From Bacilli bacterium (GTDB taxonomy: Bacteria > Bacillota_I > Bacilli_A > RFN20 > CAG-826): a stretch of 64,000 nucleotides of DNA. Shown here piece after piece: positions 1 through 64,000 of this stretch (positions are counted from its first letter, which is position 1; each line of letters starts with the position of its first letter). The stretch lies in NCBI GenBank assembly GCA_024399115.1, contig JAKSHZ010000003.1, positions 62,001 through 126,000 of the forward strand. The letters run 5' to 3'. The notes beneath the pieces are model-generated. The model was given only the letters and a program-made list of their open reading frames with translations. It had not been told where the DNA came from and ran no database searches. Made by a program: the position numbers and the translations under genes.

Positions 1-2243
1 GATTTATTGATTTCTTTTCCTTCAACATCGATACCATTGAGGTAGACCTTAGTTTTAAGAGCACCACCTAAGTCAACAAGACCAGCACCTTGAATACGAG
101 GTGAAGTTGGTGAGATTGTATTTGTTTCAGGATTTGCTTTTGAATCCATCATCTTATGAGCTGTTGACATAAGTCTCATATCGATTGATTTACGATAATC
201 GACAAACTTTGTCATAGCGTCAGCAGAGATTTCAATACCTTCAGCGAATGTATCTTTTGCTTTTTCACCTAGGAGTAATGCTTGTGCACCGGCAAAGTTT
301 GGAGTTGCCATTGATGTACCTGACATATATTCATAAGTAGAAATTGATGTATTTTCTTTATCTTCAGTCTTTTGTGGTGGGATAGCACCTCTGATTGAAT
401 CACCTGGTGTTGCAACATCTGGTTTTAAATCATAGTTGAATCTAGCACCATCGTTAGTGAATGTAGATACTGTTTTAGCGTTACCGTTGATAGAAGCTTG
501 TTTTTCAATGAAGACAAATTCACCTTCACCTTTTTCTTCTAAGTATGGTTTATCTTTGTATAAGACAAGAGCACATGGGATAGATGGAGAGAAACCATCA
601 CCGAAACTACATCTGAAGTTGAATTCGTTTGATGTAGGATCATTATTGATAATAATTAATCCCTTTGCTTTATTTTGAACTGCTAATGCATATTTTTCAG
701 CGAATGATGTAGAACCACGGTTGACGATGGCGATCTTGCCATTAACGTCTTTACCTTTGAAGTCTCCACTAGTACCGAAGTTAGGGATATAAACCCAACC
801 GACTTTTCCAGTAATTGGATCAGCACAGTCTTTGATATAGCATTGTAAGTTTTCTGGGTAGTCGTTATCGTAACCTTCTCTATTTACGATTTGATCTTCG
901 TAAGCGATATTAGTTACTTGGCCATTTCCATCATCTGAACTTACAGCGTGTTCGAAGTAAACTTCATTTGGTTGAGCACTTGCTACAACAGTTGCTTCTG
1001 TTGAGTTAGCATAACTTCCTAAGACACCAGTTTCGACTGTATCTGTTGTCCAGTTACCATAACCACCAGTGAATGAATAAGCGCCTTTACCACCATTACC
1101 AGCAGCAATTGCAGTCATCATTCCTGAAGTTGTTGCAAGTTTTGCGATTGTTCTTAAGTAGATTGTGTCTTGGTCAAAATCATCAAGATCACTACCTAAT
1201 GACATGTTGATACCATCACAGCCTAATGTAATTGCGTCTTCAAGAGCGCTAAGGATTGCTGTTTCAGTACCACCTGAATATGAGCTAAGACCTAAACCTT
1301 TACCAGTTTCGTCAACTTTATATTCAGTGAAGACCTTCATACATACTAATTGACACTTAGGAGCTAAACCTTTGTATTCGTTAGCGTTAGCACCGATGAT
1401 TGATGAGACGTGGGAACCGTGATATGAGACTGTTGAGATAACATCACAATCAGGTTTTCCATCTGCACCATAGCTTTCGATGTTTCCACCATAGTCATAG
1501 TAGAATGGGACTTTTGAGTTGAAATATAATGAACCTTCTTCACCAGGAGCTTTCTTTGAATTGAAATTTCTACCTGCGTGGGTTCTTCTTACGATAGCTT
1601 TCATGCTGTCATAAGTCATACGTTCAATTGTTCCTGCTGGGAGAGGTTTATAAGCAACGTGGCTATAAGCTTCTTCTGTAGCAGTTTTACCTTTGATGTA
1701 GAACTCATTATCGAGAACGGCGATAATTGTTCCTTCACCTTCATTTGTGCCTGAAGGTTTGTTCATTGTAGTAGCAGAAATGTTTTCTTCTTCTGCTCCT
1801 TGATCTTGGTCGGCTTTTGAAATGATTTCTTGGGTTGAACTTCCGTTAATACCAATTGTTGATAAAGTGATGTTTTGATCACTTGATGTTTTATAGTGCA
1901 TCTTATCAATGTTTACATCTTTAACACCGTTTAACTTTTTGATTTCTTTAACAGCGTCTGAGTTAACTTTGATAACGAATGCGTTATTTAAAACGTGGTA
2001 TCTATCAACTAAATCAAAATCTTTTGTAACTTTGTTTTTGATTGAGTTGATGACTTTATTTTGAGATGCATAGATCTCTTCTTCATTAAGGCCTTCAAGA
2101 TTTTCAGCGACTTCAACGATTGCTTTAACTTCTGTAGATTCACTTGATGGGACAAATTTTTCTTCGTCTTTAAGAGATACCGAAACAACTGTACCGAACA
2201 AAGTAACTGCAGCCATTAAACCAGTAAATAAGCACTTTTTCAT
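1..2243 (-). CDS. Lactocepin-like S8 subtilisin protease, 3' end outside window
   Basis: Exported serine endopeptidase, presumably degrading host or dietary protein at the cell surface. The reading frame starts at ATG 2243 behind AAGGAAGGAG and stays open for 747 codons to the window edge, so the C-terminus is missing. A hydrophobic signal segment covers residues 5-24 without a good lipobox. Residues 40-120 resemble an I9-type inhibitory propeptide. The triad is readable: Asp178 in AVLDNEF, His275 in YHGSHVSSIIGA and Ser644 in SGTSMATP. Between His and Ser there is a long insertion that fits a PA domain, which is the lactocepin/C5a-peptidase architecture. It follows an M6 protease gene on the same strand. 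Family is certain, substrate is not. Confidence 0.9.
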   Translation of the reverse strand, partial: MKKCLFTGLMAAVTLFGTVVSVSLKDEEKFVPSSESTEVKAIVEVAENLEGLNEEEIYASQNKVINSIKNKVTKDFDLVDRYHVLNNAFVIKVNSDAVKEIKKLNGVKDVNIDKMHYKTSSDQNITLSTIGINGSSTQEIISKADQDQGAEEENISATTMNKPSGTNEGEGTIIAVLDNEFYIKGKTATEEAYSHVAYKPLPAGTIERMTYDSMKAIVRRTHAGRNFNSKKAPGEEGSLYFNSKVPFYYDYGGNIESYGADGKPDCDVISTVSYHGSHVSSIIGANANEYKGLAPKCQLVCMKVFTEYKVDETGKGLGLSSYSGGTETAILSALEDAITLGCDGINMSLGSDLDDFDQDTIYLRTIAKLATTSGMMTAIAAGNGGKGAYSFTGGYGNWTTDTVETGVLGSYANSTEATVVASAQPNEVYFEHAVSSDDGNGQVTNIAYEDQIVNREGYDNDYPENLQCYIKDCADPITGKVGWVYIPNFGTSGDFKGKDVNGKIAIVNRGSTSFAEKYALAVQNKAKGLIIINNDPTSNEFNFRCSFGDGFSPSIPCALVLYKDKPYLEEKGEGEFVFIEKQASINGNAKTVSTFTNDGARFNYDLKPDVATPGDSIRGAIPPQKTEDKENTSISTYEYMSGTSMATPNFAGAQALLLGEKAKDTFAEGIEISADAMTKFVDYRKSIDMRLMSTAHKMMDSKANPETNTISPTSPRIQGAGLVDLGGALKTKVYLNGIDVEGKEINK

Positions 2244-2259
2244 CTTGTCTCCTTCCTTC

Positions 2260-2274
2260 TTATATTAATATAAG
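2260..2274 (-). other. Small palindrome just upstream of the S8 protease ribosome site
   Basis: CTTATAT and ATATAAG form a short inverted repeat directly before the AAGGAAGGAGACAAG ribosome site of the S8 gene. It could be an mRNA 5' hairpin or simply an AT-rich promoter-like stretch. Confidence 0.35.
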
Positions 2275-2310
2275 AAAAAAACTCGCCTATATATAATATA
2301 GAAGCGAGTT
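2272..2310 (-). terminator. Rho-independent terminator after the M6 protease gene
   Basis: On the minus strand the arms AACTCGC and GCGAGTT enclose an AT-rich loop and are followed by a run of seven T. It ends transcription of the M6 gene 40 bases downstream of its stop. A TTGTTT-17-TATTAT promoter-like pair overlaps the hairpin and could start the S8 protease transcript. Confidence 0.8.
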
Positions 2311-2351
2311 ATAAAAAACAATAACAAATGTTGAGAAAAGGCTTCAACTCA

Positions 2352-3869
2352 CTATATAGTGCGGGTTAAATTGATTGTAGCTTGATTATTTTCAATTGAT
2401 ACTGTAAAAGTCCAACCTAAAACTTTTCCTTGATTTAACTTACCACTATTAACGAATTGCTTTGCAAATGTGTTCATTGAAAATTTGCTGCCATCCTTAA
2501 ATAAAGAGTACTTATCAAAGTGGTTATGAGGTTGATATGTCTCTACTTCTTCGTTACGGATAAGTTGAAGAACGTTATAGTTTGCGAATGTATTTCCAAG
2601 AGGAGAAATATAGCCTCTTCCGTTAACTCCATAGTAAGTATTAGACATCATATGCATAACTTTTCCACTTTCAGTTTTAGGGTCACATGTTACCTTGCTC
2701 GCGTCTTTTAAATAAGGATTATAAAGTAATCTAGCGTCGACATGCCAAAGTCTAATTCCACTTTCACTTGGTCCAGATGGATGAGACATATATTGATGGT
2801 TATGGTCAAATTCATTCAATCCATCTGGAGTAAAGAATTCGATCATTAAGTATTCATCAAATGGAGAATTTAATGTATTCCATTGGTTAGATAAAATAAT
2901 GCAATCTCTTGATGATTGGAAAGGATTAATTGTGATTGAACATGACTCTGTAGGGATATATGGTTCTGCCCATCCTAACGCCATAACTGAGTATGGGTCA
3001 TGACTTCCTACGTTATGGTCTTGCATTGAGAAGCCACCAGCAGGAGAGAATTGATATGAATAATCGTAGTAGTCAACAAGTCCAAACATATGGCCAGTTT
3101 CATGAATGAAAATATGTGTGTCTAATGTTGAATATGTGTTATCTCCACTTCCATACATATTGCCGACTTTTGCTCTTGCAGTTGCTTTTGAATACATAAA
3201 GTCATAGCTTGCCCACATGAAATTACAGATATTAGGAGCATCTTTATTCGCTTTTAAATCTGTCCAGTTTGTGTAAGCCCAGAAGTTAGAATATGATGAG
3301 CCATTACGGAAATTTTCGTGATCAGGTACACCATATATAAAGATGACACCATCAAGATATCCGTTTTTATCTAAATCATATTTAGATCTATTATCATGAC
3401 TTTCTTCAAAATATTTATCAACAACTTGAGCGCAGAATGTAGCGGTATTTGTTTCACTAATCGAGTATTCAATAGAAGCTTGATCTACTTCAATCCAATC
3501 TGAAACAGTGCCATTTAAATTACATTTTCCACTTGATAAAGTTGAATAATACGAACCAACTGAATCGCATCCTAATTCTTCTTTTGTACCAAAGAATGCT
3601 TGTTCAATATCTTTTTTAACTACTTCTTTCTTATCACTTGGAATGTACTCATTTGAATCAGTAAAGTATATAGGCAAAATCAAAAGATTAGGATCCCCTT
3701 GGTTAGGAATAGCGCTTGAAGTTCTATAGTAATTCTCGCATACATCGCTATATGTATAGCTTAATTTAGTTTTTGTAAGTCCTTCTGGTTCGATTACGTT
3801 TTCTTCACCGCAAGCAACAACGAGCGTACTAAGAAATAAAAATGATAGGTATTTTGAAAGCTTTTTCAT
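2352..3869 (-). CDS. M6-family (immune inhibitor A-like) zinc metalloprotease lipoprotein
   Basis: Secreted, lipid-anchored metalloprotease. The N-terminus MKKLSKYLSFLFLSTLVVAC is a lipoprotein signal with Cys20 as the anchor. The zinc motif HETGHMFGLVDYYD (around residues 256-269) is the HExGH...D signature of M6 peptidases, and DLDKNGYLDG upstream is EF-hand-like and could bind calcium. At about 505 residues it holds the catalytic domain without long C-terminal modules. I chose ATG 3869: the frame is open two codons further upstream from a TTG, but ATG keeps a standard signal peptide. No strong ribosome site is visible. Its neighbours are other lipoproteins and an S8 protease, which suggests a proteolytic surface set. 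Confidence 0.88.
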   Translation of the reverse strand: MKKLSKYLSFLFLSTLVVACGEENVIEPEGLTKTKLSYTYSDVCENYYRTSSAIPNQGDPNLLILPIYFTDSNEYIPSDKKEVVKKDIEQAFFGTKEELGCDSVGSYYSTLSSGKCNLNGTVSDWIEVDQASIEYSISETNTATFCAQVVDKYFEESHDNRSKYDLDKNGYLDGVIFIYGVPDHENFRNGSSYSNFWAYTNWTDLKANKDAPNICNFMWASYDFMYSKATARAKVGNMYGSGDNTYSTLDTHIFIHETGHMFGLVDYYDYSYQFSPAGGFSMQDHNVGSHDPYSVMALGWAEPYIPTESCSITINPFQSSRDCIILSNQWNTLNSPFDEYLMIEFFTPDGLNEFDHNHQYMSHPSGPSESGIRLWHVDARLLYNPYLKDASKVTCDPKTESGKVMHMMSNTYYGVNGRGYISPLGNTFANYNVLQLIRNEEVETYQPHNHFDKYSLFKDGSKFSMNTFAKQFVNSGKLNQGKVLGWTFTVSIENNQATINLTRTI

Positions 3870-3886
3870 TGCCAAAAAATGTTAAC

Positions 3887-3914
3887 AAAAAAAGAAGATT
3901 TTTTCAATCTTCTT
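3887..3914 (-). terminator. Rho-independent terminator
   Basis: AAGAAGATT, a 5-base loop and AATCTTCTT followed by T residues on the minus strand, directly after the lipoprotein gene ending at 3922. It lies only 18 bases before the M6 gene, so M6 expression needs read-through or a promoter inside the upstream gene. Confidence 0.75.
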
Positions 3915-3921
3915 AATTTGA

Positions 3922-5319
3922 CTATTTGTTATATTGACTGTAAATGATATCAAGGGCTTGTCTATTTGCATCACCGAATCCATAGAGTGGAAGGATGATG
4001 TCATAAGTCATACCATCTGTTGGATAGTATCCAATAGCGTGGAAGCAAACCATTGAGTCTTTATCGACTTCTTCAATCTTAATTTCAATTGCAACTGTAT
4101 TGAATACGACGTCTTGGAATTGAGTATCAAGAGAAAAGTTATTGATGAAGTTTCTAACTAAAGAAGGTTCGATGAAGTAGTATCTATTTGCTTCTGTAGT
4201 TTCGTATTGATAATCAACGTCTCTAATTTCGCCAGACTTAATATATTCAAGATTAGTTAATAAGTCTAATTTTCTTGATGGGTATCTAACGCACTCTTCA
4301 ACTTCACAAGTAGATGAGTTATATGGCATAGAAGAAGTTAATCTAGCAGCCATTTCGTTATTTTCGTCTTTATAGACGTTAACCATGTAAATTCCCCACA
4401 TGTCGAAGTCATTATCTAATGTAGGATCGTCCTTATAATCAAATTCCATATATGCAGAACCTGTCATAGGATCGGAACCAGTTAAGAAGAAATAATGAGG
4501 TGTGAAGAATTGGAAACCAGACCAGAAACCTTTACCATCACTTATTGAGTATGTTCTTTGAACAAAGTTATCGAGTTTGATTAATCTTCTCATTTCAGAT
4601 AAATCTTTGTTTGGAGCGAATGGAGTGCCACCACTCTTAACAAACATCTTTAAGTGGGAAGAAGTTGTAATACCAACGTTTTTAAGTGTGACTCTATATG
4701 AATCAACACCATTACCGATGCTTAAATCGAATGTTACTTTGTTATTTTCATACTTAGCAAATAACTTATCGACATTAGCGAAATCATTAGTTTGGCCAAC
4801 GATAGTTTCTAAGAATCTTAATTTATAATCCTTATCAGTAACTTCAATTTCGTTAGTGCCTGATGTGATGTTCTTTTTAATATACGCACCACCCATGCCA
4901 TACATTGTAGTTACAACAGAATTATCCCAAAGGTTAGTTTTCTTATTGCCTACGTTATCTAATAAATATTCGCCTGCTAAGAAATCGTCACCATAACTAA
5001 CACGGTAAATACCAGTGCCGTCATTGAATAAGACATCTAAGTCTTCATATGTTCCATCATAACCGATGTAATTTCTAGTGAAAATTCTACTAGGAATTTC
5101 TTCACGGTAACCTTTAGAAATATGAACGACGTCGAGTGTGTAGTTCTTAGTTTGGTATAAAGCCACCATTCCGTCATATAATGACGAAATGGAAACTTCT
5201 TGTAATGTACCATCGATATTTACGCCTGAAACATCAGGTTCGTTTTTATCACATCCAGTCAAGGCACATAATGAACCTGCTAGACAGACTAGCAAAGATA
5301 AAATCTTTTTGTTTTTCAT
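3922..5319 (-). CDS. Uncharacterised lipoprotein, 465 aa
   Basis: Cell-surface lipoprotein of unknown function. The signal peptide ends in the lipobox LTGCDKNEPD, with Cys at about residue 23. The mature part is acidic and rich in Tyr, Asp and Phe with short predicted beta strands; I recognise no catalytic motif. It starts two bases after the stop of the 1093-aa lipoprotein upstream, has no strong ribosome site of its own, and is probably translationally coupled to it. The pairing suggests the two products work on the cell surface together. Confidence 0.75.
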   Translation of the reverse strand: MKNKKILSLLVCLAGSLCALTGCDKNEPDVSGVNIDGTLQEVSISSLYDGMVALYQTKNYTLDVVHISKGYREEIPSRIFTRNYIGYDGTYEDLDVLFNDGTGIYRVSYGDDFLAGEYLLDNVGNKKTNLWDNSVVTTMYGMGGAYIKKNITSGTNEIEVTDKDYKLRFLETIVGQTNDFANVDKLFAKYENNKVTFDLSIGNGVDSYRVTLKNVGITTSSHLKMFVKSGGTPFAPNKDLSEMRRLIKLDNFVQRTYSISDGKGFWSGFQFFTPHYFFLTGSDPMTGSAYMEFDYKDDPTLDNDFDMWGIYMVNVYKDENNEMAARLTSSMPYNSSTCEVEECVRYPSRKLDLLTNLEYIKSGEIRDVDYQYETTEANRYYFIEPSLVRNFINNFSLDTQFQDVVFNTVAIEIKIEEVDKDSMVCFHAIGYYPTDGMTYDIILPLYGFGDANRQALDIIYSQYNK

Positions 5320-5321
5320 AA

Positions 5322-8300
5322 TTATGCGTCGACCTTATCAAATTTTGTTAAATTTTCAACCATGATGAATCCATCACCATCGTCCATTGCTTGACCAAAG
5401 ATATCCATATCATCTGTGTATAAAGCAACACCGACTGAGCCATCCATTTGTCTTTCGATAACAATTGAATATGCGGAAGCTGAAGTTGGCATACCAGGTT
5501 CACCCATATTTACAGATGTAATGCGAGCTTCAATTGAGCCATTATTTGCTTCTGTATATGTGAAGTTATAGATGTTTGTGTACTTAACATCTCCAGATTC
5601 AGTGTAGAGGAGTTCAGTAATTCTACCTTGTCCACCAGCATTGAATGAGATTGTAGCATCTTCATACTTCTTACCGACTAAAGAAGGATTGCTTTCAGCA
5701 TCATACATATAAGTTGTCTTGAAACTACTTCCAGCAACAGAACCTCTTGCAGGTCCAACAATAATGTTAAGAGTTGAAGGACCGAATCCAGGTTCATAAT
5801 AATCAGACATTAAGATAACCTTGATTGAAACTTGCTTTGTCAAAGCATTAGCAGCTTCAGTATTGAAGTCTAATTTTAATTCATGACCAACAAACTTGTA
5901 GTAATTTCTATCGTCTTCTTCATCGTAAACAGTACCTACACTATTAATAAAGTTAAAGTATTCGGAAGTAGCCTTATTTGAAATTTGACCTTTAGAGTTT
6001 TTAGTTTCAATGACCATGTAATATGAGACAGGGCAACCTGTATTAGTTCCTGAATCGATGTAGAAATTCATTGTCTTTCCACCATAGCCGTAAATATTAC
6101 TTGCGTTATCGCCTTGGTAAGAATCATAACCTTTCATATTGCAGTTAACGAATAATGAGTGGAATGTTCCGCCAGCATAGCAAGTAACAACAACATCTTT
6201 TGTTGGGCCAGTGACGTTTTGTAAACCGTTACCAAATTTAACAGTTGTTGTACCAACACCGACAGTTTTTGGGCCCCATGGAGTTTGATCAACAACACCC
6301 TTGTCAGCAAAATCAATTGCTTTATATTGCCACATATCTAATGCTGTAGCAGGAGAATATGTGAATTCATCAACTAATTTTGTTGGTTCTCCACCACCTA
6401 AGTAATCGTAAATAGCTAAGCTTTTATCGAAGCTTAAGATTGATTCAGAAGAACTCTTGTTAATTCCTGTTGAAGAATCATAGAAAGATAATTTGTTAAT
6501 TGAAGTGATGAAGTAATCTGAAGGATTGAAATCTCCTAAAACTGTGTCTCTTTGAGAAGAGAAATTTTCATCAAACTTATTATTAACTTTAATTGTTTTT
6601 GTAATAACGTTAGCACCAGCAGCTGGTTCATGTTTTGTGAAGTTCCAGTTGTCTTTGCTATAGAACTTTTCGCTATAATTCAAAGAATATAAATCACCAT
6701 TTGTTTTGAAAACAAAAGTTGCATTAAAGAGATATGCAAATTGTTGAGTAGTATCAGCAGTAGATCCACTTTCAACGTGATTATATTCTAATTGACCAGT
6801 TAAGACAGTTTGGAAACCACCAGAGCGAGTAGTAGAAACAATTGAAAGATTAGAACCAGCAGCGTTTGCAGCATTGATTGTTGCAGTTCCATCATAGTCA
6901 CCACGGATTGCGTGCCAGATTTCATATTCTAATACTGCACCATAGTGAGCAGCCATGTTAATGTTTCTCTTGGCTTCTCTTTCTGTAATTTCATATCTTG
7001 AAGTATCTCTATATTTAGAATTATCAACGATATCTTGCTTTGCTGAATATGGGAAGAATCTCTTACCTTGTGTTGAACCATAAGGATCTAAATTCCAAAC
7101 ATTGTCGTCAGCTTCATTATTTCCTAAAACTGCACCACCAACACCGCTTGACTTTGTGTAAGTGTTTACGATTGAATATACATCGTTTTCATCAATGTTC
7201 TTATAGACATAACTCTTCTTAGAAGTTCTGTTATCAGTAGAAACAGCAAATGATTCACTATCAGAAATTTTCTTATAGTCATATGTTTCATCAGTTACTG
7301 CATAACCTAGTTCTTCATTATTACCATCAATCTTCTTTTCGTAATGAATAGAAGTTAATCCTTGTGGGTGGATTGTAGATTGAGATCTCATTCTTCCATC
7401 AAATAATGAATATAAAGTGTTTGAATTCATAGGAAGAACATCAACACTCTTTCTTGTGATGAAGCAATTATATTTACTTGCGTTGCTGTCGTATGAGAAT
7501 ACATATGTAGAACCGCCAGCAAGTAATAATTCATTATCACCATTTGTATAAGTTACGTTTGCGTCACATCTTGTTTCATCTAAATACGAATTAGATAAAC
7601 GTTTTGCATTGCCTTCTGCGTCCTTTACAACATATGTCAATTTATATGAAGTTTTTTCATTACAAGCAACTTCAGTTGTATAGATACCATCATTATCAGG
7701 GTCTGTTAATTTTGCATTAATATCACCAGTTAATACGACATCTCCATCAATTGTTCCTTTAACATTAATAGTGACTGCATTAGCAGGCATTGTGAATTTA
7801 TAAACTAAATCACTAACTTTTGTTAAAGCAACTTGAGCAGAAGTTGGATTGCCATTTAATGAAACGCCATTAGATAAAGTTAATGTTAATGTAACTTCGG
7901 CATCCTTTTTAGCTTTTGAACTGCTTAATGTGTATGTAACGCCAGTTGGAACATTTACTTTGATATTGAATTCAGTATCTTCATCTACTGGACCGACAAC
8001 AGGTGGTTCTTCAATATCCAACCATTGAGCATATAAAGTTACATCTTCGTAAATTTTGAATGATGTGTTTGCATTGTGATAGCTTCCGCTTCCATCAGCT
8101 TCTTCATTCCAGTTAATGAATTCTTTTCCGCTTGGAGCAACAAAAGTGTTTCCTTTTACTGTAACTCTGTCACCTGGATTATATTCATTTAAGTCAACAA
8201 CACCATTTCCACTTCCGCCGTTAGCGTCATAAGTAACAGTGTATTTAGTAGTTTCTGTTAATTTAGGAACTACTTCATTTTTTGTCGAATTACAAACTGT

Positions 8301-8603
8301 ACAAGTGTAAGTTTTTACACCTTCAGAAGTTGTAGTTGGTTGAGTTGTGATTGTTCCAGAATCCCAAACGTGTTCGCATTCGCTTTTTCCAGTTGCAGGA
8401 ATAATTTCTACTTTTGTTTCGTTACAAACTGTACATTTAAATGTGATAACACCTGTTGAAGTTTCAGATGGAGCAGCTAAGATAGTTCCGTCATTCCATA
8501 CGTGTTGAGTGCATGGTCCTTGTTCTTCTTGTTCACCACATCCAATTAATGCTCCTGAAACAAAGAGAGATGCGATTAAGAATTTTGCAAATTTTGTTTT
8601 CAT
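5322..8603 (-). CDS. Large lipoprotein with CxxC ribbon repeats and an InlB-type repeat
   Basis: Surface lipoprotein of about 1093 residues. I start it at ATG 8603, behind GGAGG, rather than an in-frame start at 8624. The lipobox is ALIGCGEQ. Residues about 30-115 hold two repeats of the form HxWDxG...TCTVCNxTK, a CxxC ribbon-like unit. Residues about 125-195 are one InlB B-repeat/Flg_new-like unit (YTVTYDANGGSG ... LYAQW). The remaining ~900 residues are beta-rich and unassigned. It sits 14 bases after the 275-aa lipoprotein and two bases before the 465-aa one, so the three form an operon. Adhesion or ligand capture is likely from its architecture but not shown. Confidence 0.8.
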   Translation of the reverse strand: MKTKFAKFLIASLFVSGALIGCGEQEEQGPCTQHVWNDGTILAAPSETSTGVITFKCTVCNETKVEIIPATGKSECEHVWDSGTITTQPTTTSEGVKTYTCTVCNSTKNEVVPKLTETTKYTVTYDANGGSGNGVVDLNEYNPGDRVTVKGNTFVAPSGKEFINWNEEADGSGSYHNANTSFKIYEDVTLYAQWLDIEEPPVVGPVDEDTEFNIKVNVPTGVTYTLSSSKAKKDAEVTLTLTLSNGVSLNGNPTSAQVALTKVSDLVYKFTMPANAVTINVKGTIDGDVVLTGDINAKLTDPDNDGIYTTEVACNEKTSYKLTYVVKDAEGNAKRLSNSYLDETRCDANVTYTNGDNELLLAGGSTYVFSYDSNASKYNCFITRKSVDVLPMNSNTLYSLFDGRMRSQSTIHPQGLTSIHYEKKIDGNNEELGYAVTDETYDYKKISDSESFAVSTDNRTSKKSYVYKNIDENDVYSIVNTYTKSSGVGGAVLGNNEADDNVWNLDPYGSTQGKRFFPYSAKQDIVDNSKYRDTSRYEITEREAKRNINMAAHYGAVLEYEIWHAIRGDYDGTATINAANAAGSNLSIVSTTRSGGFQTVLTGQLEYNHVESGSTADTTQQFAYLFNATFVFKTNGDLYSLNYSEKFYSKDNWNFTKHEPAAGANVITKTIKVNNKFDENFSSQRDTVLGDFNPSDYFITSINKLSFYDSSTGINKSSSESILSFDKSLAIYDYLGGGEPTKLVDEFTYSPATALDMWQYKAIDFADKGVVDQTPWGPKTVGVGTTTVKFGNGLQNVTGPTKDVVVTCYAGGTFHSLFVNCNMKGYDSYQGDNASNIYGYGGKTMNFYIDSGTNTGCPVSYYMVIETKNSKGQISNKATSEYFNFINSVGTVYDEEDDRNYYKFVGHELKLDFNTEAANALTKQVSIKVILMSDYYEPGFGPSTLNIIVGPARGSVAGSSFKTTYMYDAESNPSLVGKKYEDATISFNAGGQGRITELLYTESGDVKYTNIYNFTYTEANNGSIEARITSVNMGEPGMPTSASAYSIVIERQMDGSVGVALYTDDMDIFGQAMDDGDGFIMVENLTKFDKVDA

Positions 8604-8617
8604 TACATTTGCCTCCT

Positions 8618-9445
8618 TTACCATTGGCTATGATAGAGATCTTGAGGATTTGAACTAAAGATATCTACAATGCCATTTGTGTAATACATATAAATTTTGT
8701 CTCCAGTTGTTGAAACGTAGAGATAAGTATATGTTCTTGATGTTTGGCTGTGTTCTGTGTCAATGCTTATTCTGAACTTATAAGTATTGAAATCAGTGCC
8801 ATTTCCAATTTTTTCTTCAACTCCATCGATAAGATTGAAGTTTGCGTAAGTTGATTCGAAATCATCATTTCCGACTAATGTACCTTTTAATGGATCTTTT
8901 TCAATAAATGATAATTTGTATCCATAGAACATTCCTGAGTAGTAATCAACGTTGTAAAGAGTTTCAGCAATTTTATTCATTGGGACTCTTTTTCTAACGT
9001 GAACAACGAATTGAAGAACAACTTCATCTTCTTCTGTAACAGCTTGGATAATAGCATCACCTGGTGTAATTCCTTTAATTGTGAATGCTGATGATCCAGC
9101 ACTATGAGTTACTTGAGCGATTGTTCTATCGTCACTTTTGATTGTGTACTCGCCAGAGAATGTTTTTTCGTGAGAGAACGAACAATCATAAGTGTAATTT
9201 GGTTCGATATATGATCCTACTAAGAAATCAGTTAATGACCCACCGCACATACCACTAGTAATTTCTTTACAAGTTTTAGTGATAATTGGTTCTTCTTCAT
9301 CATCGTCATCATCAATAACGATGTCATCAATATCGATTACGTCATTATCTGGTTTTAGATTGTTGATATCAGAAGTACTTTCACCACATGCAGCAAGCAT
9401 TAAGGCACAGCCTAATATAGTCGTAATTAATTTTGATATTTTCAT
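8618..9445 (-). CDS. Lipoprotein with acidic linker and Big-like domain, 275 aa
   Basis: First gene of a three-lipoprotein operon. The signal ends in ALMLAACGES. An unusually acidic linker with runs of Asp and Ile (about residues 35-53) follows. Residues about 65-155 resemble a bacterial Ig-like (Big_2) fold: SGEYTIKSDDRTIAQV ... FTIKGITPGDAIIQAV. The remainder has no recognised family. The start at 9445 has a clear AAAGGAGGAAGAG ribosome site. It probably displays a binding domain on the cell surface; the ligand is unknown. Confidence 0.75.
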   Translation of the reverse strand: MKISKLITTILGCALMLAACGESTSDINNLKPDNDVIDIDDIVIDDDDDEEEPIITKTCKEITSGMCGGSLTDFLVGSYIEPNYTYDCSFSHEKTFSGEYTIKSDDRTIAQVTHSAGSSAFTIKGITPGDAIIQAVTEEDEVVLQFVVHVRKRVPMNKIAETLYNVDYYSGMFYGYKLSFIEKDPLKGTLVGNDDFESTYANFNLIDGVEEKIGNGTDFNTYKFRISIDTEHSQTSRTYTYLYVSTTGDKIYMYYTNGIVDIFSSNPQDLYHSQW

Positions 9446-9563
9446 AGGCTCTTCCTCCTTTAATTCATAGAATTAGCCTATTGATACTACTACAAATATT
9501 AATATTTGTCAAATTTTAATATAAAGATAAAGCAATATCCCCCCATATATACTCAATCCAATC

Positions 9564-9597
9564 AAAAAAAGGTGACACTTTTTTCAAGTATCACCTT
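9564..9597 (-). terminator. Rho-independent terminator after the collagen-like lipoprotein gene
   Basis: AAGGTGATACTT, loop GAAAA, AAGTGTCACCTT and seven T on the minus strand. Confidence 0.85.
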
Positions 9598-9657
9598 AAA
9601 TTCAATAGATTTCGATAAGTACTAATCGTTAATGAAAATAATCAGTAAATTTCAATA

Positions 9658-13155
<3,498 letters not shown>

Positions 13156-13272
13156 ATAAATCTTTTCCTTTCTTAGCACCTATTTAGTGCCATTTATTTA
13201 TTTGTTCCCTTTTAGGGAGGAATATCATACATCTCAGTACGAAAAAGTATAATATTGTCTAATATCTTACGC

Positions 13273-13284
13273 TCGCATATGCGA
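13273..13284. promoter_or_regulatory. 12-bp palindrome upstream of the collagen-like lipoprotein gene
   Basis: TCGCATATGCGA is a perfect palindrome about 120 bases before the start codon and upstream of a TATTATACT -10-like sequence. Possible operator; no regulator can be assigned. Confidence 0.35.
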
Positions 13285-13310
13285 AATGTTAAACATTTTT
13301 TTCAATTTCA

Positions 13311-13341
13311 AAAAAAAGATACCTGTAATTAGGTATTTTTT
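13311..13341 (-). terminator. Rho-independent terminator
   Basis: AATACCT, loop AATTAC, AGGTATC and eight T on the minus strand, downstream of the DUF3899-like gene. Confidence 0.8.
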
Positions 13342-13391
13342 AGCCAAAAATATTTAATTAGCGAAAAATCGCATTTTTGACGTTAAAAATT

Positions 13392-13796
13392 TTAGTGTCC
13401 AAATTCGACTAGTCTAAGCACTACCATCGCGATAAGAAAAATAGCGCCAGAAAGTAAGATTGGAACGAAGATTTTTGGCTTACTTTCTCTCTTTATTTTT
13501 CCTTGTTCTTTATAGCCAGCGAAGTCATTATTCTCATTTGCTCTTTTTGAAAATATTGAGCTACCTACTTGTTTAGCGCCATACGCAAAAATATCAAAGA
13601 ATCCTTCGTTTGCAACAAACATTAATCCACCAACGGAAAGTAAAACTACCGCAGAAATTGATGTCCCATTAATGGCGGCGTACATTGTCTTTTCATTGAC
13701 AAAAAAGTAAGTCAAAAAGATAGTTAAACCAATCGCAAACGATATAGCTAATGATACTAAATAAGATATATAAAATTTCTTTAAATTGAGTTTCAT
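13392..13796 (-). CDS. DUF3899-like small membrane protein
   Basis: Integral membrane protein of 134 residues with three hydrophobic segments (about residues 11-32, 46-65 and 108-128). The central part, LLSVGGLMFVANEGFFDIFAYGAKQ, matches the pattern I associate with DUF3899, a family of small Bacilli membrane proteins without known function. It lies 48 bases after the alpha/beta hydrolase gene and may share its transcript. The ribosome site is weak (AAGAG). Confidence 0.6.
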   Translation of the reverse strand: MKLNLKKFYISYLVSLAISFAIGLTIFLTYFFVNEKTMYAAINGTSISAVVLLSVGGLMFVANEGFFDIFAYGAKQVGSSIFSKRANENNDFAGYKEQGKIKRESKPKIFVPILLSGAIFLIAMVVLRLVEFGH

Positions 13797-13843
13797 TTCT
13801 CTTTTATATTAATAAGGATATAAGTAGGAAGCAACAAAATACC

Positions 13844-14782
13844 CTATTTTCTTATAGAAGCAAGGAACTTATCTAACGCCTCAGCGTAATGAGGTAAATC
13901 GACAAAATAACTCATGCCATGAGGTGCACCTTCAACCTCTAAGAATGTGATCTTTTCAGGGAACATTTCTTTAAGTTTTCTACTATGTTCAACTGGTACG
14001 ATATCGTCTGTGGTTCCATGAATAATTAAGATAGGAAGCTTGGTCTTTTTGATATATTCTTTAACTTTGCCTTTATGCATGTCGAACCTAGCAAAGATTA
14101 GCGCTGCTAAGTAAATAAAAGGATATACTGGAGCAAATGGAATTTTCATTTGTTGAACTGTATATTTAATTTCTTCTTTAACAGATGAGTAAGGGCAATC
14201 TGCGATAACACCTTTAACGTTTTCTGGAAGAGGCATACCACTATCCATTAAGACAGTAGCGGCGCCCATAGAGATACCATATAAATATATTTCTGGATTA
14301 TCTAATCTTTTATTTACGTAGTCAATCCAATATAAAACATCATCTTTTTCTCTTACACCAAAGGTGATAGTTTTACCTGCGCTCTTAAAGTGACCATAAT
14401 GGTCTACGATGAGTACGTTATGTTCACGAGCTAAAAGTTCTTTGATACCACCAGAGAAGTCTTTAATGCCGACACTCTTATAACCATGTACCATGATAGC
14501 TACAGGACCGCCTTCTTTAACTGCGTAATATCTACCTGCGAGTTTTCTTCCTTTTTTAGGTTCTATATAGACTTGCTCAAAAGGTATGTTCAATGCTTCT
14601 TGAATTAATTGACGTGATTTATCTTCGAAAGGAACATAAAGTTCACCTTTTAAAGGTTCAAGAGCTCTTGGAGTTCCCTTTATGTTGTTATGAAAAATTC
14701 TAAAGTATAAATATAAAGAAATAAATAAGATTATTTCAATTATTACGAATACTACTATTAAAGCTATAAATACTGGTTTCAT
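13844..14782 (-). CDS. Membrane-anchored alpha/beta hydrolase
   Basis: Serine hydrolase of the prolyl-oligopeptidase-like/YqkD-type alpha/beta fold, probably acting at the outer membrane face on an ester or peptide. Residues 5-28 form a single membrane anchor. The oxyanion region is MVHGYKS, the nucleophile elbow GISMGAA, the acid is in HGTTDDIVPVEHS and the catalytic His in GAPHGMSYF. Length (312) is typical. A terminator of the upstream thioesterase gene lies directly before it, so it has its own promoter. The substrate cannot be read from sequence. Confidence 0.85.
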   Translation of the reverse strand: MKPVFIALIVVFVIIEIILFISLYLYFRIFHNNIKGTPRALEPLKGELYVPFEDKSRQLIQEALNIPFEQVYIEPKKGRKLAGRYYAVKEGGPVAIMVHGYKSVGIKDFSGGIKELLAREHNVLIVDHYGHFKSAGKTITFGVREKDDVLYWIDYVNKRLDNPEIYLYGISMGAATVLMDSGMPLPENVKGVIADCPYSSVKEEIKYTVQQMKIPFAPVYPFIYLAALIFARFDMHKGKVKEYIKKTKLPILIIHGTTDDIVPVEHSRKLKEMFPEKITFLEVEGAPHGMSYFVDLPHYAEALDKFLASIRK

Positions 14783-14790
14783 GCAAGTAT

Positions 14791-14816
14791 TATAAAAAAG
14801 ACACCATTAAGGTGTC
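14791..14816 (-). terminator. Rho-independent terminator after the thioesterase gene
   Basis: GACACC, loop TTAAT, GGTGTC and six T on the minus strand. Confidence 0.85.
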
Positions 14817-14836
14817 AATTTTGTTACTTTAGAATT

Positions 14837-15580
14837 TTAATTCTTAAATTCAATTAATGCGTAAGTCATGACCTTACCTTGGTCATTCTTAATTGCGTAT
14901 CTATATGTGTTATCTTCTACCTTACGATAAATCTTAACTTTATCTCCTAATAAGCAGCTAGCTGCGTATTTAACTTCAAATGACTTAACTTTTCTCTTAG
15001 TCATTTCATCAAGAGTGAAAGTATTTAAAATGATTTGAATGTATTTAACGTTATTTGTGTGAACTGCTAAATCAATATCAGTGACTTGGATGACATATTC
15101 ACCGATTTGATCGTTTTCTTCAAAGTCATTAACAAATTTTGTTGGATTTGCTTCAATCGCGACATCCTTACAATATTTGAAGTTCTTTGGGAATCCACTA
15201 TCTCTAAATGGAACAGGCATATTGTTTTTAGTTGAAAGGACTACCCATTCAGATTTCGCTTTAGCGATTAATTCTTTTCCGTGTATAATTGTGTAACTTC
15301 TATACATCTTGAAGGCTTTTTCTTCTGTTGGCATTGGCCAAGTTTCTCCTACAAGAGTTTCGTATAAATTAACATCGTTATAGAATTCGACTTGAGTATT
15401 TGTGACTACCCAATATCCACCTCTATCCCATGTATCGAAAGCGCCAATCCCTAATCTAAAAGCGTGGCCTGTTGCTAAAGACTGAAGAATATTAAAAGTT
15501 CCGATGACTCCTAACTTCTCACATGGTCCACATCTATCAATATCTACTACATATTCTGCTGAAAATTTTGGTTTTAGCAT
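14837..15580 (-). CDS. Acyl-ACP thioesterase (FatA/FatB-like)
   Basis: Hydrolyses acyl-acyl carrier protein to release free fatty acid in the cytoplasm, a common way in anaerobic Firmicutes to set membrane lipid chain length. The protein is a double hot-dog of 247 residues, the usual bacterial length. The first domain carries GTFNILQSLATGHAFRLG and the second the catalytic DIDLAVHTNNVKY with Asp, Asn/His and Asn. The start follows GGGGTAGAAATT. It is divergent from hypB and transcribed alone, ending in its own terminator. Confidence 0.88.
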   Translation of the reverse strand: MLKPKFSAEYVVDIDRCGPCEKLGVIGTFNILQSLATGHAFRLGIGAFDTWDRGGYWVVTNTQVEFYNDVNLYETLVGETWPMPTEEKAFKMYRSYTIIHGKELIAKAKSEWVVLSTKNNMPVPFRDSGFPKNFKYCKDVAIEANPTKFVNDFEENDQIGEYVIQVTDIDLAVHTNNVKYIQIILNTFTLDEMTKRKVKSFEVKYAASCLLGDKVKIYRKVEDNTYRYAIKNDQGKVMTYALIEFKN

Positions 15581-15679
15581 AATTTCTACCCCTAATTTAT
15601 TTTATAAATATATCAAAAATTATTTAAATAATTCCACATATTTTTTTAAGTGATAAAATAAATTTCGAGGTTTTGAAAT

Positions 15680-16339
15680 ATGGGCAATATCAAAATAATT
15701 GACATTAAAAGAAGTATTTTTGAAGATAACGATAAAGACGCAGATAAATTGAGAGCAGAGCTAAATGATAAGCAAGTATTTTTGCTTAATCTTATGTCAT
15801 CTCCAGGAAGTGGTAAAACCACCACTTTAATTAAAACTATTAATTCATTAAAAGAGAAAATAAATATTAAGATCATGGAAGCTGATATCGATAGCGATGT
15901 GGACGCAATCAAAATCAAAGAATCCACTGGAGTTGATACAATTCAACTTCATACCGGAGGAATGTGTCACCTTGATGCAGACATGACTAGACAAGGATTA
16001 AGAAATCTAGATCTAGAAAAGACTGATTTAGTTATTTTAGAGAATGTAGGAAATTTAGTTTGCCCTGCAGAATTTGATACTGGTTCTCACTTAAACTGTA
16101 TGATTCTTTCAGTTCCTGAAGGACATGATAAACCTCTTAAATATCCATTGATGTTCCAAATCTGTGATTTAGTTTTAATTAACAAGATTGACGTCATGAG
16201 CGTTTTTGATTTTGATATTGAAAAATGTAAGGAATATATTTATAAAAGAAACCCTAAAGCAACTATCATTCCAATATCAGCAAAAACTGGCGAAGGAATC
16301 GACAAATTTGCAGAATATTTATTAAATAAGGTTAAATAA
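15680..16339 (+). CDS. hypB: HypB, GTPase for nickel insertion into hydrogenase
   Basis: SIMIBI-class GTPase that helps HypA deliver nickel to [NiFe]-hydrogenase precursors. The P-loop is SSPGSGKTT (residues 37-45), followed by MEADIDSDVDA, the HTGGMCHLDADM segment with the metal-binding Cys-His of the G-domain, and NKID for guanine. It lacks the N-terminal His-rich tail and CxxCGC motif of some HypB proteins. The start at 15680 is preceded by CGAGG. It is followed two bases later by hypA. Confidence 0.92.
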   Translation: MGNIKIIDIKRSIFEDNDKDADKLRAELNDKQVFLLNLMSSPGSGKTTTLIKTINSLKEKINIKIMEADIDSDVDAIKIKESTGVDTIQLHTGGMCHLDADMTRQGLRNLDLEKTDLVILENVGNLVCPAEFDTGSHLNCMILSVPEGHDKPLKYPLMFQICDLVLINKIDVMSVFDFDIEKCKEYIYKRNPKATIIPISAKTGEGIDKFAEYLLNKVK

Positions 16340-16341
16340 AG

Positions 16342-16695
16342 ATGCACGAACTACCTATTATAAAAACTGTTTTTAATATGGTTATGGAATATGCGGAAAA
16401 AGAGCACGCAAAAAGAGTAACCACAGTTTATCTTGAGGTTGGTGTTTTAAGAGATTTTATCCCTGAATATCTTAAAAAATACTGGGAATATATCTCAACT
16501 GACACTATCGCGGATGGTTCAAAATTGCTAATTAGGGAAATAGAAGCTAAAGCCAGATGTGGCAAATGCAACACTGAATATGATATAAATATGGAAGATT
16601 TATACAATAACAAGTGTCCAAAATGTGGATACGATAAAGGGGAATTAATTAAAGGTCGGGAATTAATTATTTACTCGATTGAAATAGAAAATTAA
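16342..16695 (+). CDS. hypA: HypA, nickel metallochaperone
   Basis: Binds nickel through the N-terminal Met-His-Glu and passes it on together with HypB. MHELPIIKTVF at the N-terminus and two CxxC pairs (CGKC, CPKC) forming the structural zinc site are all present; the length of 117 is normal. It is tightly packed between hypB and the iron-sulfur protein gene, so the three are co-transcribed. No hydrogenase subunits or other hyp genes are in the window. Confidence 0.92.
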   Translation: MHELPIIKTVFNMVMEYAEKEHAKRVTTVYLEVGVLRDFIPEYLKKYWEYISTDTIADGSKLLIREIEAKARCGKCNTEYDINMEDLYNNKCPKCGYDKGELIKGRELIIYSIEIEN

Positions 16696-16705
16696 AGGTA
16701 CAAAT

Positions 16706-17794
16706 ATGACTAAAAAAGAGACCAAAGAAATATACGATAGATTATTACAAGTTATTGATAACTTATCGTTCGGATTTCCAAAATCCTACATTAGAAGCGA
16801 TAGAAAATTAATCCAAACTATCTTTACAGTTGAAGACGCTCAAGATTACCTTCTTTTAGAAGATAAGTACACTACCGCTCAAGAATTTGCTGATAAAAAC
16901 AATTTTACTCTAGAAGTGGCAACGGAAAAATTAGAAAGACTCGCTAAAAAGGGCTTAATTTTTAGACGTCATAGAGAAGTAGATGAATATAGACAATATC
17001 CATTTGTTTTAGGATTCCTTGAATTCCAAATTCATAATGCTTCAAAAGAAATGCTTATGCATACAGCTTTATATATGATTACTTCAAAGTTTGGTTCGCG
17101 TATGAGTCAAACTATGCCTTTCTATCGTTCAATTCCAATTAACAAGAATGTTGTAGAAGGCTCTAAAGTCGAGCCATATGAAGATTTAGACGCTATTCTT
17201 GATCGTCATACAAGATTCGCAGTAGCTCCTTGTATGTGTAGAACGATGTATAAGATGAAGCCATTTAACAAATGTCATCACCCAATTGAAACATGTATCA
17301 CAACTGACGATTACGCAACCTTCTACATCGAAAATGGATTCGGTAGAGAAATTTCAAAGGAAGAAACAAGAGAGATTCTTCTTTCTGGCCAAAAGGATGG
17401 ACGTATCATTAATGTCACTAACTCAAAAGATGGCGAAAACATTTGTTCGTGCTGTGCTTGTGGTTGCGGAATGCTTTATTTAAAAACAAAATATCCAGGA
17501 CCAAGCAAGGATCTTTGGAGCAACTACTTCTCAGAAGTTGATAATGAAAAATGTAAAAAATGTGGTCTTTGTGTAAATAAATGTCCATTTAAATACATTA
17601 AACAAAATAAAGATAAATCAATTAAGATTGACCAAAAGGCATGTTTAGGATGTGGCATCTGCGCTGCTTCTTGTCCATCTAACGCACTAAAATTAATTAG
17701 AAAAGAAAACAGCTACGAACCACCAGAAACTTACGATGATGCTGTTCAAATGTGGCAAGAGCAAACAAAAAAGGATTACTCTAATTTTAGATAA
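16706..17794 (+). CDS. Winged-helix / 2x[4Fe-4S] ferredoxin-like protein
   Basis: Cytoplasmic iron-sulfur protein of 362 residues. Residues 35-100 look like a winged-helix module (TAQEFADKNNFTLEVATEKLERLAKKGLIFRR). The middle holds scattered cysteines: APCMCRT, CHHPIETC and the unusual CSCCACGCGM. The C-terminus is a classical two-cluster ferredoxin: CKKCGLCVNKCP and CLGCGICAASCP. Proteins of this layout are found as electron-transfer or sensing partners in anaerobes. Co-transcription with hypBA suggests a role near a hydrogenase or another nickel enzyme, but this is inference. It ends before a strong terminator. Confidence 0.75.
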   Translation: MTKKETKEIYDRLLQVIDNLSFGFPKSYIRSDRKLIQTIFTVEDAQDYLLLEDKYTTAQEFADKNNFTLEVATEKLERLAKKGLIFRRHREVDEYRQYPFVLGFLEFQIHNASKEMLMHTALYMITSKFGSRMSQTMPFYRSIPINKNVVEGSKVEPYEDLDAILDRHTRFAVAPCMCRTMYKMKPFNKCHHPIETCITTDDYATFYIENGFGREISKEETREILLSGQKDGRIINVTNSKDGENICSCCACGCGMLYLKTKYPGPSKDLWSNYFSEVDNEKCKKCGLCVNKCPFKYIKQNKDKSIKIDQKACLGCGICAASCPSNALKLIRKENSYEPPETYDDAVQMWQEQTKKDYSNFR

Positions 17795-17822
17795 TCCCTT
17801 ATTGAAATATTTAATTGATAAG

Positions 17823-17842
17823 AAGGACTTAAGTCCTTTTTA
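17823..17842 (+). terminator. Rho-independent terminator after the hypBA operon
   Basis: The palindrome AAGGACTTAAGTCCTT followed by TTTATTT. Placed between converging genes. Confidence 0.8.
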
Positions 17843-17843
17843 T

Positions 17844-18647
17844 TTATGCTCTTAAATCAGAGAATGAGTAGTTAACAGTTGGACCGAATGTTGATTCGAT
17901 GAATGTTTTAACTGCTGGTTGAGAAAGTGCTTCAACTAAGACATTTGTCTTTTCTGAGTTAACGTTTTCGTTTCTAGTTGCAATGATGTTTGGATAAGCA
18001 ACTTCAGTGCTTTCTCCTAAGATTTTATAGTTTGTTGCAGTTGCTGTATCCCATGCATTTAATGCATAGTTTCCTGGGATAACTGCGTATCCACCATCGC
18101 TTACGTGTCTTGCTAATAAACCACTATCAACACATTCAATTGTGACATTAATGTCTGATGTATAAACTGGATGTTGTTTATCAAAGTTTTCAACTGAGTA
18201 AGTTTTGATAATGTTATTGTCGACGAGGAGCTTATAAGCTCTTTCGACGTTACTAGCGTCGTCGATAATGTAAACTTTCTTATCGGTGAAGTCAGTAGTT
18301 TTTACTTTTCCGTATAAGTTAAGAGGTTCATTGTGAACTGTGCAAACTGCTGAGATTTCATATCCATAATCTACGATTTGTTTTTCAATGTATGGAATGT
18401 GTTGGAAATAGTTAGCATCAATACTTCCATCGTTGAGTGCTCTATTAGGTAAGACATAGTCTTGGTACTCTTTTACTTTTAATTTATATCCTTTAGATTC
18501 GATATAACTTTTGACTGCTTCTGAGTTTAAGATTTCTGAGTGAGGTGAAGGGCTAGCACCAACAACGATTGTTTTTGCATCGTCTCCACAAGCTACTAAA
18601 GAACCTGTAACTCCTAATAATACGAATAATTTTGTGATATGTTTCAT
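17844..18647 (-). CDS. metQ: MetQ, methionine-binding lipoprotein
   Basis: Substrate-binding lipoprotein of the methionine ABC importer (NlpA family). The lipobox is LVACGDD. The family pattern is clear: IVVGASPSPHSEIL near the mature N-terminus, NRALNDGSIDANYFQHIPYI and GGYAVIPGNYA. At 267 residues it is full length. It is the last gene of metN-metI-metQ, two bases after metI. Expression of the operon is expected to follow the leader-peptide attenuator before metN. D- or L-methionine or close analogues are possible ligands. Confidence 0.93.
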   Translation of the reverse strand: MKHITKLFVLLGVTGSLVACGDDAKTIVVGASPSPHSEILNSEAVKSYIESKGYKLKVKEYQDYVLPNRALNDGSIDANYFQHIPYIEKQIVDYGYEISAVCTVHNEPLNLYGKVKTTDFTDKKVYIIDDASNVERAYKLLVDNNIIKTYSVENFDKQHPVYTSDINVTIECVDSGLLARHVSDGGYAVIPGNYALNAWDTATATNYKILGESTEVAYPNIIATRNENVNSEKTNVLVEALSQPAVKTFIESTFGPTVNYSFSDLRA

Positions 18648-18649
18648 AA

Positions 18650-19309
18650 TTAAATTTTTCTCCTTTTATCAATTTTCTTTGCGATTAGTAAGCATCCTTC
18701 TTGGATAACTTGAACAATTAAGATTACAAATAACAAGCAAATCCACATTGATGTTGAATCATCGTTATAGTAACCAAAGTTGAATGATTGAGCAATCAAT
18801 CCGCCTGCGGCGATATTACCAGCGAAAGCTGTGTAACCAATGATTGATACTGTTGTAACTGCAAGACCTGTAATTAATGATGATCTTGCTTCTGGGAGCA
18901 ATACTTTAAAGACAATTTGTCTATTAGTAGCACCTAAGCTTCTAGCGGCTTCAACTACACCGCTATCGACTTCTGCTAATGATTGTTCGACAACACGAGA
19001 TACAAATCCAAATGCTGCGAATGTTAGAGGGATAATCATTGATGACCAATTGCCACTCCAATTTCCTTTTCCTAAGACTAAGTTGCTTAATGGGATTAAG
19101 ATGACAATTAACAATAAACAAGGTATGGAACGTAAGATATTGACGATTCCGCCTACTATTAAGTTAACTGGTCTGTTAGGAATTAGTCCCTTTTTACTAG
19201 TAATGTTTAATAAGATTCCAATTGGAAGACCTATTACATAAGCTAGGAAAGTTGAGATTAAAGTCATCAATAATGTTTCGCCTAATGAACTAAATAATAT
19301 CTCTGCCAT
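18650..19309 (-). CDS. metI: MetI, methionine ABC transporter permease
   Basis: Integral membrane permease with five hydrophobic segments. The coupling motif EAARSLGATNRQIVFKVLLPEA that contacts the MetN ATPase lies at about residues 120-140. Length (219) is normal. Its ATG overlaps the last base of the metN stop region, showing translational coupling. Confidence 0.93.
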   Translation of the reverse strand: MAEILFSSLGETLLMTLISTFLAYVIGLPIGILLNITSKKGLIPNRPVNLIVGGIVNILRSIPCLLLIVILIPLSNLVLGKGNWSGNWSSMIIPLTFAAFGFVSRVVEQSLAEVDSGVVEAARSLGATNRQIVFKVLLPEARSSLITGLAVTTVSIIGYTAFAGNIAAGGLIAQSFNFGYYNDDSTSMWICLLFVILIVQVIQEGCLLIAKKIDKRRKI

Positions 19310-20049
19310 TATTTGACCTCCAATCTCTTGAATTCAATGAATCGCTTTGCGATATCTGATTGTGGATTTTTAAATATTTGCTCCACATCTCCTTCTTCAA
19401 CGATGTGAGCTTCATCAAGTACTGCTACTTTATTGCAGATGCTATATATGACGCTCATGTCGTGAGAGATAAGAATGATTGTTACTCCAAATTTCTTATT
19501 AATTTCGAGAAGCAATTTTAAGATTGAATCTGTAGTTTTTGGATCCAAAGCACTTGTTGCTTCATCACATATTAAGTATTTTGGTGAATTTGCAAGAGCT
19601 CTTGCGATTGCGACTCTTTGTTTTTGTCCGCCACTAAGTTCTGATGGATAAGAGTTTGCTTTATCTTCTAAGTCAACTAACTTTAATAATCTAGCGACTT
19701 CTTCTTTTATTGTGTTTTTATCAACACCATTTAATTCAAGTGGGAACGCCACATTTTTAAACACTGTTCTTTGTTCCAATAAGTTGAAGTTTTGGAAGAT
19801 AGTTCCGATGTTCTTACGCATTCGTAGGAGTTCTTTATTATTAATATTTAAGATTTTTTGTTCATCTACGATAATTTCGCCGCTTGTAGGTTTCTCTAAC
19901 AAGTTAATGCAACGAACTAGAGTTGATTTTCCAGCACCAGAAAGACCAATAATTCCAAATATATCTCCATCATTTATTTTGAGAGAGATATCTTTAATGG
20001 CAGTTATTGTGTTGTTATATGTTTTTGTAATATTAATTAACTCTATCAT
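19309..20049 (-). CDS. metN: MetN, methionine ABC transporter ATPase
   Basis: Energises methionine import. Walker [10 protein letters not shown] (about residues 36-44), Q-loop FQNFNLL, signature LSGGQKQR, Walker [13 protein letters not shown] and the switch His in LISHD are present. At 246 residues it lacks the C-terminal ACT-like (C2) domain that in longer MetN proteins binds methionine and inhibits transport, so allosteric feedback is probably absent and control may rest on the attenuator. It starts behind AAAGGAGGTCC. Confidence 0.92.
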
Positions 20050-20068
20050 TTTGGACCTCCTTTAAATT

Positions 20069-20096
20069 AAAAAAGCTCGGGAAGTTTTTCCCGAGC
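20069..20096 (-). terminator. Attenuator terminator of the metNIQ leader
   Basis: On the minus strand GCTCGGGAA, a 4-base loop and TTCCCGAGC are followed by six T, ending 20 bases before the metN start codon. The 5' arm is also the 3' arm of a competing antiterminator. Confidence 0.92.
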
Positions 20097-20143
20097 GTCA
20101 TAAGCAGTGATGTAAGACTAAAAGTCCGTGCTTATTGCTCGGG
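20090..20143 (-). promoter_or_regulatory. Antiterminator hairpin of the metNIQ leader
   Basis: CCCGAGCAATAAGCA (20143-20129), inside the leader-peptide coding region, can pair with TGCTTATGACGCTCGGG (20106-20090). This uses up GCTCGGG, the 5' arm of the terminator, so the two structures exclude each other. A ribosome that reaches the leader stop codon covers the 5' arm and favours termination; one stalled at the Met codons leaves it free. Confidence 0.88.
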
Positions 20144-20183
20144 TAGTACACATCATTTGCATCATCATCATAACTTGTTTCAT
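20118..20183 (-). CDS. Methionine-rich leader peptide of metNIQ (21 aa)
   Basis: Short open frame starting MKQVMMMMQMM and ending STDF before TAG. Six of residues 5-11 are Met, a run with no likely structural purpose. It begins 11 bases after AGAGGA, a usable ribosome site, and lies 60-130 bases ahead of metN. With the competing hairpins it has every part of a ribosome-mediated transcription attenuator sensing methionyl-tRNA. I see no SAM riboswitch or T-box consensus here. Function inferred from layout, not shown. Confidence 0.88.
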   Translation of the reverse strand: MKQVMMMMQMMCTTRAISTDF

Positions 20184-20213
20184 AAATCGGTGTGTCCTCT
20201 TTTAGATGCTAAT

Positions 20214-20243
20214 ATTATATAGAAAAACAAATTGCCAAAACAA
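20214..20243 (-). promoter_or_regulatory. Promoter of the metNIQ operon
   Basis: TTGTTT (20243-20238), 18-base spacer, TATAAT (20219-20214) on the minus strand. It places the transcription start about 25-30 bases before the leader-peptide ATG. Confidence 0.65.
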
Positions 20244-20275
20244 TTAAAACGGAACATTTTTTAAAGAAAAATAAA

Positions 20276-20304
20276 AATCTCTACACCGAAATGATGTAGA
20301 GATT
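20276..20304 (-). terminator. Rho-independent terminator after the alcohol dehydrogenase gene
   Basis: AATCTCTACA and TGTAGAGATT with a 9-base loop, followed by TTTTTATTTTT on the minus strand. Confidence 0.88.
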
Positions 20305-20323
20305 ATTTTAATTTACTAGTAAA

Positions 20324-21469
20324 TTACATTAATTGTTTGAACATAGCGATGACATCATCGTATGTTGCTTCTCTTGGGTTACCTGGGCAACAAGCATCAG
20401 CAAGAGCGTCTTTTGTTAAGCTATCAAGATCTTCTTCTTTGATCTTTTCGCATTTGGTAGGAATGCCTACATCAACGCTTAATTGCTTAACAGCTGCAAT
20501 TGCAGCATTTCTATATTCTTCTTGGCTCATTGAGTCGACATTAGCTACGCCCATAACTCTAGCGATATCTTTATATTTTTCACCTGAGTATTCTTTGTTA
20601 TATTCCATTGCGATTGGGAGTAACATAGCGCAAGCAACTCCATGAGGGACATCATAATATGCGCTTAATGTATGTGCCATTGAATGATCGATGCCTAAAC
20701 CAACGTTTGAGAATCCCATACCTGCGATGTATTGACCTAAAGCCATTCCTTCTCTACCGTCTGGATCATTAGCGACTGCACCTCTTAAAGATTTTGAGAT
20801 GATTTCAATTGCTTTGATGTGGAACATATCACTCATTTCCCATGCACCACGAGTAATGTAGCCTTCGATTGCGTGAGTTAATGCGTCCATACCTGTAGAT
20901 GCTGTTAAGCCTTTAGGCATTGATGCCATCATATCTGGGTCAACAATAGCGACTACTGGCATATCGTGTGGGTCGACACAAACGAATTTTCTCTTCTTTT
21001 CAACATCAGTAATAACATAGTTAATTGTTACTTCAGCAGCAGTACCTGCTGTTGTAGCAACAGCGATAATTGGTAAGCAAGGTTTTGTTGTTGGGGCAAC
21101 ACCTTCTAAAGAACGAACATCAGCAAAACTTGGGTTAGTGATGATTATACCAATTGCTTTTGCAGTGTCCATAACTGAACCACCACCGATTGCAACGATT
21201 CCATCAGCGCCTAATTCTTTACAAACTTTAACGCCATCAGTAACGTTTTCGATTGTTGGATTTGCTTTGATGCTTGAATAAACTTGATAAGTTATTCCTG
21301 CTTTATCTAAAAGTTCAGTTACTTTAGAAGCAACTCCGAACTTTAATAAATCAGGATCTGTACAAACTAAAATTTTCTTAAATCCTCTTGAATTAATTTC
21401 TGGAACAATGTTTTCAATTGCACCATGACCATGATAAGAGGTCTCGTTGAGCATAAATCTATTAGACAT
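20324..21469 (-). CDS. Iron-containing alcohol dehydrogenase
   Basis: NAD(P)-dependent group III (Fe-ADH) dehydrogenase of the cytoplasm, reducing an aldehyde such as acetaldehyde or lactaldehyde in fermentation, or the reverse. The nucleotide site GADGIVAIGGGSVMDTAKAI, the signature GMDALTHAIEGY and the metal site GIDHSMAHTLS...VPHGVA supply Asp and three His ligands. At 381 residues it is a stand-alone enzyme, not the C-terminal half of AdhE. It starts behind AAAGGAG and is transcribed alone. The exact substrate (FucO, DhaT or butanol type) cannot be decided from sequence. Confidence 0.92.
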   Translation of the reverse strand: MSNRFMLNETSYHGHGAIENIVPEINSRGFKKILVCTDPDLLKFGVASKVTELLDKAGITYQVYSSIKANPTIENVTDGVKVCKELGADGIVAIGGGSVMDTAKAIGIIITNPSFADVRSLEGVAPTTKPCLPIIAVATTAGTAAEVTINYVITDVEKKRKFVCVDPHDMPVVAIVDPDMMASMPKGLTASTGMDALTHAIEGYITRGAWEMSDMFHIKAIEIISKSLRGAVANDPDGREGMALGQYIAGMGFSNVGLGIDHSMAHTLSAYYDVPHGVACAMLLPIAMEYNKEYSGEKYKDIARVMGVANVDSMSQEEYRNAAIAAVKQLSVDVGIPTKCEKIKEEDLDSLTKDALADACCPGNPREATYDDVIAMFKQLM

Positions 21470-21577
21470 TTCTTTATCTCCTTTAATAGATATCTTTATA
21501 TTAGCACATTTCTTTTTTAATAAAAGAATTTTGCTTTTCGTTCTAAAATTACAGTTTAAATTTATGAAACTTAAGCA

Positions 21578-22504
21578 TTATCTTAAAGATATAAAACATT
21601 CCTTTACAAAAAATTCTATTAAATCTTCTGATCTATCCTCGTAATATTCTAAGAGTAATGTTTTATATTCTTTTATTTTTTCTACTGGAACCACCATTAA
21701 GCCAACACCATGACTAATCAAAAAATGATTTCCAAAAATTACTGCAGTTCGTTTATTTCCATCAATAAAAGTTTGCGTTTTCATCGTATATGCGATTAAT
21801 CTAGCAGCTTTTGTTGGGAGGTCGAACTTAGCGTTATTTATAATATATTCAATATCTTCTTTAACTTTGAACTCAAAAGGAATTGGAGGGATATAAGAAG
21901 AACCTCCGATTGTGACTGTTGTTGATCTAATCTTTCCTGCATTATATGAAATTCCTTCTTCGACCAAAGCATTAATTTGGCACAATAAGGCATAATTAGT
22001 AGGACAGCATTCTACATCGTAGTCCATAATAAATTCCCAAGCATGTTTCAAATTGATAATTTTTTGAACATCAAGAGTAGACATATCACGGACTTTACCT
22101 TCGTTAACAATGGTCTCGGTATCCGAATAAGTCGTAGCAACACCCTCAAGAATAGATTGTTTATAAATAGAATCGACTAGATTTCTGCGCGCTAAATCAA
22201 TATTTAATAATATTTCATCTTCAATTTCTTTATCTGTGTCAGGAAAATCTCTTAATTCTTTTTCTAATTCTTTAAGCCTTTTCTTTAATTCTTTTACTTT
22301 TATATTGTTACTCAAAATAAGGTTATATAGTTCATCACTATATTCTCCGACATATTTTGTTTGAAGAATTCCACTATTTCTAAAATGAACATAAATATAT
22401 TTCTTATTTTCTTTTTGACGAATTTCAACTGATCCATAGAATAAATTATCGATGGTAGTTTTAATTGTTTCTATTTGATTTTTAAGTGCTAATAAATTAT
22501 CCAT
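21578..22504 (-). CDS. Fic-domain protein with Gln in place of the motif His
   Basis: Fic proteins transfer AMP or another nucleotide moiety to target proteins. The start is ATG 22504, directly behind GGAGG; an earlier in-frame ATG at 22525 has no ribosome site. Residues 60-90 form a charged coiled coil. QSILEG (near residues 116-121) resembles the inhibitory-helix motif of autoinhibited Fic proteins. The Fic loop reads QTFIDGNKRTA (residues 244-254): the DGNKR anion site is intact, but the catalytic His of HxFxDGN is Gln. It may have lost or changed chemistry, or belong to a Doc/Fic branch with another base. Two 35-bp repeats upstream suggest autoregulation. Confidence 0.82.
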   Translation of the reverse strand: MDNLLALKNQIETIKTTIDNLFYGSVEIRQKENKKYIYVHFRNSGILQTKYVGEYSDELYNLILSNNIKVKELKKRLKELEKELRDFPDTDKEIEDEILLNIDLARRNLVDSIYKQSILEGVATTYSDTETIVNEGKVRDMSTLDVQKIINLKHAWEFIMDYDVECCPTNYALLCQINALVEEGISYNAGKIRSTTVTIGGSSYIPPIPFEFKVKEDIEYIINNAKFDLPTKAARLIAYTMKTQTFIDGNKRTAVIFGNHFLISHGVGLMVVPVEKIKEYKTLLLEYYEDRSEDLIEFFVKECFISLR

Positions 22505-22515
22505 AGATACCTCCG

Positions 22516-22605
22516 TGTGAAACATTTTTAAGTATTTTGTTACACATATACTATCATGCTTCTATATAAATGTGAAACATTTTTCTGGCTTTTGTTACAC
22601 ATATA
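22516..22605. repeat. Two 35-bp direct repeats upstream of the Fic gene
   Basis: Copies at 22516-22550 and 22571-22605 share TGTGAAACATTTTT, a 6-7 base variable core and TTTGTTACACATATA, 55 bases apart. Each copy is itself an imperfect inverted repeat (TGTGAAACA / TGTTACACA). They cover the likely promoter, so they look like operators. Confidence 0.7.
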
Positions 22606-22619
22606 GATTTCATTAAAAA

Positions 22620-22658
22620 TCCCCTAACTTTGTACCGATTTGGTCCAATTTTAGGGGA
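22620..22658 (-). terminator. Rho-independent terminator of the feo operon
   Basis: TCCCCTAA and TTAGGGGA close a 23-base partly paired loop, followed by TTTTT on the minus strand. Confidence 0.75.
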
Positions 22659-22682
22659 CATATTTAGATAAATAAATTTATC

Positions 22683-22853
22683 TTAATTTTTGAACTTTTT
22701 ATGATATTCCTTTAAAAGTTTTTTACTTCGGTTGTGGCAACAAGAACATTCATCCAATGGCTTATGTTTAATTCGTTTATAGATTCTTATGCCAAACACA
22801 GTTCCAACAAATGCAATAATTGCTAATATTAGGAAAACTTCATATATTTGCAT
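22683..22853 (-). CDS. FeoB-associated Cys-rich membrane protein, 56 aa
   Basis: Small protein starting MQIYEVFLILAIIAF at ATG 22853, eleven bases after feoB. One N-terminal membrane helix (residues 5-24) is followed by a basic stretch (RIYKRIKHK) and a Cys cluster, CSCCHNR, near residue 36. This is the layout of the small Cys-rich proteins found next to FeoB in Firmicutes; they are thought to assist ferrous iron uptake. It is the last gene before the operon terminator. Confidence 0.85.
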   Translation of the reverse strand: MQIYEVFLILAIIAFVGTVFGIRIYKRIKHKPLDECSCCHNRSKKLLKEYHKKFKN

Positions 22854-22864
22854 GGATTTCTCCT

Positions 22865-25174
22865 TTATGCCAATTCGTTATTAGCTGGATGTGATTTGTT
22901 GTACTTATAGATTACAAATCCAACAATGAAAGCTACAAAGATAGCTATAAACATAGTCCACCACCATGTGCAGATTACATAAACTAGACTTGATACAATT
23001 AATGAAGTAACAATCCAGAATAAGAGAGTCCATTTGAACTGTCCTTTTATGCTTTCTGATTTTGCAGTGGCAACTGCAGCAAAGCAAGGAATTGTAGTCA
23101 TGTTAAATGCGATGAAGGCTAATAGACCAGGAACTGTAATACCTGTTGCTTGAATCATTGAAATAGTAGATGAGATACCTGATTCATCTCCGATAATAGC
23201 TCCTGGATTACCGCTTAAAGCACCTGATGCAATTAAGCTAGCAGCTAATACACCGAATGTAGCAATTACGTTTTCTTTTGCAATTAAACCTGTAATAGCG
23301 GCAACTACAAACACCCAACCATATTTACCTAATTGAGAACCAAATCCTAAAGGAGTGAAAATTGGTTGAATAAATGAACCAATACTATGAAGAATTGATT
23401 CGGAAATGTTGTAGCCAACGAATTCTCCGCTTCCGTCATACAATTCGCTGCACATACTGAAATTCCATTTAAATGAAGATAAGAACCAAATAACAATTGT
23501 GGAAGCAAGGATAATTGTGAAAGCTTTTTTAATGAAGTGTTTCAATTTATCCCACAAATGGATCATTAAACTCTTAAATTGAGGCAAATGATATGAAGGG
23601 AGTTCCATAATAAATGGAGATACTTTTCCACGCTTTGTAGTGTTTCTCATTATGATAACAGTAACGATCGCAGTAACCATTCCTAAAATGTACATGGAGT
23701 AAGTAATTAAATCTGCATTACCAACATTAAAGAATTCAACGATTGCACCAGCAATAGCTGTAAGAATAGGGAGTTTAGCACCGCAAGAGAAGAAAGGAAT
23801 AACTTTAATAGTTGCGTCTTTTTCTTGCTCGCTTGCTAAGGTTCTAGTATTGATCATTGCAGGAACAGAGCATCCAAAACCCATAATCATTGGCATGAAA
23901 GCTCTACCTGATAAGCCAAATTTTCTAAAAATTCTATCTAAAATAAATGCAACACGAGCCATATAGCCGCTGTCTTCTAAAATGGCAAAGAATAAGAATA
24001 ACAACAATATTTGAGGGATAAAACTAGCGACCGCAAATAAGCCACCCAATGCTCCGTCAACAACAAAGCCTTGAATCCAGTTAGGAGCATTGCTCAATCC
24101 TTCTGCTACTAAATCACTTAACAAATCAGTGGTATTGGTAACTAAACTTTGCAAAAATACGCCAGGAGAAGCAATTCCTGTTTCTGACCATATCAATCCT
24201 TCGTAAGCGGTGCCAGCGAAACTTGGAGTTACATTTTCAAATAACCTACCTAAGAAAAATAAGTTTTCACTAAATACCAAATGGAATATAACAAATAAGA
24301 TAGCTAAGAAAATAGGAATACCAGCCCATTTATTTGTCAAAACTTTATCAATTTTGTCAGATTTTGTAAGTTTCTCATCGCTACTCTTTTGGTTTGAAGA
24401 GTTAGCTACAACATCTTTAAATGATTCTGAAATATAGTTATATCTCGCATCAGCAATCAATGCTTCAAAATCATTTCCAAACATTTCGTCATTAAATGTT
24501 TTTTCAAACTCATTAACCATAGGTAATAATGAAGCATGCATTTCCACTTCGATTTCATCTTTTTCAATTAATTTAATCGCGTGGAATAATGGATTAACTA
24601 CATTCATTCCTTTATAAGCAATCTTAATATCGCCTATTAAATGAAGTAAGTCATTATTCTTAATTACTGTTTTTCCATCTCTTTTTTTATTTGAAACTTC
24701 TATAGCCCTACTCATAAGGAGATCAATGCCTTCTTCTTTTAAAGCAGAAATTTCAACAACTGGAACTCCTAATTCTTTTTCAAGTTTTTTGGAATCGATA
24801 TTTTGACCTCTTTTTTTGACTTCATCCATCATGTTTAAAGCGATAATCATTGGAACATCGATTTCAAGAGCTTGAGTTGTTAAATATAAATTACGTTCCA
24901 AATTAGTTGCGTCGATAATATTAATCACGCAATCTGGATGTTCATCTAAAATGTAGTTTCTAGAAACTACTTCTTCGCTAGTATAAGGACTTAAGGAATA
25001 AATACCAGGTAAATCGATAATCTCAACTTGTTCACTACCTTTTTTATAAACACCTGTTCTTTTTTCTACAGTAACACCTGGCCAGTTACCAACATGTGCT
25101 GTGCTACCTGTGAGTGAGTTATATAAAGTGGTTTTACCGCAGTTTGGATTACCTAATAATGCAAATGTTTTCAT
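22865..25174 (-). CDS. feoB: FeoB, ferrous iron transporter
   Basis: Inner-membrane Fe(II) importer with a cytoplasmic GTPase domain. G1 is GNPNCGKTT (residues 8-16), G3 DLPGIYSLSPYTSEE and G4 NMMD, followed by the helical spacer domain to about residue 270. From about residue 285 there are roughly ten membrane segments, with the conserved gate motifs GFGCSVPAM and FFSCGAKLPI bearing Cys. Length 769 is normal. The start overlaps the feoA stop by four bases, so the two are translationally coupled. Confidence 0.95.
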   Translation of the reverse strand: MKTFALLGNPNCGKTTLYNSLTGSTAHVGNWPGVTVEKRTGVYKKGSEQVEIIDLPGIYSLSPYTSEEVVSRNYILDEHPDCVINIIDATNLERNLYLTTQALEIDVPMIIALNMMDEVKKRGQNIDSKKLEKELGVPVVEISALKEEGIDLLMSRAIEVSNKKRDGKTVIKNNDLLHLIGDIKIAYKGMNVVNPLFHAIKLIEKDEIEVEMHASLLPMVNEFEKTFNDEMFGNDFEALIADARYNYISESFKDVVANSSNQKSSDEKLTKSDKIDKVLTNKWAGIPIFLAILFVIFHLVFSENLFFLGRLFENVTPSFAGTAYEGLIWSETGIASPGVFLQSLVTNTTDLLSDLVAEGLSNAPNWIQGFVVDGALGGLFAVASFIPQILLLFLFFAILEDSGYMARVAFILDRIFRKFGLSGRAFMPMIMGFGCSVPAMINTRTLASEQEKDATIKVIPFFSCGAKLPILTAIAGAIVEFFNVGNADLITYSMYILGMVTAIVTVIIMRNTTKRGKVSPFIMELPSYHLPQFKSLMIHLWDKLKHFIKKAFTIILASTIVIWFLSSFKWNFSMCSELYDGSGEFVGYNISESILHSIGSFIQPIFTPLGFGSQLGKYGWVFVVAAITGLIAKENVIATFGVLAASLIASGALSGNPGAIIGDESGISSTISMIQATGITVPGLLAFIAFNMTTIPCFAAVATAKSESIKGQFKWTLLFWIVTSLIVSSLVYVICTWWWTMFIAIFVAFIVGFVIYKYNKSHPANNELA

Positions 25175-25413
25175 TGATTAGATTCCTCCATTTCTAAAGT
25201 GACTAGGCTTGCTTCTGATTTACGAAGTGTTAGTTCGTATCCTCTGATATTTACTTCTATCGGATCTCCTAAGGGTGCCTTTTTACGTAAAGTCACTACC
25301 GCTCCTGGAGTAACGCCCATATCAAATAGTCTGCGTCTAAGTTTTCCTTCTCCCTCTACTTTTTTGATTTGGCCAGTCTCGCCAATCTGAAAATCAACTA
25401 GTTTTTTTAACAT
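25171..25413 (-). CDS. feoA: FeoA, iron transport accessory protein
   Basis: SH3-like cytoplasmic protein of 80 residues that works with FeoB. The pattern RRRLFDMGVTPGAVVTLRKKAPLGDPIEV is diagnostic. It overlaps feoB by four bases and lies ten bases after a second, shorter feoA gene. Confidence 0.93.
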   Translation of the reverse strand: MLKKLVDFQIGETGQIKKVEGEGKLRRRLFDMGVTPGAVVTLRKKAPLGDPIEVNIRGYELTLRKSEASLVTLEMEESNQ

Positions 25414-25423
25414 ATCCTACCTC

Positions 25424-25636
25424 CTATGCAACTAGAATTTTTGATGCTGTTATTTTATCTAATGCTAATCTCACATTCTTAACTAAGCAGATTGCGTTAC
25501 CACCATTTACACTTAAAAGAGATATAGTCCCATTTGGTAAAATTCCAAGATCCTCTAAATGCTTTTTAAGTTTTTCATCTGCTAAAATTTTAACGATTTT
25601 AAATTCTTGATTAGTTGGTGCATAAATAAGTAACAT
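25424..25636 (-). CDS. feoA: Second FeoA-domain protein
   Basis: Divergent FeoA paralogue of 70 residues and first gene of the feo operon. KHLEDLGILPNGTISLLSVNGGNAICLVKNVRLALD follows the FeoA pattern (LxxLG..PG..) with the typical turn, but lacks the usual DPIEV segment. Tandem feoA genes before feoB occur in several Firmicutes. Confidence 0.88.
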   Translation of the reverse strand: MLLIYAPTNQEFKIVKILADEKLKKHLEDLGILPNGTISLLSVNGGNAICLVKNVRLALDKITASKILVA

Positions 25637-25648
25637 CTTTTACCTCCA

Positions 25649-25790
25649 GTTAGAATTTGCTAACCATATTAATAAAAAAATAAATTTTTAGTTTAGTTAG
25701 CCATTACTAACTGTATAATATTTTCAATTCGTGTTGATAAAAAATCAAGAAAAAGATTAAAATAAGTTTGAAAAGACTAACTAACTATCT
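25649..25790. promoter_or_regulatory. Divergent feo/dtxR control region with GTTAG operators
   Basis: Inverted elements AGTTAG-AATTTG-CTAAC (about 25649-25666) and GTTAG-CCATTA-CTAAC (about 25697-25712), plus a GACTAACTAAC stretch (about 25775), resemble half-sites of DtxR/MntR-type boxes. The second lies right after a minus-strand TTATCA-17-TATACA promoter for feoA. A plus-strand TTGATA (25734-25739) with TAAAAT (25758-25763) would drive the repressor gene, with the third element at its start site. Confidence 0.6.
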
Positions 25791-25793
25791 ACT

Positions 25794-26159
25794 ATGTATA
25801 ACAAAAAAGAATCCACAGAAGACTACTTAGAAAATATCTTAATGGCCCAAAAAGAATTAGGCCCTATAAGAGCTATTGAGCTTGCTAAATATATAGGTTT
25901 TACTAAGGCAAGTGTGTCTGTCGCGCTAAAAAAGCTTAAAGAACAAGAATCAATTACGGTTGATCAAGACACTGGCATTATTAATCTAACTGAAAAAGGT
26001 AGAGCACTAGCGGAAAAAACTTTCGAAAGACACACAATCCTAACTAAAAGTTTGATTTGTTTAGGCGTTAATCCTGTTATTGCAGAACGCGATGCTTGTA
26101 AGGTTGAACATTTGTTAAGCGAAGAATCATTTGAAGCTATTAAGAACCATATTAAGTAG
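25794..26159 (+). CDS. DtxR/MntR-family metal-dependent repressor
   Basis: Winged-helix regulator of metal uptake, divergent from feoAAB and presumably its iron-responsive repressor. The DNA-binding helix-turn-helix is IRAIELAKYIGFTKASVSVAL (residues 22-42) and the metal/dimer region is ERDACKVEHLLSEESFEAI, the DtxR-type site. At 121 residues it ends after the dimerisation domain without a C-terminal SH3/FeoA-like domain. No clear ribosome site precedes the ATG, so the message may have a very short leader. Confidence 0.85.
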   Translation: MYNKKESTEDYLENILMAQKELGPIRAIELAKYIGFTKASVSVALKKLKEQESITVDQDTGIINLTEKGRALAEKTFERHTILTKSLICLGVNPVIAERDACKVEHLLSEESFEAIKNHIK

Positions 26160-26202
26160 CATTTAATTTTTTAAAAACCTTTTATATCACTTAAAAATTT
26201 AA

Positions 26203-26233
26203 AAATACGATACTTAAGTATCGTATTTATTTT
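26203..26233 (+). terminator. Rho-independent terminator after the dtxR-type gene
   Basis: A perfect 26-base palindrome (26203-26228, centre ACTTAAGT) with flanking A and T runs; works in either direction. Confidence 0.85.
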
Positions 26234-26274
26234 TGTGTGCCATTCGGGAATAATATACAAAGTAGTAAGTACTA

Positions 26275-26293
26275 CTTAATACATTAAAGAGTT
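26275..26293. repeat. 19-bp direct repeat, left copy
   Basis: CTTAATACATTAAAGAGTT, identical to 27862-27880. The core TTAATACATTAA is nearly palindromic. An inverted repeat AAGTAGTA / TACTACTT (about 26260-26277) overlaps this copy. The two copies bracket the toxin-antitoxin and XRE genes. Confidence 0.8.
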
Positions 26294-26314
26294 AACAAGG
26301 AATATATTAATAAA

Positions 26315-26419
26315 TCACTTGATAAAAATAAGTTCGTCTTCTTTATAGTCTAAAGCATAACCATATTCATCTGCTTCAACAAGAACAAATCCGTCTTTAA
26401 TATTGTCGGCATATAACAT
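26315..26419 (-). CDS. Truncated DUF4926-like antitoxin, 34 aa
   Basis: Small frame MLYADNIKDGFVLVEADEYG... ending in DELIFIK and TGA. It aligns with the C-terminal half of the 68-aa protein upstream (GYALVEIEDYD...DDLLLIKN), so it is probably a shortened duplicate of the antitoxin, with the N-terminal half lost. The ribosome site is weak (AAGAG). It may be a pseudogene or a solitary small antitoxin. Confidence 0.5.
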   Translation of the reverse strand: MLYADNIKDGFVLVEADEYGYALDYKEDELIFIK

Positions 26420-26452
26420 AATTATCGCTCTTTTCAGTAGCAGTATCGCGTT

Positions 26453-26659
26453 TTAGTTTTTGATTAAAAGCAAATCGTCGATTTTATAGTCAAAAACTGT
26501 ATCGTAATCCTCGATTTCCACTAATGCATAGCCTCCAAAAGCAAAGAGATCACAAACTAACACAATGGTACCTTTTTTAATAACACACTCATTATCATGA
26601 TACTCAAACTTTTTATCGTACTTTGTATAACATAAAGATCCCATTTTTATTTTTTCCAT
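26453..26659 (-). CDS. DUF4926-like small protein, putative antitoxin
   Basis: Protein of 68 residues with an SH3-like pattern: KKGTIVLVCDLFAFGGYALVEIED...DYKIDDLLLIKN, which resembles DUF4926 (KGtvGtVVEi..gyeVEF...DDLLL). It overlaps the 3' end of the 177-aa gene by 13 bases. From what I know of the families, DUF4926 genes often follow DUF6883 toxin-like genes, so immunity or antitoxin function is a fair inference. Confidence 0.6.
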   Translation of the reverse strand: MEKIKMGSLCYTKYDKKFEYHDNECVIKKGTIVLVCDLFAFGGYALVEIEDYDTVFDYKIDDLLLIKN

Positions 26660-27180
26660 AACTTATCGCCTCCTGGAATTAACGTAACAAAACAAATTTT
26701 CAAGTTTTTTTCTAATCTCCATATTGTTTTAACCAAGTGTCCTTTTAGAATTGTTTTAGCTTCAACAAGCATTTCGCCACAAGAAAATCTTGAAAAACAA
26801 ATAGAATCGCGCTTGGTATAAATACAAATATCATAGAAAAGTTCATGTGGTCTATATTCAGAATATCCTAAGCATTTAAGAAACTTAGACTTATCATTTT
26901 TTTCACGAAAAGTTAATAGATAATTCATTTTATTATGGTCATATGCAGGTTCATCGATATCATCGACAACAGCTCGAATAAAACGATTACAATATTCTTT
27001 CTCGTGAACCCCTTGAACTGGAAAATGAAATTTTCTTAAAGCGTTCTGCCCGTACCATTCATATGAAGACATTGCGCTATTATCATATGACCTCATATTT
27101 TGTTTTTCTCGATCTGTATATTCACCATTTCGCGAATCATAAAGTTGCATGTGATTTCCGCCACCACGTTTTAATGGCAT
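26647..27180 (-). CDS. DUF6883-like putative toxin nuclease, 177 aa
   Basis: Cytoplasmic protein whose C-terminal 100 residues follow the DUF6883/BECR-fold pattern: KMNYLLTFREKNDKSKFLKCLGYS, then a helix, then GHLVKTIWRLEKNLKICFVTLIPG, comparable to LLN..HP.GK.KA.FF...LG and VRTVWIIE....RLVT.YP. BECR proteins are RNases in toxin systems. The N-terminal 70 residues are polar and rich in Tyr, Asn and Arg. ATG 27180 overlaps a 13-codon upstream frame; an internal ATG (residue 11) has GGTGGCGG before it and is an alternative start. Assignment is by pattern only. Confidence 0.5.
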   Translation of the reverse strand: MPLKRGGGNHMQLYDSRNGEYTDREKQNMRSYDNSAMSSYEWYGQNALRKFHFPVQGVHEKEYCNRFIRAVVDDIDEPAYDHNKMNYLLTFREKNDKSKFLKCLGYSEYRPHELFYDICIYTKRDSICFSRFSCGEMLVEAKTILKGHLVKTIWRLEKNLKICFVTLIPGGDKLWKK

Positions 27181-27212
27181 ATTGCACCATTAGTATAATT
27201 GTTTAGTAGCAT
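27171..27212 (-). CDS. 13-aa upstream frame in the toxin leader
   Basis: MLLNNYTNGAICH, stop TAA, overlaps the start codon of the toxin-like gene. It has the best ribosome site nearby, GGAAGGAG five bases ahead, better than that of the toxin. It could couple or limit toxin translation. Its start codon lies inside the hairpin arm at 27205-27215. Confidence 0.45.
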   Translation of the reverse strand: MLLNNYTNGAICH

Positions 27213-27297
27213 ATCGTACTCCTTCCACACGTTCTTCGTGCTATAAACGATGAGATATGCTACTATATACATGCTCAGATGTGCTTCAGCATATCTC
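27205..27297 (-). promoter_or_regulatory. Three-arm alternative hairpin in the toxin leader
   Basis: In minus-strand RNA order: arm A GAGATATGCT (27297-27288), arm B TAGTAGCATATCTC (27265-27252), arm C GATATGCTACT (27215-27205). B pairs with A over 10 bp or with C over 11 bp, not both. B:C holds the ATG of the 13-aa frame in the stem and its ribosome site in the loop; A:B frees them. The same half-sites could be a DNA operator for the XRE protein. Confidence 0.55.
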
Positions 27298-27341
27298 TAA
27301 TCGTGACCACTGCAATGGTTGCGATTTTTTAGTTATCAAAA

Positions 27342-27704
27342 TTAATTTCTAAATTCATTCAATCTTTTTTTCAATTCCTCCAACATTTTTTCTTTTTCCT
27401 CGCCTTCAAATAAATTGTTAATCATGTTTGTAAAACAATATTCAATATCAGATAAAGAAATTTTCTTTGATGAAGGTGTTTCGAAATATGAAGTATTTAG
27501 TTCTTCCACTTCTTTATCGTTTAAATTATAAATGGAAGGTATTTTGGTTCTCCAATCGCTCGGTATTTCTCTATCCCCATGTTCTACGGAGGATATGTAA
27601 GCAATAGAGACGCCTAATAATTTAGCTGCCTCAGTTATACTCTGTTTTCTTGTTTTTCTTAAATTTGAGAAATAAATTCCAAATGGCGTGTAAGCTTTAT
27701 TCAT
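27342..27704 (-). CDS. XRE-family HTH regulator, 120 aa
   Basis: Small DNA-binding protein with an N-terminal helix-turn-helix: SITEAAKLLGVSIAYISSVEHGDREIPSDW (residues 18-47). The C-terminal 50 residues are a charged helix (EGEEKEKMLEELKKRLNEF) suited to dimerisation. It is followed by the toxin leader, so it is a candidate controller of the toxin pair. Two 20-bp repeats directly upstream suggest autoregulation. Confidence 0.82.
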   Translation of the reverse strand: MNKAYTPFGIYFSNLRKTRKQSITEAAKLLGVSIAYISSVEHGDREIPSDWRTKIPSIYNLNDKEVEELNTSYFETPSSKKISLSDIEYCFTNMINNLFEGEEKEKMLEELKKRLNEFRN

Positions 27705-27733
27705 AATAATTTCCTCAATAACATTGAAACATA

Positions 27734-27777
27734 TTTCACAATGTTTGTAAAATTATTTTTCACATTTTTTGTAAAAT
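27734..27777. repeat. Two 20-bp direct repeats upstream of the XRE gene
   Basis: TTTCACAATGTTTGTAAAAT (27734-27753) and TTTCACATTTTTTGTAAAAT (27758-27777) repeat with a 24-base period. Likely XRE operators over its promoter. Confidence 0.7.
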
Positions 27778-27793
27778 ATAAAATTACAGTAAT

Positions 27794-27821
27794 AAAAACG
27801 ACCCGATTGTGTTCGAGTCGT
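27794..27821 (-). terminator. Rho-independent terminator of the 30435-27880 operon
   Basis: ACGACTCGA, 6-base loop, TCGGGTCGT followed by TTTT on the minus strand. Confidence 0.78.
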
Positions 27822-27861
27822 CTGATTAATCGATGTGTGCAATTTGCCGTTAATATAACTG

Positions 27862-27880
27862 CTTAATACATTAAAGAGTT
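27862..27880. repeat. 19-bp direct repeat, right copy
   Basis: CTTAATACATTAAAGAGTT, identical to 26275-26293; it abuts the stop codon of the pRiA4b-like gene. Confidence 0.8.
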
Positions 27881-28755
27881 TATTTTAAAGGGATATTAGT
27901 TAGTCTTTTTTTGTATTCGCTGTCATCAAAATCAATATGTTTTGTTTCTAAATCAAAAATATAAGTAATCAAAACAGCGGCAATTGCTTCCTTTGCCTTC
28001 CCTTCACCATGAACTTTTTTAATTTTTTCAAATATTTTTTTAACATAATCTAATGCATTAATTTGTTCATCTACCGCTTCCAAAATAGCTTTTTTAAGTC
28101 GTGGATTATATGACTCAGTATAATCATCCAAACAAACGCAATTTTGTTCAATATATTCTTTTTCACCAGAAAGGACTTCGTCATAATTAAATCTAAAGTC
28201 GTCATTCAATGTATCGTTTATTTCGTCGATGTCTAGTGGATTATCAAACTCACTATACTTATCAATAGAAACATTCCAAGGTTTATATATGCCTTTTTCT
28301 TCATCCTCGCCATCGAAATCTGGATCAATTTCATTATTAAAATAAGAATATAAGGAACCAATATTGTCTTCCCAGATTCCCTGACCTGCTCCTTCTAGTA
28401 AAATTAAATTCTTATTTGATTTAATTTCAACATATTTTTTATATCGCTTACAAGAAAAATCCCAGCCATCTCCTGTATCATATTCAAAATCAAAACTATC
28501 AGGTAAATCATTAAGATGATAGTTCCTTAAATACTTATATCCATCACGAGGTTCCTCCATAAATGGCGCCATAACATAATGAATTTCTCTTCTCTTACAA
28601 GTAATCAAAAAGCAATGTTCAAACACCGCTCCAACAGCAGTCCCTAATTCAACAGAAAGTTTGAATAAGTCTGGATTTCCTTTAATCAAAACAACGCGAT
28701 AAAAACGATTTTTAGGCCCATATTTAAAATCAAGTCTAATTTTTGTGTATTGCAT
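27880..28755 (-). CDS. pRiA4b ORF-3-like protein
   Basis: Protein of 291 residues. Residues about 60-150 follow the plasmid pRiA4b ORF-3 family pattern: FDFEYDTGDGWDFSC then LLEGAGQGIWEDNIGSLYSYF, corresponding to YxFGDGWxH and the GxGACPPEDxGG loop, here without the Cys and Pro residues. The family has no settled biochemical role and is common on plasmids and islands. It is the last gene of a three-gene operon with an AbiEi-like protein and a YhcG nuclease. Confidence 0.7.
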   Translation of the reverse strand: MQYTKIRLDFKYGPKNRFYRVVLIKGNPDLFKLSVELGTAVGAVFEHCFLITCKRREIHYVMAPFMEEPRDGYKYLRNYHLNDLPDSFDFEYDTGDGWDFSCKRYKKYVEIKSNKNLILLEGAGQGIWEDNIGSLYSYFNNEIDPDFDGEDEEKGIYKPWNVSIDKYSEFDNPLDIDEINDTLNDDFRFNYDEVLSGEKEYIEQNCVCLDDYTESYNPRLKKAILEAVDEQINALDYVKKIFEKIKKVHGEGKAKEAIAAVLITYIFDLETKHIDFDDSEYKKRLTNIPLK

Positions 28756-28756
28756 A

Positions 28757-29407
28757 TTACTTTACCTCTTGTTTCGTTTGATTTAAGTATATATTAACAC
28801 AATCACATTCTTTTCTTAAATCATCAGTTAATATTCTTTGAAGGGTACATATAGTTGAATAATTGTATTCATGTTCCTTAATAATGAACTCAAACAATAA
28901 ATCGCTATAATCTTTTAAATAATATTCTATTAAACTGAGCCTCACTGATTCATTGCAATCTTTTATATATGGGCCTTTTTCAATTAATTCTAAAGCATAG
29001 ATAATGTTTTTATATTGTTCAGTAAAATTCTCAATATTAAATGAATATAACCTGTATTTCCCAATTGTTTTTTGACGATTTGCTAATAGATTTGTATAGA
29101 TTTCAATAAATTCATCTTTATGTTCGCTGACACCTAGAGAATTGTACATAGAATAGCCAATAACAATTCCATGTCCGTTATTTATGTAATATTTAAGAAC
29201 ATCATCTTTTTTAGATTTAGTGTTAGAAACAATATACGCACGATGGGATTCTTTAGTTAAAATATGCTCATCTGCTAAACGACCTAAAATTTTGGTGTAA
29301 GTTTTATAAGGAATCATTGAAAAATGTTCTTTGTATTCTTTTGAAATATCAAAGACAATTCCTTTATTTTGAAGACAATATTCTCTTAATAATTTAGTAT
29401 AAACCAT
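28757..29407 (-). CDS. DUF6088/AbiEi-like protein
   Basis: Protein of 216 residues with an N-terminal winged helix (YKTYTKILGRLADEHILTKESHRAYIV) and then NGHGIVIGYSMYNSLGVSE, which resembles the GyisG.taa..lGL part of AbiEi-type antitoxins and DUF6088. These proteins repress and counteract AbiEii-type nucleotidyltransferase toxins, but no such toxin is nearby. Spacing of one and two bases to the genes on either side shows an operon. Confidence 0.6.
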   Translation of the reverse strand: MVYTKLLREYCLQNKGIVFDISKEYKEHFSMIPYKTYTKILGRLADEHILTKESHRAYIVSNTKSKKDDVLKYYINNGHGIVIGYSMYNSLGVSEHKDEFIEIYTNLLANRQKTIGKYRLYSFNIENFTEQYKNIIYALELIEKGPYIKDCNESVRLSLIEYYLKDYSDLLFEFIIKEHEYNYSTICTLQRILTDDLRKECDCVNIYLNQTKQEVK

Positions 29408-29409
29408 AA

Positions 29410-30435
29410 CTATTTATCTTCTTTTTCGTTAAACATCGCAATAGCTTTATGTACTTCATTTTGCAATGTTTCATAATCTGGCATTACAGTTGTGTATTTA
29501 GCGGCATAGATATTATTTTCAATGCCTTTTATAGCCATTTTTGCCAAAGGAACTTCTTTATCAGCACACAGTATAATTCCGATAGGATCACTATCACCAT
29601 CATCGTTAATCTCTTCTTTGTAATAATTGACATACATATTCATCTGACCAAAATTTTCAGGTTTTAATTTATTCATTTTGAGATCAATTAAAACATATGA
29701 CTTTAAAATTTTGTTATAGAACACCATATCAACATAATAGTTCATTCCGGCGATTGAAATTCTTTGTTGAGAACCAACAAACATAAATCCTCTTCCAAGT
29801 TCAAGTAAAAAGTCTTCAATATGATCAATAATAGCCTTTTCTAAATCAGATTCTAAAAATGGTTTTTCAGGTACACCAACAAATTCCAAAACCATTGGAT
29901 CTTTAATAAAACTATCTGGAGTTTGATATGTAACACCATTGTTAGCTAATTCCAAAACTGTTTGTTTGTTTATATCACCTTTTGATAAAAGTAAGCGTGT
30001 ATATAGTTGAGAATCTATTTGTCTTTCTAGTTCTCTAACACTCCAATTTGAGTTTTCACATTCATGTTCATAAAAACTTCTAGCATTCAAATCTGATACA
30101 CCTAAAAGAAGCAAATAATGAGACCAGCTTAATTTTCCAGACACTGTTTGGAATTTTTGAAACTCTATATAAAAACGTCGCATCGAAAATAAATTAGATT
30201 TAGAAAACCCTTTGCCAAATTCTTTAGTTAATTCTTTAGAAAGGTTGACTAAAAGTTCACTTCCATAATCGGCTTTAGCGTTTCCTTTTTGTTCTTCTTC
30301 AACAATTCTTTTTCCAATATTCCAGTAGGTTTGAACCATTATTGTATTAACGTTTCGAACTACCGATTTCTTGGATTCTTGGATAATTTTTTTAATGTCT
30401 TCTATGAATAATGTTGTTTTTAATAAGTTTGCCAT
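29410..30435 (-). CDS. YhcG/DUF1016-family PDDEXK nuclease
   Basis: Family protein of 341 residues, predicted nuclease of the PD-(D/E)XK fold often found in restriction and defence loci. The N-terminal DUF1016 helical domain (IMVQTYWNIGKRIVEEEQ ... GFSKSNLFSMRRFY) is followed by the C-terminal nuclease domain with GRGFMFVGSQQRI, YYVDMVFYN and YVLIDLKMNKLKPENFGQM; Asp and Asp-x-Lys are the expected metal ligands. First gene of a three-gene operon ending at 27880. Confidence 0.88.
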   Translation of the reverse strand: MANLLKTTLFIEDIKKIIQESKKSVVRNVNTIMVQTYWNIGKRIVEEEQKGNAKADYGSELLVNLSKELTKEFGKGFSKSNLFSMRRFYIEFQKFQTVSGKLSWSHYLLLLGVSDLNARSFYEHECENSNWSVRELERQIDSQLYTRLLLSKGDINKQTVLELANNGVTYQTPDSFIKDPMVLEFVGVPEKPFLESDLEKAIIDHIEDFLLELGRGFMFVGSQQRISIAGMNYYVDMVFYNKILKSYVLIDLKMNKLKPENFGQMNMYVNYYKEEINDDGDSDPIGIILCADKEVPLAKMAIKGIENNIYAAKYTTVMPDYETLQNEVHKAIAMFNEKEDK

Positions 30436-30496
30436 ATAATAACCTCAACAATATTATATCACATTATACCGATAAAGACGACATATATTTATAAAT

Positions 30497-30525
30497 AAAA
30501 AGACACTCTACTTTTATAGAATGTC
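30497..30525 (-). terminator. Terminator after tRNA-Trp
   Basis: GACATTCTA, 6-base loop, TAGAGTGTC and TTTTT on the minus strand. Confidence 0.75.
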
Positions 30526-30538
30526 GACTTTATTTTTC

Positions 30539-30612
30539 TGGCAGGGGTGGTAGGAATTGAACCCACGTCAATGGTTTTGGAGACCACTGTACTACCATTG
30601 TACTACACCCCT
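30539..30612 (-). tRNA. tRNA-Trp (CCA)
   Basis: Cloverleaf with acceptor AGGGGTG/CACCCCT, anticodon loop CTCCAAA (anticodon CCA), T-arm GGGTTCAATTCC, discriminator G and encoded CCA. 74 bases. A tRNA beside the accessory genes is a usual integration site, though no integrase is present. Confidence 0.95.
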
Positions 30613-30667
30613 AAGTGCTCAATAATTATTGCACTATTTAAATTACATTTCAACAAAACCGTATTAT

Positions 30668-31123
30668 TTATAATGTTCGTTCGACTGATATGAGCTTATC
30701 ATCTTTATATTTTAGAGTCATTTCAAAGTAAACATCTGTTTCTTCCATAACCTTCAAGAATGCCCTATCCCCTTCCCAAGATGGGAAATCTAAAATCTTA
30801 TCTTTATCAACCCAGACAAGTTCTCCTTCGTTACAGTCTTCAGTTAATTCACCATCAAAATCATCCGATGTAAATAAGTGCATGTATTCAGAGTAGTCAT
30901 CGTTAACAAAAGTTAGCTTTGCCCTATATTTAAAAGACTTAATATTTAGATTAGTTTCTTCTTTTACTTCTCTAATTAAAGCGGCTTCTTTAGTTTCGCC
31001 TTCTTCGATATGACCGCCAATTCCGATATATTTTCCTTGGTTCATATCGTTTTTCTTTTTATTTCTATAAATTAATAAATATTGATTATTTCTTTCTATG
31101 TAGACTAAGACTGTTTCTTCCAT
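30668..31123 (-). CDS. NUDIX hydrolase, MutT-like
   Basis: Hydrolyses a nucleoside diphosphate linked to another group, probably an oxidised dNTP. The Nudix box GGHIEEGETKEAALIREVKEE is complete (about residues 37-57, G-x5-E-x7-REVKEE). At 151 residues it is a single-domain enzyme; SERTL at the end is not informative. No strong ribosome site. Monocistronic. Confidence 0.88.
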   Translation of the reverse strand: MEETVLVYIERNNQYLLIYRNKKKNDMNQGKYIGIGGHIEEGETKEAALIREVKEETNLNIKSFKYRAKLTFVNDDYSEYMHLFTSDDFDGELTEDCNEGELVWVDKDKILDFPSWEGDRAFLKVMEETDVYFEMTLKYKDDKLISVERTL

Positions 31124-31315
31124 AATTGACGAAAATATTATGAACGAAACCCGTAAAATTTTCCAATTTCACGGCAAAATTGTTTATTTTTGAATAATTT
31201 TGGGCAAATTAGTAACTCAATGTTTAGTTCAAATTTTGTTATAAAACGAGAAAAATAAAACAATTTTGAACATCACTATATATCCTTATATTAATATAAA
31301 TAAAATTATTATATG

Positions 31316-31360
31316 TTGACATGTTCATTTTTAAGTATAAGATATAGTAATTGTGAACAC
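31316..31360 (+). promoter_or_regulatory. Promoter of the Fbp-type ABC operon with TGTTCA/TGAACA arms
   Basis: TTGACA at about 31316 with TAAGAT 16 bases on is the best pair. TGTTCA directly follows the -35 and TGAACA lies about 30 bases downstream; a further TTTGAACAT is near 31267. The inverted hexamers may be operator half-sites. Confidence 0.5.
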
Positions 31361-31374
31361 ACGAGGTAGTAAAA

Positions 31375-32415
31375 ATGAACAAATCAATTAAGTTACTTCC
31401 ATTAGCAGTATTAAGCGTTGGCGCTCTTACTGGATGTGGTAATAATAAGACTATTTATATCTTCACAGCTCATGAAGAGAATAGAATTCAACTTTATAAT
31501 AAAGAACTCAAAACACATTTCCCTGATTACAATATTCAAGTCGTTAGTAAAACTACTGGTGCTTTAATGAGTGAACTTCAAGCATCAGGTACAAATACTC
31601 AATGCGACATCTTTGTTGGTATAGAAATCACTAATGCTGAAATTCTTTTAAAGGGTAATGAAAATTTATTCGCTGATCTTTCTGATTACGACACTTCACA
31701 CTACGTTGATGAAGTTCTTCAATATCAAAATGATACAGTCTTAGCTGACGGCTCAACTAGAAAAGGTCATAAAAAATATCACATTCAAGATAAAGAAGCG
31801 GGTTGCATTGTCTACTCAAAATCTTTATGTGGTGATAACGTCCCTACTTCATACAACGATTTACTCGATGCATCTTACAAAGGCAAAATCATTATGCCTA
31901 ACCCAAAAAGTTCTGGTACAGGATACTATTTCTACAATGGATTAGTCAGCACTCTTGGTAAAAACTCAGCTATTTCTTATTTCAATAGCCTTAACGATAA
32001 CGTTAAAGAATGGTCTTCATCAGGAAGCGGACCAGTCAAAGGCGTTGATAGAAAAGAAATCGCTGTTGGATTAGGTATGCACTTCCAAGCTGTTGAATAC
32101 GCAAACAAAAATAGCGATATCGGAATTACATATTTCTCTGAAGGTTCTCCATATACTCTTTACACTATGGGTATGATTAACGGAAAACAAAATAGACCAG
32201 AAGTAAAAGAAGTTTACGATTACTTCTTCTCTCATGTAAACTATTTAGATAATTCTGAAATTGTTCCTGAAACAATCTATAAACCAGAATTTGCTAAAAC
32301 ACCTACTGTTGCTAACTGGAAATCTCCAAGTGACTATGGTGTTGATTACACAAGCATGAGAAATTTATTAGACCCTAACTTCAAGCAAGAATTATTAGAC
32401 GCATGGAAAAACTAA
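31375..32415 (+). CDS. Fbp/AEP-type solute-binding lipoprotein
   Basis: Extracellular binding protein of an ABC importer. The signal ends in GALTGCGNN. YIFTAHEENRIQLYNKEL and QCDIFVGIEITNAEIL match the fold of the ferric-iron, 2-aminoethylphosphonate and thiamine-binding class, and NPKSSGTGYYFYNGLV is the usual hinge region. Length 346. First gene of a three-gene operon; its last 13 bases overlap the ATPase gene. Iron, phosphonate or a polyamine are all possible ligands; I cannot see the metal-binding Tyr pair clearly. Confidence 0.8.
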   Translation: MNKSIKLLPLAVLSVGALTGCGNNKTIYIFTAHEENRIQLYNKELKTHFPDYNIQVVSKTTGALMSELQASGTNTQCDIFVGIEITNAEILLKGNENLFADLSDYDTSHYVDEVLQYQNDTVLADGSTRKGHKKYHIQDKEAGCIVYSKSLCGDNVPTSYNDLLDASYKGKIIMPNPKSSGTGYYFYNGLVSTLGKNSAISYFNSLNDNVKEWSSSGSGPVKGVDRKEIAVGLGMHFQAVEYANKNSDIGITYFSEGSPYTLYTMGMINGKQNRPEVKEVYDYFFSHVNYLDNSEIVPETIYKPEFAKTPTVANWKSPSDYGVDYTSMRNLLDPNFKQELLDAWKN

Positions 32416-33215
32416 CACCAAAAATTAGCATTAGAAACTTAAATAAGAAATTTAACGGACAAGATGTTCTTTCCGATATTTCCTTTGACGTAAATGAAGG
32501 TGAATTCATTTCAATTTTAGGTGCGTCTGGATGTGGAAAGACTACACTATTAAAAATCTTAATCGGTATTGAAAAAGCTGATTCTGGAGTTGTACTTAAA
32601 GACGATCAAGACATCACAAATAAACTTCCTAGCGAAAGAGGAATGGGTATGGTTTTCCAAAACTATGCATTATTCCCAAATATGAATGTCTACGATAACG
32701 TCACTTACGCATTAAAATCTAAAAAAGAATACCTTCCATCATTAGATGGCAGTGAAGGTAAAGTCTTAAGAAAATATACTAAGCAAGAAATCGATGAGAT
32801 TGCTGAAAACGTTATTTTCATTGTTGGCCTTACTGATTTTAAGAAAAAGAAACCAACAAAAATGAGTGGCGGTCAACAACAAAGAGTCGCGATTGCTCGC
32901 ACTCTTGCTCTTAACCCAGACATTATTCTTTTTGATGAACCTATGGCAGCACTTGATGCTGAAATTCGTATGGCTTTAAGACAAGAAATTAAAGCTCTTC
33001 AAAAGAATTTAAATAAAACGATTATTTTTGTCACTCACGATCAAGAAGAAGCTTTCTCAATGAGCGACAGAATTATCGTAATGAACGAAGGAAACATCGC
33101 TCAGTTCGATACACCTAGCAATATCTACAATCACCCTGCAAATGGGTTTGTCAAAAATTTCGTTGTCTCACATTTAGATGCGAAAATGAAAGCCATTCAA
33201 GAAAGCATTAAATAA
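32403..33215 (+). CDS. PotA/FbpC-type ABC ATPase
   Basis: Energises the neighbouring importer. Walker A GASGCGKTT (about residues 36-44), Q-loop FQNYALFPNM, signature MSGGQQQRVAIAR, Walker B IILFDEPMAALD and VTHD are intact. A roughly 25-residue insertion (KEYLPSLDGSEGKVLRKYTK) lies in the helical domain. At 270 residues it lacks the C-terminal TOBE regulatory domain of many family members. It starts inside the previous gene and is probably translationally coupled. Confidence 0.88.
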   Translation: MEKLTPKISIRNLNKKFNGQDVLSDISFDVNEGEFISILGASGCGKTTLLKILIGIEKADSGVVLKDDQDITNKLPSERGMGMVFQNYALFPNMNVYDNVTYALKSKKEYLPSLDGSEGKVLRKYTKQEIDEIAENVIFIVGLTDFKKKKPTKMSGGQQQRVAIARTLALNPDIILFDEPMAALDAEIRMALRQEIKALQKNLNKTIIFVTHDQEEAFSMSDRIIVMNEGNIAQFDTPSNIYNHPANGFVKNFVVSHLDAKMKAIQESIK

Positions 33216-33216
33216 T

Positions 33217-34857
33217 ATGGAGCAAACAAAGAAAAAGGTACTTACTCCATCTATTCTTTTACAAGGAGGATTGATTCTAATCCTCTTTGTCTTTTTAATT
33301 GTTCCTTTGTTAATTATTCTTTTTAAAATTGATTTTGTAGGTTTAAAAAGTATCTTCTCTAATGAAGTTTTTTATAAATCGATTAAAAACTCTATTATTT
33401 ATACTTTTATTTCCACAACTATCGTGGTTATTTTGTCTACAATATGTGCATATTTCTTATCTCGATTAAGAATTAAAGGGAAAAAGTTTTTGTTATTATT
33501 CTTAATTCTTCCTATGCTAATTCCTACTATTTCAATAGGATTAGGAATAAGAACTTTATTTGGTGTAAATGGTTTCTTAGATCAATTCCTACATATCAAA
33601 GTTGATGGACTTGGATTCATGGACTTAATTATTGGTTCAGTTGTTTTTGCTTTCCCAGTTTCATTTCTTCTCATTTATGACGCTCTTCTTTATGAAGATA
33701 GAAGCGTTTATGATGCTGCAAATACACTTGGATTAACTAGAACAAAATCATTCTTTGGTGTTACACTTCCATACTTAAAAACAACACTCATCTCAGCATT
33801 CTTTGCTACATTTACATTAATTTTCTCTGATTACGGCCTTCCAATGGAAGTTGCTGGAAAAGTAAAAACAATTCCGATGTTTTTGTATGAGCAAGCACAA
33901 GGCCTTAATGCCTCCAATTATGGAAAAGCAGCGGTAATATCATTTGCTTTATTAATTCCTGCTGTTATAGCTTTTGTATTTGATGTACTAACGAAAGAGA
34001 GTGCAAGTGGCGTTTCAAACAAAGAACACTTAAAACCAACAAAATTATTTAACATCGTTGGTATTGCAACAATCGTTTTAGTGGGAATTTTTCTTTCTCT
34101 TCCACTTATCTCATTTGTCACAATCTCATTTGTAACAAGTTTTCCTAACAACATGACTTTTTCGTTTGAAAATTACAAAAAAGCATTCTCACCATACAGC
34201 AGTGTCAACATTACTGCCTTCTTAACCAACTCGTTAATAATCTCTTTGCTATCTGGGTTAGTTGGAACTGTTGTTGCCTATATATGCGGATACGCCACAT
34301 CTAGAACAGAAGGGAAATTAAAGAAAGTATTGCACTTAATTTCTATTTCTTCTCTAGCTATTCCTGGCCTCGTCTTAGGACTTGGATATGTGTTCCTTTT
34401 TGCTAACACAACTGGATGGTTCGCTGGAACAATTACTATCTTAGTTGTTGTTAACATCATCCACTATTTCTCTTCGCCATATTTAATGGCTAAAAACGCT
34501 TTCGAAAAGATCGATAGAAACTATGAAACAGTCGCAGAAACATTAGGAATTAGTCGCGCTTCTATGTTCTTTAAAGTCATGATTCCTAATACTACTGGAA
34601 CTATTCTACAGATGTTTTCATACATCTTTATTAACAGCATGATTACTATTTCAGCAGTCAGCTTCTTAAGTACTTATGCAACCCAACCTTTAGCCGTATC
34701 TATCACTACATACGAGAATCAAGGAATATGGGAGATGGAAGCAGTCATCTCTACTTTGATTCTTTTAATCAACGTAGTAATGAAAGTTGTATTTGATTCA
34801 TTGAGCAGTTCGTTTAGTAAAATCAACGCTAAAGTTAATGCTTTAATTAAGCGATAA
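33217..34857 (+). CDS. Two-domain ABC permease (FbpB/PhnU-V fused type)
   Basis: Membrane permease of 546 residues formed by two fused copies of the transmembrane unit, about twelve helices. Each half has an EAA-type coupling loop: YDAANTLGLTRTKSFFGVTLPYL (around residues 168-190) and YETVAETLGISRASMFFKVMIPN (around residues 435-457). A fused permease of this kind is typical of ferric-iron (FbpB) and aminoethylphosphonate importers. Last gene of the operon. Confidence 0.88.
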   Translation: MEQTKKKVLTPSILLQGGLILILFVFLIVPLLIILFKIDFVGLKSIFSNEVFYKSIKNSIIYTFISTTIVVILSTICAYFLSRLRIKGKKFLLLFLILPMLIPTISIGLGIRTLFGVNGFLDQFLHIKVDGLGFMDLIIGSVVFAFPVSFLLIYDALLYEDRSVYDAANTLGLTRTKSFFGVTLPYLKTTLISAFFATFTLIFSDYGLPMEVAGKVKTIPMFLYEQAQGLNASNYGKAAVISFALLIPAVIAFVFDVLTKESASGVSNKEHLKPTKLFNIVGIATIVLVGIFLSLPLISFVTISFVTSFPNNMTFSFENYKKAFSPYSSVNITAFLTNSLIISLLSGLVGTVVAYICGYATSRTEGKLKKVLHLISISSLAIPGLVLGLGYVFLFANTTGWFAGTITILVVVNIIHYFSSPYLMAKNAFEKIDRNYETVAETLGISRASMFFKVMIPNTTGTILQMFSYIFINSMITISAVSFLSTYATQPLAVSITTYENQGIWEMEAVISTLILLINVVMKVVFDSLSSSFSKINAKVNALIKR

Positions 34858-34875
34858 ATAAGACAAAATCTCAAA

Positions 34876-34914
34876 AATAAAAGCCTTATCGAATCAGACC
34901 GATAAGGCGTATTT
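34876..34914. terminator. Bidirectional terminator
   Basis: GCCTTATCG and CGATAAGGC with an 8-base loop, T-rich on both sides. Serves the ABC operon on the plus strand and the xylanase gene on the minus strand. Confidence 0.88.
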
Positions 34915-34915
34915 T

Positions 34916-36613
34916 TTATTCTTCTATTTGAACTATATCTTGAATTGCTTCTAAGACACCATAATAAGCTGGTTTCTTCTTAAATGTTCTGTCGAACAAT
35001 AATGGGTTTTGATTTGACTTCCATGAAGCGTCATCATTAATTCCCCAAACGACATATGCTGTAACGTTTGTTTCTCCAGCAATATTTGCTTCAAGAATCT
35101 TCTTTGTTAAGTTCTTATATGCTGTCTTTTGTTGTTCTAAGTTTTGATCAGAAGTTCCGTTTACTGTGATATCTAATTCAGTAATTTGACATTCGAGACC
35201 TTTAGCTTGAATCATTCTTGCGTCAGTCATGATGTTTTCTAAGTTTGCATTTGAATCGATATGGCCTTGGATACCAACGCCATCAATCAATTCTTCTTCA
35301 ATAGCTTTCTTTAAAAGAGTATCTAAAGCGTATTTACAGTGATTTGTGTTGTAGTCGAATGAGAAGTCGTTATAGAAGAGTTTTTGATCTTCTGCTTTAT
35401 ATTGGCTAGCATATTTAAATGCGTAGTAGACGAAATCTTCTCCAACTGTGTTATACCAGTTGTTATTATTTGTTCTGAGTCCACCATTTTCGATAGCTTC
35501 ATTAGATACGTCAACCGCGTAAACTAATCCAGGCCATCTTTCATTAATTGTGTCTAATGTTGTTCCAATGAAGTTTTCCATTCTTTGTAACATTAATTCT
35601 CTACTAGCTTTTGGACCATTTTGTGTGTAGTTAGTTGTAAAGAACCATCCAGGTGTTTGAGAATACCAAACAAATGTGTGATGTCTTACTCCGATATGGT
35701 TAGCTTCACACCAGTTGTATAGCTTTTCAAATGGAGTTGTTTTAATAACAACTGCAGCAGGATCGTTTTGAGCAGCTTCTTGACATTTTGTTTGGTCTAA
35801 GATTTGCTCTGGTTTACCTTCATTTTCTGCGGTTAATGAATTGAAGTTTTCTTTGGCGATTTTTCTAATAGTTGTGTTTTTTAACATGTTATTAGACATA
35901 CATGCGCCTACTTTAAAATAATCTTCGTAAGTTTTATATAAGCTCTCATCGTTTGATACATACCCAGTTGAAACTGTTTCTTCACCTAATGTGATATCAA
36001 TATCGTCGATATAGAATTTAGCAGGCAAAGAAGCATCAACTACTTCATAATTAAGTCTAATGCCTCCTAATGTATCAAGAGTGTCATAAGAGATTACCGT
36101 TCTAATCCATTCTTCATTTTTGTCTTCTGATGACACTACATCTCCATTAATAACATCTCTTCCAGATCCTTTTGCGGATAATTGGAGAGAAGCGATGTTC
36201 GAATCAGATGGCAAATAGAAATATAAAGAGATGATATCGCCGTTTTTTGCATCGTCCTCAGTAAAATATGGGTTCTCTAAGAAATCAGTGCCTAAAACGC
36301 CTTTTTTGTTACTTCCTGCGTTAAGTGTGTAATATAGGGAAACTTTGTCTTCTCTACCAAAGGTAGTTTCCACTTCTACTGAGCCTGTACCTTCGCTTGA
36401 GTTAGAAGAAATTCCTAATGGAGCTTCACTAAACTTTTTAGTGTTTGTCCAATGTTTAACAGAGTCTCCGATTTCAATTGGGCCTTGTTCTTCATCTTCG
36501 TCATCATTAATTCCTGGATTTGGTTTTGGCTTATTAGCGTTTTCTCCACAACCGACCAAAGAAAAAGCGGTTAACAAAGGTAAAAGACCTGTAATTATTT
36601 TGCGTCTATTCAT
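34916..36613 (-). CDS. GH10 endo-beta-1,4-xylanase lipoprotein
   Basis: Surface-anchored xylanase cutting xylan backbones outside the cell. The lipobox is SLVGCGEN, followed by an acidic linker (NDDEDEEQGP). Residues about 50-210 form a carbohydrate-binding beta-sandwich of the CBM4/9/22 type. The GH10 barrel follows, with HTFVWYSQTPGWFF, the acid/base Glu in YAVDVSNEAIENG and the nucleophile Glu in CQITELDI. Length 565. It stands alone with its own terminator, beside the fructan cluster, so the organism attacks more than one plant polysaccharide. Confidence 0.92.
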   Translation of the reverse strand: MNRRKIITGLLPLLTAFSLVGCGENANKPKPNPGINDDEDEEQGPIEIGDSVKHWTNTKKFSEAPLGISSNSSEGTGSVEVETTFGREDKVSLYYTLNAGSNKKGVLGTDFLENPYFTEDDAKNGDIISLYFYLPSDSNIASLQLSAKGSGRDVINGDVVSSEDKNEEWIRTVISYDTLDTLGGIRLNYEVVDASLPAKFYIDDIDITLGEETVSTGYVSNDESLYKTYEDYFKVGACMSNNMLKNTTIRKIAKENFNSLTAENEGKPEQILDQTKCQEAAQNDPAAVVIKTTPFEKLYNWCEANHIGVRHHTFVWYSQTPGWFFTTNYTQNGPKASRELMLQRMENFIGTTLDTINERWPGLVYAVDVSNEAIENGGLRTNNNNWYNTVGEDFVYYAFKYASQYKAEDQKLFYNDFSFDYNTNHCKYALDTLLKKAIEEELIDGVGIQGHIDSNANLENIMTDARMIQAKGLECQITELDITVNGTSDQNLEQQKTAYKNLTKKILEANIAGETNVTAYVVWGINDDASWKSNQNPLLFDRTFKKKPAYYGVLEAIQDIVQIEE

Positions 36614-36692
36614 ATATAAAACCTCTATGACTTTATTTTATTAAGTCATTTTCAAATTGCAACAATTAATAGATTAATAGACTGATTTATTT

Positions 36693-36764
36693 CTATAATT
36701 GTTTCTTTCCGTCAATTACTTCTCTGATTTCTTTTTCGTTTAAATATAACGTTGTAGATATGTT
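36693..36764 (-). pseudogene. Remnant of a paralogue of the gene at 55171-55935
   Basis: The minus strand encodes LYLNEKEIREVIDGKKQL followed by a stop, matching FYLSEKEVRDVIDGSKRL, the last residues of the 254-aa protein at 55171. Homology ends at an in-frame stop at about 36765. Only some 22 codons survive, so this is the tail of a deleted copy. Confidence 0.7.
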
Positions 36765-36792
36765 TTATTTAAATTAGGTCATTCATATTTTA

Positions 36793-36868
36793 CTATGCGT
36801 TTGCACAACATATACATTTAATAATTATGTTTTTGTGCATTTGCTTTATTTTATTTGTGCGTTTGCAT
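36793..36868. promoter_or_regulatory. Three TTGTGC(N)TTTGC-like operator elements
   Basis: GCGTTTGCACAA (36797-36808, inverse orientation), TTGTGCATTTGC (36833-36844) and TTGTGCGTTTGCAT (36855-36868) lie between the xylanase and the 41-aa peptide gene. TTGTGCAAAT occurs twice in the LacI gene's own upstream region (52383, 52416), so the LacI-family protein is the likely binder. The rest of the 36614-36983 gap holds a weak TATAGT -10 (36919-36924) and a small AAGGC/GCCTT hairpin. Confidence 0.55.
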
Positions 36869-36983
36869 AAAAATACTGTTTTTAACAAAATTCATTTTTA
36901 TTAGAAAAAATATATGTGTATAGTATGTGTGCAAGGCAAGAAAAGCCTTAAAGAAAACAATTAAAAACGTAGGAGGATACATT

Positions 36984-37109
36984 ATGTACGACTTTGAAGA
37001 ATTAGATAGAATGGAAATGAACGAAAGCAAAAAACCAGTTGCTAAAAAATTAGGCTTCTTTGCTAAATTAGCATACTGTTGGATCAACATTGCATCTATC
37101 ATTCGTTAA
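36984..37109 (+). CDS. 41-aa peptide, unknown function
   Basis: Small gene with a near-perfect AGGAGG seven bases ahead of its ATG. The peptide starts acidic (MYDFEELDRMEMNES), then is basic (KKPVAKKLG), and ends in a hydrophobic or amphipathic helix (FFAKLAYCWINIASIIR) with one Cys. It has its own upstream region with repeated operator-like elements and a strong terminator. It could be a membrane-associated micropeptide that modulates a transporter. I recognise no family. Confidence 0.65.
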   Translation: MYDFEELDRMEMNESKKPVAKKLGFFAKLAYCWINIASIIR

Positions 37110-37145
37110 TAACAGACCAGAAAATATCCATAATTTATTACCAAA

Positions 37146-37193
37146 CAAAAATGACGGATCTTAATCCAATTGGGTTAAATCCGTCATTTTTAA
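37146..37193. terminator. Bidirectional terminator between the peptide gene and the MsmK gene
   Basis: AAATGACGGAT ... ATCCGTCATTT with additional pairing TTAAtCCAATTGGGTTAA in the middle, giving a long interrupted hairpin with T-rich flanks on both strands. Confidence 0.88.
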
Positions 37194-37201
37194 ATATTTA
37201 G

Positions 37202-38419
37202 TTATTTCTTTTTAGAGAAAAGTTTAGCTAAACCTTTCTTTTCTTTTTTAATAATTGTGACATTATCTTCATCTAAAGATTTTGTATTAACGATTTCTTC
37301 ATATTCATTATGTTCTTCAGTGATTGCGTTTGTTGTTGTTTCATTGAAGAATCTTGCATATGGAATTTCAATTGCCATCTTAATTGTGTCACCAATTTTA
37401 ACTTGATATTTATTAGGCATTTTAATGATGACAGAAGCATCACCAACTTTGCCATGTAAGTTAAGAATATCGCCTAAAAGTTCAATGATTTCAACTTTCA
37501 TAGAGAATGATGATTCTTTAAATCTTTCGAATCTTTCATCTTGTTCAAAGATTAAGTTTTCAGGCCTAATGCCGTAAACCATGCCATGTCCAACATAGTT
37601 CTTTAATAATTTCATTTGTTCAGTAGTCATCTTAATGTCAGTTTCACTACCATTTACTCTAAATGTACCGTTTTCATTAAGTTTACCATATAAGAAATTC
37701 ATAGCTGGAGTTCCGATAAATCCTGCGACGAATAAATTAACAGGATGTTGATAAATTTCATTTGGAGCGCCAATTTGTTGGATAAAACCATCCTTCATAA
37801 CAACGATTCTATCTGCCATTGTCATAGCTTCGATTTGGTCGTGAGTAACATAAATTGTTGTAGCACCAACTTCATTATGAATTCTAACGATTTCACTTCT
37901 CATAGCTACACGCAATTTAGCGTCTAAGTTAGATAATGGTTCGTCCATTAAGAATACTTTTGGACGTCTAACAATTGATCTACCTAAGGCAACACGTTGT
38001 CTTTGACCACCTGATAATGCTCTTGGTTTACGATTTAAGTAAGGAGTTAATTTTAAGATAGCTGCTGCTTCTTTAACACGTCTATCAATTTCTTCCTTTG
38101 GAACTTTACGAAGTTTTAATGCGTAAGCCATGTTGTTATAAACAGTCATTTGAGGATATAAAGCATATGATTGGAAGACCATTGCAATATCTCTATCTTT
38201 TGGAGCTGTTGCATTCATTAAGACATCATCGATTAAGAATTCGCCATATGAGATTTCTTCTAAACCTGCGATCATTCTTAATGTTGTAGATTTACCACAA
38301 CCAGAAGGACCAACGAATGCGATAAATTCTCTATCCTTAATGTCAATGTTAAAGTCATGAACTGCGTGGACACCGCCATCATAGACTTTGTTTACGTTGT
38401 GAAGTTTAACTGTTGCCAT
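37202..38419 (-). CDS. msmK: MsmK/UgpC-type sugar ABC ATPase
   Basis: ATPase for a CUT1 carbohydrate importer, probably energising the permeases of this locus and perhaps others, as MsmK does elsewhere. I start it at ATG 38419 (MATVKLHNVNKVYDGG) behind GGTGG; the longer open frame upstream runs through the fructokinase gene. Walker A GPSGCGKST, signature LSGGQRQRVALGR, Walker B VFLMDEPLSNLD and VTHD are present, and the C-terminal TOBE/OB domain is complete. A Lys-rich tail (KKEKKGLAKLFSKKK) is unusual. Last gene of the fructan operon, two bases after the fructokinase. Confidence 0.92.
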   Translation of the reverse strand: MATVKLHNVNKVYDGGVHAVHDFNIDIKDREFIAFVGPSGCGKSTTLRMIAGLEEISYGEFLIDDVLMNATAPKDRDIAMVFQSYALYPQMTVYNNMAYALKLRKVPKEEIDRRVKEAAAILKLTPYLNRKPRALSGGQRQRVALGRSIVRRPKVFLMDEPLSNLDAKLRVAMRSEIVRIHNEVGATTIYVTHDQIEAMTMADRIVVMKDGFIQQIGAPNEIYQHPVNLFVAGFIGTPAMNFLYGKLNENGTFRVNGSETDIKMTTEQMKLLKNYVGHGMVYGIRPENLIFEQDERFERFKESSFSMKVEIIELLGDILNLHGKVGDASVIIKMPNKYQVKIGDTIKMAIEIPYARFFNETTTNAITEEHNEYEEIVNTKSLDEDNVTIIKKEKKGLAKLFSKKK

Positions 38420-38420
38420 A

Positions 38421-39380
38421 TTATTTAACCACCTTTTCGATAATTTCTTTTGTTCCCATTGCGGAAATAGCACCATAGCCCATTGTTGTATAAGCGCCAA
38501 CTTTACATGAGAAGTTAACAATCTCCTGATAGTTAATTTCTTCATTAAGTAAAGTATGTACGTTAACATTTTGTTCAAGTAATTGAGCAAGTGTTGCACC
38601 GAAGAATGAATCTCCAGCACCTGTAGTATCAACTACTTTCACTTTGTATCCAGGACAAGAATAGCTTCTACCATCTTTTAAGTAGATTGTTGCGCCTTCT
38701 TTTCCTTTTGTAAGAAGTAATACTTTAACATTACCTCTAAACATCTCTTTAATAGAATCTTCACCAGTTTTGCCTGTTATAAAGTCGATTTCTTCATCTC
38801 CAACTTTAACGACATCTGCAAGAGGCAAAAATTCATTTACGACATTTCTAAGTTCTTCTTTATTATCCCATAAATTGAATCTTAAGTTTGGATCGAAGCA
38901 AATAGTTGCTTCTTTCTCTTTTGCTCTATTTATTAGGGATTTGTGGGTGTTTTTCGCTACTTCAGTTTGAAGAGCAACACTACCGAACTCTAAAATGTCA
39001 CCTCTTTCAAACATTACTTTTTCAAAGTCTTGTTCTGTAAAATATAAGTCTGCAGCTTTCTTTCTAAAGAATGAGAATTCTCTTTCTCCATCAGCGGTAA
39101 AGCTTACAAACGCTAATGAAGTTTCATATTCTTTTGCTTTAGAAATAAAGCTTACATCTACATCTTCATTTTTTAAAGATTCGATTAAGAATTCTCCAAA
39201 TGCATCTGCCCCAACCTTAGTAAGATAAACTGTCTTTTGACCAAGTTTTTGAGCTTGAACACATACATTTGCAGGAGCTCCTCCTGCTTTCTTAACGAAT
39301 TGTTCAGTGTCCTTTAAAGGAGCTACGCCAACTGATTGAAAATCTATTAAAAGTTCACCAATTGAATATAGCTTACTCAT
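38421..39380 (-). CDS. Fructokinase, PfkB family
   Basis: Phosphorylates fructose released by the GH32 enzymes to fructose 6-phosphate. Start at ATG 39380 (MSKLYSIGELLIDFQ), eight bases before the previous stop and behind GGAGG; a longer frame overlaps the upstream gene. KKAGGAPANVCVQAQKLGQ is the PfkB N-terminal signature and DTTGAGDSFFGATL the C-terminal one with the catalytic Asp. Length 319 is normal for a ribokinase-family fructokinase. Confidence 0.92.
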   Translation of the reverse strand: MSKLYSIGELLIDFQSVGVAPLKDTEQFVKKAGGAPANVCVQAQKLGQKTVYLTKVGADAFGEFLIESLKNEDVDVSFISKAKEYETSLAFVSFTADGEREFSFFRKKAADLYFTEQDFEKVMFERGDILEFGSVALQTEVAKNTHKSLINRAKEKEATICFDPNLRFNLWDNKEELRNVVNEFLPLADVVKVGDEEIDFITGKTGEDSIKEMFRGNVKVLLLTKGKEGATIYLKDGRSYSCPGYKVKVVDTTGAGDSFFGATLAQLLEQNVNVHTLLNEEINYQEIVNFSCKVGAYTTMGYGAISAMGTKEIIEKVVK

Positions 39381-40881
39381 ATCTATGGACCTCCGTAATA
39401 CTTGCTTTAGCCCCATTTGAATAGAAAGCAATATTATTTTCTTTAATATCTACTAAACGAGCTGTAAGAGCTGCATCATCATCGATATATAAAGAGACAA
39501 CTTCTCCATCCATAATTACATCAATGTCATATGTGTGATTTTCTTCAAATTCATAATCAATTGATGTAAGAGCGTTTCCATATCTTAAAATATTTGAAAC
39601 ATTGTTATAGCAAGTAATTTTGTTTTCTTTTAATTCAAATGCGAGGATACCAGAACCTAAACGGTTATTATATGCTCCATCTAAACCAAAGCTAATACCG
39701 AAGTCATTTTCATTTCCTTGTGGAGTGACTTTCATAGAATATCTATTAATATTTTCATTATTCTTAGTAAGTCCAATTGCAGAGAATTTTTCTCCATCTG
39801 ATACAAATGATGTGAATTCATTACCTTCAACATCTAAACATGGCATTTCATGATTAAAGAATTCTTTATATGTATGAGGCATAACTACGTGAAGTTCACC
39901 AGTCTCTGCATCTTGTTTAATTTCATGAGTTACCAAGTTACCTGCCCAGTCGAATGAACCAGTATTACCACCAGTAAGTCTTGCGCACCAAGCAAATGCG
40001 AATAATTTATCACCTGCTTTTTCAAATCTACCAGCATAGAAACCAGCACTATCGATAGCGTCTCTTTCAAATTTTTGCCATTCTCCATCGTGGCTAGTTT
40101 TATAGCGGTAATGAGTAACACGGTTATCACCTTGTTCACTATAACCGAGATAATAATAATCGCCTAATTTAACAAATGAAGGACATTCCATATTGTAATC
40201 GCCTTCATCATTAGTGAAGAAATTATCAACATATTCCCATTCTTCTGCTTTTGCAGATAATGAAGATGCTCTATGACGTCTTATAACTGCATTACCAAAG
40301 TCTCTTGTTGTAATTAACATGTAGTAGCAATTATCAACATCATCAAAATAAACATATGGATCACGGAAATCATTTTCCCAACCAAATAACATGAATTCTT
40401 CATCTTTTTTCCATGTTTCTTGGTCTACACTAGTAGCGTGTCTAACTGCTTCGTTAAATCTAAGACCTTCAGCTTGACCTTGGCCATTATGTCCAGTATA
40501 GAAACAGTGATATAAACCATTTTCATCTTTAATAAAGCTTCCTGTACCCAAAGCTGCATCAATTGAATTAATTTCAGCTGTGTAGTTAAGTGCAACACCT
40601 TTGTCTTCATAATGAATGAAGTCACTTGTTGTGATTCTACTAATTGGGTGATAGAAAAGGCTATTAGTGCCACTTACGTTTTTTAAATGGTAAATATTCA
40701 TCACACCATTATCATAGAATGGCATAACGTCACCCATTGTAATTGCCGTTGAATCTTCAACTGCTGAAACAGGGAAAATATTTGCACCTTTTTGATCGAT
40801 ACCGGCGCTTTTACCACCATTACAAGCTACTAATGTAGCAACGATAGAAAGAACACCAATATATTTTACTGTTTTATTCAT
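39373..40881 (-). CDS. Surface lipoprotein glycosidase, atypical GH32
   Basis: Extracellular, lipid-anchored beta-fructosidase-like enzyme. Lipobox LVACNGG. The five-bladed propeller motifs are present: MGDVMPFYDNG in place of WMNDPNG (Asp as nucleophile), FRDPYVY for the stabilising Asp and MECPSF for the acid/base Glu. The beta-sandwich domain covers the C-terminal ~150 residues. The GDVMPFY variant points to a less studied GH32 branch that may include exo-levanases or fructotransferases. ATGA overlap with the upstream GH32 gene. Confidence 0.85.
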   Translation of the reverse strand: MNKTVKYIGVLSIVATLVACNGGKSAGIDQKGANIFPVSAVEDSTAITMGDVMPFYDNGVMNIYHLKNVSGTNSLFYHPISRITTSDFIHYEDKGVALNYTAEINSIDAALGTGSFIKDENGLYHCFYTGHNGQGQAEGLRFNEAVRHATSVDQETWKKDEEFMLFGWENDFRDPYVYFDDVDNCYYMLITTRDFGNAVIRRHRASSLSAKAEEWEYVDNFFTNDEGDYNMECPSFVKLGDYYYLGYSEQGDNRVTHYRYKTSHDGEWQKFERDAIDSAGFYAGRFEKAGDKLFAFAWCARLTGGNTGSFDWAGNLVTHEIKQDAETGELHVVMPHTYKEFFNHEMPCLDVEGNEFTSFVSDGEKFSAIGLTKNNENINRYSMKVTPQGNENDFGISFGLDGAYNNRLGSGILAFELKENKITCYNNVSNILRYGNALTSIDYEFEENHTYDIDVIMDGEVVSLYIDDDAALTARLVDIKENNIAFYSNGAKASITEVHRYE

Positions 40882-42368
40882 AATGTAGTGACGACCTCCT
40901 TAATATTTAAATCTTTAATATTTTCTTGAGTTGTTATTTTAAGTTCTCCATCTAAATAGATTCTTGTGGAGATAACTTCAAGTCCATTCTCTACAAAGAC
41001 TTCAAGTCCAGAAACATCAAGTAATATTTCTAGATGAGCTTCTTTATAACTTTCATTTGTTCTTCTTATACATTTATATAAGGAGTTAGAAAGTGTGTTA
41101 TCTACATATACGCCTTCCTCGTTATTTCCAATGACAACTTCTCCGTTGTCTCCTGCAATAACAAGTTTAGCGTTTTCTTCCAAAATCACTGTAATTCTCG
41201 AACATTTTGGAATCTTATCACCTTTATAATCTTTTAAATGATCATAAAGTGAAGGAATAACCGTTTGATAAATTTGACCATCTTTTTCTTTTAGTACTCT
41301 AGGTATTGAGAACGCTCCTACCCAACCATGGCCAAGTCTTTTTGTTGGGTAATGCTTTTCCCACATTTCAAGCCATCCTATCATTGTTGGTTCTTCTGTT
41401 CCTGAGATGAACTGTGGAGCATAGAAAGAATCGCCTTTATCAATTTCTTTGATATAATCAACATCCATCTTCTTGTTTTTTAAATCGAGTTTACCAACGA
41501 TAAACACGCTAGCATTCATGTTTTTAAAGTTATTTCCATCTCTATAAGGACTACATCCAGAAGCGATAAGAACATCTTTATTTCCTACTCTTCTGAAGCA
41601 TGGACATTCACCCATAAATCCTAATTCTTTAAATGGACCAATTGTGAAGTCATATTCATAGTGATCTAAGTCTTTTGCTTTAAGAACTACGATTAATCCT
41701 TGATCGAGTTTCATATCTCTTCCACCAAGGAATAAGTAATAATCGCCATCAATCATAATTGGAGAAGGATCACGGAAGTCAATTCTTGAATAATTTTCAG
41801 GAAGAGATGCATTATCGAATACCTTTTTACCGGTTTCATACATCATTCCATCTAAAGAAATTGAATGATATATTTCTTCGCTTTTATCTGATTCATCTTC
41901 AATTATTCTTGGTTCATGTTTATGAGCTTCATTATCAACCTCATTAAGAGAGTGCTTGATCATTAAGTTCTTATCTTTGCCATCGATTCTAACAACGTCT
42001 GGATTCTTTTTATTAACATGAAGTGTATAATAAATGTGGAATTCATTGTTAATTTCAATTGCCCCACCAGAGAACGCATTTTCTCCTTTTCCTGTTGGAC
42101 AAAGTGCAACTCCTAAGTCTTTGAATTCTATTAAATCTTTACTTATGAAGTGGCTCCAAAGCATCTTTCCTGGTTCAACTCCAAGCGGATTCGCTTGATA
42201 ATAAAGGTGGTAAGTTCCATCTTTATAGATGAGTCCATTAGGATCATTCATCCAACCAACTCTCGGAGACATATGGTACTTTGGACGATATGTTTGAACA
42301 ATTGTCGGTTCAGTATCTTCTATGTATTTATTTATTTCATCAATACTGTTATACATAATTTTATCCAT
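40878..42368 (-). CDS. Intracellular GH32 beta-fructosidase (sucrose-6-P hydrolase/invertase type)
   Basis: Hydrolyses imported fructo-oligosaccharides or sucrose in the cytoplasm; there is no signal peptide. The catalytic residues are canonical: WMNDPNG (about residue 38), FRDPSP and GECPCF. The C-terminal beta-sandwich ends in LDGELKITTQ. A stop TGA at 40878-40880 shows TGA is a stop codon here. It overlaps the upstream lipoprotein gene by eight bases; an ATG four codons later is an alternative start. Confidence 0.92.
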   Translation of the reverse strand: MDKIMYNSIDEINKYIEDTEPTIVQTYRPKYHMSPRVGWMNDPNGLIYKDGTYHLYYQANPLGVEPGKMLWSHFISKDLIEFKDLGVALCPTGKGENAFSGGAIEINNEFHIYYTLHVNKKNPDVVRIDGKDKNLMIKHSLNEVDNEAHKHEPRIIEDESDKSEEIYHSISLDGMMYETGKKVFDNASLPENYSRIDFRDPSPIMIDGDYYLFLGGRDMKLDQGLIVVLKAKDLDHYEYDFTIGPFKELGFMGECPCFRRVGNKDVLIASGCSPYRDGNNFKNMNASVFIVGKLDLKNKKMDVDYIKEIDKGDSFYAPQFISGTEEPTMIGWLEMWEKHYPTKRLGHGWVGAFSIPRVLKEKDGQIYQTVIPSLYDHLKDYKGDKIPKCSRITVILEENAKLVIAGDNGEVVIGNNEEGVYVDNTLSNSLYKCIRRTNESYKEAHLEILLDVSGLEVFVENGLEVISTRIYLDGELKITTQENIKDLNIKEVVTTL

Positions 42369-44034
42369 CTAATTCTCTATTTCTTAAGTTGATACTGACA
42401 TCAGAAATTTCAATATCAACATCTTCAAATCTTAAGTTTTTATCACTACCAAATTGCCATACAATTGTGTAGTCTCTATCGCTAGCACTTCCGTTACAGA
42501 ATAGCGTATATACTTGTTCTTCTTCAGTTAATGTGATTTTTGTCCAGAAAAGTGTTGGATCCCAACCACCATTGACTGGAGCAGCACAAACGAATTCAAC
42601 TGGTTTAGTTGCTTTAGCTTTAAATGAAGCAACATAGTTAGCGCCACTACCTTGAATGTAGAATGCAGGGCTAGTAACTTTTTGTTTCCAGTCAGTTGAA
42701 TCAAATTTATTTACATGGAGTTTGAAGTTACCACAATCTGTTTCCATTTGTTGATCTGCTTCGCCTTCATGGTATTCTTCATAGTCTTGAATTCTAAAAG
42801 CATCATGACCAACTGCGCCAAGATGTTCTTTAACTTTTAAATTGCTTAATGCGATTCTATTTGTAGCGTTACCACTTTGTACATAAAGGAATAAATCGCC
42901 TTCTAAAGCTTTTGAAACTGTAATATCAACAGAATTAGATCCGTTTGGATTATTCAATGTTTCAAAATTATCTTCACCCCATTGACCTTTTTTGATAACA
43001 ACTTGATAATCATTTTCTTTTTCTGCTTCTGCATCAAATGAAACAGTGTATGTAACGCCAGCTTTTACTTTAACGCCTGTATCGATGAACATGCCACCTC
43101 TCCAAATGTCAATTGCCGAGTTAGTCTTAGTAACTTCTAAGACTGCTTGAGAGCCACCTTCGTGAGAGAATGCATTGCCTTCTAAATCAAGAGTCCCTTC
43201 AGCGTTATCAAAACGAGGTAATACACGTCCACCGAAAGAGAAGTTTTCAGTTAAATCTACTAATTTACCTGCTTCTTGAGGATATTCGGTTTCTACATTT
43301 AAGATTGTTAAATCGATGTCTTTTCCTAAGTCGCCTAAACAAAGTGAAACATCTGCTTCAACCTTTTCTTTTTTGCCATTATTTTTAACAGTATGTTTGA
43401 AGACAAGTGTATTATTTCCTTCAACTAATGCGATTTCTGCGGCGATTTCGCCATTAACCTTAGCAATAACCTTGCCGTTTTTATTACTATTAACTGTGTA
43501 TTTAAATGTGTATTCATTTTCACTTATAACATCAAATACTCTATTTAATGTGAGGTCTTCACTAGCGTTACCACCATCAGCTAAAACTTTGAATTGTCCG
43601 TTGACCATACCAATAGTTTTAACTCTTGAAGCGCCATTAACACCATAATAGAAGCCTTCAGCCATTTTGAAATCACGATATTCATCACGAGAAATAACAT
43701 CAACATATGCGACTTTTGTGGCGATTTTGCCATTAGAATCACTTACTTTATAGTTGACTAAATATGAACCAGGCTCTGTAAATGTTGCGTAACCATTATT
43801 TACTGGAACATCATTAGAGATTTTGATTTCCATTTCTGGAGTAATATCTCCATCTTCCTTGTCTAATGCTGCAACGCCATCAAGGAAATCAATTGTTGTA
43901 TTAACAATACATTTAAAGTCTTTAACTCCTACAATTGAAGGAAGTTTGTTAGTAACAACTGTCTTTTCTTGAGCACAGCCTGTAATAGCGAACATTGATA
44001 CCATTAATATTGGTAAAGATTTAATCTTTTTCAT
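42361..44034 (-). CDS. Carbohydrate-binding lipoprotein with DUF5011-like domain
   Basis: Surface lipoprotein (lipobox AITGCAQE) of 557 residues. Residues about 35-115 follow the DUF5011/Ig-like pattern: ALDKEDGDITPEM ... GSYLVNYKVSDSNGKIA. The following ~430 residues hold two or three beta-sandwich modules of the CBM4/9 kind (for example LDLEGNAFSHEGGSQ ... VKAGVTYTVSFDAEAEK and FYIQGSGANYVASFKAKATK). No catalytic motif seen. It probably captures fructan at the surface for the neighbouring enzymes. Confidence 0.78.
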   Translation of the reverse strand: MKKIKSLPILMVSMFAITGCAQEKTVVTNKLPSIVGVKDFKCIVNTTIDFLDGVAALDKEDGDITPEMEIKISNDVPVNNGYATFTEPGSYLVNYKVSDSNGKIATKVAYVDVISRDEYRDFKMAEGFYYGVNGASRVKTIGMVNGQFKVLADGGNASEDLTLNRVFDVISENEYTFKYTVNSNKNGKVIAKVNGEIAAEIALVEGNNTLVFKHTVKNNGKKEKVEADVSLCLGDLGKDIDLTILNVETEYPQEAGKLVDLTENFSFGGRVLPRFDNAEGTLDLEGNAFSHEGGSQAVLEVTKTNSAIDIWRGGMFIDTGVKVKAGVTYTVSFDAEAEKENDYQVVIKKGQWGEDNFETLNNPNGSNSVDITVSKALEGDLFLYVQSGNATNRIALSNLKVKEHLGAVGHDAFRIQDYEEYHEGEADQQMETDCGNFKLHVNKFDSTDWKQKVTSPAFYIQGSGANYVASFKAKATKPVEFVCAAPVNGGWDPTLFWTKITLTEEEQVYTLFCNGSASDRDYTIVWQFGSDKNLRFEDVDIEISDVSINLRNRELDG

Positions 44035-44052
44035 ATCTTTGCTATTCTCCTT

Positions 44053-44691
44053 TTATTTCTCATTTGAATAATCATCTTTTTCAGAATTATTTTTTAATTC
44101 GTAAACGTTAGTCCCTAATGCTTTTGCTTTTAAGTATAAGAAGTTTTCTTTCATGAAACCCGTTATAAATAAAGGTGCAAAATATAGAAGTGGAATTGTT
44201 AAATATGGCGCGTAACTAATGGATAAGAATACTGCTGCTAAGATCAATAAAGAAATTAATGTTCTTACTGGTCCTGCAAATAACATCACAAATCCATTTC
44301 TTAATAATTGGAAGAATGTTACATCCATATTAACTAAGATCATAGGTGCGGTCATTAAGTAGAATCCACCAATTACAAGAGCAACATAACTTACTCCTAG
44401 AAATAATGGATTGATCGCATCTATGTGTGTGTTGAAGTAATAAATATTTAAGACAGGGACTAAAATCATTATTAATTGGAAGATTGTGTATGGAATAAGT
44501 GTTTTCCAACATCCACCAATTGTAACGAATATATCTTTAAATACTCTTACATCTTTTTTATTGGAGAAATATCCTGCAAATCCTACCATCATCGGAAGAA
44601 AACCAATGATTGTAGCGATTGAGACAATAGCTAAAAGGACAATAACTACAAACTCTAATATGTAATCGCCTAAAATTCTAAGTCCTTTCAT
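44053..44691 (-). CDS. DUF624/YesL-family membrane protein
   Basis: Integral membrane protein of 212 residues with about five hydrophobic segments, of the YesL (DUF624) family that is often encoded with CUT1 sugar importers of the LplB/YtcP type. Its role is unknown; an assembly or regulatory function for the transporter is usually assumed. The location between solute-binding protein and enzyme genes fits that. Confidence 0.72.
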   Translation of the reverse strand: MKGLRILGDYILEFVVIVLLAIVSIATIIGFLPMMVGFAGYFSNKKDVRVFKDIFVTIGGCWKTLIPYTIFQLIMILVPVLNIYYFNTHIDAINPLFLGVSYVALVIGGFYLMTAPMILVNMDVTFFQLLRNGFVMLFAGPVRTLISLLILAAVFLSISYAPYLTIPLLYFAPLFITGFMKENFLYLKAKALGTNVYELKNNSEKDDYSNEK

Positions 44692-44719
44692 CTATTTCTC
44701 CTATTTTTAATAATATCTT

Positions 44720-46324
44720 TTACTTATTTAAAGCTTCGAGATATCTGTCGTAAGCTCCTTGGTTAATTTCCTTAACTTTTTCGATTGATTTCTTATTAGC
44801 ATCAAGGAATCCTTGCCAACTTGCTTTAGTTGGAACTGCACCGCTAGTAATAGCGTTTGCATACCAAGAAGCAACGTTATTAGACAATGAAGCTTCGTAT
44901 GTATTAAGAGTTACTAATTCTTCATTGCTGTAATTTAAATTAGGAATTGATGTAGCTCCTTCAAATTTATAAGGGGTAACATAAGCTTCAAGGTTTTCAA
45001 GTCTAAGTTTAGCTCTTGATTCCATTTCAACCGATTTTTCCCATGTTTCTTTTGTGAGATAGACAACACCATATGGAGCGTTTTTCATACGGAAGTCATC
45101 AGCAGATTGTTCCCCATGGTCATCGTTAGGAATGAGTTTACCGTTAACTTTTTCTGACTTGAATGCACCTGATTTGATAGAGCCATAGTTAAGTTGGGCG
45201 CTATAAATTGGTTCAAAGAATTTATCGAAGTATGATAATAAACTTTCTTTATTTTCACAGCTTCCAAGTATAACAGCTTCACCTTTTTCAATTTCTTGTT
45301 CGTTTGAAACGCCTACATATCTTTCTCCTGTTTCATCATTAATGAGAGGTTTTACGATAATGTAGTCATCAGAATTTGAGCAAACTGTTTTCTTTTCCCA
45401 CCAATAGAAGGAACCATATCTACCGCCTTGACCACGAGCTAAGAAGTCATTTTCACCTTGTGTAAATGCACTTGATCTTATTAACTCTTTATCATGCCAA
45501 TCAGCGATTTCTTTAACAGCATCGAACCACTTTTCATCTTCAAATGTAAATGTGATTTTATCTCCAACAACTGTCTTATGTTCTCTATTTTCTGGTAAAC
45601 CGAATGAAGCAATTAAATCCGCTTCATTGCCTTGCCAGTTATTTGATACGAACGATAATGGAATTTCGTTTTTAGGATCGTTGTCCCCGTCCATATCAAG
45701 TTGATTAAATTTTTCTAAAATTGCTTTAAATTCGCTTCTTTTCAAATCTAATCCATCTTTTAATTGTTCCTTAGTTAATACGACATTAGATGGCATTTGA
45801 TTTGTATCAATTAACTTTTCAACCCATTTCTTATTTAAATAAAGAATATTAGGGAATTGTTTTAATCCCATCTCTTCAATTCTAGGAAGAGAATAGATAT
45901 GTCCATCCGGAGATTTAAGAGCTTCTTTAATATCTGGACGTGAGTCTAAAATCTTTTGGAAGTTAGGCATAACTTTAAGATATTGATCAATTGCTACAAT
46001 TCTTCCTCTTTTGCCATAGTCATAAAGTTTAAGATTTGAGAATCCACTATGATAAATAGCATCTATACCTTTAATACCAACTGGGTCAGTATTATTTCCA
46101 TATTGAGTAGATGTTTGGAATGTCCATTTAACATCTAAACCAGTTTCTTTTGCTAAATCTTGGAAGACCGGCATAGTGTTATAGTCTTTAACCGCATCTT
46201 CTTTAACAGTTAAGATTGTAAATTGATTTTCTGTAGTTTGTTCTGGTTTTGCAGCAAGTGCGAACATTGTGACACAAACGCCCCAAACCACTGCAACGGA
46301 GACACCAATAATTGCTTTTTTCAT
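44720..46324 (-). CDS. CUT1-type extracellular solute-binding protein (LipO-like)
   Basis: Oligosaccharide-binding protein for the importer encoded upstream. At 534 residues it matches the large LipO/AguE-like binding proteins. TILTVKEDAVKDYNTMPVFQDL is the mature N-terminal strand, followed by the family's DGHIYSLPRI and LYLNKKWVEKL segments. The N-terminus has one hydrophobic segment (residues 4-24) but no good lipobox around Cys17, so the protein is either membrane-anchored by an uncleaved signal or released, unlike other lipoproteins of this window. Confidence 0.85.
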   Translation of the reverse strand: MKKAIIGVSVAVVWGVCVTMFALAAKPEQTTENQFTILTVKEDAVKDYNTMPVFQDLAKETGLDVKWTFQTSTQYGNNTDPVGIKGIDAIYHSGFSNLKLYDYGKRGRIVAIDQYLKVMPNFQKILDSRPDIKEALKSPDGHIYSLPRIEEMGLKQFPNILYLNKKWVEKLIDTNQMPSNVVLTKEQLKDGLDLKRSEFKAILEKFNQLDMDGDNDPKNEIPLSFVSNNWQGNEADLIASFGLPENREHKTVVGDKITFTFEDEKWFDAVKEIADWHDKELIRSSAFTQGENDFLARGQGGRYGSFYWWEKKTVCSNSDDYIIVKPLINDETGERYVGVSNEQEIEKGEAVILGSCENKESLLSYFDKFFEPIYSAQLNYGSIKSGAFKSEKVNGKLIPNDDHGEQSADDFRMKNAPYGVVYLTKETWEKSVEMESRAKLRLENLEAYVTPYKFEGATSIPNLNYSNEELVTLNTYEASLSNNVASWYANAITSGAVPTKASWQGFLDANKKSIEKVKEINQGAYDRYLEALNK

Positions 46325-46337
46325 TTCTTGTTACCTC

Positions 46338-47243
46338 CTATTTGAATGATCCAACCAAGACGCCTTGTCCAAAGTTCTTTTCAATCATTGGATAAAGAAT
46401 AAGAATTGGAGCAGTTGAGACGATAATTGATGTGAACTTGATTTGAGTTGCAGTACGCATTTGTTCAAGAACAACATCACCTTCGCCCGAGCTAGATGCA
46501 TCTAATAAACCATTAATAACTGTTTGTAAAGGATAGAAATCCTTATCAATATTGAAGATATAAGCATCAATATAGTTATTCCAGTGACCAACAGCGTAGA
46601 AGAGAACCATAACTGAAATAATTGAAGAAGCAATTGGAAGAATTAAATCAAAGAATGTTCTAATTTCTCCTGCACCATCAATTTGTGCAGCTTCAAGTAC
46701 TTCAGTAGGAACGTTAGATTCGAAGAATGATTTACACATAAATACGTTATAAACAGAGACACCACCACCAATAATTAAGATAAGTGGATTTTGATATAAA
46801 CCTAATGCTCTACAAACGATAATATATGGGACTAAACCACCACCAAAGAACATAGTGACAATAAGCATAGCCATAATTACTTTTCTAAATGGTAAATAAT
46901 CACGAGATAAAGCCCAACCAGCAGGAATAGTAAGAGCGACGTTAAATACTGTACCTAAAATTGTATATGCTAAAGTATTGAAATATCCTCTCCATACATC
47001 TTCTCTTTGGAATAAGCTTCCATAACCTTTAAATGTAATTTTAATAGGAGCAATCCATACATCACCTGTCATAACTGCATCGGCATCAGAGATAGATGCA
47101 ATGACAATGTAATATAAAGGATAAATAATAATTAATGCTAAGATTGCTAAGATAATGAAACAAATTGCGTAGTAAATGTAGTCTGTCTTAGCTTCTTTAA
47201 TAGCGTTTTGCTTTTTACAAGCTTTAATATCTTTTAATTCCAT
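46338..47243 (-). CDS. CUT1 ABC permease, YtcP/MalG type
   Basis: Second membrane subunit of the sugar importer, 301 residues with six helices. The coupling loop is EVLEAAQIDGAGEIRTFFDLILP (about residues 195-217). Paired with the LplB-type permease 16 bases upstream. Confidence 0.92.
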   Translation of the reverse strand: MELKDIKACKKQNAIKEAKTDYIYYAICFIILAILALIIIYPLYYIVIASISDADAVMTGDVWIAPIKITFKGYGSLFQREDVWRGYFNTLAYTILGTVFNVALTIPAGWALSRDYLPFRKVIMAMLIVTMFFGGGLVPYIIVCRALGLYQNPLILIIGGGVSVYNVFMCKSFFESNVPTEVLEAAQIDGAGEIRTFFDLILPIASSIISVMVLFYAVGHWNNYIDAYIFNIDKDFYPLQTVINGLLDASSSGEGDVVLEQMRTATQIKFTSIIVSTAPILILYPMIEKNFGQGVLVGSFK

Positions 47244-47259
47244 CTAAGATAGCTCCTTT

Positions 47260-48234
47260 CTACCACATACTGTTACCGGATAACTTCTTAGATGTGAAGT
47301 TAGCGATAACAAGAAGCGCAACGTTAATAACTGAGTTAAATAAACCAGCAGCAGTACCAACACCATATTGGCCACCGATAAGACCGAATTTATAAACATA
47401 AGTTGATAAGATTTCAGAAGTAACTAAGTTACCATCTGTTTGCATAAGTAATACTTTCTCATATCCACAGCTCATTAAGTTACCAACAGAAAGAATCATC
47501 AACATAACGATAGTTGGTAAAATTGCAGGTAAATCTACTGAGAAAATACGTTTAAATCTAGAAGCACCATCAATTTTAGCTGCTTCATGTAATGATGGAT
47601 CAACACCTGAAAGCGCTGCTAAATAGATAATTGCAGACCATCCAAAGTCTTGCCAGTTACCTGAGAAAATGAATAATGGTCTAAATGCATCTGGATTTAA
47701 GAATAATTTTAATCCGTTAGGATCTCCACCCATCTTTGCACTCAATTGGTCTAATAAACCATCAGAACCAAAGATGAATTTCATCATACCTACTAAGACA
47801 ACAAGTGAGATGAAGTGAGGAGCATAGAATAAGATTTGTAAACCTTTTTTCATCTTCTTAGAGCGAAGTGAGTTAAGTAATAAAGCAACAATAATTGGAA
47901 GAGGGAATCCAACAATGAAGCCTAAAATACAAAGAATAAATGTATTCCAGAAATAATCCTGGAAGTTAGGATTTGAGAAGAAGGTCTGGAAGTTTTGCCA
48001 ACCAACCCAGTGAGTTCCTTGTCCTAAAATAGGATCGCCAGGCATATAGTCTTGGAAAGCGACTAAGATACCATACATAGGAATGTAGCAGAAAACAATA
48101 ACGTAAATAAATGCTGGAATAATGAAGAGTAAAATCCAACCTTTACGCTTGAAATTAGCCTTCCAATCTTCCCATTTAGAATGAGGTTTTAACAATTCTT
48201 CTGCTGATGTTTGTCCAATAGAATTATCAGTCAT
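47260..48234 (-). CDS. CUT1 ABC permease, LplB/MalF type
   Basis: First membrane subunit of the sugar importer, 324 residues with six helices. The coupling loop is LHEAAKIDGASRFKRIFSVDLP, and GMLVAFQDYMPGDP near the N-terminus is typical of LplB-type proteins. Follows a membrane-anchored surface protein gene after five bases. Confidence 0.92.
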   Translation of the reverse strand: MTDNSIGQTSAEELLKPHSKWEDWKANFKRKGWILLFIIPAFIYVIVFCYIPMYGILVAFQDYMPGDPILGQGTHWVGWQNFQTFFSNPNFQDYFWNTFILCILGFIVGFPLPIIVALLLNSLRSKKMKKGLQILFYAPHFISLVVLVGMMKFIFGSDGLLDQLSAKMGGDPNGLKLFLNPDAFRPLFIFSGNWQDFGWSAIIYLAALSGVDPSLHEAAKIDGASRFKRIFSVDLPAILPTIVMLMILSVGNLMSCGYEKVLLMQTDGNLVTSEILSTYVYKFGLIGGQYGVGTAAGLFNSVINVALLVIANFTSKKLSGNSMW

Positions 48235-48239
48235 ACTAA

Positions 48240-49280
48240 TTACCTCCTATCTTCTTTCATCTTTTTATAAGCTGAATATCCAACATAACTGAGGATAAGT
48301 CCAGCAAAGATAATAATGTCAACCCAGAAGAAGAAATGTGAGACTTCTGCAGGGATTTCAGGGAAAGTTTCAACTTCATCAGTTAAAGAAAGTTTAACTT
48401 CAGGACGTCCTTTAACTGTGTATAATTTAACTTTGTGTTCACCACTTTCTATAGTGTCTAAAACTTCTTTAGAGATTTTAATTCTCTTATCAGTTTGAGT
48501 GAATTCAATTTCTTTAGTATCCACAGTTACTTTGCTGACAGCAACATTTTCACTAATTTCAATAAAAGCGTCATTTCCATGAAATACTTTATCTACAGTG
48601 AAGTTTGCATTAACTCCAACGAAATCATTTTCAATGTTAAATGATAAGTCAGTCAATGAAGTAACCGCTCTAAATGTGTAAGTTTTATCGCTTTCTAAAG
48701 TTTTGAGATATTCTTGTGAAATTGTTAATAATCCTTTATCAACTGTGTATTGAGTAGTACCTAAAAGCGAATAATTTTCAGTAACGTTAATAACTTTGCT
48801 AACTGAATAACCACCAACAAATAAGTCGCCATCAAGAGTGTCTGTTTCAAAATATTCAACATTTGATGAATTACCGATTGTGTAGAAATCTCCACCATCA
48901 TAATCATCTAAAACGTAAGTGATTACAGCAGCTGAACTCTTATTTAAATAAACTTTCGCTGTGTTTTCGTTAACAACTAAGCATAACGAGAAATTTTCAT
49001 TTTCTGTAAGTTCTTGAACAGAAGTCTTAAGAATTTGATTATCTTTTCCTATTAAAGCAATGGTTTTATCTGTTCCACTAGCAACAACCGAGAAATATTT
49101 ATCATTACTTTTGCCAAAAACAAATCCACTATTAGCACTATATTCGAAGTTTGCAGAACAAACAAAGTTTTCAGCAGTATTAACTTCATCATAGGCATAA
49201 GCAGCTTGCATTGTTTGCATTGGTGCGAGCATAGGTAATGCGCATGCTAGTGATAAGAATGCTAATTTCTTAAAAGCCAT
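48240..49280 (-). CDS. Surface protein with signal peptide and C-terminal membrane anchor
   Basis: Protein of 346 residues of unknown function. N-terminal signal MAFKKLAFLSLACALPMLAP, a beta-rich ectodomain, a membrane helix at about residues 318-338 (FFFWVDIIIFAGLILSYVGY) and a basic cytoplasmic tail (KKMKEDRR). The ectodomain looks like a carbohydrate-binding beta-sandwich (FECSANF... type strands) but matches no family I can name. Its position between a binding lipoprotein and the importer suggests a membrane-held capture module that passes glycans to the importer. Confidence 0.7.
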   Translation of the reverse strand: MAFKKLAFLSLACALPMLAPMQTMQAAYAYDEVNTAENFVCSANFEYSANSGFVFGKSNDKYFSVVASGTDKTIALIGKDNQILKTSVQELTENENFSLCLVVNENTAKVYLNKSSAAVITYVLDDYDGGDFYTIGNSSNVEYFETDTLDGDLFVGGYSVSKVINVTENYSLLGTTQYTVDKGLLTISQEYLKTLESDKTYTFRAVTSLTDLSFNIENDFVGVNANFTVDKVFHGNDAFIEISENVAVSKVTVDTKEIEFTQTDKRIKISKEVLDTIESGEHKVKLYTVKGRPEVKLSLTDEVETFPEIPAEVSHFFFWVDIIIFAGLILSYVGYSAYKKMKEDRR

Positions 49281-49306
49281 AATTCTCCTTCCTTATTAAT
49301 CTTTAA

Positions 49307-52303
49307 TTATTTTGTAATGTTGATATTAAATGAACCTTGTCTCCAACCAGAGAAGTAATCAAGTAATAGATAAACTGTATCGTTTTCAGCAACATCTAAA
49401 GTGAGAGTTTCATCCCAATCTCTATTTTCTTGGCCTTTTCCGATAAATTCAGTTCTCTTATTTTCGCCAGTTGAATCTTGAACAACAATTCTAACAGTCC
49501 AACGTGGGTCTGGTTCATCTCCACCCCACATGTTTAAAGCGTAATTAATCTTTGAAACCCCTGCAGAAACTTTATATCCAATGACGACCATAGTTCCTTC
49601 TGGATCACATTTAAACCAGTCATTTTTAACTTCAATGTCTGTTCCTTTATAAGCTTCTCCATCTTTATTTAAAGGATTTAATGTAAATGTATTGCTGTCG
49701 AAGTTATAGTCTTGAGTATATCCGTAACTCCAAGCTTCTCCGCCAAAATCATCATGGAAGTTAGCGACCGGATACACAGGAGCAGTTCCTCCAACTTTTG
49801 TGATGTTGATATTAAATGAACCTTGTCTCCAACCAGAGAAGTAATCAAGTAATAGATAAACTGTATCGTTTTCAGCAACATCTAAAGTGAGAGTTTCATC
49901 CCAATCTCTATTTTCTTGGCCTTTTCCGATAAATTCAGTTCTCTTATTTTCGCCAGTTGAATCTTGAACAACAATTCTAACAGTCCAACGTGGGTCTGGT
50001 TCATCTCCACCCCACATGTTTAAAGCGTAATTAATCTTTGAAACCCCTGCAGAAACTTTATATCCAATGACGACCATAGTTCCTTCTGGATCACATTTAA
50101 ACCAGTCATTTTTAACTTCAATGTCTGTTCCTTTATAAGCTTCTCCATCTTTATTTAAAGGATTTAATGTAAATGTATTGCTGTCGAAGTTATAGTCTTG
50201 AGTATATCCGTAACTCCAAGCTTCTCCGCCAAAATCATCATGGAAATTAGCGAGTGGATACTCAGGAATAGTTTCTTCAACTTTTGTGATGCTGATATTA
50301 AATGAACCTTGTGTCCAACCAGAGAAGTTATCGAGTAATAAGTAAATATGATCTTCTTGAGCTACGTCTAATTCGAAAGTTTCATTCCAATCTCTATTTG
50401 TTTCGCCTTTATTAATGAATTTAAAATCTTTATTTGCGCCATCTTTTGAAGTTGTTACGACTCTTACTGTCCAACGTGGGTCTGGTTCTTCTTCGCCCCA
50501 CATATTTAAAGCGTAGTTAACTTTAGAAACACCTGATCCAATTTGATAATCAATGACGAGCATAGTTCCTTCTGGGTCACAGCAGAACCAGTTATTTTTA
50601 ACTTCAATGCCTGTTCCTTTATAAGCTTCTCCATCTTTATTTAAAGGATTTAATGTAAATGTATTGTTTTCGAAGTTATAGTTTTCAGTATAACCATATC
50701 TCCATCCTTCTCCGCCAAAATCATCATGGAAGTTAGCGCCTGTAAATTCTTTAACATATTTAGTTAAGTTAATGTTGAAAGAACCTTGTTTCCAGCCAGA
50801 GAAGTTTTCGAGTAATAAGTAGATATTATCGTTTTTAGCAACATCTAAAGTAAGTGTTTCATCCCAATCTCTATTTGTTTGACCTTTACCAATGAATTTA
50901 ACATCTTTGTTTGCGCCAGTTGAATCTTGAACAATAATTCTAACAGTCCAACGTGGGTCTGGTTCTTCTCCACCCCACATATTTAAAGCGTAATTGAGCT
51001 TATCAACGCCATTAGGAACGTTATAACCTACAACCAACATTCCGTCTGGATCATATTTAAACCAATCGTTTTTAACTTCAATGCCATTTCCAACCCAAGC
51101 TTCGCTACCGGCAGAGAGTGGGTTAAATGTAAATTTATCATTTTCAAAGTTGTAGTCATTTGTATATCCATATGACCAACCTTTATATTCTGTTGTAGAG
51201 AAATCATCATGGAAGTTTGCGCCTTGACCAAATTCTCTTTCAACAGTTACAGGAAGGGTTGGAACTGTTTCAATTTTTGTATGTCCACATTTAATGCAAG
51301 TACGAGTTAATATGCCTTCAGTTACTTCTGTTGGCTCAGTTGTTACTCGACCTTCGTTAAATGAGTGAATACATTCTGCTTTTAATGAATATGTATAAGT
51401 ACCAGTTGCTTCACCAGTACCCTTATTCTCAAATACTAAATATAAAGTGTCACCTTCTGTGACTTCTATTGCGTTACTAGTAACATTCCATTCATTTTTG
51501 TTGGTAGCATTTAAAGCATTTGATTTTGTTTTAGTGTTACCATTAGCATCCACTAATATTAAAGTAGCATCTAAGACGCTTGTATTAGATTTACCTTTGA
51601 ATGATACAGTTGCTTTAACTTCTGTGGCAGTAACGTTGCTTTGAGTGAAATGATATGCAATAGCAGCGTTACCATTAGACTTAATGGAGTCTCTACCAAT
51701 AGAAACATTATCATCAGAATATGTTTCATTTGTACCAGCTGTAATTTGATGGAAAGAAATAGGATTATTTACATCAAAGCTAGATACATAGCCATAATCC
51801 CAACGTCCTTTATTATTTGTTGAGAATTGTTTTGCGATACTAGCTTCAGCTTCAAGAGCTTCTTTTTTAGTAGTGTTACAGTCAGAACAAGTTAATGTTT
51901 TTTCACCTTTTACTAATAAATCAGGTTCTTTGGTAACTACAGGATTAGCGAAATGATGATCGCTTTTTTCTAAATCAATTTCTTGAGAAGCGGTACATCC
52001 TTCGTTTTCGCATTCAATAAGAGCTTTACCTTTTTCGTTACATTTAGATTCTTTAGTAATATTTGGAGTGCTCCAACTATGCTCAGTTCTAGCAATACTT
52101 TCTGTTTTAGTTTGTTTACAACCATCTACAGAACAAGAATAAATTTTTAAGCCTTCTGAGTGACATGTTGCTTCGGTTTTAACGATACCTTCATCCCAGA
52201 TATGATCGTGTTCTTCAATAGTTTTCAGTCCACACGAAACAAGACCCATCGTTCCAGCGACGCTTAAAGAGAGCAAAAAGGCCAAATGAATTTTTTTCTT
52301 CAT
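49307..52303 (-). CDS. Large lipoprotein with CxxC ribbons and five tandem ~160-aa binding modules
   Basis: First gene of the fructan operon. Lipobox GLVSCGLK. Residues about 32-145 hold three CxxC/CxxxC ribbon-like repeats (HIWDEG, HSWSTP, HHFANP), and a further one precedes repeat 2. Then come one diverged and four clear modules of about 162 residues, each ANFHDDF ... YGYT.DYNF ... DPRWTVRI ... GSFNI.ITK. The last two are identical except for the linker. Such repeats are likely carbohydrate-binding modules giving avidity for polymeric fructan. Starts behind AGAGGAA, divergent from the LacI regulator. Confidence 0.85.
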   Translation of the reverse strand: MKKKIHLAFLLSLSVAGTMGLVSCGLKTIEEHDHIWDEGIVKTEATCHSEGLKIYSCSVDGCKQTKTESIARTEHSWSTPNITKESKCNEKGKALIECENEGCTASQEIDLEKSDHHFANPVVTKEPDLLVKGEKTLTCSDCNTTKKEALEAEASIAKQFSTNNKGRWDYGYVSSFDVNNPISFHQITAGTNETYSDDNVSIGRDSIKSNGNAAIAYHFTQSNVTATEVKATVSFKGKSNTSVLDATLILVDANGNTKTKSNALNATNKNEWNVTSNAIEVTEGDTLYLVFENKGTGEATGTYTYSLKAECIHSFNEGRVTTEPTEVTEGILTRTCIKCGHTKIETVPTLPVTVEREFGQGANFHDDFSTTEYKGWSYGYTNDYNFENDKFTFNPLSAGSEAWVGNGIEVKNDWFKYDPDGMLVVGYNVPNGVDKLNYALNMWGGEEPDPRWTVRIIVQDSTGANKDVKFIGKGQTNRDWDETLTLDVAKNDNIYLLLENFSGWKQGSFNINLTKYVKEFTGANFHDDFGGEGWRYGYTENYNFENNTFTLNPLNKDGEAYKGTGIEVKNNWFCCDPEGTMLVIDYQIGSGVSKVNYALNMWGEEEPDPRWTVRVVTTSKDGANKDFKFINKGETNRDWNETFELDVAQEDHIYLLLDNFSGWTQGSFNISITKVEETIPEYPLANFHDDFGGEAWSYGYTQDYNFDSNTFTLNPLNKDGEAYKGTDIEVKNDWFKCDPEGTMVVIGYKVSAGVSKINYALNMWGGDEPDPRWTVRIVVQDSTGENKRTEFIGKGQENRDWDETLTLDVAENDTVYLLLDYFSGWRQGSFNINITKVGGTAPVYPVANFHDDFGGEAWSYGYTQDYNFDSNTFTLNPLNKDGEAYKGTDIEVKNDWFKCDPEGTMVVIGYKVSAGVSKINYALNMWGGDEPDPRWTVRIVVQDSTGENKRTEFIGKGQENRDWDETLTLDVAENDTVYLLLDYFSGWRQGSFNINITK
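49318..50250 (-). repeat. Near-identical 486-bp tandem repeat in the binding lipoprotein gene
   Basis: About 447 bases at 49318-49764 recur at 49804-50250 with a 486-base period (162 codons). I find no differences by eye within the body; only the linker around 49765-49800 versus 50251-50286 differs. Indicates a recent duplication or ongoing gene conversion. Confidence 0.88.
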
Positions 52304-52339
52304 AGTTTGTTCCTCTATATAAAATGTATTTGTGACTTC

Positions 52340-52466
52340 ATTATTTCATATAAAAAATGTTCGTGTAATGCTTTTGCTGAATTTGTGCAAATCTCCAAAT
52401 GAATCATAGATAAAATTGTGCAAATGAAAAAAATATTGCTTTTAATTGACTAGAAAAGATATAGTT
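52340..52466. promoter_or_regulatory. Divergent control region of the fructan operon and LacI gene
   Basis: TTGTGCAAAT occurs at 52383-52392 and 52416-52425, 33 bases apart. On the minus strand TTACAC-17-AATAAT is a candidate promoter for the lipoprotein operon. On the plus strand TTGCTT (52436-52441) with TATAGT (52460-52465, spacer 18) is a candidate for the regulator gene, which would be autoregulated. Confidence 0.55.
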
Positions 52467-52485
52467 TAAGTGTGAGGCAAACTTT

Positions 52486-53526
52486 ATGGGGAAAGCTGTA
52501 ACCATCAATGATATTGCAAAACAATTAAATCTATCAAGAAACACTGTAGCGAAGGCTTTAAATGGGCAATATGTCCCTGCAAAGACAAGGTTGCTTGTTA
52601 TTGAAAAAGCTAAAGAATTAAATTACAAATCGCTAAGAAGTTCCGAAACTGTAGATGCTGGAAAGAAACATCGTATTTTACTTTTATCTGGAAAACCACT
52701 TTATAATGTAAATTATTACATTCATTTAGTTAGAGGCATCGAAAATTATTGTTTCGATCAAAATTATGAGTTACTTCAATACACTTACAATTTAAATAAA
52801 GATGGTTTTGATGATTTATCAAAATATATAAAAGAAGCAGAAATTGATGGGATTATTGGAATTGAATGCTTTGAAAAAGAATTTGTAACAAAGCTTCTTA
52901 ATCTTGATGTTCCTATCTGCTTTAATGACTTTACTGCATATAATGTAGTAGGCAATAAAAACTATGATTTAATTTGTGCGGATGATGAAAAAGTCATCAC
53001 AAATATGATTAGATATATCCACACTTCAGTTAAACCTTTGAACCATATAACTTTTGTTGGAGATTATCGTCACTGTTTAAGCTTCTATGAACGTTACATG
53101 GGCATGTTAAGAGGTATCAATAGAATCAATATTGAGCACTCAAAAGAAGAAGATATTTTGGGTGATGATGCTGCATTCGATTACGGAAGTGCGGAAGTTA
53201 TTAAAAAAGAGATTTTGAATCTTAAATATAAAGCAGACTTATTTGTGTGTAGCAATGACTTCATCGCAAGAACTGTTTGTAATGCCCTTCAATTATTAGG
53301 CAAGAAGATTCCTGATGATGCGATGGTTATGGGATTTGATGATGTTGCAGAATCTACAGCATTCTCGCCACAAATTACATCATTTAACGTTGATAAAGAA
53401 TATGTTGGTTTACAAGCGGTTAAAGTTTTAGTGGAAAGAATTGAAAATCCAAAAGTTCCTTCAAAAACTATTATTCTTCAATCAAATCCTATTTATAGAG
53501 AATCTACAAATAAACGTAAGAAATAA
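52486..53526 (+). CDS. LacI-family transcriptional regulator
   Basis: DNA-binding repressor controlled by a sugar ligand, presumably for the fructan locus. HTH plus hinge: VTINDIAKQLNLSRNTVAKALNGQYVPAKTR (residues 4-34); the periplasmic-binding-like core follows (KHRILLLSGKPLYNVNYYIHLVRG ... VMGFDDVAESTAF). Length 346 is normal. Starts behind GTGAGG and is divergent from the first operon gene. Confidence 0.92.
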   Translation: MGKAVTINDIAKQLNLSRNTVAKALNGQYVPAKTRLLVIEKAKELNYKSLRSSETVDAGKKHRILLLSGKPLYNVNYYIHLVRGIENYCFDQNYELLQYTYNLNKDGFDDLSKYIKEAEIDGIIGIECFEKEFVTKLLNLDVPICFNDFTAYNVVGNKNYDLICADDEKVITNMIRYIHTSVKPLNHITFVGDYRHCLSFYERYMGMLRGINRINIEHSKEEDILGDDAAFDYGSAEVIKKEILNLKYKADLFVCSNDFIARTVCNALQLLGKKIPDDAMVMGFDDVAESTAFSPQITSFNVDKEYVGLQAVKVLVERIENPKVPSKTIILQSNPIYRESTNKRKK

Positions 53527-53552
53527 GGTTTCCATGCACGGAAACCTTTTTA
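53527..53552 (+). terminator. Terminator after the LacI gene
   Basis: GGTTTCC, 6-base loop, GGAAACC and TTTTTA. Its last bases overlap the convergent GH32 gene's stop. Confidence 0.88.
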
Positions 53553-54947
53553 TCTAATCTTAAATGTTAAATTCGAAAGTTTAACTTTTGTGTTTTTAGA
53601 GTAAAAACTTAGATGTGAATTTATAATTTCATAGAATCTACATGTAAGTGACATAGCTTCATCAATATAAATTGCAACTACACTTCCTTCAGAAACTAAA
53701 GTGAAATGATATTTTGCATCTTCTTTTAACTCAGCATTAATAAATGAATCGTTTCTATTCTTATTAAGAACGATATATTCTACTCGATTATTTTTAGTGT
53801 TGAATTTGATTTTTCCCTGCAAATTCTCGTTTTTTTCACTTCCGAAAATAAACCCGAAATCTGATTTACCAGTAAATTCAATATCTCCTTCAAGTTTAAA
53901 ATTTTCAGATATCTTAGCAATTTCAACGATTGAGTTTTTATCTATATTACAGTTTGAACAGCTTAATTTAATATCTGTTTGGAAATAACTATCTAAATTA
54001 TTAACCTTGGTTAGGTATAAAGTTCCATCTTCTTTTTGAGCCACTTTACTCACTAAAAGATTTCCGCCCCAAGTACCATCTCCACTATCACTATATCCAT
54101 GCCTTCCTCTAGCCCATCCAACCATGTAAGTATTAACTCCATCACTTACTGCTTTTGGAACATAAAAGTATTTACCATCTAATCTATAAGGAATGCCATA
54201 TTTTCCACTATCAAAATCGGTAAATCTTTCTTTTGATTTGGTAACCCATAGCGTATCATCCTGACACGAAAATGAAAGATACCAGTAACCATTAATTTTA
54301 AAAATGTTAGAGCATTCAAAATTGAAAAATTTAAAGTCAAAATAATCATTCTTTTCTTGAAAAACCACTCCATCATAAGAATATGACTTTAAGTCTTTTG
54401 AAAGGCTATATTTTGCAATAATCTTGCCTTTTGAAGGAGAATTTGTAGTAATTGTTAATATAAATTTCTCGCTTTTTGCGTCATAAAAGACGTCAGGATC
54501 TCTAAAATCTCTATGGCTTAAGTCTTCTAATGGTTCAATATATAGATTTTCAATTTTCTTAAAGTGATAAAGGTCATTTTCGCTCTTTGCAATCATGACT
54601 TTTTCTTGAATTTCTAATCTATGATTATGCCCGGTATAGAAAAAGTAATATGTATTATCAACTTTTACAACTGAACCAGTTCCTGCCCAGTCATCTTGCT
54701 CCATTTTATTTTCAGAAGCATGAATCACTTCACCTTTGTCTATATAGTGTAAAAAATCTTTTGTTTCTACTAAAAATATAGAGTGATTGTAGCTGTTGCC
54801 TTGGTCTTTAAGATAGAAAATATAAAAAGTTCCATTTTCGTAGTATGGAATTACATCACCAACGAAGCCGTCTTTTGGTCGATAAAATAAATTATAATCA
54901 ACAGCGTCTTCTAATTCTCTTCCTTTTAAGCCTTCAAATCTATTCAT
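53550..54947 (-). CDS. Cytoplasmic atypical GH32-like fructosidase
   Basis: Protein of 465 residues without a signal peptide. It has the same variant active site as the surface lipoprotein enzyme: FVGDVIPYYENG replaces WMNDPNG, with FRDPDVF for the stabiliser and FNFECSNIF carrying the probable acid/base Glu. A C-terminal beta-sandwich follows. It is transcribed apart from the main operon, converging on the LacI gene. Together with the other two GH32 genes it gives surface and cytoplasmic enzymes and one canonical type; the substrate difference is unknown. Confidence 0.85.
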   Translation of the reverse strand: MNRFEGLKGRELEDAVDYNLFYRPKDGFVGDVIPYYENGTFYIFYLKDQGNSYNHSIFLVETKDFLHYIDKGEVIHASENKMEQDDWAGTGSVVKVDNTYYFFYTGHNHRLEIQEKVMIAKSENDLYHFKKIENLYIEPLEDLSHRDFRDPDVFYDAKSEKFILTITTNSPSKGKIIAKYSLSKDLKSYSYDGVVFQEKNDYFDFKFFNFECSNIFKINGYWYLSFSCQDDTLWVTKSKERFTDFDSGKYGIPYRLDGKYFYVPKAVSDGVNTYMVGWARGRHGYSDSGDGTWGGNLLVSKVAQKEDGTLYLTKVNNLDSYFQTDIKLSCSNCNIDKNSIVEIAKISENFKLEGDIEFTGKSDFGFIFGSEKNENLQGKIKFNTKNNRVEYIVLNKNRNDSFINAELKEDAKYHFTLVSEGSVVAIYIDEAMSLTCRFYEIINSHLSFYSKNTKVKLSNLTFKIR

Positions 54948-55170
54948 TTTTCACTCTCAATATTACGTTCTTTAGAACATAACGATGTTTATTCTAATAT
55001 CAAATTCTTATTTTTAAAAGTAAGATTAAAGATTTTTGTGCTCGAAAAGTGCCTGAACAAAGATTAGATAATTTCTAACAAATTGGTAATCACCATTACT
55101 TTATATTTTTCTTTTTCTATGAATTCTTAGAGTGAATTCCGGTTTTAATCGTTTTATGCATGTAAAATTT

Positions 55171-55935
55171 TTACAATCTTTTACTTCCGTCGATAACATC
55201 TCTAACTTCTTTTTCGCTTAAATAGAACATTGGAGATAAAATTCCCCATTTAATTCTTACGTAACGATAATCTACTGTTGTTCTTTTTCTACCACTTGGT
55301 TGATAGTTAAGTCCGCCAAAATGAATCGAAGTTTTGTGTTCTCTATAATTTAATACCAAAGAATAGATATCTTCTTTGGATAGTAAGAATCCTTTATCAA
55401 CATTTCCATAATATAAATAAGTAAGCGCGGTTCTTTTATTATTCGCTCCTTTTATTACAGTCCTGTTAATGACTTTCTTAATTATTTCTTCTTTATCCAA
55501 AGCGATACTGGCTTTTAAGAAATAGCTAGAGTATCTTTCCTCTAACTCTTCTTTAGTAAAAGGTACACCATTATTGCTTATCTTCATGGTTTCGCCAAAA
55601 TGATAGAAATAAATCGTTCTTAATACCCAAGTATCCACACCTAAGTATTTTAAAAACCTTCTAAAAGTGAAGAAGTCTTCTTGATGCACAGATGGATTCC
55701 TTCCTGATTTAATTGATAAATACTGAAGTGTATTCCTTACCTTAATAATTGCGTCTGGCTTGGCTTGATGATCTGGATGCTTTCTTGCGTATATAACATC
55801 GTCATCTTTAATAAATGGAAACATAGTTGAAATGTGTTTCTTCCATTTCTCGTTTAAATCCTTAAACCTTTTAAAATTTAAGTATTCGATAATTACGGCT
55901 TCATTCTTTAAACCGTTTACTGCTTGATGTTTCAT
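55171..55935 (-). CDS. Uncharacterised protein, possible nuclease-like fold
   Basis: Cytoplasmic protein of 254 residues with a good GGGAGG ribosome site. HPDHQAKPDAIIKVRN ... QYLSIKSGRNPSVHQED resembles the Asp ... x-x-Lys layout of PD-(D/E)XK enzymes, but with Ser instead of Glu before Ile-Lys, so this is tentative. The C-terminus contains a basic GRKRTTVDYRYVRIKWG stretch and ends FYLSEKEVRDVIDG. A second, destroyed copy of its tail lies at 36693-36764. Confidence 0.55.
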   Translation of the reverse strand: MKHQAVNGLKNEAVIIEYLNFKRFKDLNEKWKKHISTMFPFIKDDDVIYARKHPDHQAKPDAIIKVRNTLQYLSIKSGRNPSVHQEDFFTFRRFLKYLGVDTWVLRTIYFYHFGETMKISNNGVPFTKEELEERYSSYFLKASIALDKEEIIKKVINRTVIKGANNKRTALTYLYYGNVDKGFLLSKEDIYSLVLNYREHKTSIHFGGLNYQPSGRKRTTVDYRYVRIKWGILSPMFYLSEKEVRDVIDGSKRL

Positions 55936-56096
55936 AAAAATCCTCCCTACTTTATATAAGGGGGCGTTTTTTAAATTTTTTACGAAAAAAGTTTATTTTC
56001 TTTTAAAAATTGACTTTTTAAACTATGTTTAATTTTTTTATATAAAATGGCAACTTTGAGACTAATTCCCAAAATTTTGCCAGGCACACTACTTTT

Positions 56097-56135
56097 TTTA
56101 ACCGATCGATCATAGGTTCGCTACGTTAGGCGCCA
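56097..56135 (+). pseudogene. Degenerate tRNA-Asn 3' half, inverted copy
   Basis: TTAACCGATCGATCATAGG ... TAGGCGCCA aligns with the 3' half of the intact tRNA-Asn on the other strand, with a 4-base deletion after TTCG and a few substitutions. It ends in CCA. Confidence 0.8.
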
Positions 56136-56187
56136 ATATGTGAAGCTTGCTTAACCATTCATAGTTCGATATCCCAGTATGGCACCA
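56136..56187 (+). pseudogene. Degenerate tRNA-Glu lacking the anticodon arm, inverted copy
   Basis: ATATGTGAAGC-TTGCTTAAC joins directly to CATTCATAGTTCGATATCCC and GGCACCA. It matches the intact tRNA-Glu from the acceptor side through the D-arm and from the variable loop to CCA, with about 20 bases around the anticodon missing. It follows the tRNA-Asn remnant in the same order as the intact pair. Confidence 0.8.
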
Positions 56188-56213
56188 ACAAAAAAACCAC
56201 CAAGCGGTGGTTT
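56187..56213 (-). terminator. Terminator of the tRNA-Asn/tRNA-Glu transcript
   Basis: AAACCACC, loop GCTT, GGTGGTTT and further T on the minus strand, 12 bases after tRNA-Glu. Confidence 0.88.
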
Positions 56214-56224
56214 ATTTTGCAAAT

Positions 56225-56301
56225 TGGTGACCATAATGGGATTCGAACCCATGAATGCCACCGTGAAAGGGTGGTGAGTTAAGCCGCTTCTCCATATGGC
56301 C
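56225..56301 (-). tRNA. tRNA-Glu (TTC)
   Basis: Acceptor GGCCATA/TATGGTC with one G-U pair, anticodon loop CTTTCAC (anticodon TTC), T-arm GGGTTCGAATCCC, encoded CCA. 77 bases. Confidence 0.95.
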
Positions 56302-56303
56302 AA

Positions 56304-56379
56304 TGGCGCCTACCGTAGGACTCGAACCTACGACCGATCGGTTAACAGCCGATAGCTCTACCGACTGAGCTAGGTAGGC
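56304..56379 (-). tRNA. tRNA-Asn (GTT)
   Basis: Acceptor GCCTACC/GGTAGGC, anticodon loop CTGTTAA (anticodon GTT), T-arm TAGGTTCGAGTCCTA, encoded CCA. Two bases before tRNA-Glu, same transcript. Confidence 0.95.
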
Positions 56380-56394
56380 ATATCGGCTGTTAAC
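56341..56394. repeat. 14-bp inverted repeat linking the tRNA-Asn anticodon arm to its 5' flank
   Basis: GTTAACAGCCGATA (56341-56354, the tRNA-Asn anticodon arm) and TATCGGCTGTTAAC (56381-56394, directly 5' of the tRNA) are exact inverse copies. In the precursor RNA they could pair across the D-arm. Confidence 0.75.
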
Positions 56395-56501
56395 TAAATT
56401 TTCTCGGTACAACAGACGATACACGACTTATTACTAAGTGCGTTAAAAAGTTTAACAAAGTCATTACTTAAAAACAAGTAGAAAATAAAAATAATTAAAA
56501 A

Positions 56502-56530
56502 AGGAGATAATCTTTAAGAAATTACCCCCT
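56502..56530 (-). terminator. Terminator of the pilus-like operon
   Basis: GGGGGTAAT and ATTATCTCC (with G-U pairs), loop of nine bases, then TTTTTT on the minus strand. Confidence 0.7.
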
Positions 56531-56546
56531 TATACTCGGCATTATA

Positions 56547-56714
56547 CTAATAATGTAGAGTTGTTTTGCCTGTTAAATCATCGCTGATGTCTGATACTGT
56601 TTCTTTAACCGTATCTTTCATATCTTCAAAGACGCCTTTGATTGCACCACCTACAGCACCGAAGACCATCAAGACTAAAATTAGGCCTAATAATTGTCCT
56701 TTAATTTCAGACAT
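56547..56714 (-). CDS. 55-aa candidate major pilin of the Tad-like operon
   Basis: Small protein starting MSEIKGQLLGLILVLMVFGA behind AAAAGGAG. A short hydrophilic leader with Lys-Gly-Gln is followed by about 18 hydrophobic residues, a Gly-rich turn (VGGAIKG) and an amphipathic acidic helix (FEDMKDTVKETVSDISDDL). That is the layout of Flp/type IVc pilins and class III signal peptides, in which a peptidase cuts after the Gly of K-G-Q. The Glu five residues after the cut in Flp pilins is absent. It is the last gene of the operon, next to the TadE-like gene. No prepilin peptidase lies in the window. Confidence 0.7.
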   Translation of the reverse strand: MSEIKGQLLGLILVLMVFGAVGGAIKGVFEDMKDTVKETVSDISDDLTGKTTLHY

Positions 56715-56726
56715 AGAATTCTCCTT

Positions 56727-57065
56727 TTAATTAAAGTATCCAACAACTGTCATTCTTTGAATGGTTATGTTAAATTCTTCTCCAATTATGAAAGGATGAT
56801 AGGTTGTTGAGAGATTATAAATGATATCGTCACCAAAAGCGGGGTTACTGTCACTAACTAATGTAAAGTCTACATGATAGAATCGTTCAATATAGTTAAT
56901 TGCATCACTACTAACATCACCATTTTTAGATAGGAAATACGAGATGTTAATAGACTTGCTATCTAGCAATGCATACGAGTTTTGAATCATTATAAGGTCT
57001 ATTGAAAAAACGCTGAAAAATACAACGAAAATCATAGACATCATTAAAGATAACTTATATGACAT
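56727..57065 (-). CDS. TadE-like minor pilin candidate
   Basis: Protein of 112 residues with one hydrophobic helix near the N-terminus (about residues 5-27), followed by a polar ectodomain (SNPAFGDDIIYNLSTTYHPFIIGEEFNITIQR). Position after TadC and size fit a TadE/TadF-type pseudopilin, but the sequence is too diverged to assign with certainty. Its start overlaps the tadC gene by 11 bases. Confidence 0.6.
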   Translation of the reverse strand: MSYKLSLMMSMIFVVFFSVFSIDLIMIQNSYALLDSKSINISYFLSKNGDVSSDAINYIERFYHVDFTLVSDSNPAFGDDIIYNLSTTYHPFIIGEEFNITIQRMTVVGYFN

Positions 57066-57726
57066 TTACTAAATCTCCTATTATTGAGATGACTCCTATA
57101 GTAAGGAGTATTGTAATTAATGCAGCACCCACTAATGGTAAGCTAGCCAGTATAGATAAACTTCTTTTCTTTTTTTCTACATTTTCAAGCTGTTTGGATT
57201 TCAAGAGCTCATTGAAAATGAGTTGAAATTGTTTTATCTGCTCAAAAGATTCACCTTGATCTACCATCGAATAGATCGATAGCATAATATTCGTCGCGAT
57301 TTTGATTTTAAATTTCTTAGCAAAATTCACAAAAGGTTGTACAGATTTATCCTTGTCAATATCCACCAAAAGACTAGAAATCGCCTCTTTCATCCATTCA
57401 CTGGTATATTGAATTACCTTATTGAAAGATTGGTATACATTATTTCTATTTTCGATAAATATTTCGAAATAAGATATCGCTGTTACAAACTCGTTTTCTC
57501 TTTCTTCGTCGATTGCTTTAGCTTTAGCACCATAGTTAGAAAGGAATAAATAATCCACTATTAAATCGAATAAGATTAGATATATGCAATAATTATGTTC
57601 CCTGGTTAGTAAATATACGATTGCGGTTAAGACACTAAACAACAGATTTATGAAGATTAGCTTCTTAATTTCTGACTTATAGTCTAAACCACAATACTCT
57701 ATTTTTTGCCTTAATCTATTTTTCAT
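57055..57726 (-). CDS. tadC: TadC-like platform membrane protein
   Basis: Inner-membrane protein of the pilus assembly platform, 223 residues from ATG 57726 (TAATG overlap with tadB, behind GGGGTGGG); a GTG three codons upstream is less likely. Hydrophobic segments lie near residues 25-60 and 190-215. The cytoplasmic part holds INLLFSVLTAIVYLL ... VDQGESFEQIKQFQLIFNELLKSKQLENVEKKKRSLSILASLPLVGAA, the GspF/TadC pattern. Partner of the TadB-like protein. Confidence 0.8.
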   Translation of the reverse strand: MKNRLRQKIEYCGLDYKSEIKKLIFINLLFSVLTAIVYLLTREHNYCIYLILFDLIVDYLFLSNYGAKAKAIDEERENEFVTAISYFEIFIENRNNVYQSFNKVIQYTSEWMKEAISSLLVDIDKDKSVQPFVNFAKKFKIKIATNIMLSIYSMVDQGESFEQIKQFQLIFNELLKSKQLENVEKKKRSLSILASLPLVGAALITILLTIGVISIIGDLVNVI

Positions 57727-58418
57727 TAATCCCACCCCTTAATGTCTATATCTACTACCTTTCTAATAGCTATATGGATACTAAGCAAAGCAAACGCGAA
57801 AACAAAAATAACTGACATCTGATAAAAATTGTTTTTAACGATGTGAACAAAGAAATCACTTAATGCGAATTTTAAAATGGCTAGTATAGAAAGCGCGAAA
57901 GCCCACAAAATTGTGAACTCAACGATAGAATTTTTATTCATTCTTTCTACATTCACTAAGAATTCTTCATTTTGACGAATTTGATTTAATAAATTATTAC
58001 TCATTTTAATGATGTCTCCCCCTTCTTCGGTATGTAAAGTCACCAGATCCACAAATAAGTAATACATGTCGAACTTAAAATAATTCTTTAAATATTTAAC
58101 TTTCTCTAAAGGATCATCTGTTTCTAGAGAGTTTATTAAATCGATGGTTTCTTCATTTTGAGATTCTAGGGCCGTGGCTAAAGCCCCAGAAATATGCCCC
58201 TTAATTGAAAGGGATATTAGGAAATTGTTGACGAACTGATAACAATCTTGAAACCTTGTTATCTTCTCGTTTTTATTTTTTAACACTCTTGTTGCGTATA
58301 TTGCAAAATATAGGAGTGTTACGCCGCCTACCGCGGCAGAGCTAATTAGATTATTAGTGGAGATAAAAGCGACTATAAAAAACGCTATACTAACAATAAG
58401 ACCAAATAGTAAAGTCAT
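57726..58418 (-). CDS. tadB: TadB-like platform membrane protein
   Basis: GspF-domain membrane protein of 230 residues: two N-terminal helices, a cytoplasmic helical domain (RFQDCYQFVNNFLISLSIKGHISGALATALES ... LVTLHTEEGGDIIKMSNNLLNQIRQNEEF) and two C-terminal helices. The EGGDIxxMSNNLLNQIR pattern is the TadB signature. ATGA overlap with tadA. It forms the platform for pilus subunit extraction with TadC. Confidence 0.85.
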   Translation of the reverse strand: MTLLFGLIVSIAFFIVAFISTNNLISSAAVGGVTLLYFAIYATRVLKNKNEKITRFQDCYQFVNNFLISLSIKGHISGALATALESQNEETIDLINSLETDDPLEKVKYLKNYFKFDMYYLFVDLVTLHTEEGGDIIKMSNNLLNQIRQNEEFLVNVERMNKNSIVEFTILWAFALSILAILKFALSDFFVHIVKNNFYQMSVIFVFAFALLSIHIAIRKVVDIDIKGWD

Positions 58419-59473
58419 CTTTTATCTCCGAGGAATAAATCAATAAATTCATCGCTACAGTTTGCAATGTCGATTTTTTCTTCTATAAATCTCGGTATGC
58501 GATGATACTTATGATTTATTCCGTCGCTTTCGAATATGTTTTCCATTTTATTGTTATCGTAGAATCCGATATCTGAGATGTAACGAATAATCGCTCCATC
58601 ATCAGCTATCCTTTTCTTTAAATAGACATAAAATTTCATGTGGTATCCAAGATCAGTTAATGTTTCATCAAAATCTAGCAAGTGATTAGCCATTAAGGCC
58701 ATTCTTGCCATTCTAATAGGCATAGTAGATAGGTCGTAACTATGAATTGTCGTAATTACAGGATGCCCAGTAAGTGAGGAGTTTAATACATCTAGCATTT
58801 CCTCTCCTCTCGATTCTGCGACAATTAACCAATCTGGATTACTTCTTAATGCGTTTTTAACAAGCTGTTGAATCGTCGAATAGTTATTTCTTTCATCAGC
58901 TTGCCATACATTGATATCGATAGAAGTCCTAAAAGGTAAGGAGTCGAGTTCTAAAATGTTGTCGATCACTATTACTCTTGTATGTTCGCTCATACAGGAT
59001 ATTAAATACTTCTGAAACTCTGTCTTACCTGTACCTACAGTCCCCCCTATTACTATCGATGTTTTTAATCTAATTAGTGTCGAAAATAGCTCTTCAAGTC
59101 CAGCAGGAAAGAAACCGCACCCTTTTTTGATCTTCGGTGAACTTGATGCGATTCGTATAGAAAACGTTATTGTATCGTCGTTTTCTATTTTTGAGATTGA
59201 TTGATGAACAGCGTTAATACGATACTTTTCTGCACTGACATCTAATATTGGGTTTTGATACGAAAATTGCTTTTCACATATGTTAGCTATTTGACGTATG
59301 AAGTCCCTTACTGTGTCTTTAGATACTTCAATGTCAGACTTTCTCCTACCGAATTGATTATCCATGTAATACAAAGATTCTCCATTATAGGAAACGTCCG
59401 TAATACTCTCTTGTTTTACTAATGCATCTAGAAATGAATTCTCAATGTAATCTACTACTTTTTTATGATCCAT
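58415..59473 (-). CDS. tadA: TadA/CpaF-family secretion ATPase
   Basis: Cytoplasmic ATPase driving pilus assembly, 352 residues. Walker A GGTVGTGKT (residues 143-151), Walker B NPDWLIVAESRGEE (about 212-225), His box TTIHSYD (241-247), and the Asp-box region RVIVIDNILELD (about 166-177). Related to CpaF/VirB11 enzymes. It is shorter than most TadA proteins, having only a short N-terminal domain. It overlaps the preceding gene by 11 bases. Confidence 0.92.
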   Translation of the reverse strand: MDHKKVVDYIENSFLDALVKQESITDVSYNGESLYYMDNQFGRRKSDIEVSKDTVRDFIRQIANICEKQFSYQNPILDVSAEKYRINAVHQSISKIENDDTITFSIRIASSSPKIKKGCGFFPAGLEELFSTLIRLKTSIVIGGTVGTGKTEFQKYLISCMSEHTRVIVIDNILELDSLPFRTSIDINVWQADERNNYSTIQQLVKNALRSNPDWLIVAESRGEEMLDVLNSSLTGHPVITTIHSYDLSTMPIRMARMALMANHLLDFDETLTDLGYHMKFYVYLKKRIADDGAIIRYISDIGFYDNNKMENIFESDGINHKYHRIPRFIEEKIDIANCSDEFIDLFLGDKR

Positions 59474-59861
59474 AGCCGTTATCGAACACCTCGTAATTTA
59501 GTGTTCGTTCGTACTTATAGTTGAATAGTAATGTGGCATGAAAGCTTACTTCCACTGCACCACATTCATTCATGACGCACATTGATTCATTTTCTTGATT
59601 ATAAAAGTAAATTTCGTAGTGAAAATTTTCCGTAAATTTTGATAGTTCAAATGTGTAATAATTTTCTAATTTTTCTCTTACTAGTTTTTGTGTAAAGAGT
59701 ATCTCTGGTTCTTCGTCTTCTACATTATGTAAAATCGAAGACTCAAAGATAGAAATTGGCGTTGAAACCACTATGCGATTAATACCGTTAATTTGATATG
59801 TAAGGCCATATACTGAGAAAGAAGTAATTAGAAAAGCCAGACCAATCAAAAGAATTAACAT
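59463..59861 (-). CDS. Small membrane-anchored protein of the pilus operon
   Basis: Protein of 132 residues with a single N-terminal helix (MLILLIGLAFLITSFSVYGL) and an extracytoplasmic domain rich in Tyr, Phe and Glu; CVMNEC could form a disulfide. Likely a minor pilin or accessory subunit by position and layout. No family recognised. Confidence 0.6.
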   Translation of the reverse strand: MLILLIGLAFLITSFSVYGLTYQINGINRIVVSTPISIFESSILHNVEDEEPEILFTQKLVREKLENYYTFELSKFTENFHYEIYFYNQENESMCVMNECGAVEVSFHATLLFNYKYERTLNYEVFDNGYGS

Positions 59862-60839
59862 CTAACTTGCCTTTCCCTTAACGCAATAATCACTCTCGTT
59901 GCAGCTACCAATTAAGTCTCTATAAACATCATAATTTACTCGAAAAATTAGAGTATATTTGTTGTATCCACAATCCTTCAAAATTATTTCAATTTTTGTG
60001 CCCAAAAAATCTCTCTTTTTGTTGACTGGAAAATAGAAATCTTGGCTTAAAACATAGCCAGGAATATACCGTGTTGATGTATCAAGATCTAATCTATCGA
60101 CGTAAAAACTATCTTTAAACTTAAAACCCTTAACTTCCTCCTTGTTTATAACTTCTATTGGAAGAGTTACTTTGCCTTCTACATGATCAAAATGCTTTAG
60201 ATTCATTTTAGGGTCATAAACACTTAATGTCCCTGATGAATACGACATAGCGGATTGATTATATAGAAAATTTAAGCTTTTTAAGTCTAACGAATAGTAA
60301 CTGTCAGCATCTATGAAGTCATTTGTATTTACAAAGTTGAAATCATCATAGAAAGTTGAAACACTTCTACTTCCTAATTTGAATGCAACATTTTTGCTTG
60401 TAAGTCTTTTAACATTATCTTCATACACATAAACAGTAGATTTTTCAATTGGGTATATAGTGACACTTTTGTCGTAAATTGAGGTTGTATTGTAATAAAT
60501 ATAAAATCTAATCTTTAATCCTCTGTAGTCAAAATACCCGCTGAGTCTTAAATCAAAATTTACACTTACAGTCTCATATTTACCAACATCATGTTTAGCT
60601 TTAGTTACTTTATAGTACTGTGTATTCGATACGGGGTCATAAACCCTCATCTCTTCATACACACTATCTCTAAAGGCTCCTAAAGAATACTTAAACCCAA
60701 TTGTAGTGTCGCTTTGATAGGCTTGATAAGGGCCGAATTGAGAACATGTAATATTTAAATTAATTTTCTCTTCATCGATTGGAGGCGCAACCGCACCGAC
60801 CAATATTCCCACTGCACCAACAAGCAAGGATTTATGCAT
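59862..60839 (-). CDS. Secreted protein of the pilus operon
   Basis: Protein of 325 residues. N-terminal hydrophobic segment (MHKSLLVGAVGILVGAVAPP), then an all-beta ectodomain with many Tyr residues, YxVYEDNVKRLTSKNVAFKLGS and Cys pairs near the C-terminus (GSCNESDYC). Could be the surface tip or a pilus-associated adhesin. Overlaps the following gene stop by eight bases. Confidence 0.62.
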   Translation of the reverse strand: MHKSLLVGAVGILVGAVAPPIDEEKINLNITCSQFGPYQAYQSDTTIGFKYSLGAFRDSVYEEMRVYDPVSNTQYYKVTKAKHDVGKYETVSVNFDLRLSGYFDYRGLKIRFYIYYNTTSIYDKSVTIYPIEKSTVYVYEDNVKRLTSKNVAFKLGSRSVSTFYDDFNFVNTNDFIDADSYYSLDLKSLNFLYNQSAMSYSSGTLSVYDPKMNLKHFDHVEGKVTLPIEVINKEEVKGFKFKDSFYVDRLDLDTSTRYIPGYVLSQDFYFPVNKKRDFLGTKIEIILKDCGYNKYTLIFRVNYDVYRDLIGSCNESDYCVKGKAS

Positions 60840-61170
60840 CCATGAAATTCCTTAAAAATTTAGACATCGCTATTTTCTTGATTCTGTAATAACTGCTCTT
60901 TGAGAAGTATGTCTCCCACCAGAATGGATATGAATTCTGATAAAAGAAGTCGTTGTTGACGATCAACTTTTGGTTTTCGTCTAACTCCTTATAAGAATTT
61001 TCCACTCGTGCGACGTACGTTGCATAATGGGATTCAGTGTCCTTTTCGCCACTTGACACTCTTCCTTCTTTTTTGCGCAGCCATTCTTGGCATAAAAGAT
61101 ACCTAGCAGCTATTTGTGAAATTTTTATTTCCATCAAATGGTAGGTATTACGATTAATTTCGTCATCCAT
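60832..61170 (-). CDS. Cytoplasmic first gene of the pilus operon
   Basis: Protein of 112 residues, no signal or membrane segment, behind a perfect GGAGG. The C-terminal FWWETYFSKSSYYRIKKIAMSKFLRNF resembles small regulatory or sigma-factor-like helix-turn-helix proteins of Mollicutes and phages, but not enough for an assignment. As leading gene it may regulate the operon. Confidence 0.6.
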   Translation of the reverse strand: MDDEINRNTYHLMEIKISQIAARYLLCQEWLRKKEGRVSSGEKDTESHYATYVARVENSYKELDENQKLIVNNDFFYQNSYPFWWETYFSKSSYYRIKKIAMSKFLRNFMDA

Positions 61171-61248
61171 GCAAATTTCCTCCTATACTTATCTATAGAT
61201 AGCGATTTTTTCGAAAATCTTTCAAAAAAAATTAAAAAAGTTTTCAAA

Positions 61249-61279
61249 AGAAAAAGTTAATCTTATTAATAAGATTAAA
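61249..61279 (-). terminator. Rho-independent terminator after the MFS gene
   Basis: A perfect 22-base palindrome (61257-61278, core CTTATTAATAAG) with a T-rich tail on the minus strand. Confidence 0.75.
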
Positions 61280-61325
61280 AATTTTTGATTTTTTTTGCTA
61301 TTTTTATATATCAAAGGAAATTTGT

Positions 61326-62951
61326 CTAAATTTTTACCGCGACGTTTTCTTCTGATTCAATTTCCAAATTAAACTTTTTTGTGGCATACTCAGAAACAAT
61401 CTTTCTAGATGCTTCCTCATATCCCTTATTTAAAAACTTAGGATTTGACAAATAGTTCACGCATACGCACTTGCTATTATCTATTCTAGATAAAACAATT
61501 TGTCCAATTGGCGTTGCATCGCTCATTAAAAAGAAATAGACATTATTTGAATCGCTATTAACTTTATTCAAATACGAATTGACAATATCGGAATTGTAGT
61601 TTAATTCATTATATAAAATTTCACTATTAAGTTCAGAATTAAATTTATAAGCTTTTGCGTACTCTTTAATAAGAGTTTCGTTGGCGCTTCTAACCGAAAT
61701 AACACAACCATCAGAACTAATAACTGAATGATATAAATTTTTGTATTTTTTCTTATCAAAATATCTCATTAAAATTAAAATACCCAAAGATAAAATTCCA
61801 ATAGAAATTACTGTGATCCAAGCAGGCACTCTACCACCTGCATCATATACTTTTCCAATACCTAAAGTGATAAGGCTTCCAAATAACATTCCGAAAATAT
61901 TTGTAAACGCCATTAGTCGTCCTCTATGAGATGCAGGAATTCTCCTTGTAAGGAATGGACTCATCGTAATTGTGACAATAATTTCACCCCAAGTAAAAAT
62001 AACCATGGCTATATAATTGAAGGCTACAAAGTTAATTAAACCAAAGAACATACCGTAACCAATGAGGAATAATACCATACCTAATAGTACTTTTGTTGTA
62101 TCAAAGTATTTCTTCAATAAAGCTGTAATTGCAGCAGTAAATACAACAACAGTAATACAGTTTAAGGAAGATAAAGTACCGAAGATTACTGAACCATTAT
62201 CACCATAATTAGCAGCCAAATCTAACGGCAATAAATAGTTATACATTGAGTAGAATCCGTTTTCTAATCCACCATATAAAATGAATAAAATTAGAACAGA
62301 ATTTCCAAAAATATATTTGAAAATATTTGTCTTTTCTCCAAGATCTTGTTCGTACTCATCATCTAACTCATTTTTTTCTTTTTCTGTATTCTTAATTAAT
62401 AAGAAAATTAATAAAGTAGATAATGCGATAGAAGCGCCATTAATTAAGAAAGCGATATTTAAATAATTATTGAATAAAAGACCCCCGAGTGTAGGGGCTA
62501 AAACTAGTCCTAAGTTTGCACCTAAGTAGGTTAATGAATATGCACGATCTCTATCCTTAGATGTTGTAAGGTCAGCAACTAATGCATCATAGCTCGCATA
62601 TTCAATTGATTGGAACATACTAGCGGCCATAAATACGATAATTGTTGGTAAAGACATCGGAGCAAAAGCTGCATAGATATATCCACTAACAGATAATAAG
62701 TCAAAAATTATAATCAAAGTCTTCTTATTAAAAGTGTCAGCGAGCTTTCCACCAAGAAGCGTCATAGGTACTGCAACTAAAGTATTAATTACCATGAATA
62801 AAGCAATTGTAGCCGCATCCATACCGAGTTTATTACTTAAAATCAAAGTTAAAACAGGCCAAATCATTGAACCTAAATTTGTCATCATTCTTCCTATGAA
62901 TAAGACATATAATTCTTTTCTTAATCCTTGGTACTGTTTAAAAATCTTCAT
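61326..62951 (-). CDS. MFS transporter with extra C-terminal domain
   Basis: Membrane exporter of 541 residues. Twelve hydrophobic segments occupy about residues 10-400, with the MFS motif A GGKLADTFNKK between helices 2 and 3. The last ~130 residues are cytoplasmic: FFLMSDATPIGQIVLSRID ... YLSNPKFLNKGYEEASRKIVSEYA, which recalls a GNAT acetyltransferase strand-helix pattern (GxI then GYxxEA). The fusion is unusual. Multidrug or metabolite efflux is likely, substrate unknown. Confidence 0.82.
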   Translation of the reverse strand: MKIFKQYQGLRKELYVLFIGRMMTNLGSMIWPVLTLILSNKLGMDAATIALFMVINTLVAVPMTLLGGKLADTFNKKTLIIIFDLLSVSGYIYAAFAPMSLPTIIVFMAASMFQSIEYASYDALVADLTTSKDRDRAYSLTYLGANLGLVLAPTLGGLLFNNYLNIAFLINGASIALSTLLIFLLIKNTEKEKNELDDEYEQDLGEKTNIFKYIFGNSVLILFILYGGLENGFYSMYNYLLPLDLAANYGDNGSVIFGTLSSLNCITVVVFTAAITALLKKYFDTTKVLLGMVLFLIGYGMFFGLINFVAFNYIAMVIFTWGEIIVTITMSPFLTRRIPASHRGRLMAFTNIFGMLFGSLITLGIGKVYDAGGRVPAWITVISIGILSLGILILMRYFDKKKYKNLYHSVISSDGCVISVRSANETLIKEYAKAYKFNSELNSEILYNELNYNSDIVNSYLNKVNSDSNNVYFFLMSDATPIGQIVLSRIDNSKCVCVNYLSNPKFLNKGYEEASRKIVSEYATKKFNLEIESEENVAVKI

Positions 62952-62991
62952 GGGAACATTCTACACAAAAAATGCCAATTCGTAAAATAAT

Positions 62992-63035
62992 CATATTAAT
63001 AATATGAAATAAGGTATACAATACACGCATTAGGG
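62992..63035. promoter_or_regulatory. Divergent promoter region with palindrome
   Basis: CATATTAATAATATG (62992-63006) is a near-perfect palindrome between the MFS and acyltransferase genes, with TATACAAT-like -10 sequence just downstream on the plus strand. Confidence 0.4.
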
Positions 63036-63044
63036 GAAAATTAG

Positions 63045-64000
63045 ATGAAAAAAACAATCGCAAAACAATTAGAAACAAGAACATATAAGCCTATGAATAG
63101 GTTTTTCTATTTCCTTTATCATTTTGTTATGGCAACTGTAACACTTAGAAAATATAAGCCCGTTATTGTTAGAAAAGATGATATTCGTAAGGAAAAAGAG
63201 CCATGTTTTATTGTATTTAACCATTTATCAAGATTAGATCATATGTACGTTTTACAAAGCGTATATCCAAAGCCATATAACATGATGTGCGCGTATAACG
63301 AATTCCATAGAGGCCACCTCGCTGGAGTTTTCAGTTTGAGCAAAATTCTTCCAAAGAAGCAATTCACAAACGACCCTCTTGCTATTAAAGCCGTTATGAA
63401 AATTTTCAAAAGAGGCGGATCAGTTGCGCTTGCTCCTGAAGGAATTGCCACTATGTACGGTGAATCTCATCCTCAAATTCCTGGAACAGGAAGATTAATT
63501 AAGATGTTCAAGCATCCTGTTTACTTCATCGAATTAAGAGGACAACACTTAACAACATCTTGGACAAGCCCTGCTGAAAGAATCGGAAAAACATTCGCTA
63601 CAACAAGCCTTCTTCTTTCAAAAGAACAAATCGAAAAAATGACTGCAGATGAGATCGATGAATTAATTAATAAAGTTACATACCACGATGAATATGAATG
63701 GGCTAAGGAAAATCAAGTCGAATATTCAAATATCGACACAGCTTATGACAGATTAGAAGACTTCCTTTATAAGTGCCCAAAATGTGGCAAAGAATTTAAA
63801 ACGATTGGCAAAGATGGAAAATTTGTTTGTGAAGAATGTGGAAGCGGTTTCACTTTCGACAACAAATACAATATGACACCACTTTCTGAAGATTCAAAAA
63901 TCTTTGACACTCCTACTAAATGGGTCGAATGGGAAAGAAAGAACATTATCGACGAAATCAGAGCTAACCCTGACTACGAAATTAGATTCAAAGCTCAATT
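63045..64000 (+). CDS. PlsC-type 1-acyl-glycerol-3-phosphate acyltransferase with zinc ribbon, 3' end outside window
   Basis: Membrane-associated acyltransferase of phospholipid synthesis. Starts MKKTIAKQLETRTYKP behind AGGGG. The catalytic NHLSRLD (HX4D) is at about residues 70-76 and the second motif is ALAPEGIATMYG. After the acyltransferase domain there is a four-Cys zinc ribbon (CPKCGKEF ... CEECGSGF) at about residues 245-267, which is unusual for PlsC. The gene is open for 318 codons to the window end. Confidence 0.85.
   Translation, partial: MKKTIAKQLETRTYKPMNRFFYFLYHFVMATVTLRKYKPVIVRKDDIRKEKEPCFIVFNHLSRLDHMYVLQSVYPKPYNMMCAYNEFHRGHLAGVFSLSKILPKKQFTNDPLAIKAVMKIFKRGGSVALAPEGIATMYGESHPQIPGTGRLIKMFKHPVYFIELRGQHLTTSWTSPAERIGKTFATTSLLLSKEQIEKMTADEIDELINKVTYHDEYEWAKENQVEYSNIDTAYDRLEDFLYKCPKCGKEFKTIGKDGKFVCEECGSGFTFDNKYNMTPLSEDSKIFDTPTKWVEWERKNIIDEIRANPDYEIRFKAQ

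What the first reader, a model, noticed from the sequence alone, without database searches (positions are those of the whole stretch)
20069..20243. Methionine-rich leader peptide with attenuator controlling metNIQ
A 21-codon frame (MKQVMMMMQMM...) with its own ribosome site precedes metN. CCCGAGCAATAAGCA inside the frame can pair with TGCTTATGACGCTCGGG, and this excludes the terminator GCTCGGGAA/TTCCCGAGC plus U6. A ribosome stalled at the Met codons leaves the antiterminator arm free; one that reaches the stop covers it. All parts are read directly from sequence. Leader-peptide attenuation by methionine is, to my knowledge, not a well-described mode in Firmicutes, which mostly use SAM riboswitches or T-boxes. 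The short MetN without its ACT-like regulatory domain fits control at the transcript level.
Basis: partly seen in the sequence, partly recalled or inferred. Interest (0 to 1): 0.87.

Follow-up and report, generated by a model that had tools for sequence, protein, structure and literature searches.

The report
Methionine leader-peptide attenuator before metNIQ
A 21-codon mini-gene packed with methionine codons sits in front of a methionine importer and, by where a ribosome pauses on it, probably decides whether the importer genes are transcribed; relatives do the same job with a quite different RNA switch (a T-box), which this element has apparently replaced.

Summary
On the minus strand, ORF 20183-20118 (MKQVMMMMQMMCTTRAISTDF) lies between a promoter and an intrinsic terminator, 68 nt before metN of a metN-metI-metQ operon. 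Its 3' half encodes an antiterminator arm that excludes the terminator. The Met run exceeds chance: 0 of 3,720 shuffled metN upstream regions gave 5 or more internal Met; this ORF has 6. A homologous element with the same alternative hairpins precedes metN in three other genomes of the order (three distinct sequences in all). 32 of the 39 metN upstream regions examined in that order carry a T-box instead, 30 with an AUG specifier. In all three sequences, antiterminator formation is most favoured when a modelled ribosome has a Met codon in its A site, and collapses once it passes the run. The metN tree puts leader-bearing genes in two separate clades, each beside T-box-controlled metN, so the leader appears to have been exchanged against the T-box. 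An unrelated Met-rich leader precedes metN in another order. I conclude: a ribosome-mediated transcription attenuator for methionine, a new variant of a known kind. Nothing has been tested at the bench.

The parts
20214..20243 (-). Likely promoter: TTGTTT (20243-20238), 18 nt, TATAAT (20219-20214); RNA start expected near 20207
   Evidence: Read from sequence; a perfect -10 box; a consensus scan alone is not significant in this AT-rich region
20196..20203 (-). AAAAGAGG: ribosome site of the leader ORF; CTAAAAG (20205-20199) can also pair with CTTTTAG at the end of the ORF
   Evidence: Sequence; CTAAAAG present in all homologues; pairing invariant, so unproven
20118..20183 (-). Leader ORF MKQVMMMMQMMCTTRAISTDF* with six internal Met codons
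   Evidence: homologues MNYITMMMCMMMFTTRAYSTDF* and MVTMMKNMMMRMMLLTRAVGRDF*
20137..20143 (-). Antiterminator P1, 5' arm CCCGAGC (codons 14-16 of the leader)
   Evidence: Pairs with 20096-20090; identical in all homologues
20129..20135 (-). Antiterminator P2, 5' arm ATAAGCA
   Evidence: Pairs with 20106-20100; one covarying pair and one G-U change among three sequences
20116..20126 (-). Small hairpin GACT-TTT-AGTC holding the leader stop codon TAG (20120-20118)
   Evidence: GGACTTTTAGTC identical in all homologues
20100..20106 (-). Antiterminator P2, 3' arm TGCTTAT
20090..20096 (-). GCTCGGG: shared arm, 3' arm of antiterminator P1 and 5' arm of the terminator
20069..20096 (-). Intrinsic terminator GCTCGGGAA-AAAC-TTCCCGAGC-TTTTTT
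   Evidence: 9 pairs, 6 G-C; -16.3 kcal/mol
20056..20063 (-). AAAGGAGG, ribosome site of metN
   Evidence: Sequence
19309..20049 (-). metN, methionine ABC transporter ATPase, 246 aa, without the C-terminal NIL domain
   Evidence: TIGR02314 best match 333 bits, under its full-length cut-off (matches positions 1-242 of 343); no NIL in Pfam
18650..19309 (-). metI, permease
   Evidence: PRK10782 MetI best match; BPD_transp_1
17844..18647 (-). metQ, NlpA-family substrate-binding lipoprotein
   Evidence: PRK11063 MetQ best match; Lipoprotein_9 E = 2e-46

Best explanation
This is a ribosome-mediated transcription attenuator that senses methionyl-tRNA supply and controls the metNIQ importer. When charged tRNA-Met is scarce, the ribosome translating the leader slows at the Met run; CCCGAGCAATAAGCA downstream of it is free, pairs with TGCTTAT..GCTCGGG as soon as that emerges from RNA polymerase, and the terminator cannot form, so metNIQ is transcribed. 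When methionine is ample the ribosome runs on over codons 12-21, occupies the antiterminator arm and the small hairpin while GCTCGGG emerges, and GCTCGGGAA pairs with TTCCCGAGC, ending transcription. Shown: the parts, their conservation and their geometry. Inferred: translation of the ORF, stalling, and the response to methionine.
For: Met-dense ORF far beyond chance. Homologous leader with all parts in G194, G061 and G197 by alignment scores 74-120 against a maximum of 31 in shuffles and by covariance model. metN-metI-metQ order downstream in the window, G194 and G197 (metN-metI before the contig end region in G061). Antiterminator hairpin -20.9/-21.3/-21.9 and terminator -16.3/-13.1/-12.1 kcal/mol in the three sequences. 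Energy gained when the shared arm emerges: mean -11.7/-10.9/-10.6 kcal/mol with a Met codon in the A site against -4.5/-4.0/-3.8 elsewhere, rank test p 0.0004/0.0002/0.002. The usual control of metN in this order is an AUG-specifier T-box, which also reads tRNA-Met charging; leader and T-box never occur together before one metN. No MetE (PF01717) or PF02574 methyltransferase found in the four genomes.
Against: Only three distinct homologous sequences, all from draft assemblies; P1 never varies and only one P2 pair covaries, so covariation alone does not prove the structure. In the window the terminator is the stabler state in the full-length RNA whatever the ribosome position, so the switch must be kinetic. 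The leader ribosome site has a 12-nt spacing. RNA without any ribosome is predicted to favour the antiterminator until the terminator is complete, unless the Met codons pair with TACATCA (supported in two of three sequences). No expression data.
Confidence: 0.86

Rival explanations
1. The conserved hairpin core is the aptamer of an undescribed small riboswitch (for methionine or SAM) and the Met-rich ORF is incidental.
For: The 12-nt GGACTTTTAGTC and CTGCT are invariant; the alternative hairpins would suit a ligand switch as well; no Rfam family matches.
Against: Invariant bases are accounted for by pairing, by the stop codon and by coding; the unpaired stretch between the hairpins varies freely. 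Six or more Met codons before a methionine importer is not incidental, and their position coincides with the antiterminator-permissive window in three sequences.
Confidence: 0.06
2. The Met run is a slipping ATG microsatellite, and the region is just a terminator with read-through at a fixed rate.
For: The run is (ATG)n-X-(ATG)n with n varying between relatives.
Against: Homologues interrupt the run with different codons (CAA, TGC, CGT) yet keep 6 or 7 internal Met and the frame up to a conserved stop, while spacing after the stop changes by 1-6 nt; shuffles never reach it.
Confidence: 0.04
3. The nascent Met-rich peptide itself arrests the ribosome (as TnaC or macrolide leaders do), so the signal is a metabolite or drug rather than tRNA charging.
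For: The C-terminal part TTRA-STDF is partly conserved.
Against: That part overlaps the conserved RNA arms and the stop, so conservation at RNA level explains it; Met counts rather than a fixed motif are kept; relatives use a tRNA-reading T-box at the same gene.
Confidence: 0.04

Closest known systems
His leader-peptide attenuators of Firmicutes (hisS/hisZ in bacilli, PMC2965389; his operons in Erysipelotrichales, Bacillus cereus group and Peptostreptococcaceae, PMC9413887)
   Same: Run of cognate codons in a short ORF, terminator and antiterminator, found where the T-box or repressor is missing
   Different: Histidine; biosynthesis or synthetase genes; sequence similarity to this leader was not tested
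S. aureus ilv-leu attenuator peptide (PMC5794164)
   Same: Leader peptide control of an amino-acid operon in a Gram-positive, supported by mutants
   Different: Leu/Ile codons; biosynthesis operon
S. lividans metL before metNIQ (PMC8079986)
   Same: Proposed Met leader peptide before the same operon
   Different: 29 codons with few, scattered Met; leaderless; the authors found no typical Rho-independent terminator
Met T-box before methionine transporters (L. lactis met operon, PMC7058034; relatives in this order)
   Same: Reads tRNA-Met charging, antitermination, same downstream genes
   Different: Binds the tRNA directly with an AUG specifier; no translation needed; no sequence relation
SAM (S-box) riboswitch
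   Same: Controls metN in some genomes of the class
   Different: Binds SAM; no match in this leader

Membership tests
Ribosome-mediated (leader-peptide) transcription attenuator | Short ORF with ribosome site, rich in codons of the amino acid the operon serves | tested here: met
Ribosome-mediated (leader-peptide) transcription attenuator | Intrinsic terminator between the ORF and the first gene | tested here: met
Ribosome-mediated (leader-peptide) transcription attenuator | Mutually exclusive antiterminator with one arm inside the ORF | tested here: met
Ribosome-mediated (leader-peptide) transcription attenuator | Regulatory codons placed so that a stalled ribosome leaves the antiterminator arm free | tested here: met
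   in three sequences
Ribosome-mediated (leader-peptide) transcription attenuator | Protector hairpin that causes termination without translation | tested here: inconclusive
   Met codons pair with the segment after the stop hairpin better than shuffles in two of three sequences (p 0.02, 0.03, 0.65)
Ribosome-mediated (leader-peptide) transcription attenuator | Conserved in relatives before orthologous genes | tested here: met
Ribosome-mediated (leader-peptide) transcription attenuator | ORF is translated and read-through follows amino-acid supply | not testable with these tools
   No expression data
T-box riboswitch (RF00230) | T-box sequence, specifier loop, covariance-model match | tested here: not met
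   No match in the window, although relatives match with up to 140 bits
SAM riboswitches | Covariance-model match upstream of metN | tested here: not met

The most novel reading that the evidence does not exclude
The leader is a mobile regulatory cassette: it has replaced the Met T-box in front of at least two separate metN lineages, keeping the signal (tRNA-Met charging) while changing the sensor from tRNA binding to ribosome stalling. Methionine leader peptides also arose independently elsewhere in the same class (G444/G550). A methionine sensor of this kind has a special property: severe starvation also stops initiation with fMet, so the attenuator must behave sensibly when no ribosome loads at all.
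Probability: 0.45. Interest if true: 0.66.

Novelty: new variant of a known kind. Interest (0 to 1): 0.57.

Why it matters
Methionine has been the odd one out among leader-peptide attenuators: Gram-positives are known to control it with S-boxes, T-boxes or proteins, and the held literature shows no well-supported Met leader peptide. This element supplies one with clear parts and homologues, at a gene where closely related bacteria use a T-box for the same signal. That allows a direct comparison of two sensors of tRNA-Met charging on the same operon, and asks how an attenuator works when its signal amino acid is also the one needed to start translating it.

Tried and rejected
Rfam at gathering level and at E up to 10: no riboswitch or T-box in the leader; the nearest, Termite-leu at 13 bits against a cut-off of 51, is noise. 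Weak covariance-model hits L096-L099 looked at and rejected: no Met-rich leader before a methionine gene. Model search of 395 genomes across the class and 316 genomes of the order of G312 gave no new homologue, nor did an exact core pattern in viral contigs. A pairing of the RNA 5' end (CTAAAAG) with CTTTTAG at the stop codon is perfect in all sequences but invariant, hence unproven. The T-box on another contig of this genome (C106) precedes a polar amino-acid transporter and does not show an AUG specifier.

Full report
What is there. The finding lies on the minus strand. Read 5' to 3': a promoter-like TTGTTT-18-TATAAT (20243-20214), AAAAGAGG, an ORF of 21 codons from 20183 to its stop at 20118 (MKQVMMMMQMMCTTRAISTDF), the arms CCCGAGC (20143-20137) and ATAAGCA (20135-20129), a small hairpin GACT-TTT-AGTC that holds the stop codon, TGCTTAT (20106-20100), GCTCGGGAA-AAAC-TTCCCGAGC-TTTTTT (20096-20069), AAAGGAGG and metN at 20049. 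Downstream are metN, metI and metQ. The preceding gene (a lactaldehyde reductase-like alcohol dehydrogenase) has its own terminator-like hairpin at 20304-20276, so the leader probably starts a separate transcript.

Chance. In 3,720 dinucleotide-preserving shuffles of 300-nt metN upstream regions, no short ORF had 5 or more internal Met codons and 11 had 4. 3,000 shuffles of the window region never exceeded 4. The ORF has 6. Real metN upstream regions without such a leader have 0-3. The leader RNA folds 5 standard deviations below shuffles.

Relatives. The genome is an unnamed 2.13-Mb draft in 188 contigs. metN homologues were collected from 279 genomes of its order and 295 of the phylum, and 94 upstream regions were classified. 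In the order, 39 upstream regions were examined: 32 have a T-box by sequence pattern, 30 of them with the AUG specifier GAACATGG (ten were confirmed by Rfam at 99-140 bits; specifier position seen). Four have the Met leader: the window, G194 (MNYITMMMCMMMFTTRAYSTDF), and G061 and G197 (MVTMMKNMMMRMMLLTRAVGRDF, nearly identical to each other and counted once). Three have neither. Local alignment scores between the three leaders are 74-120, against at most 31 for shuffles and 35 for any other metN upstream region, so they are homologous without help from the model. A covariance model finds only these four in the order and no others in the class sample or in a second order.

Structure. CCCGAGC/GCTCGGG is invariant. 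P2 has one covarying pair (A-U, U-A, U-G) and one A-U to G-U change; every pair forms in all three sequences, against 27-42% when slid. The antiterminator alone (-20.9, -21.3, -21.9 kcal/mol) is stabler than the terminator alone (-16.3, -13.1, -12.1). The Met codons can also pair with the stretch between the stop hairpin and P2 (TGATGTG/TACATCA in the window), which would be a protector hairpin as in trp-type attenuators; it beats shuffles in the window and G194 but not in G061.

Geometry. I placed a ribosome footprint on each codon in turn and asked how much free energy is gained when the shared arm GCTCGGG emerges, before the terminator is complete. In the window the gain is -9 to -13 kcal/mol with the A site on Met codons 5-10, and about -1 to -5 once the ribosome has moved to codons 12-21. 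The other two leaders behave in the same way. Means on Met against other codons: -11.7/-4.5, -10.9/-4.0, -10.6/-3.8, with rank p 0.0004, 0.0002, 0.002. In the finished window RNA the terminator wins at any ribosome position, hence control must be kinetic, as is generally held for known attenuators.

Biology. The four genomes with the leader have no detectable MetE C-terminal domain (PF01717) or S-methyltransferase domain (PF02574), whereas G444 and G550 do. With draft genomes this is only suggestive of methionine auxotrophy, which would make the importer essential. The T-boxes of the window's genome sit before tyrS, valS, alaS (named from the start of each protein) and a polar amino-acid transporter, none with a Met context.

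Evolution. In a tree of 64 MetN proteins, G000 and G194 group with T-box-controlled L065 (support 97/87), and G061/G197 with T-box-controlled L081 and L091 (99/85, 99/90). The leaders are homologous but the genes they precede are not sisters, so the leader has probably been exchanged against a T-box at least once, possibly by recombination upstream of metN. The G061/G197 copies lie on short contigs with an IS200-like transposase fragment upstream, so transfer and misbinning are both possible. G061 has a second metNIQ with a Met T-box. In another order, G444 and G550 have an unrelated Met-rich leader (MMMFMCAFKTKA and MMMFMCALNTKA) with a good ribosome site and a 10-bp terminator before metN. 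I could not define its antiterminator, and by composition alone such an ORF is not very rare (3 or more internal Met in 2.7% of shuffles).

Known background. Leader-peptide attenuation is established or predicted in Firmicutes for histidine (PMC2965389; PMC9413887) and leucine (PMC5794164). Met control by T-box is known for transporters and biosynthesis (PMC7058034; PMC3771891, where the T-box prefers initiator tRNA). A Met leader before metNIQ was proposed in S. lividans, with scattered Met and no clear terminator (PMC8079986). An earlier survey of Actinobacteria found no RNA control of methionine operons (PMC1262725). My text searches found no other Met leader peptide; subscription papers are not covered.

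Verdict. A ribosome-mediated transcription attenuator for methionine uptake, well supported by anatomy, conservation and geometry, not yet by experiment; a new variant of a known kind.

Noticed in passing
L203:693-731 (+), L205: Unrelated short Met-rich ORF (MMMFMCAFKTKA / MMMFMCALNTKA) with GGAGG and a strong terminator before metN in another order of the class (G444, G550); an independent candidate Met leader.
   Followed up: partly
L013:2765-2935 (+): Synergistaceae metN preceded by an ORF ending MNITSSMIMMCGCIIHT and a GCGGGGAG/CTTCCCGC terminator; close relatives L010-L012, L014 and L015 lack it.
   Followed up: partly
L135 and L136 (G061:C67, G197:C135): Nearly identical leader-metNI segment in genomes of two families, with an IS200-like transposase fragment upstream: recent transfer or misbinning.
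   Followed up: partly
window 19309-20049 (-) and L064: MetN of the window and G194 lacks the NIL domain that longer MetN relatives carry, so feedback inhibition by methionine at the protein may be missing.
   Followed up: yes
window 21578-22525 (-): Protein with an FIDGNKRT motif typical of Fic domains; not examined.
   Followed up: no
L130 (G000:C106): T-box before a polar amino-acid ABC transporter whose specifier is not AUG (GAACGCC).
   Followed up: no
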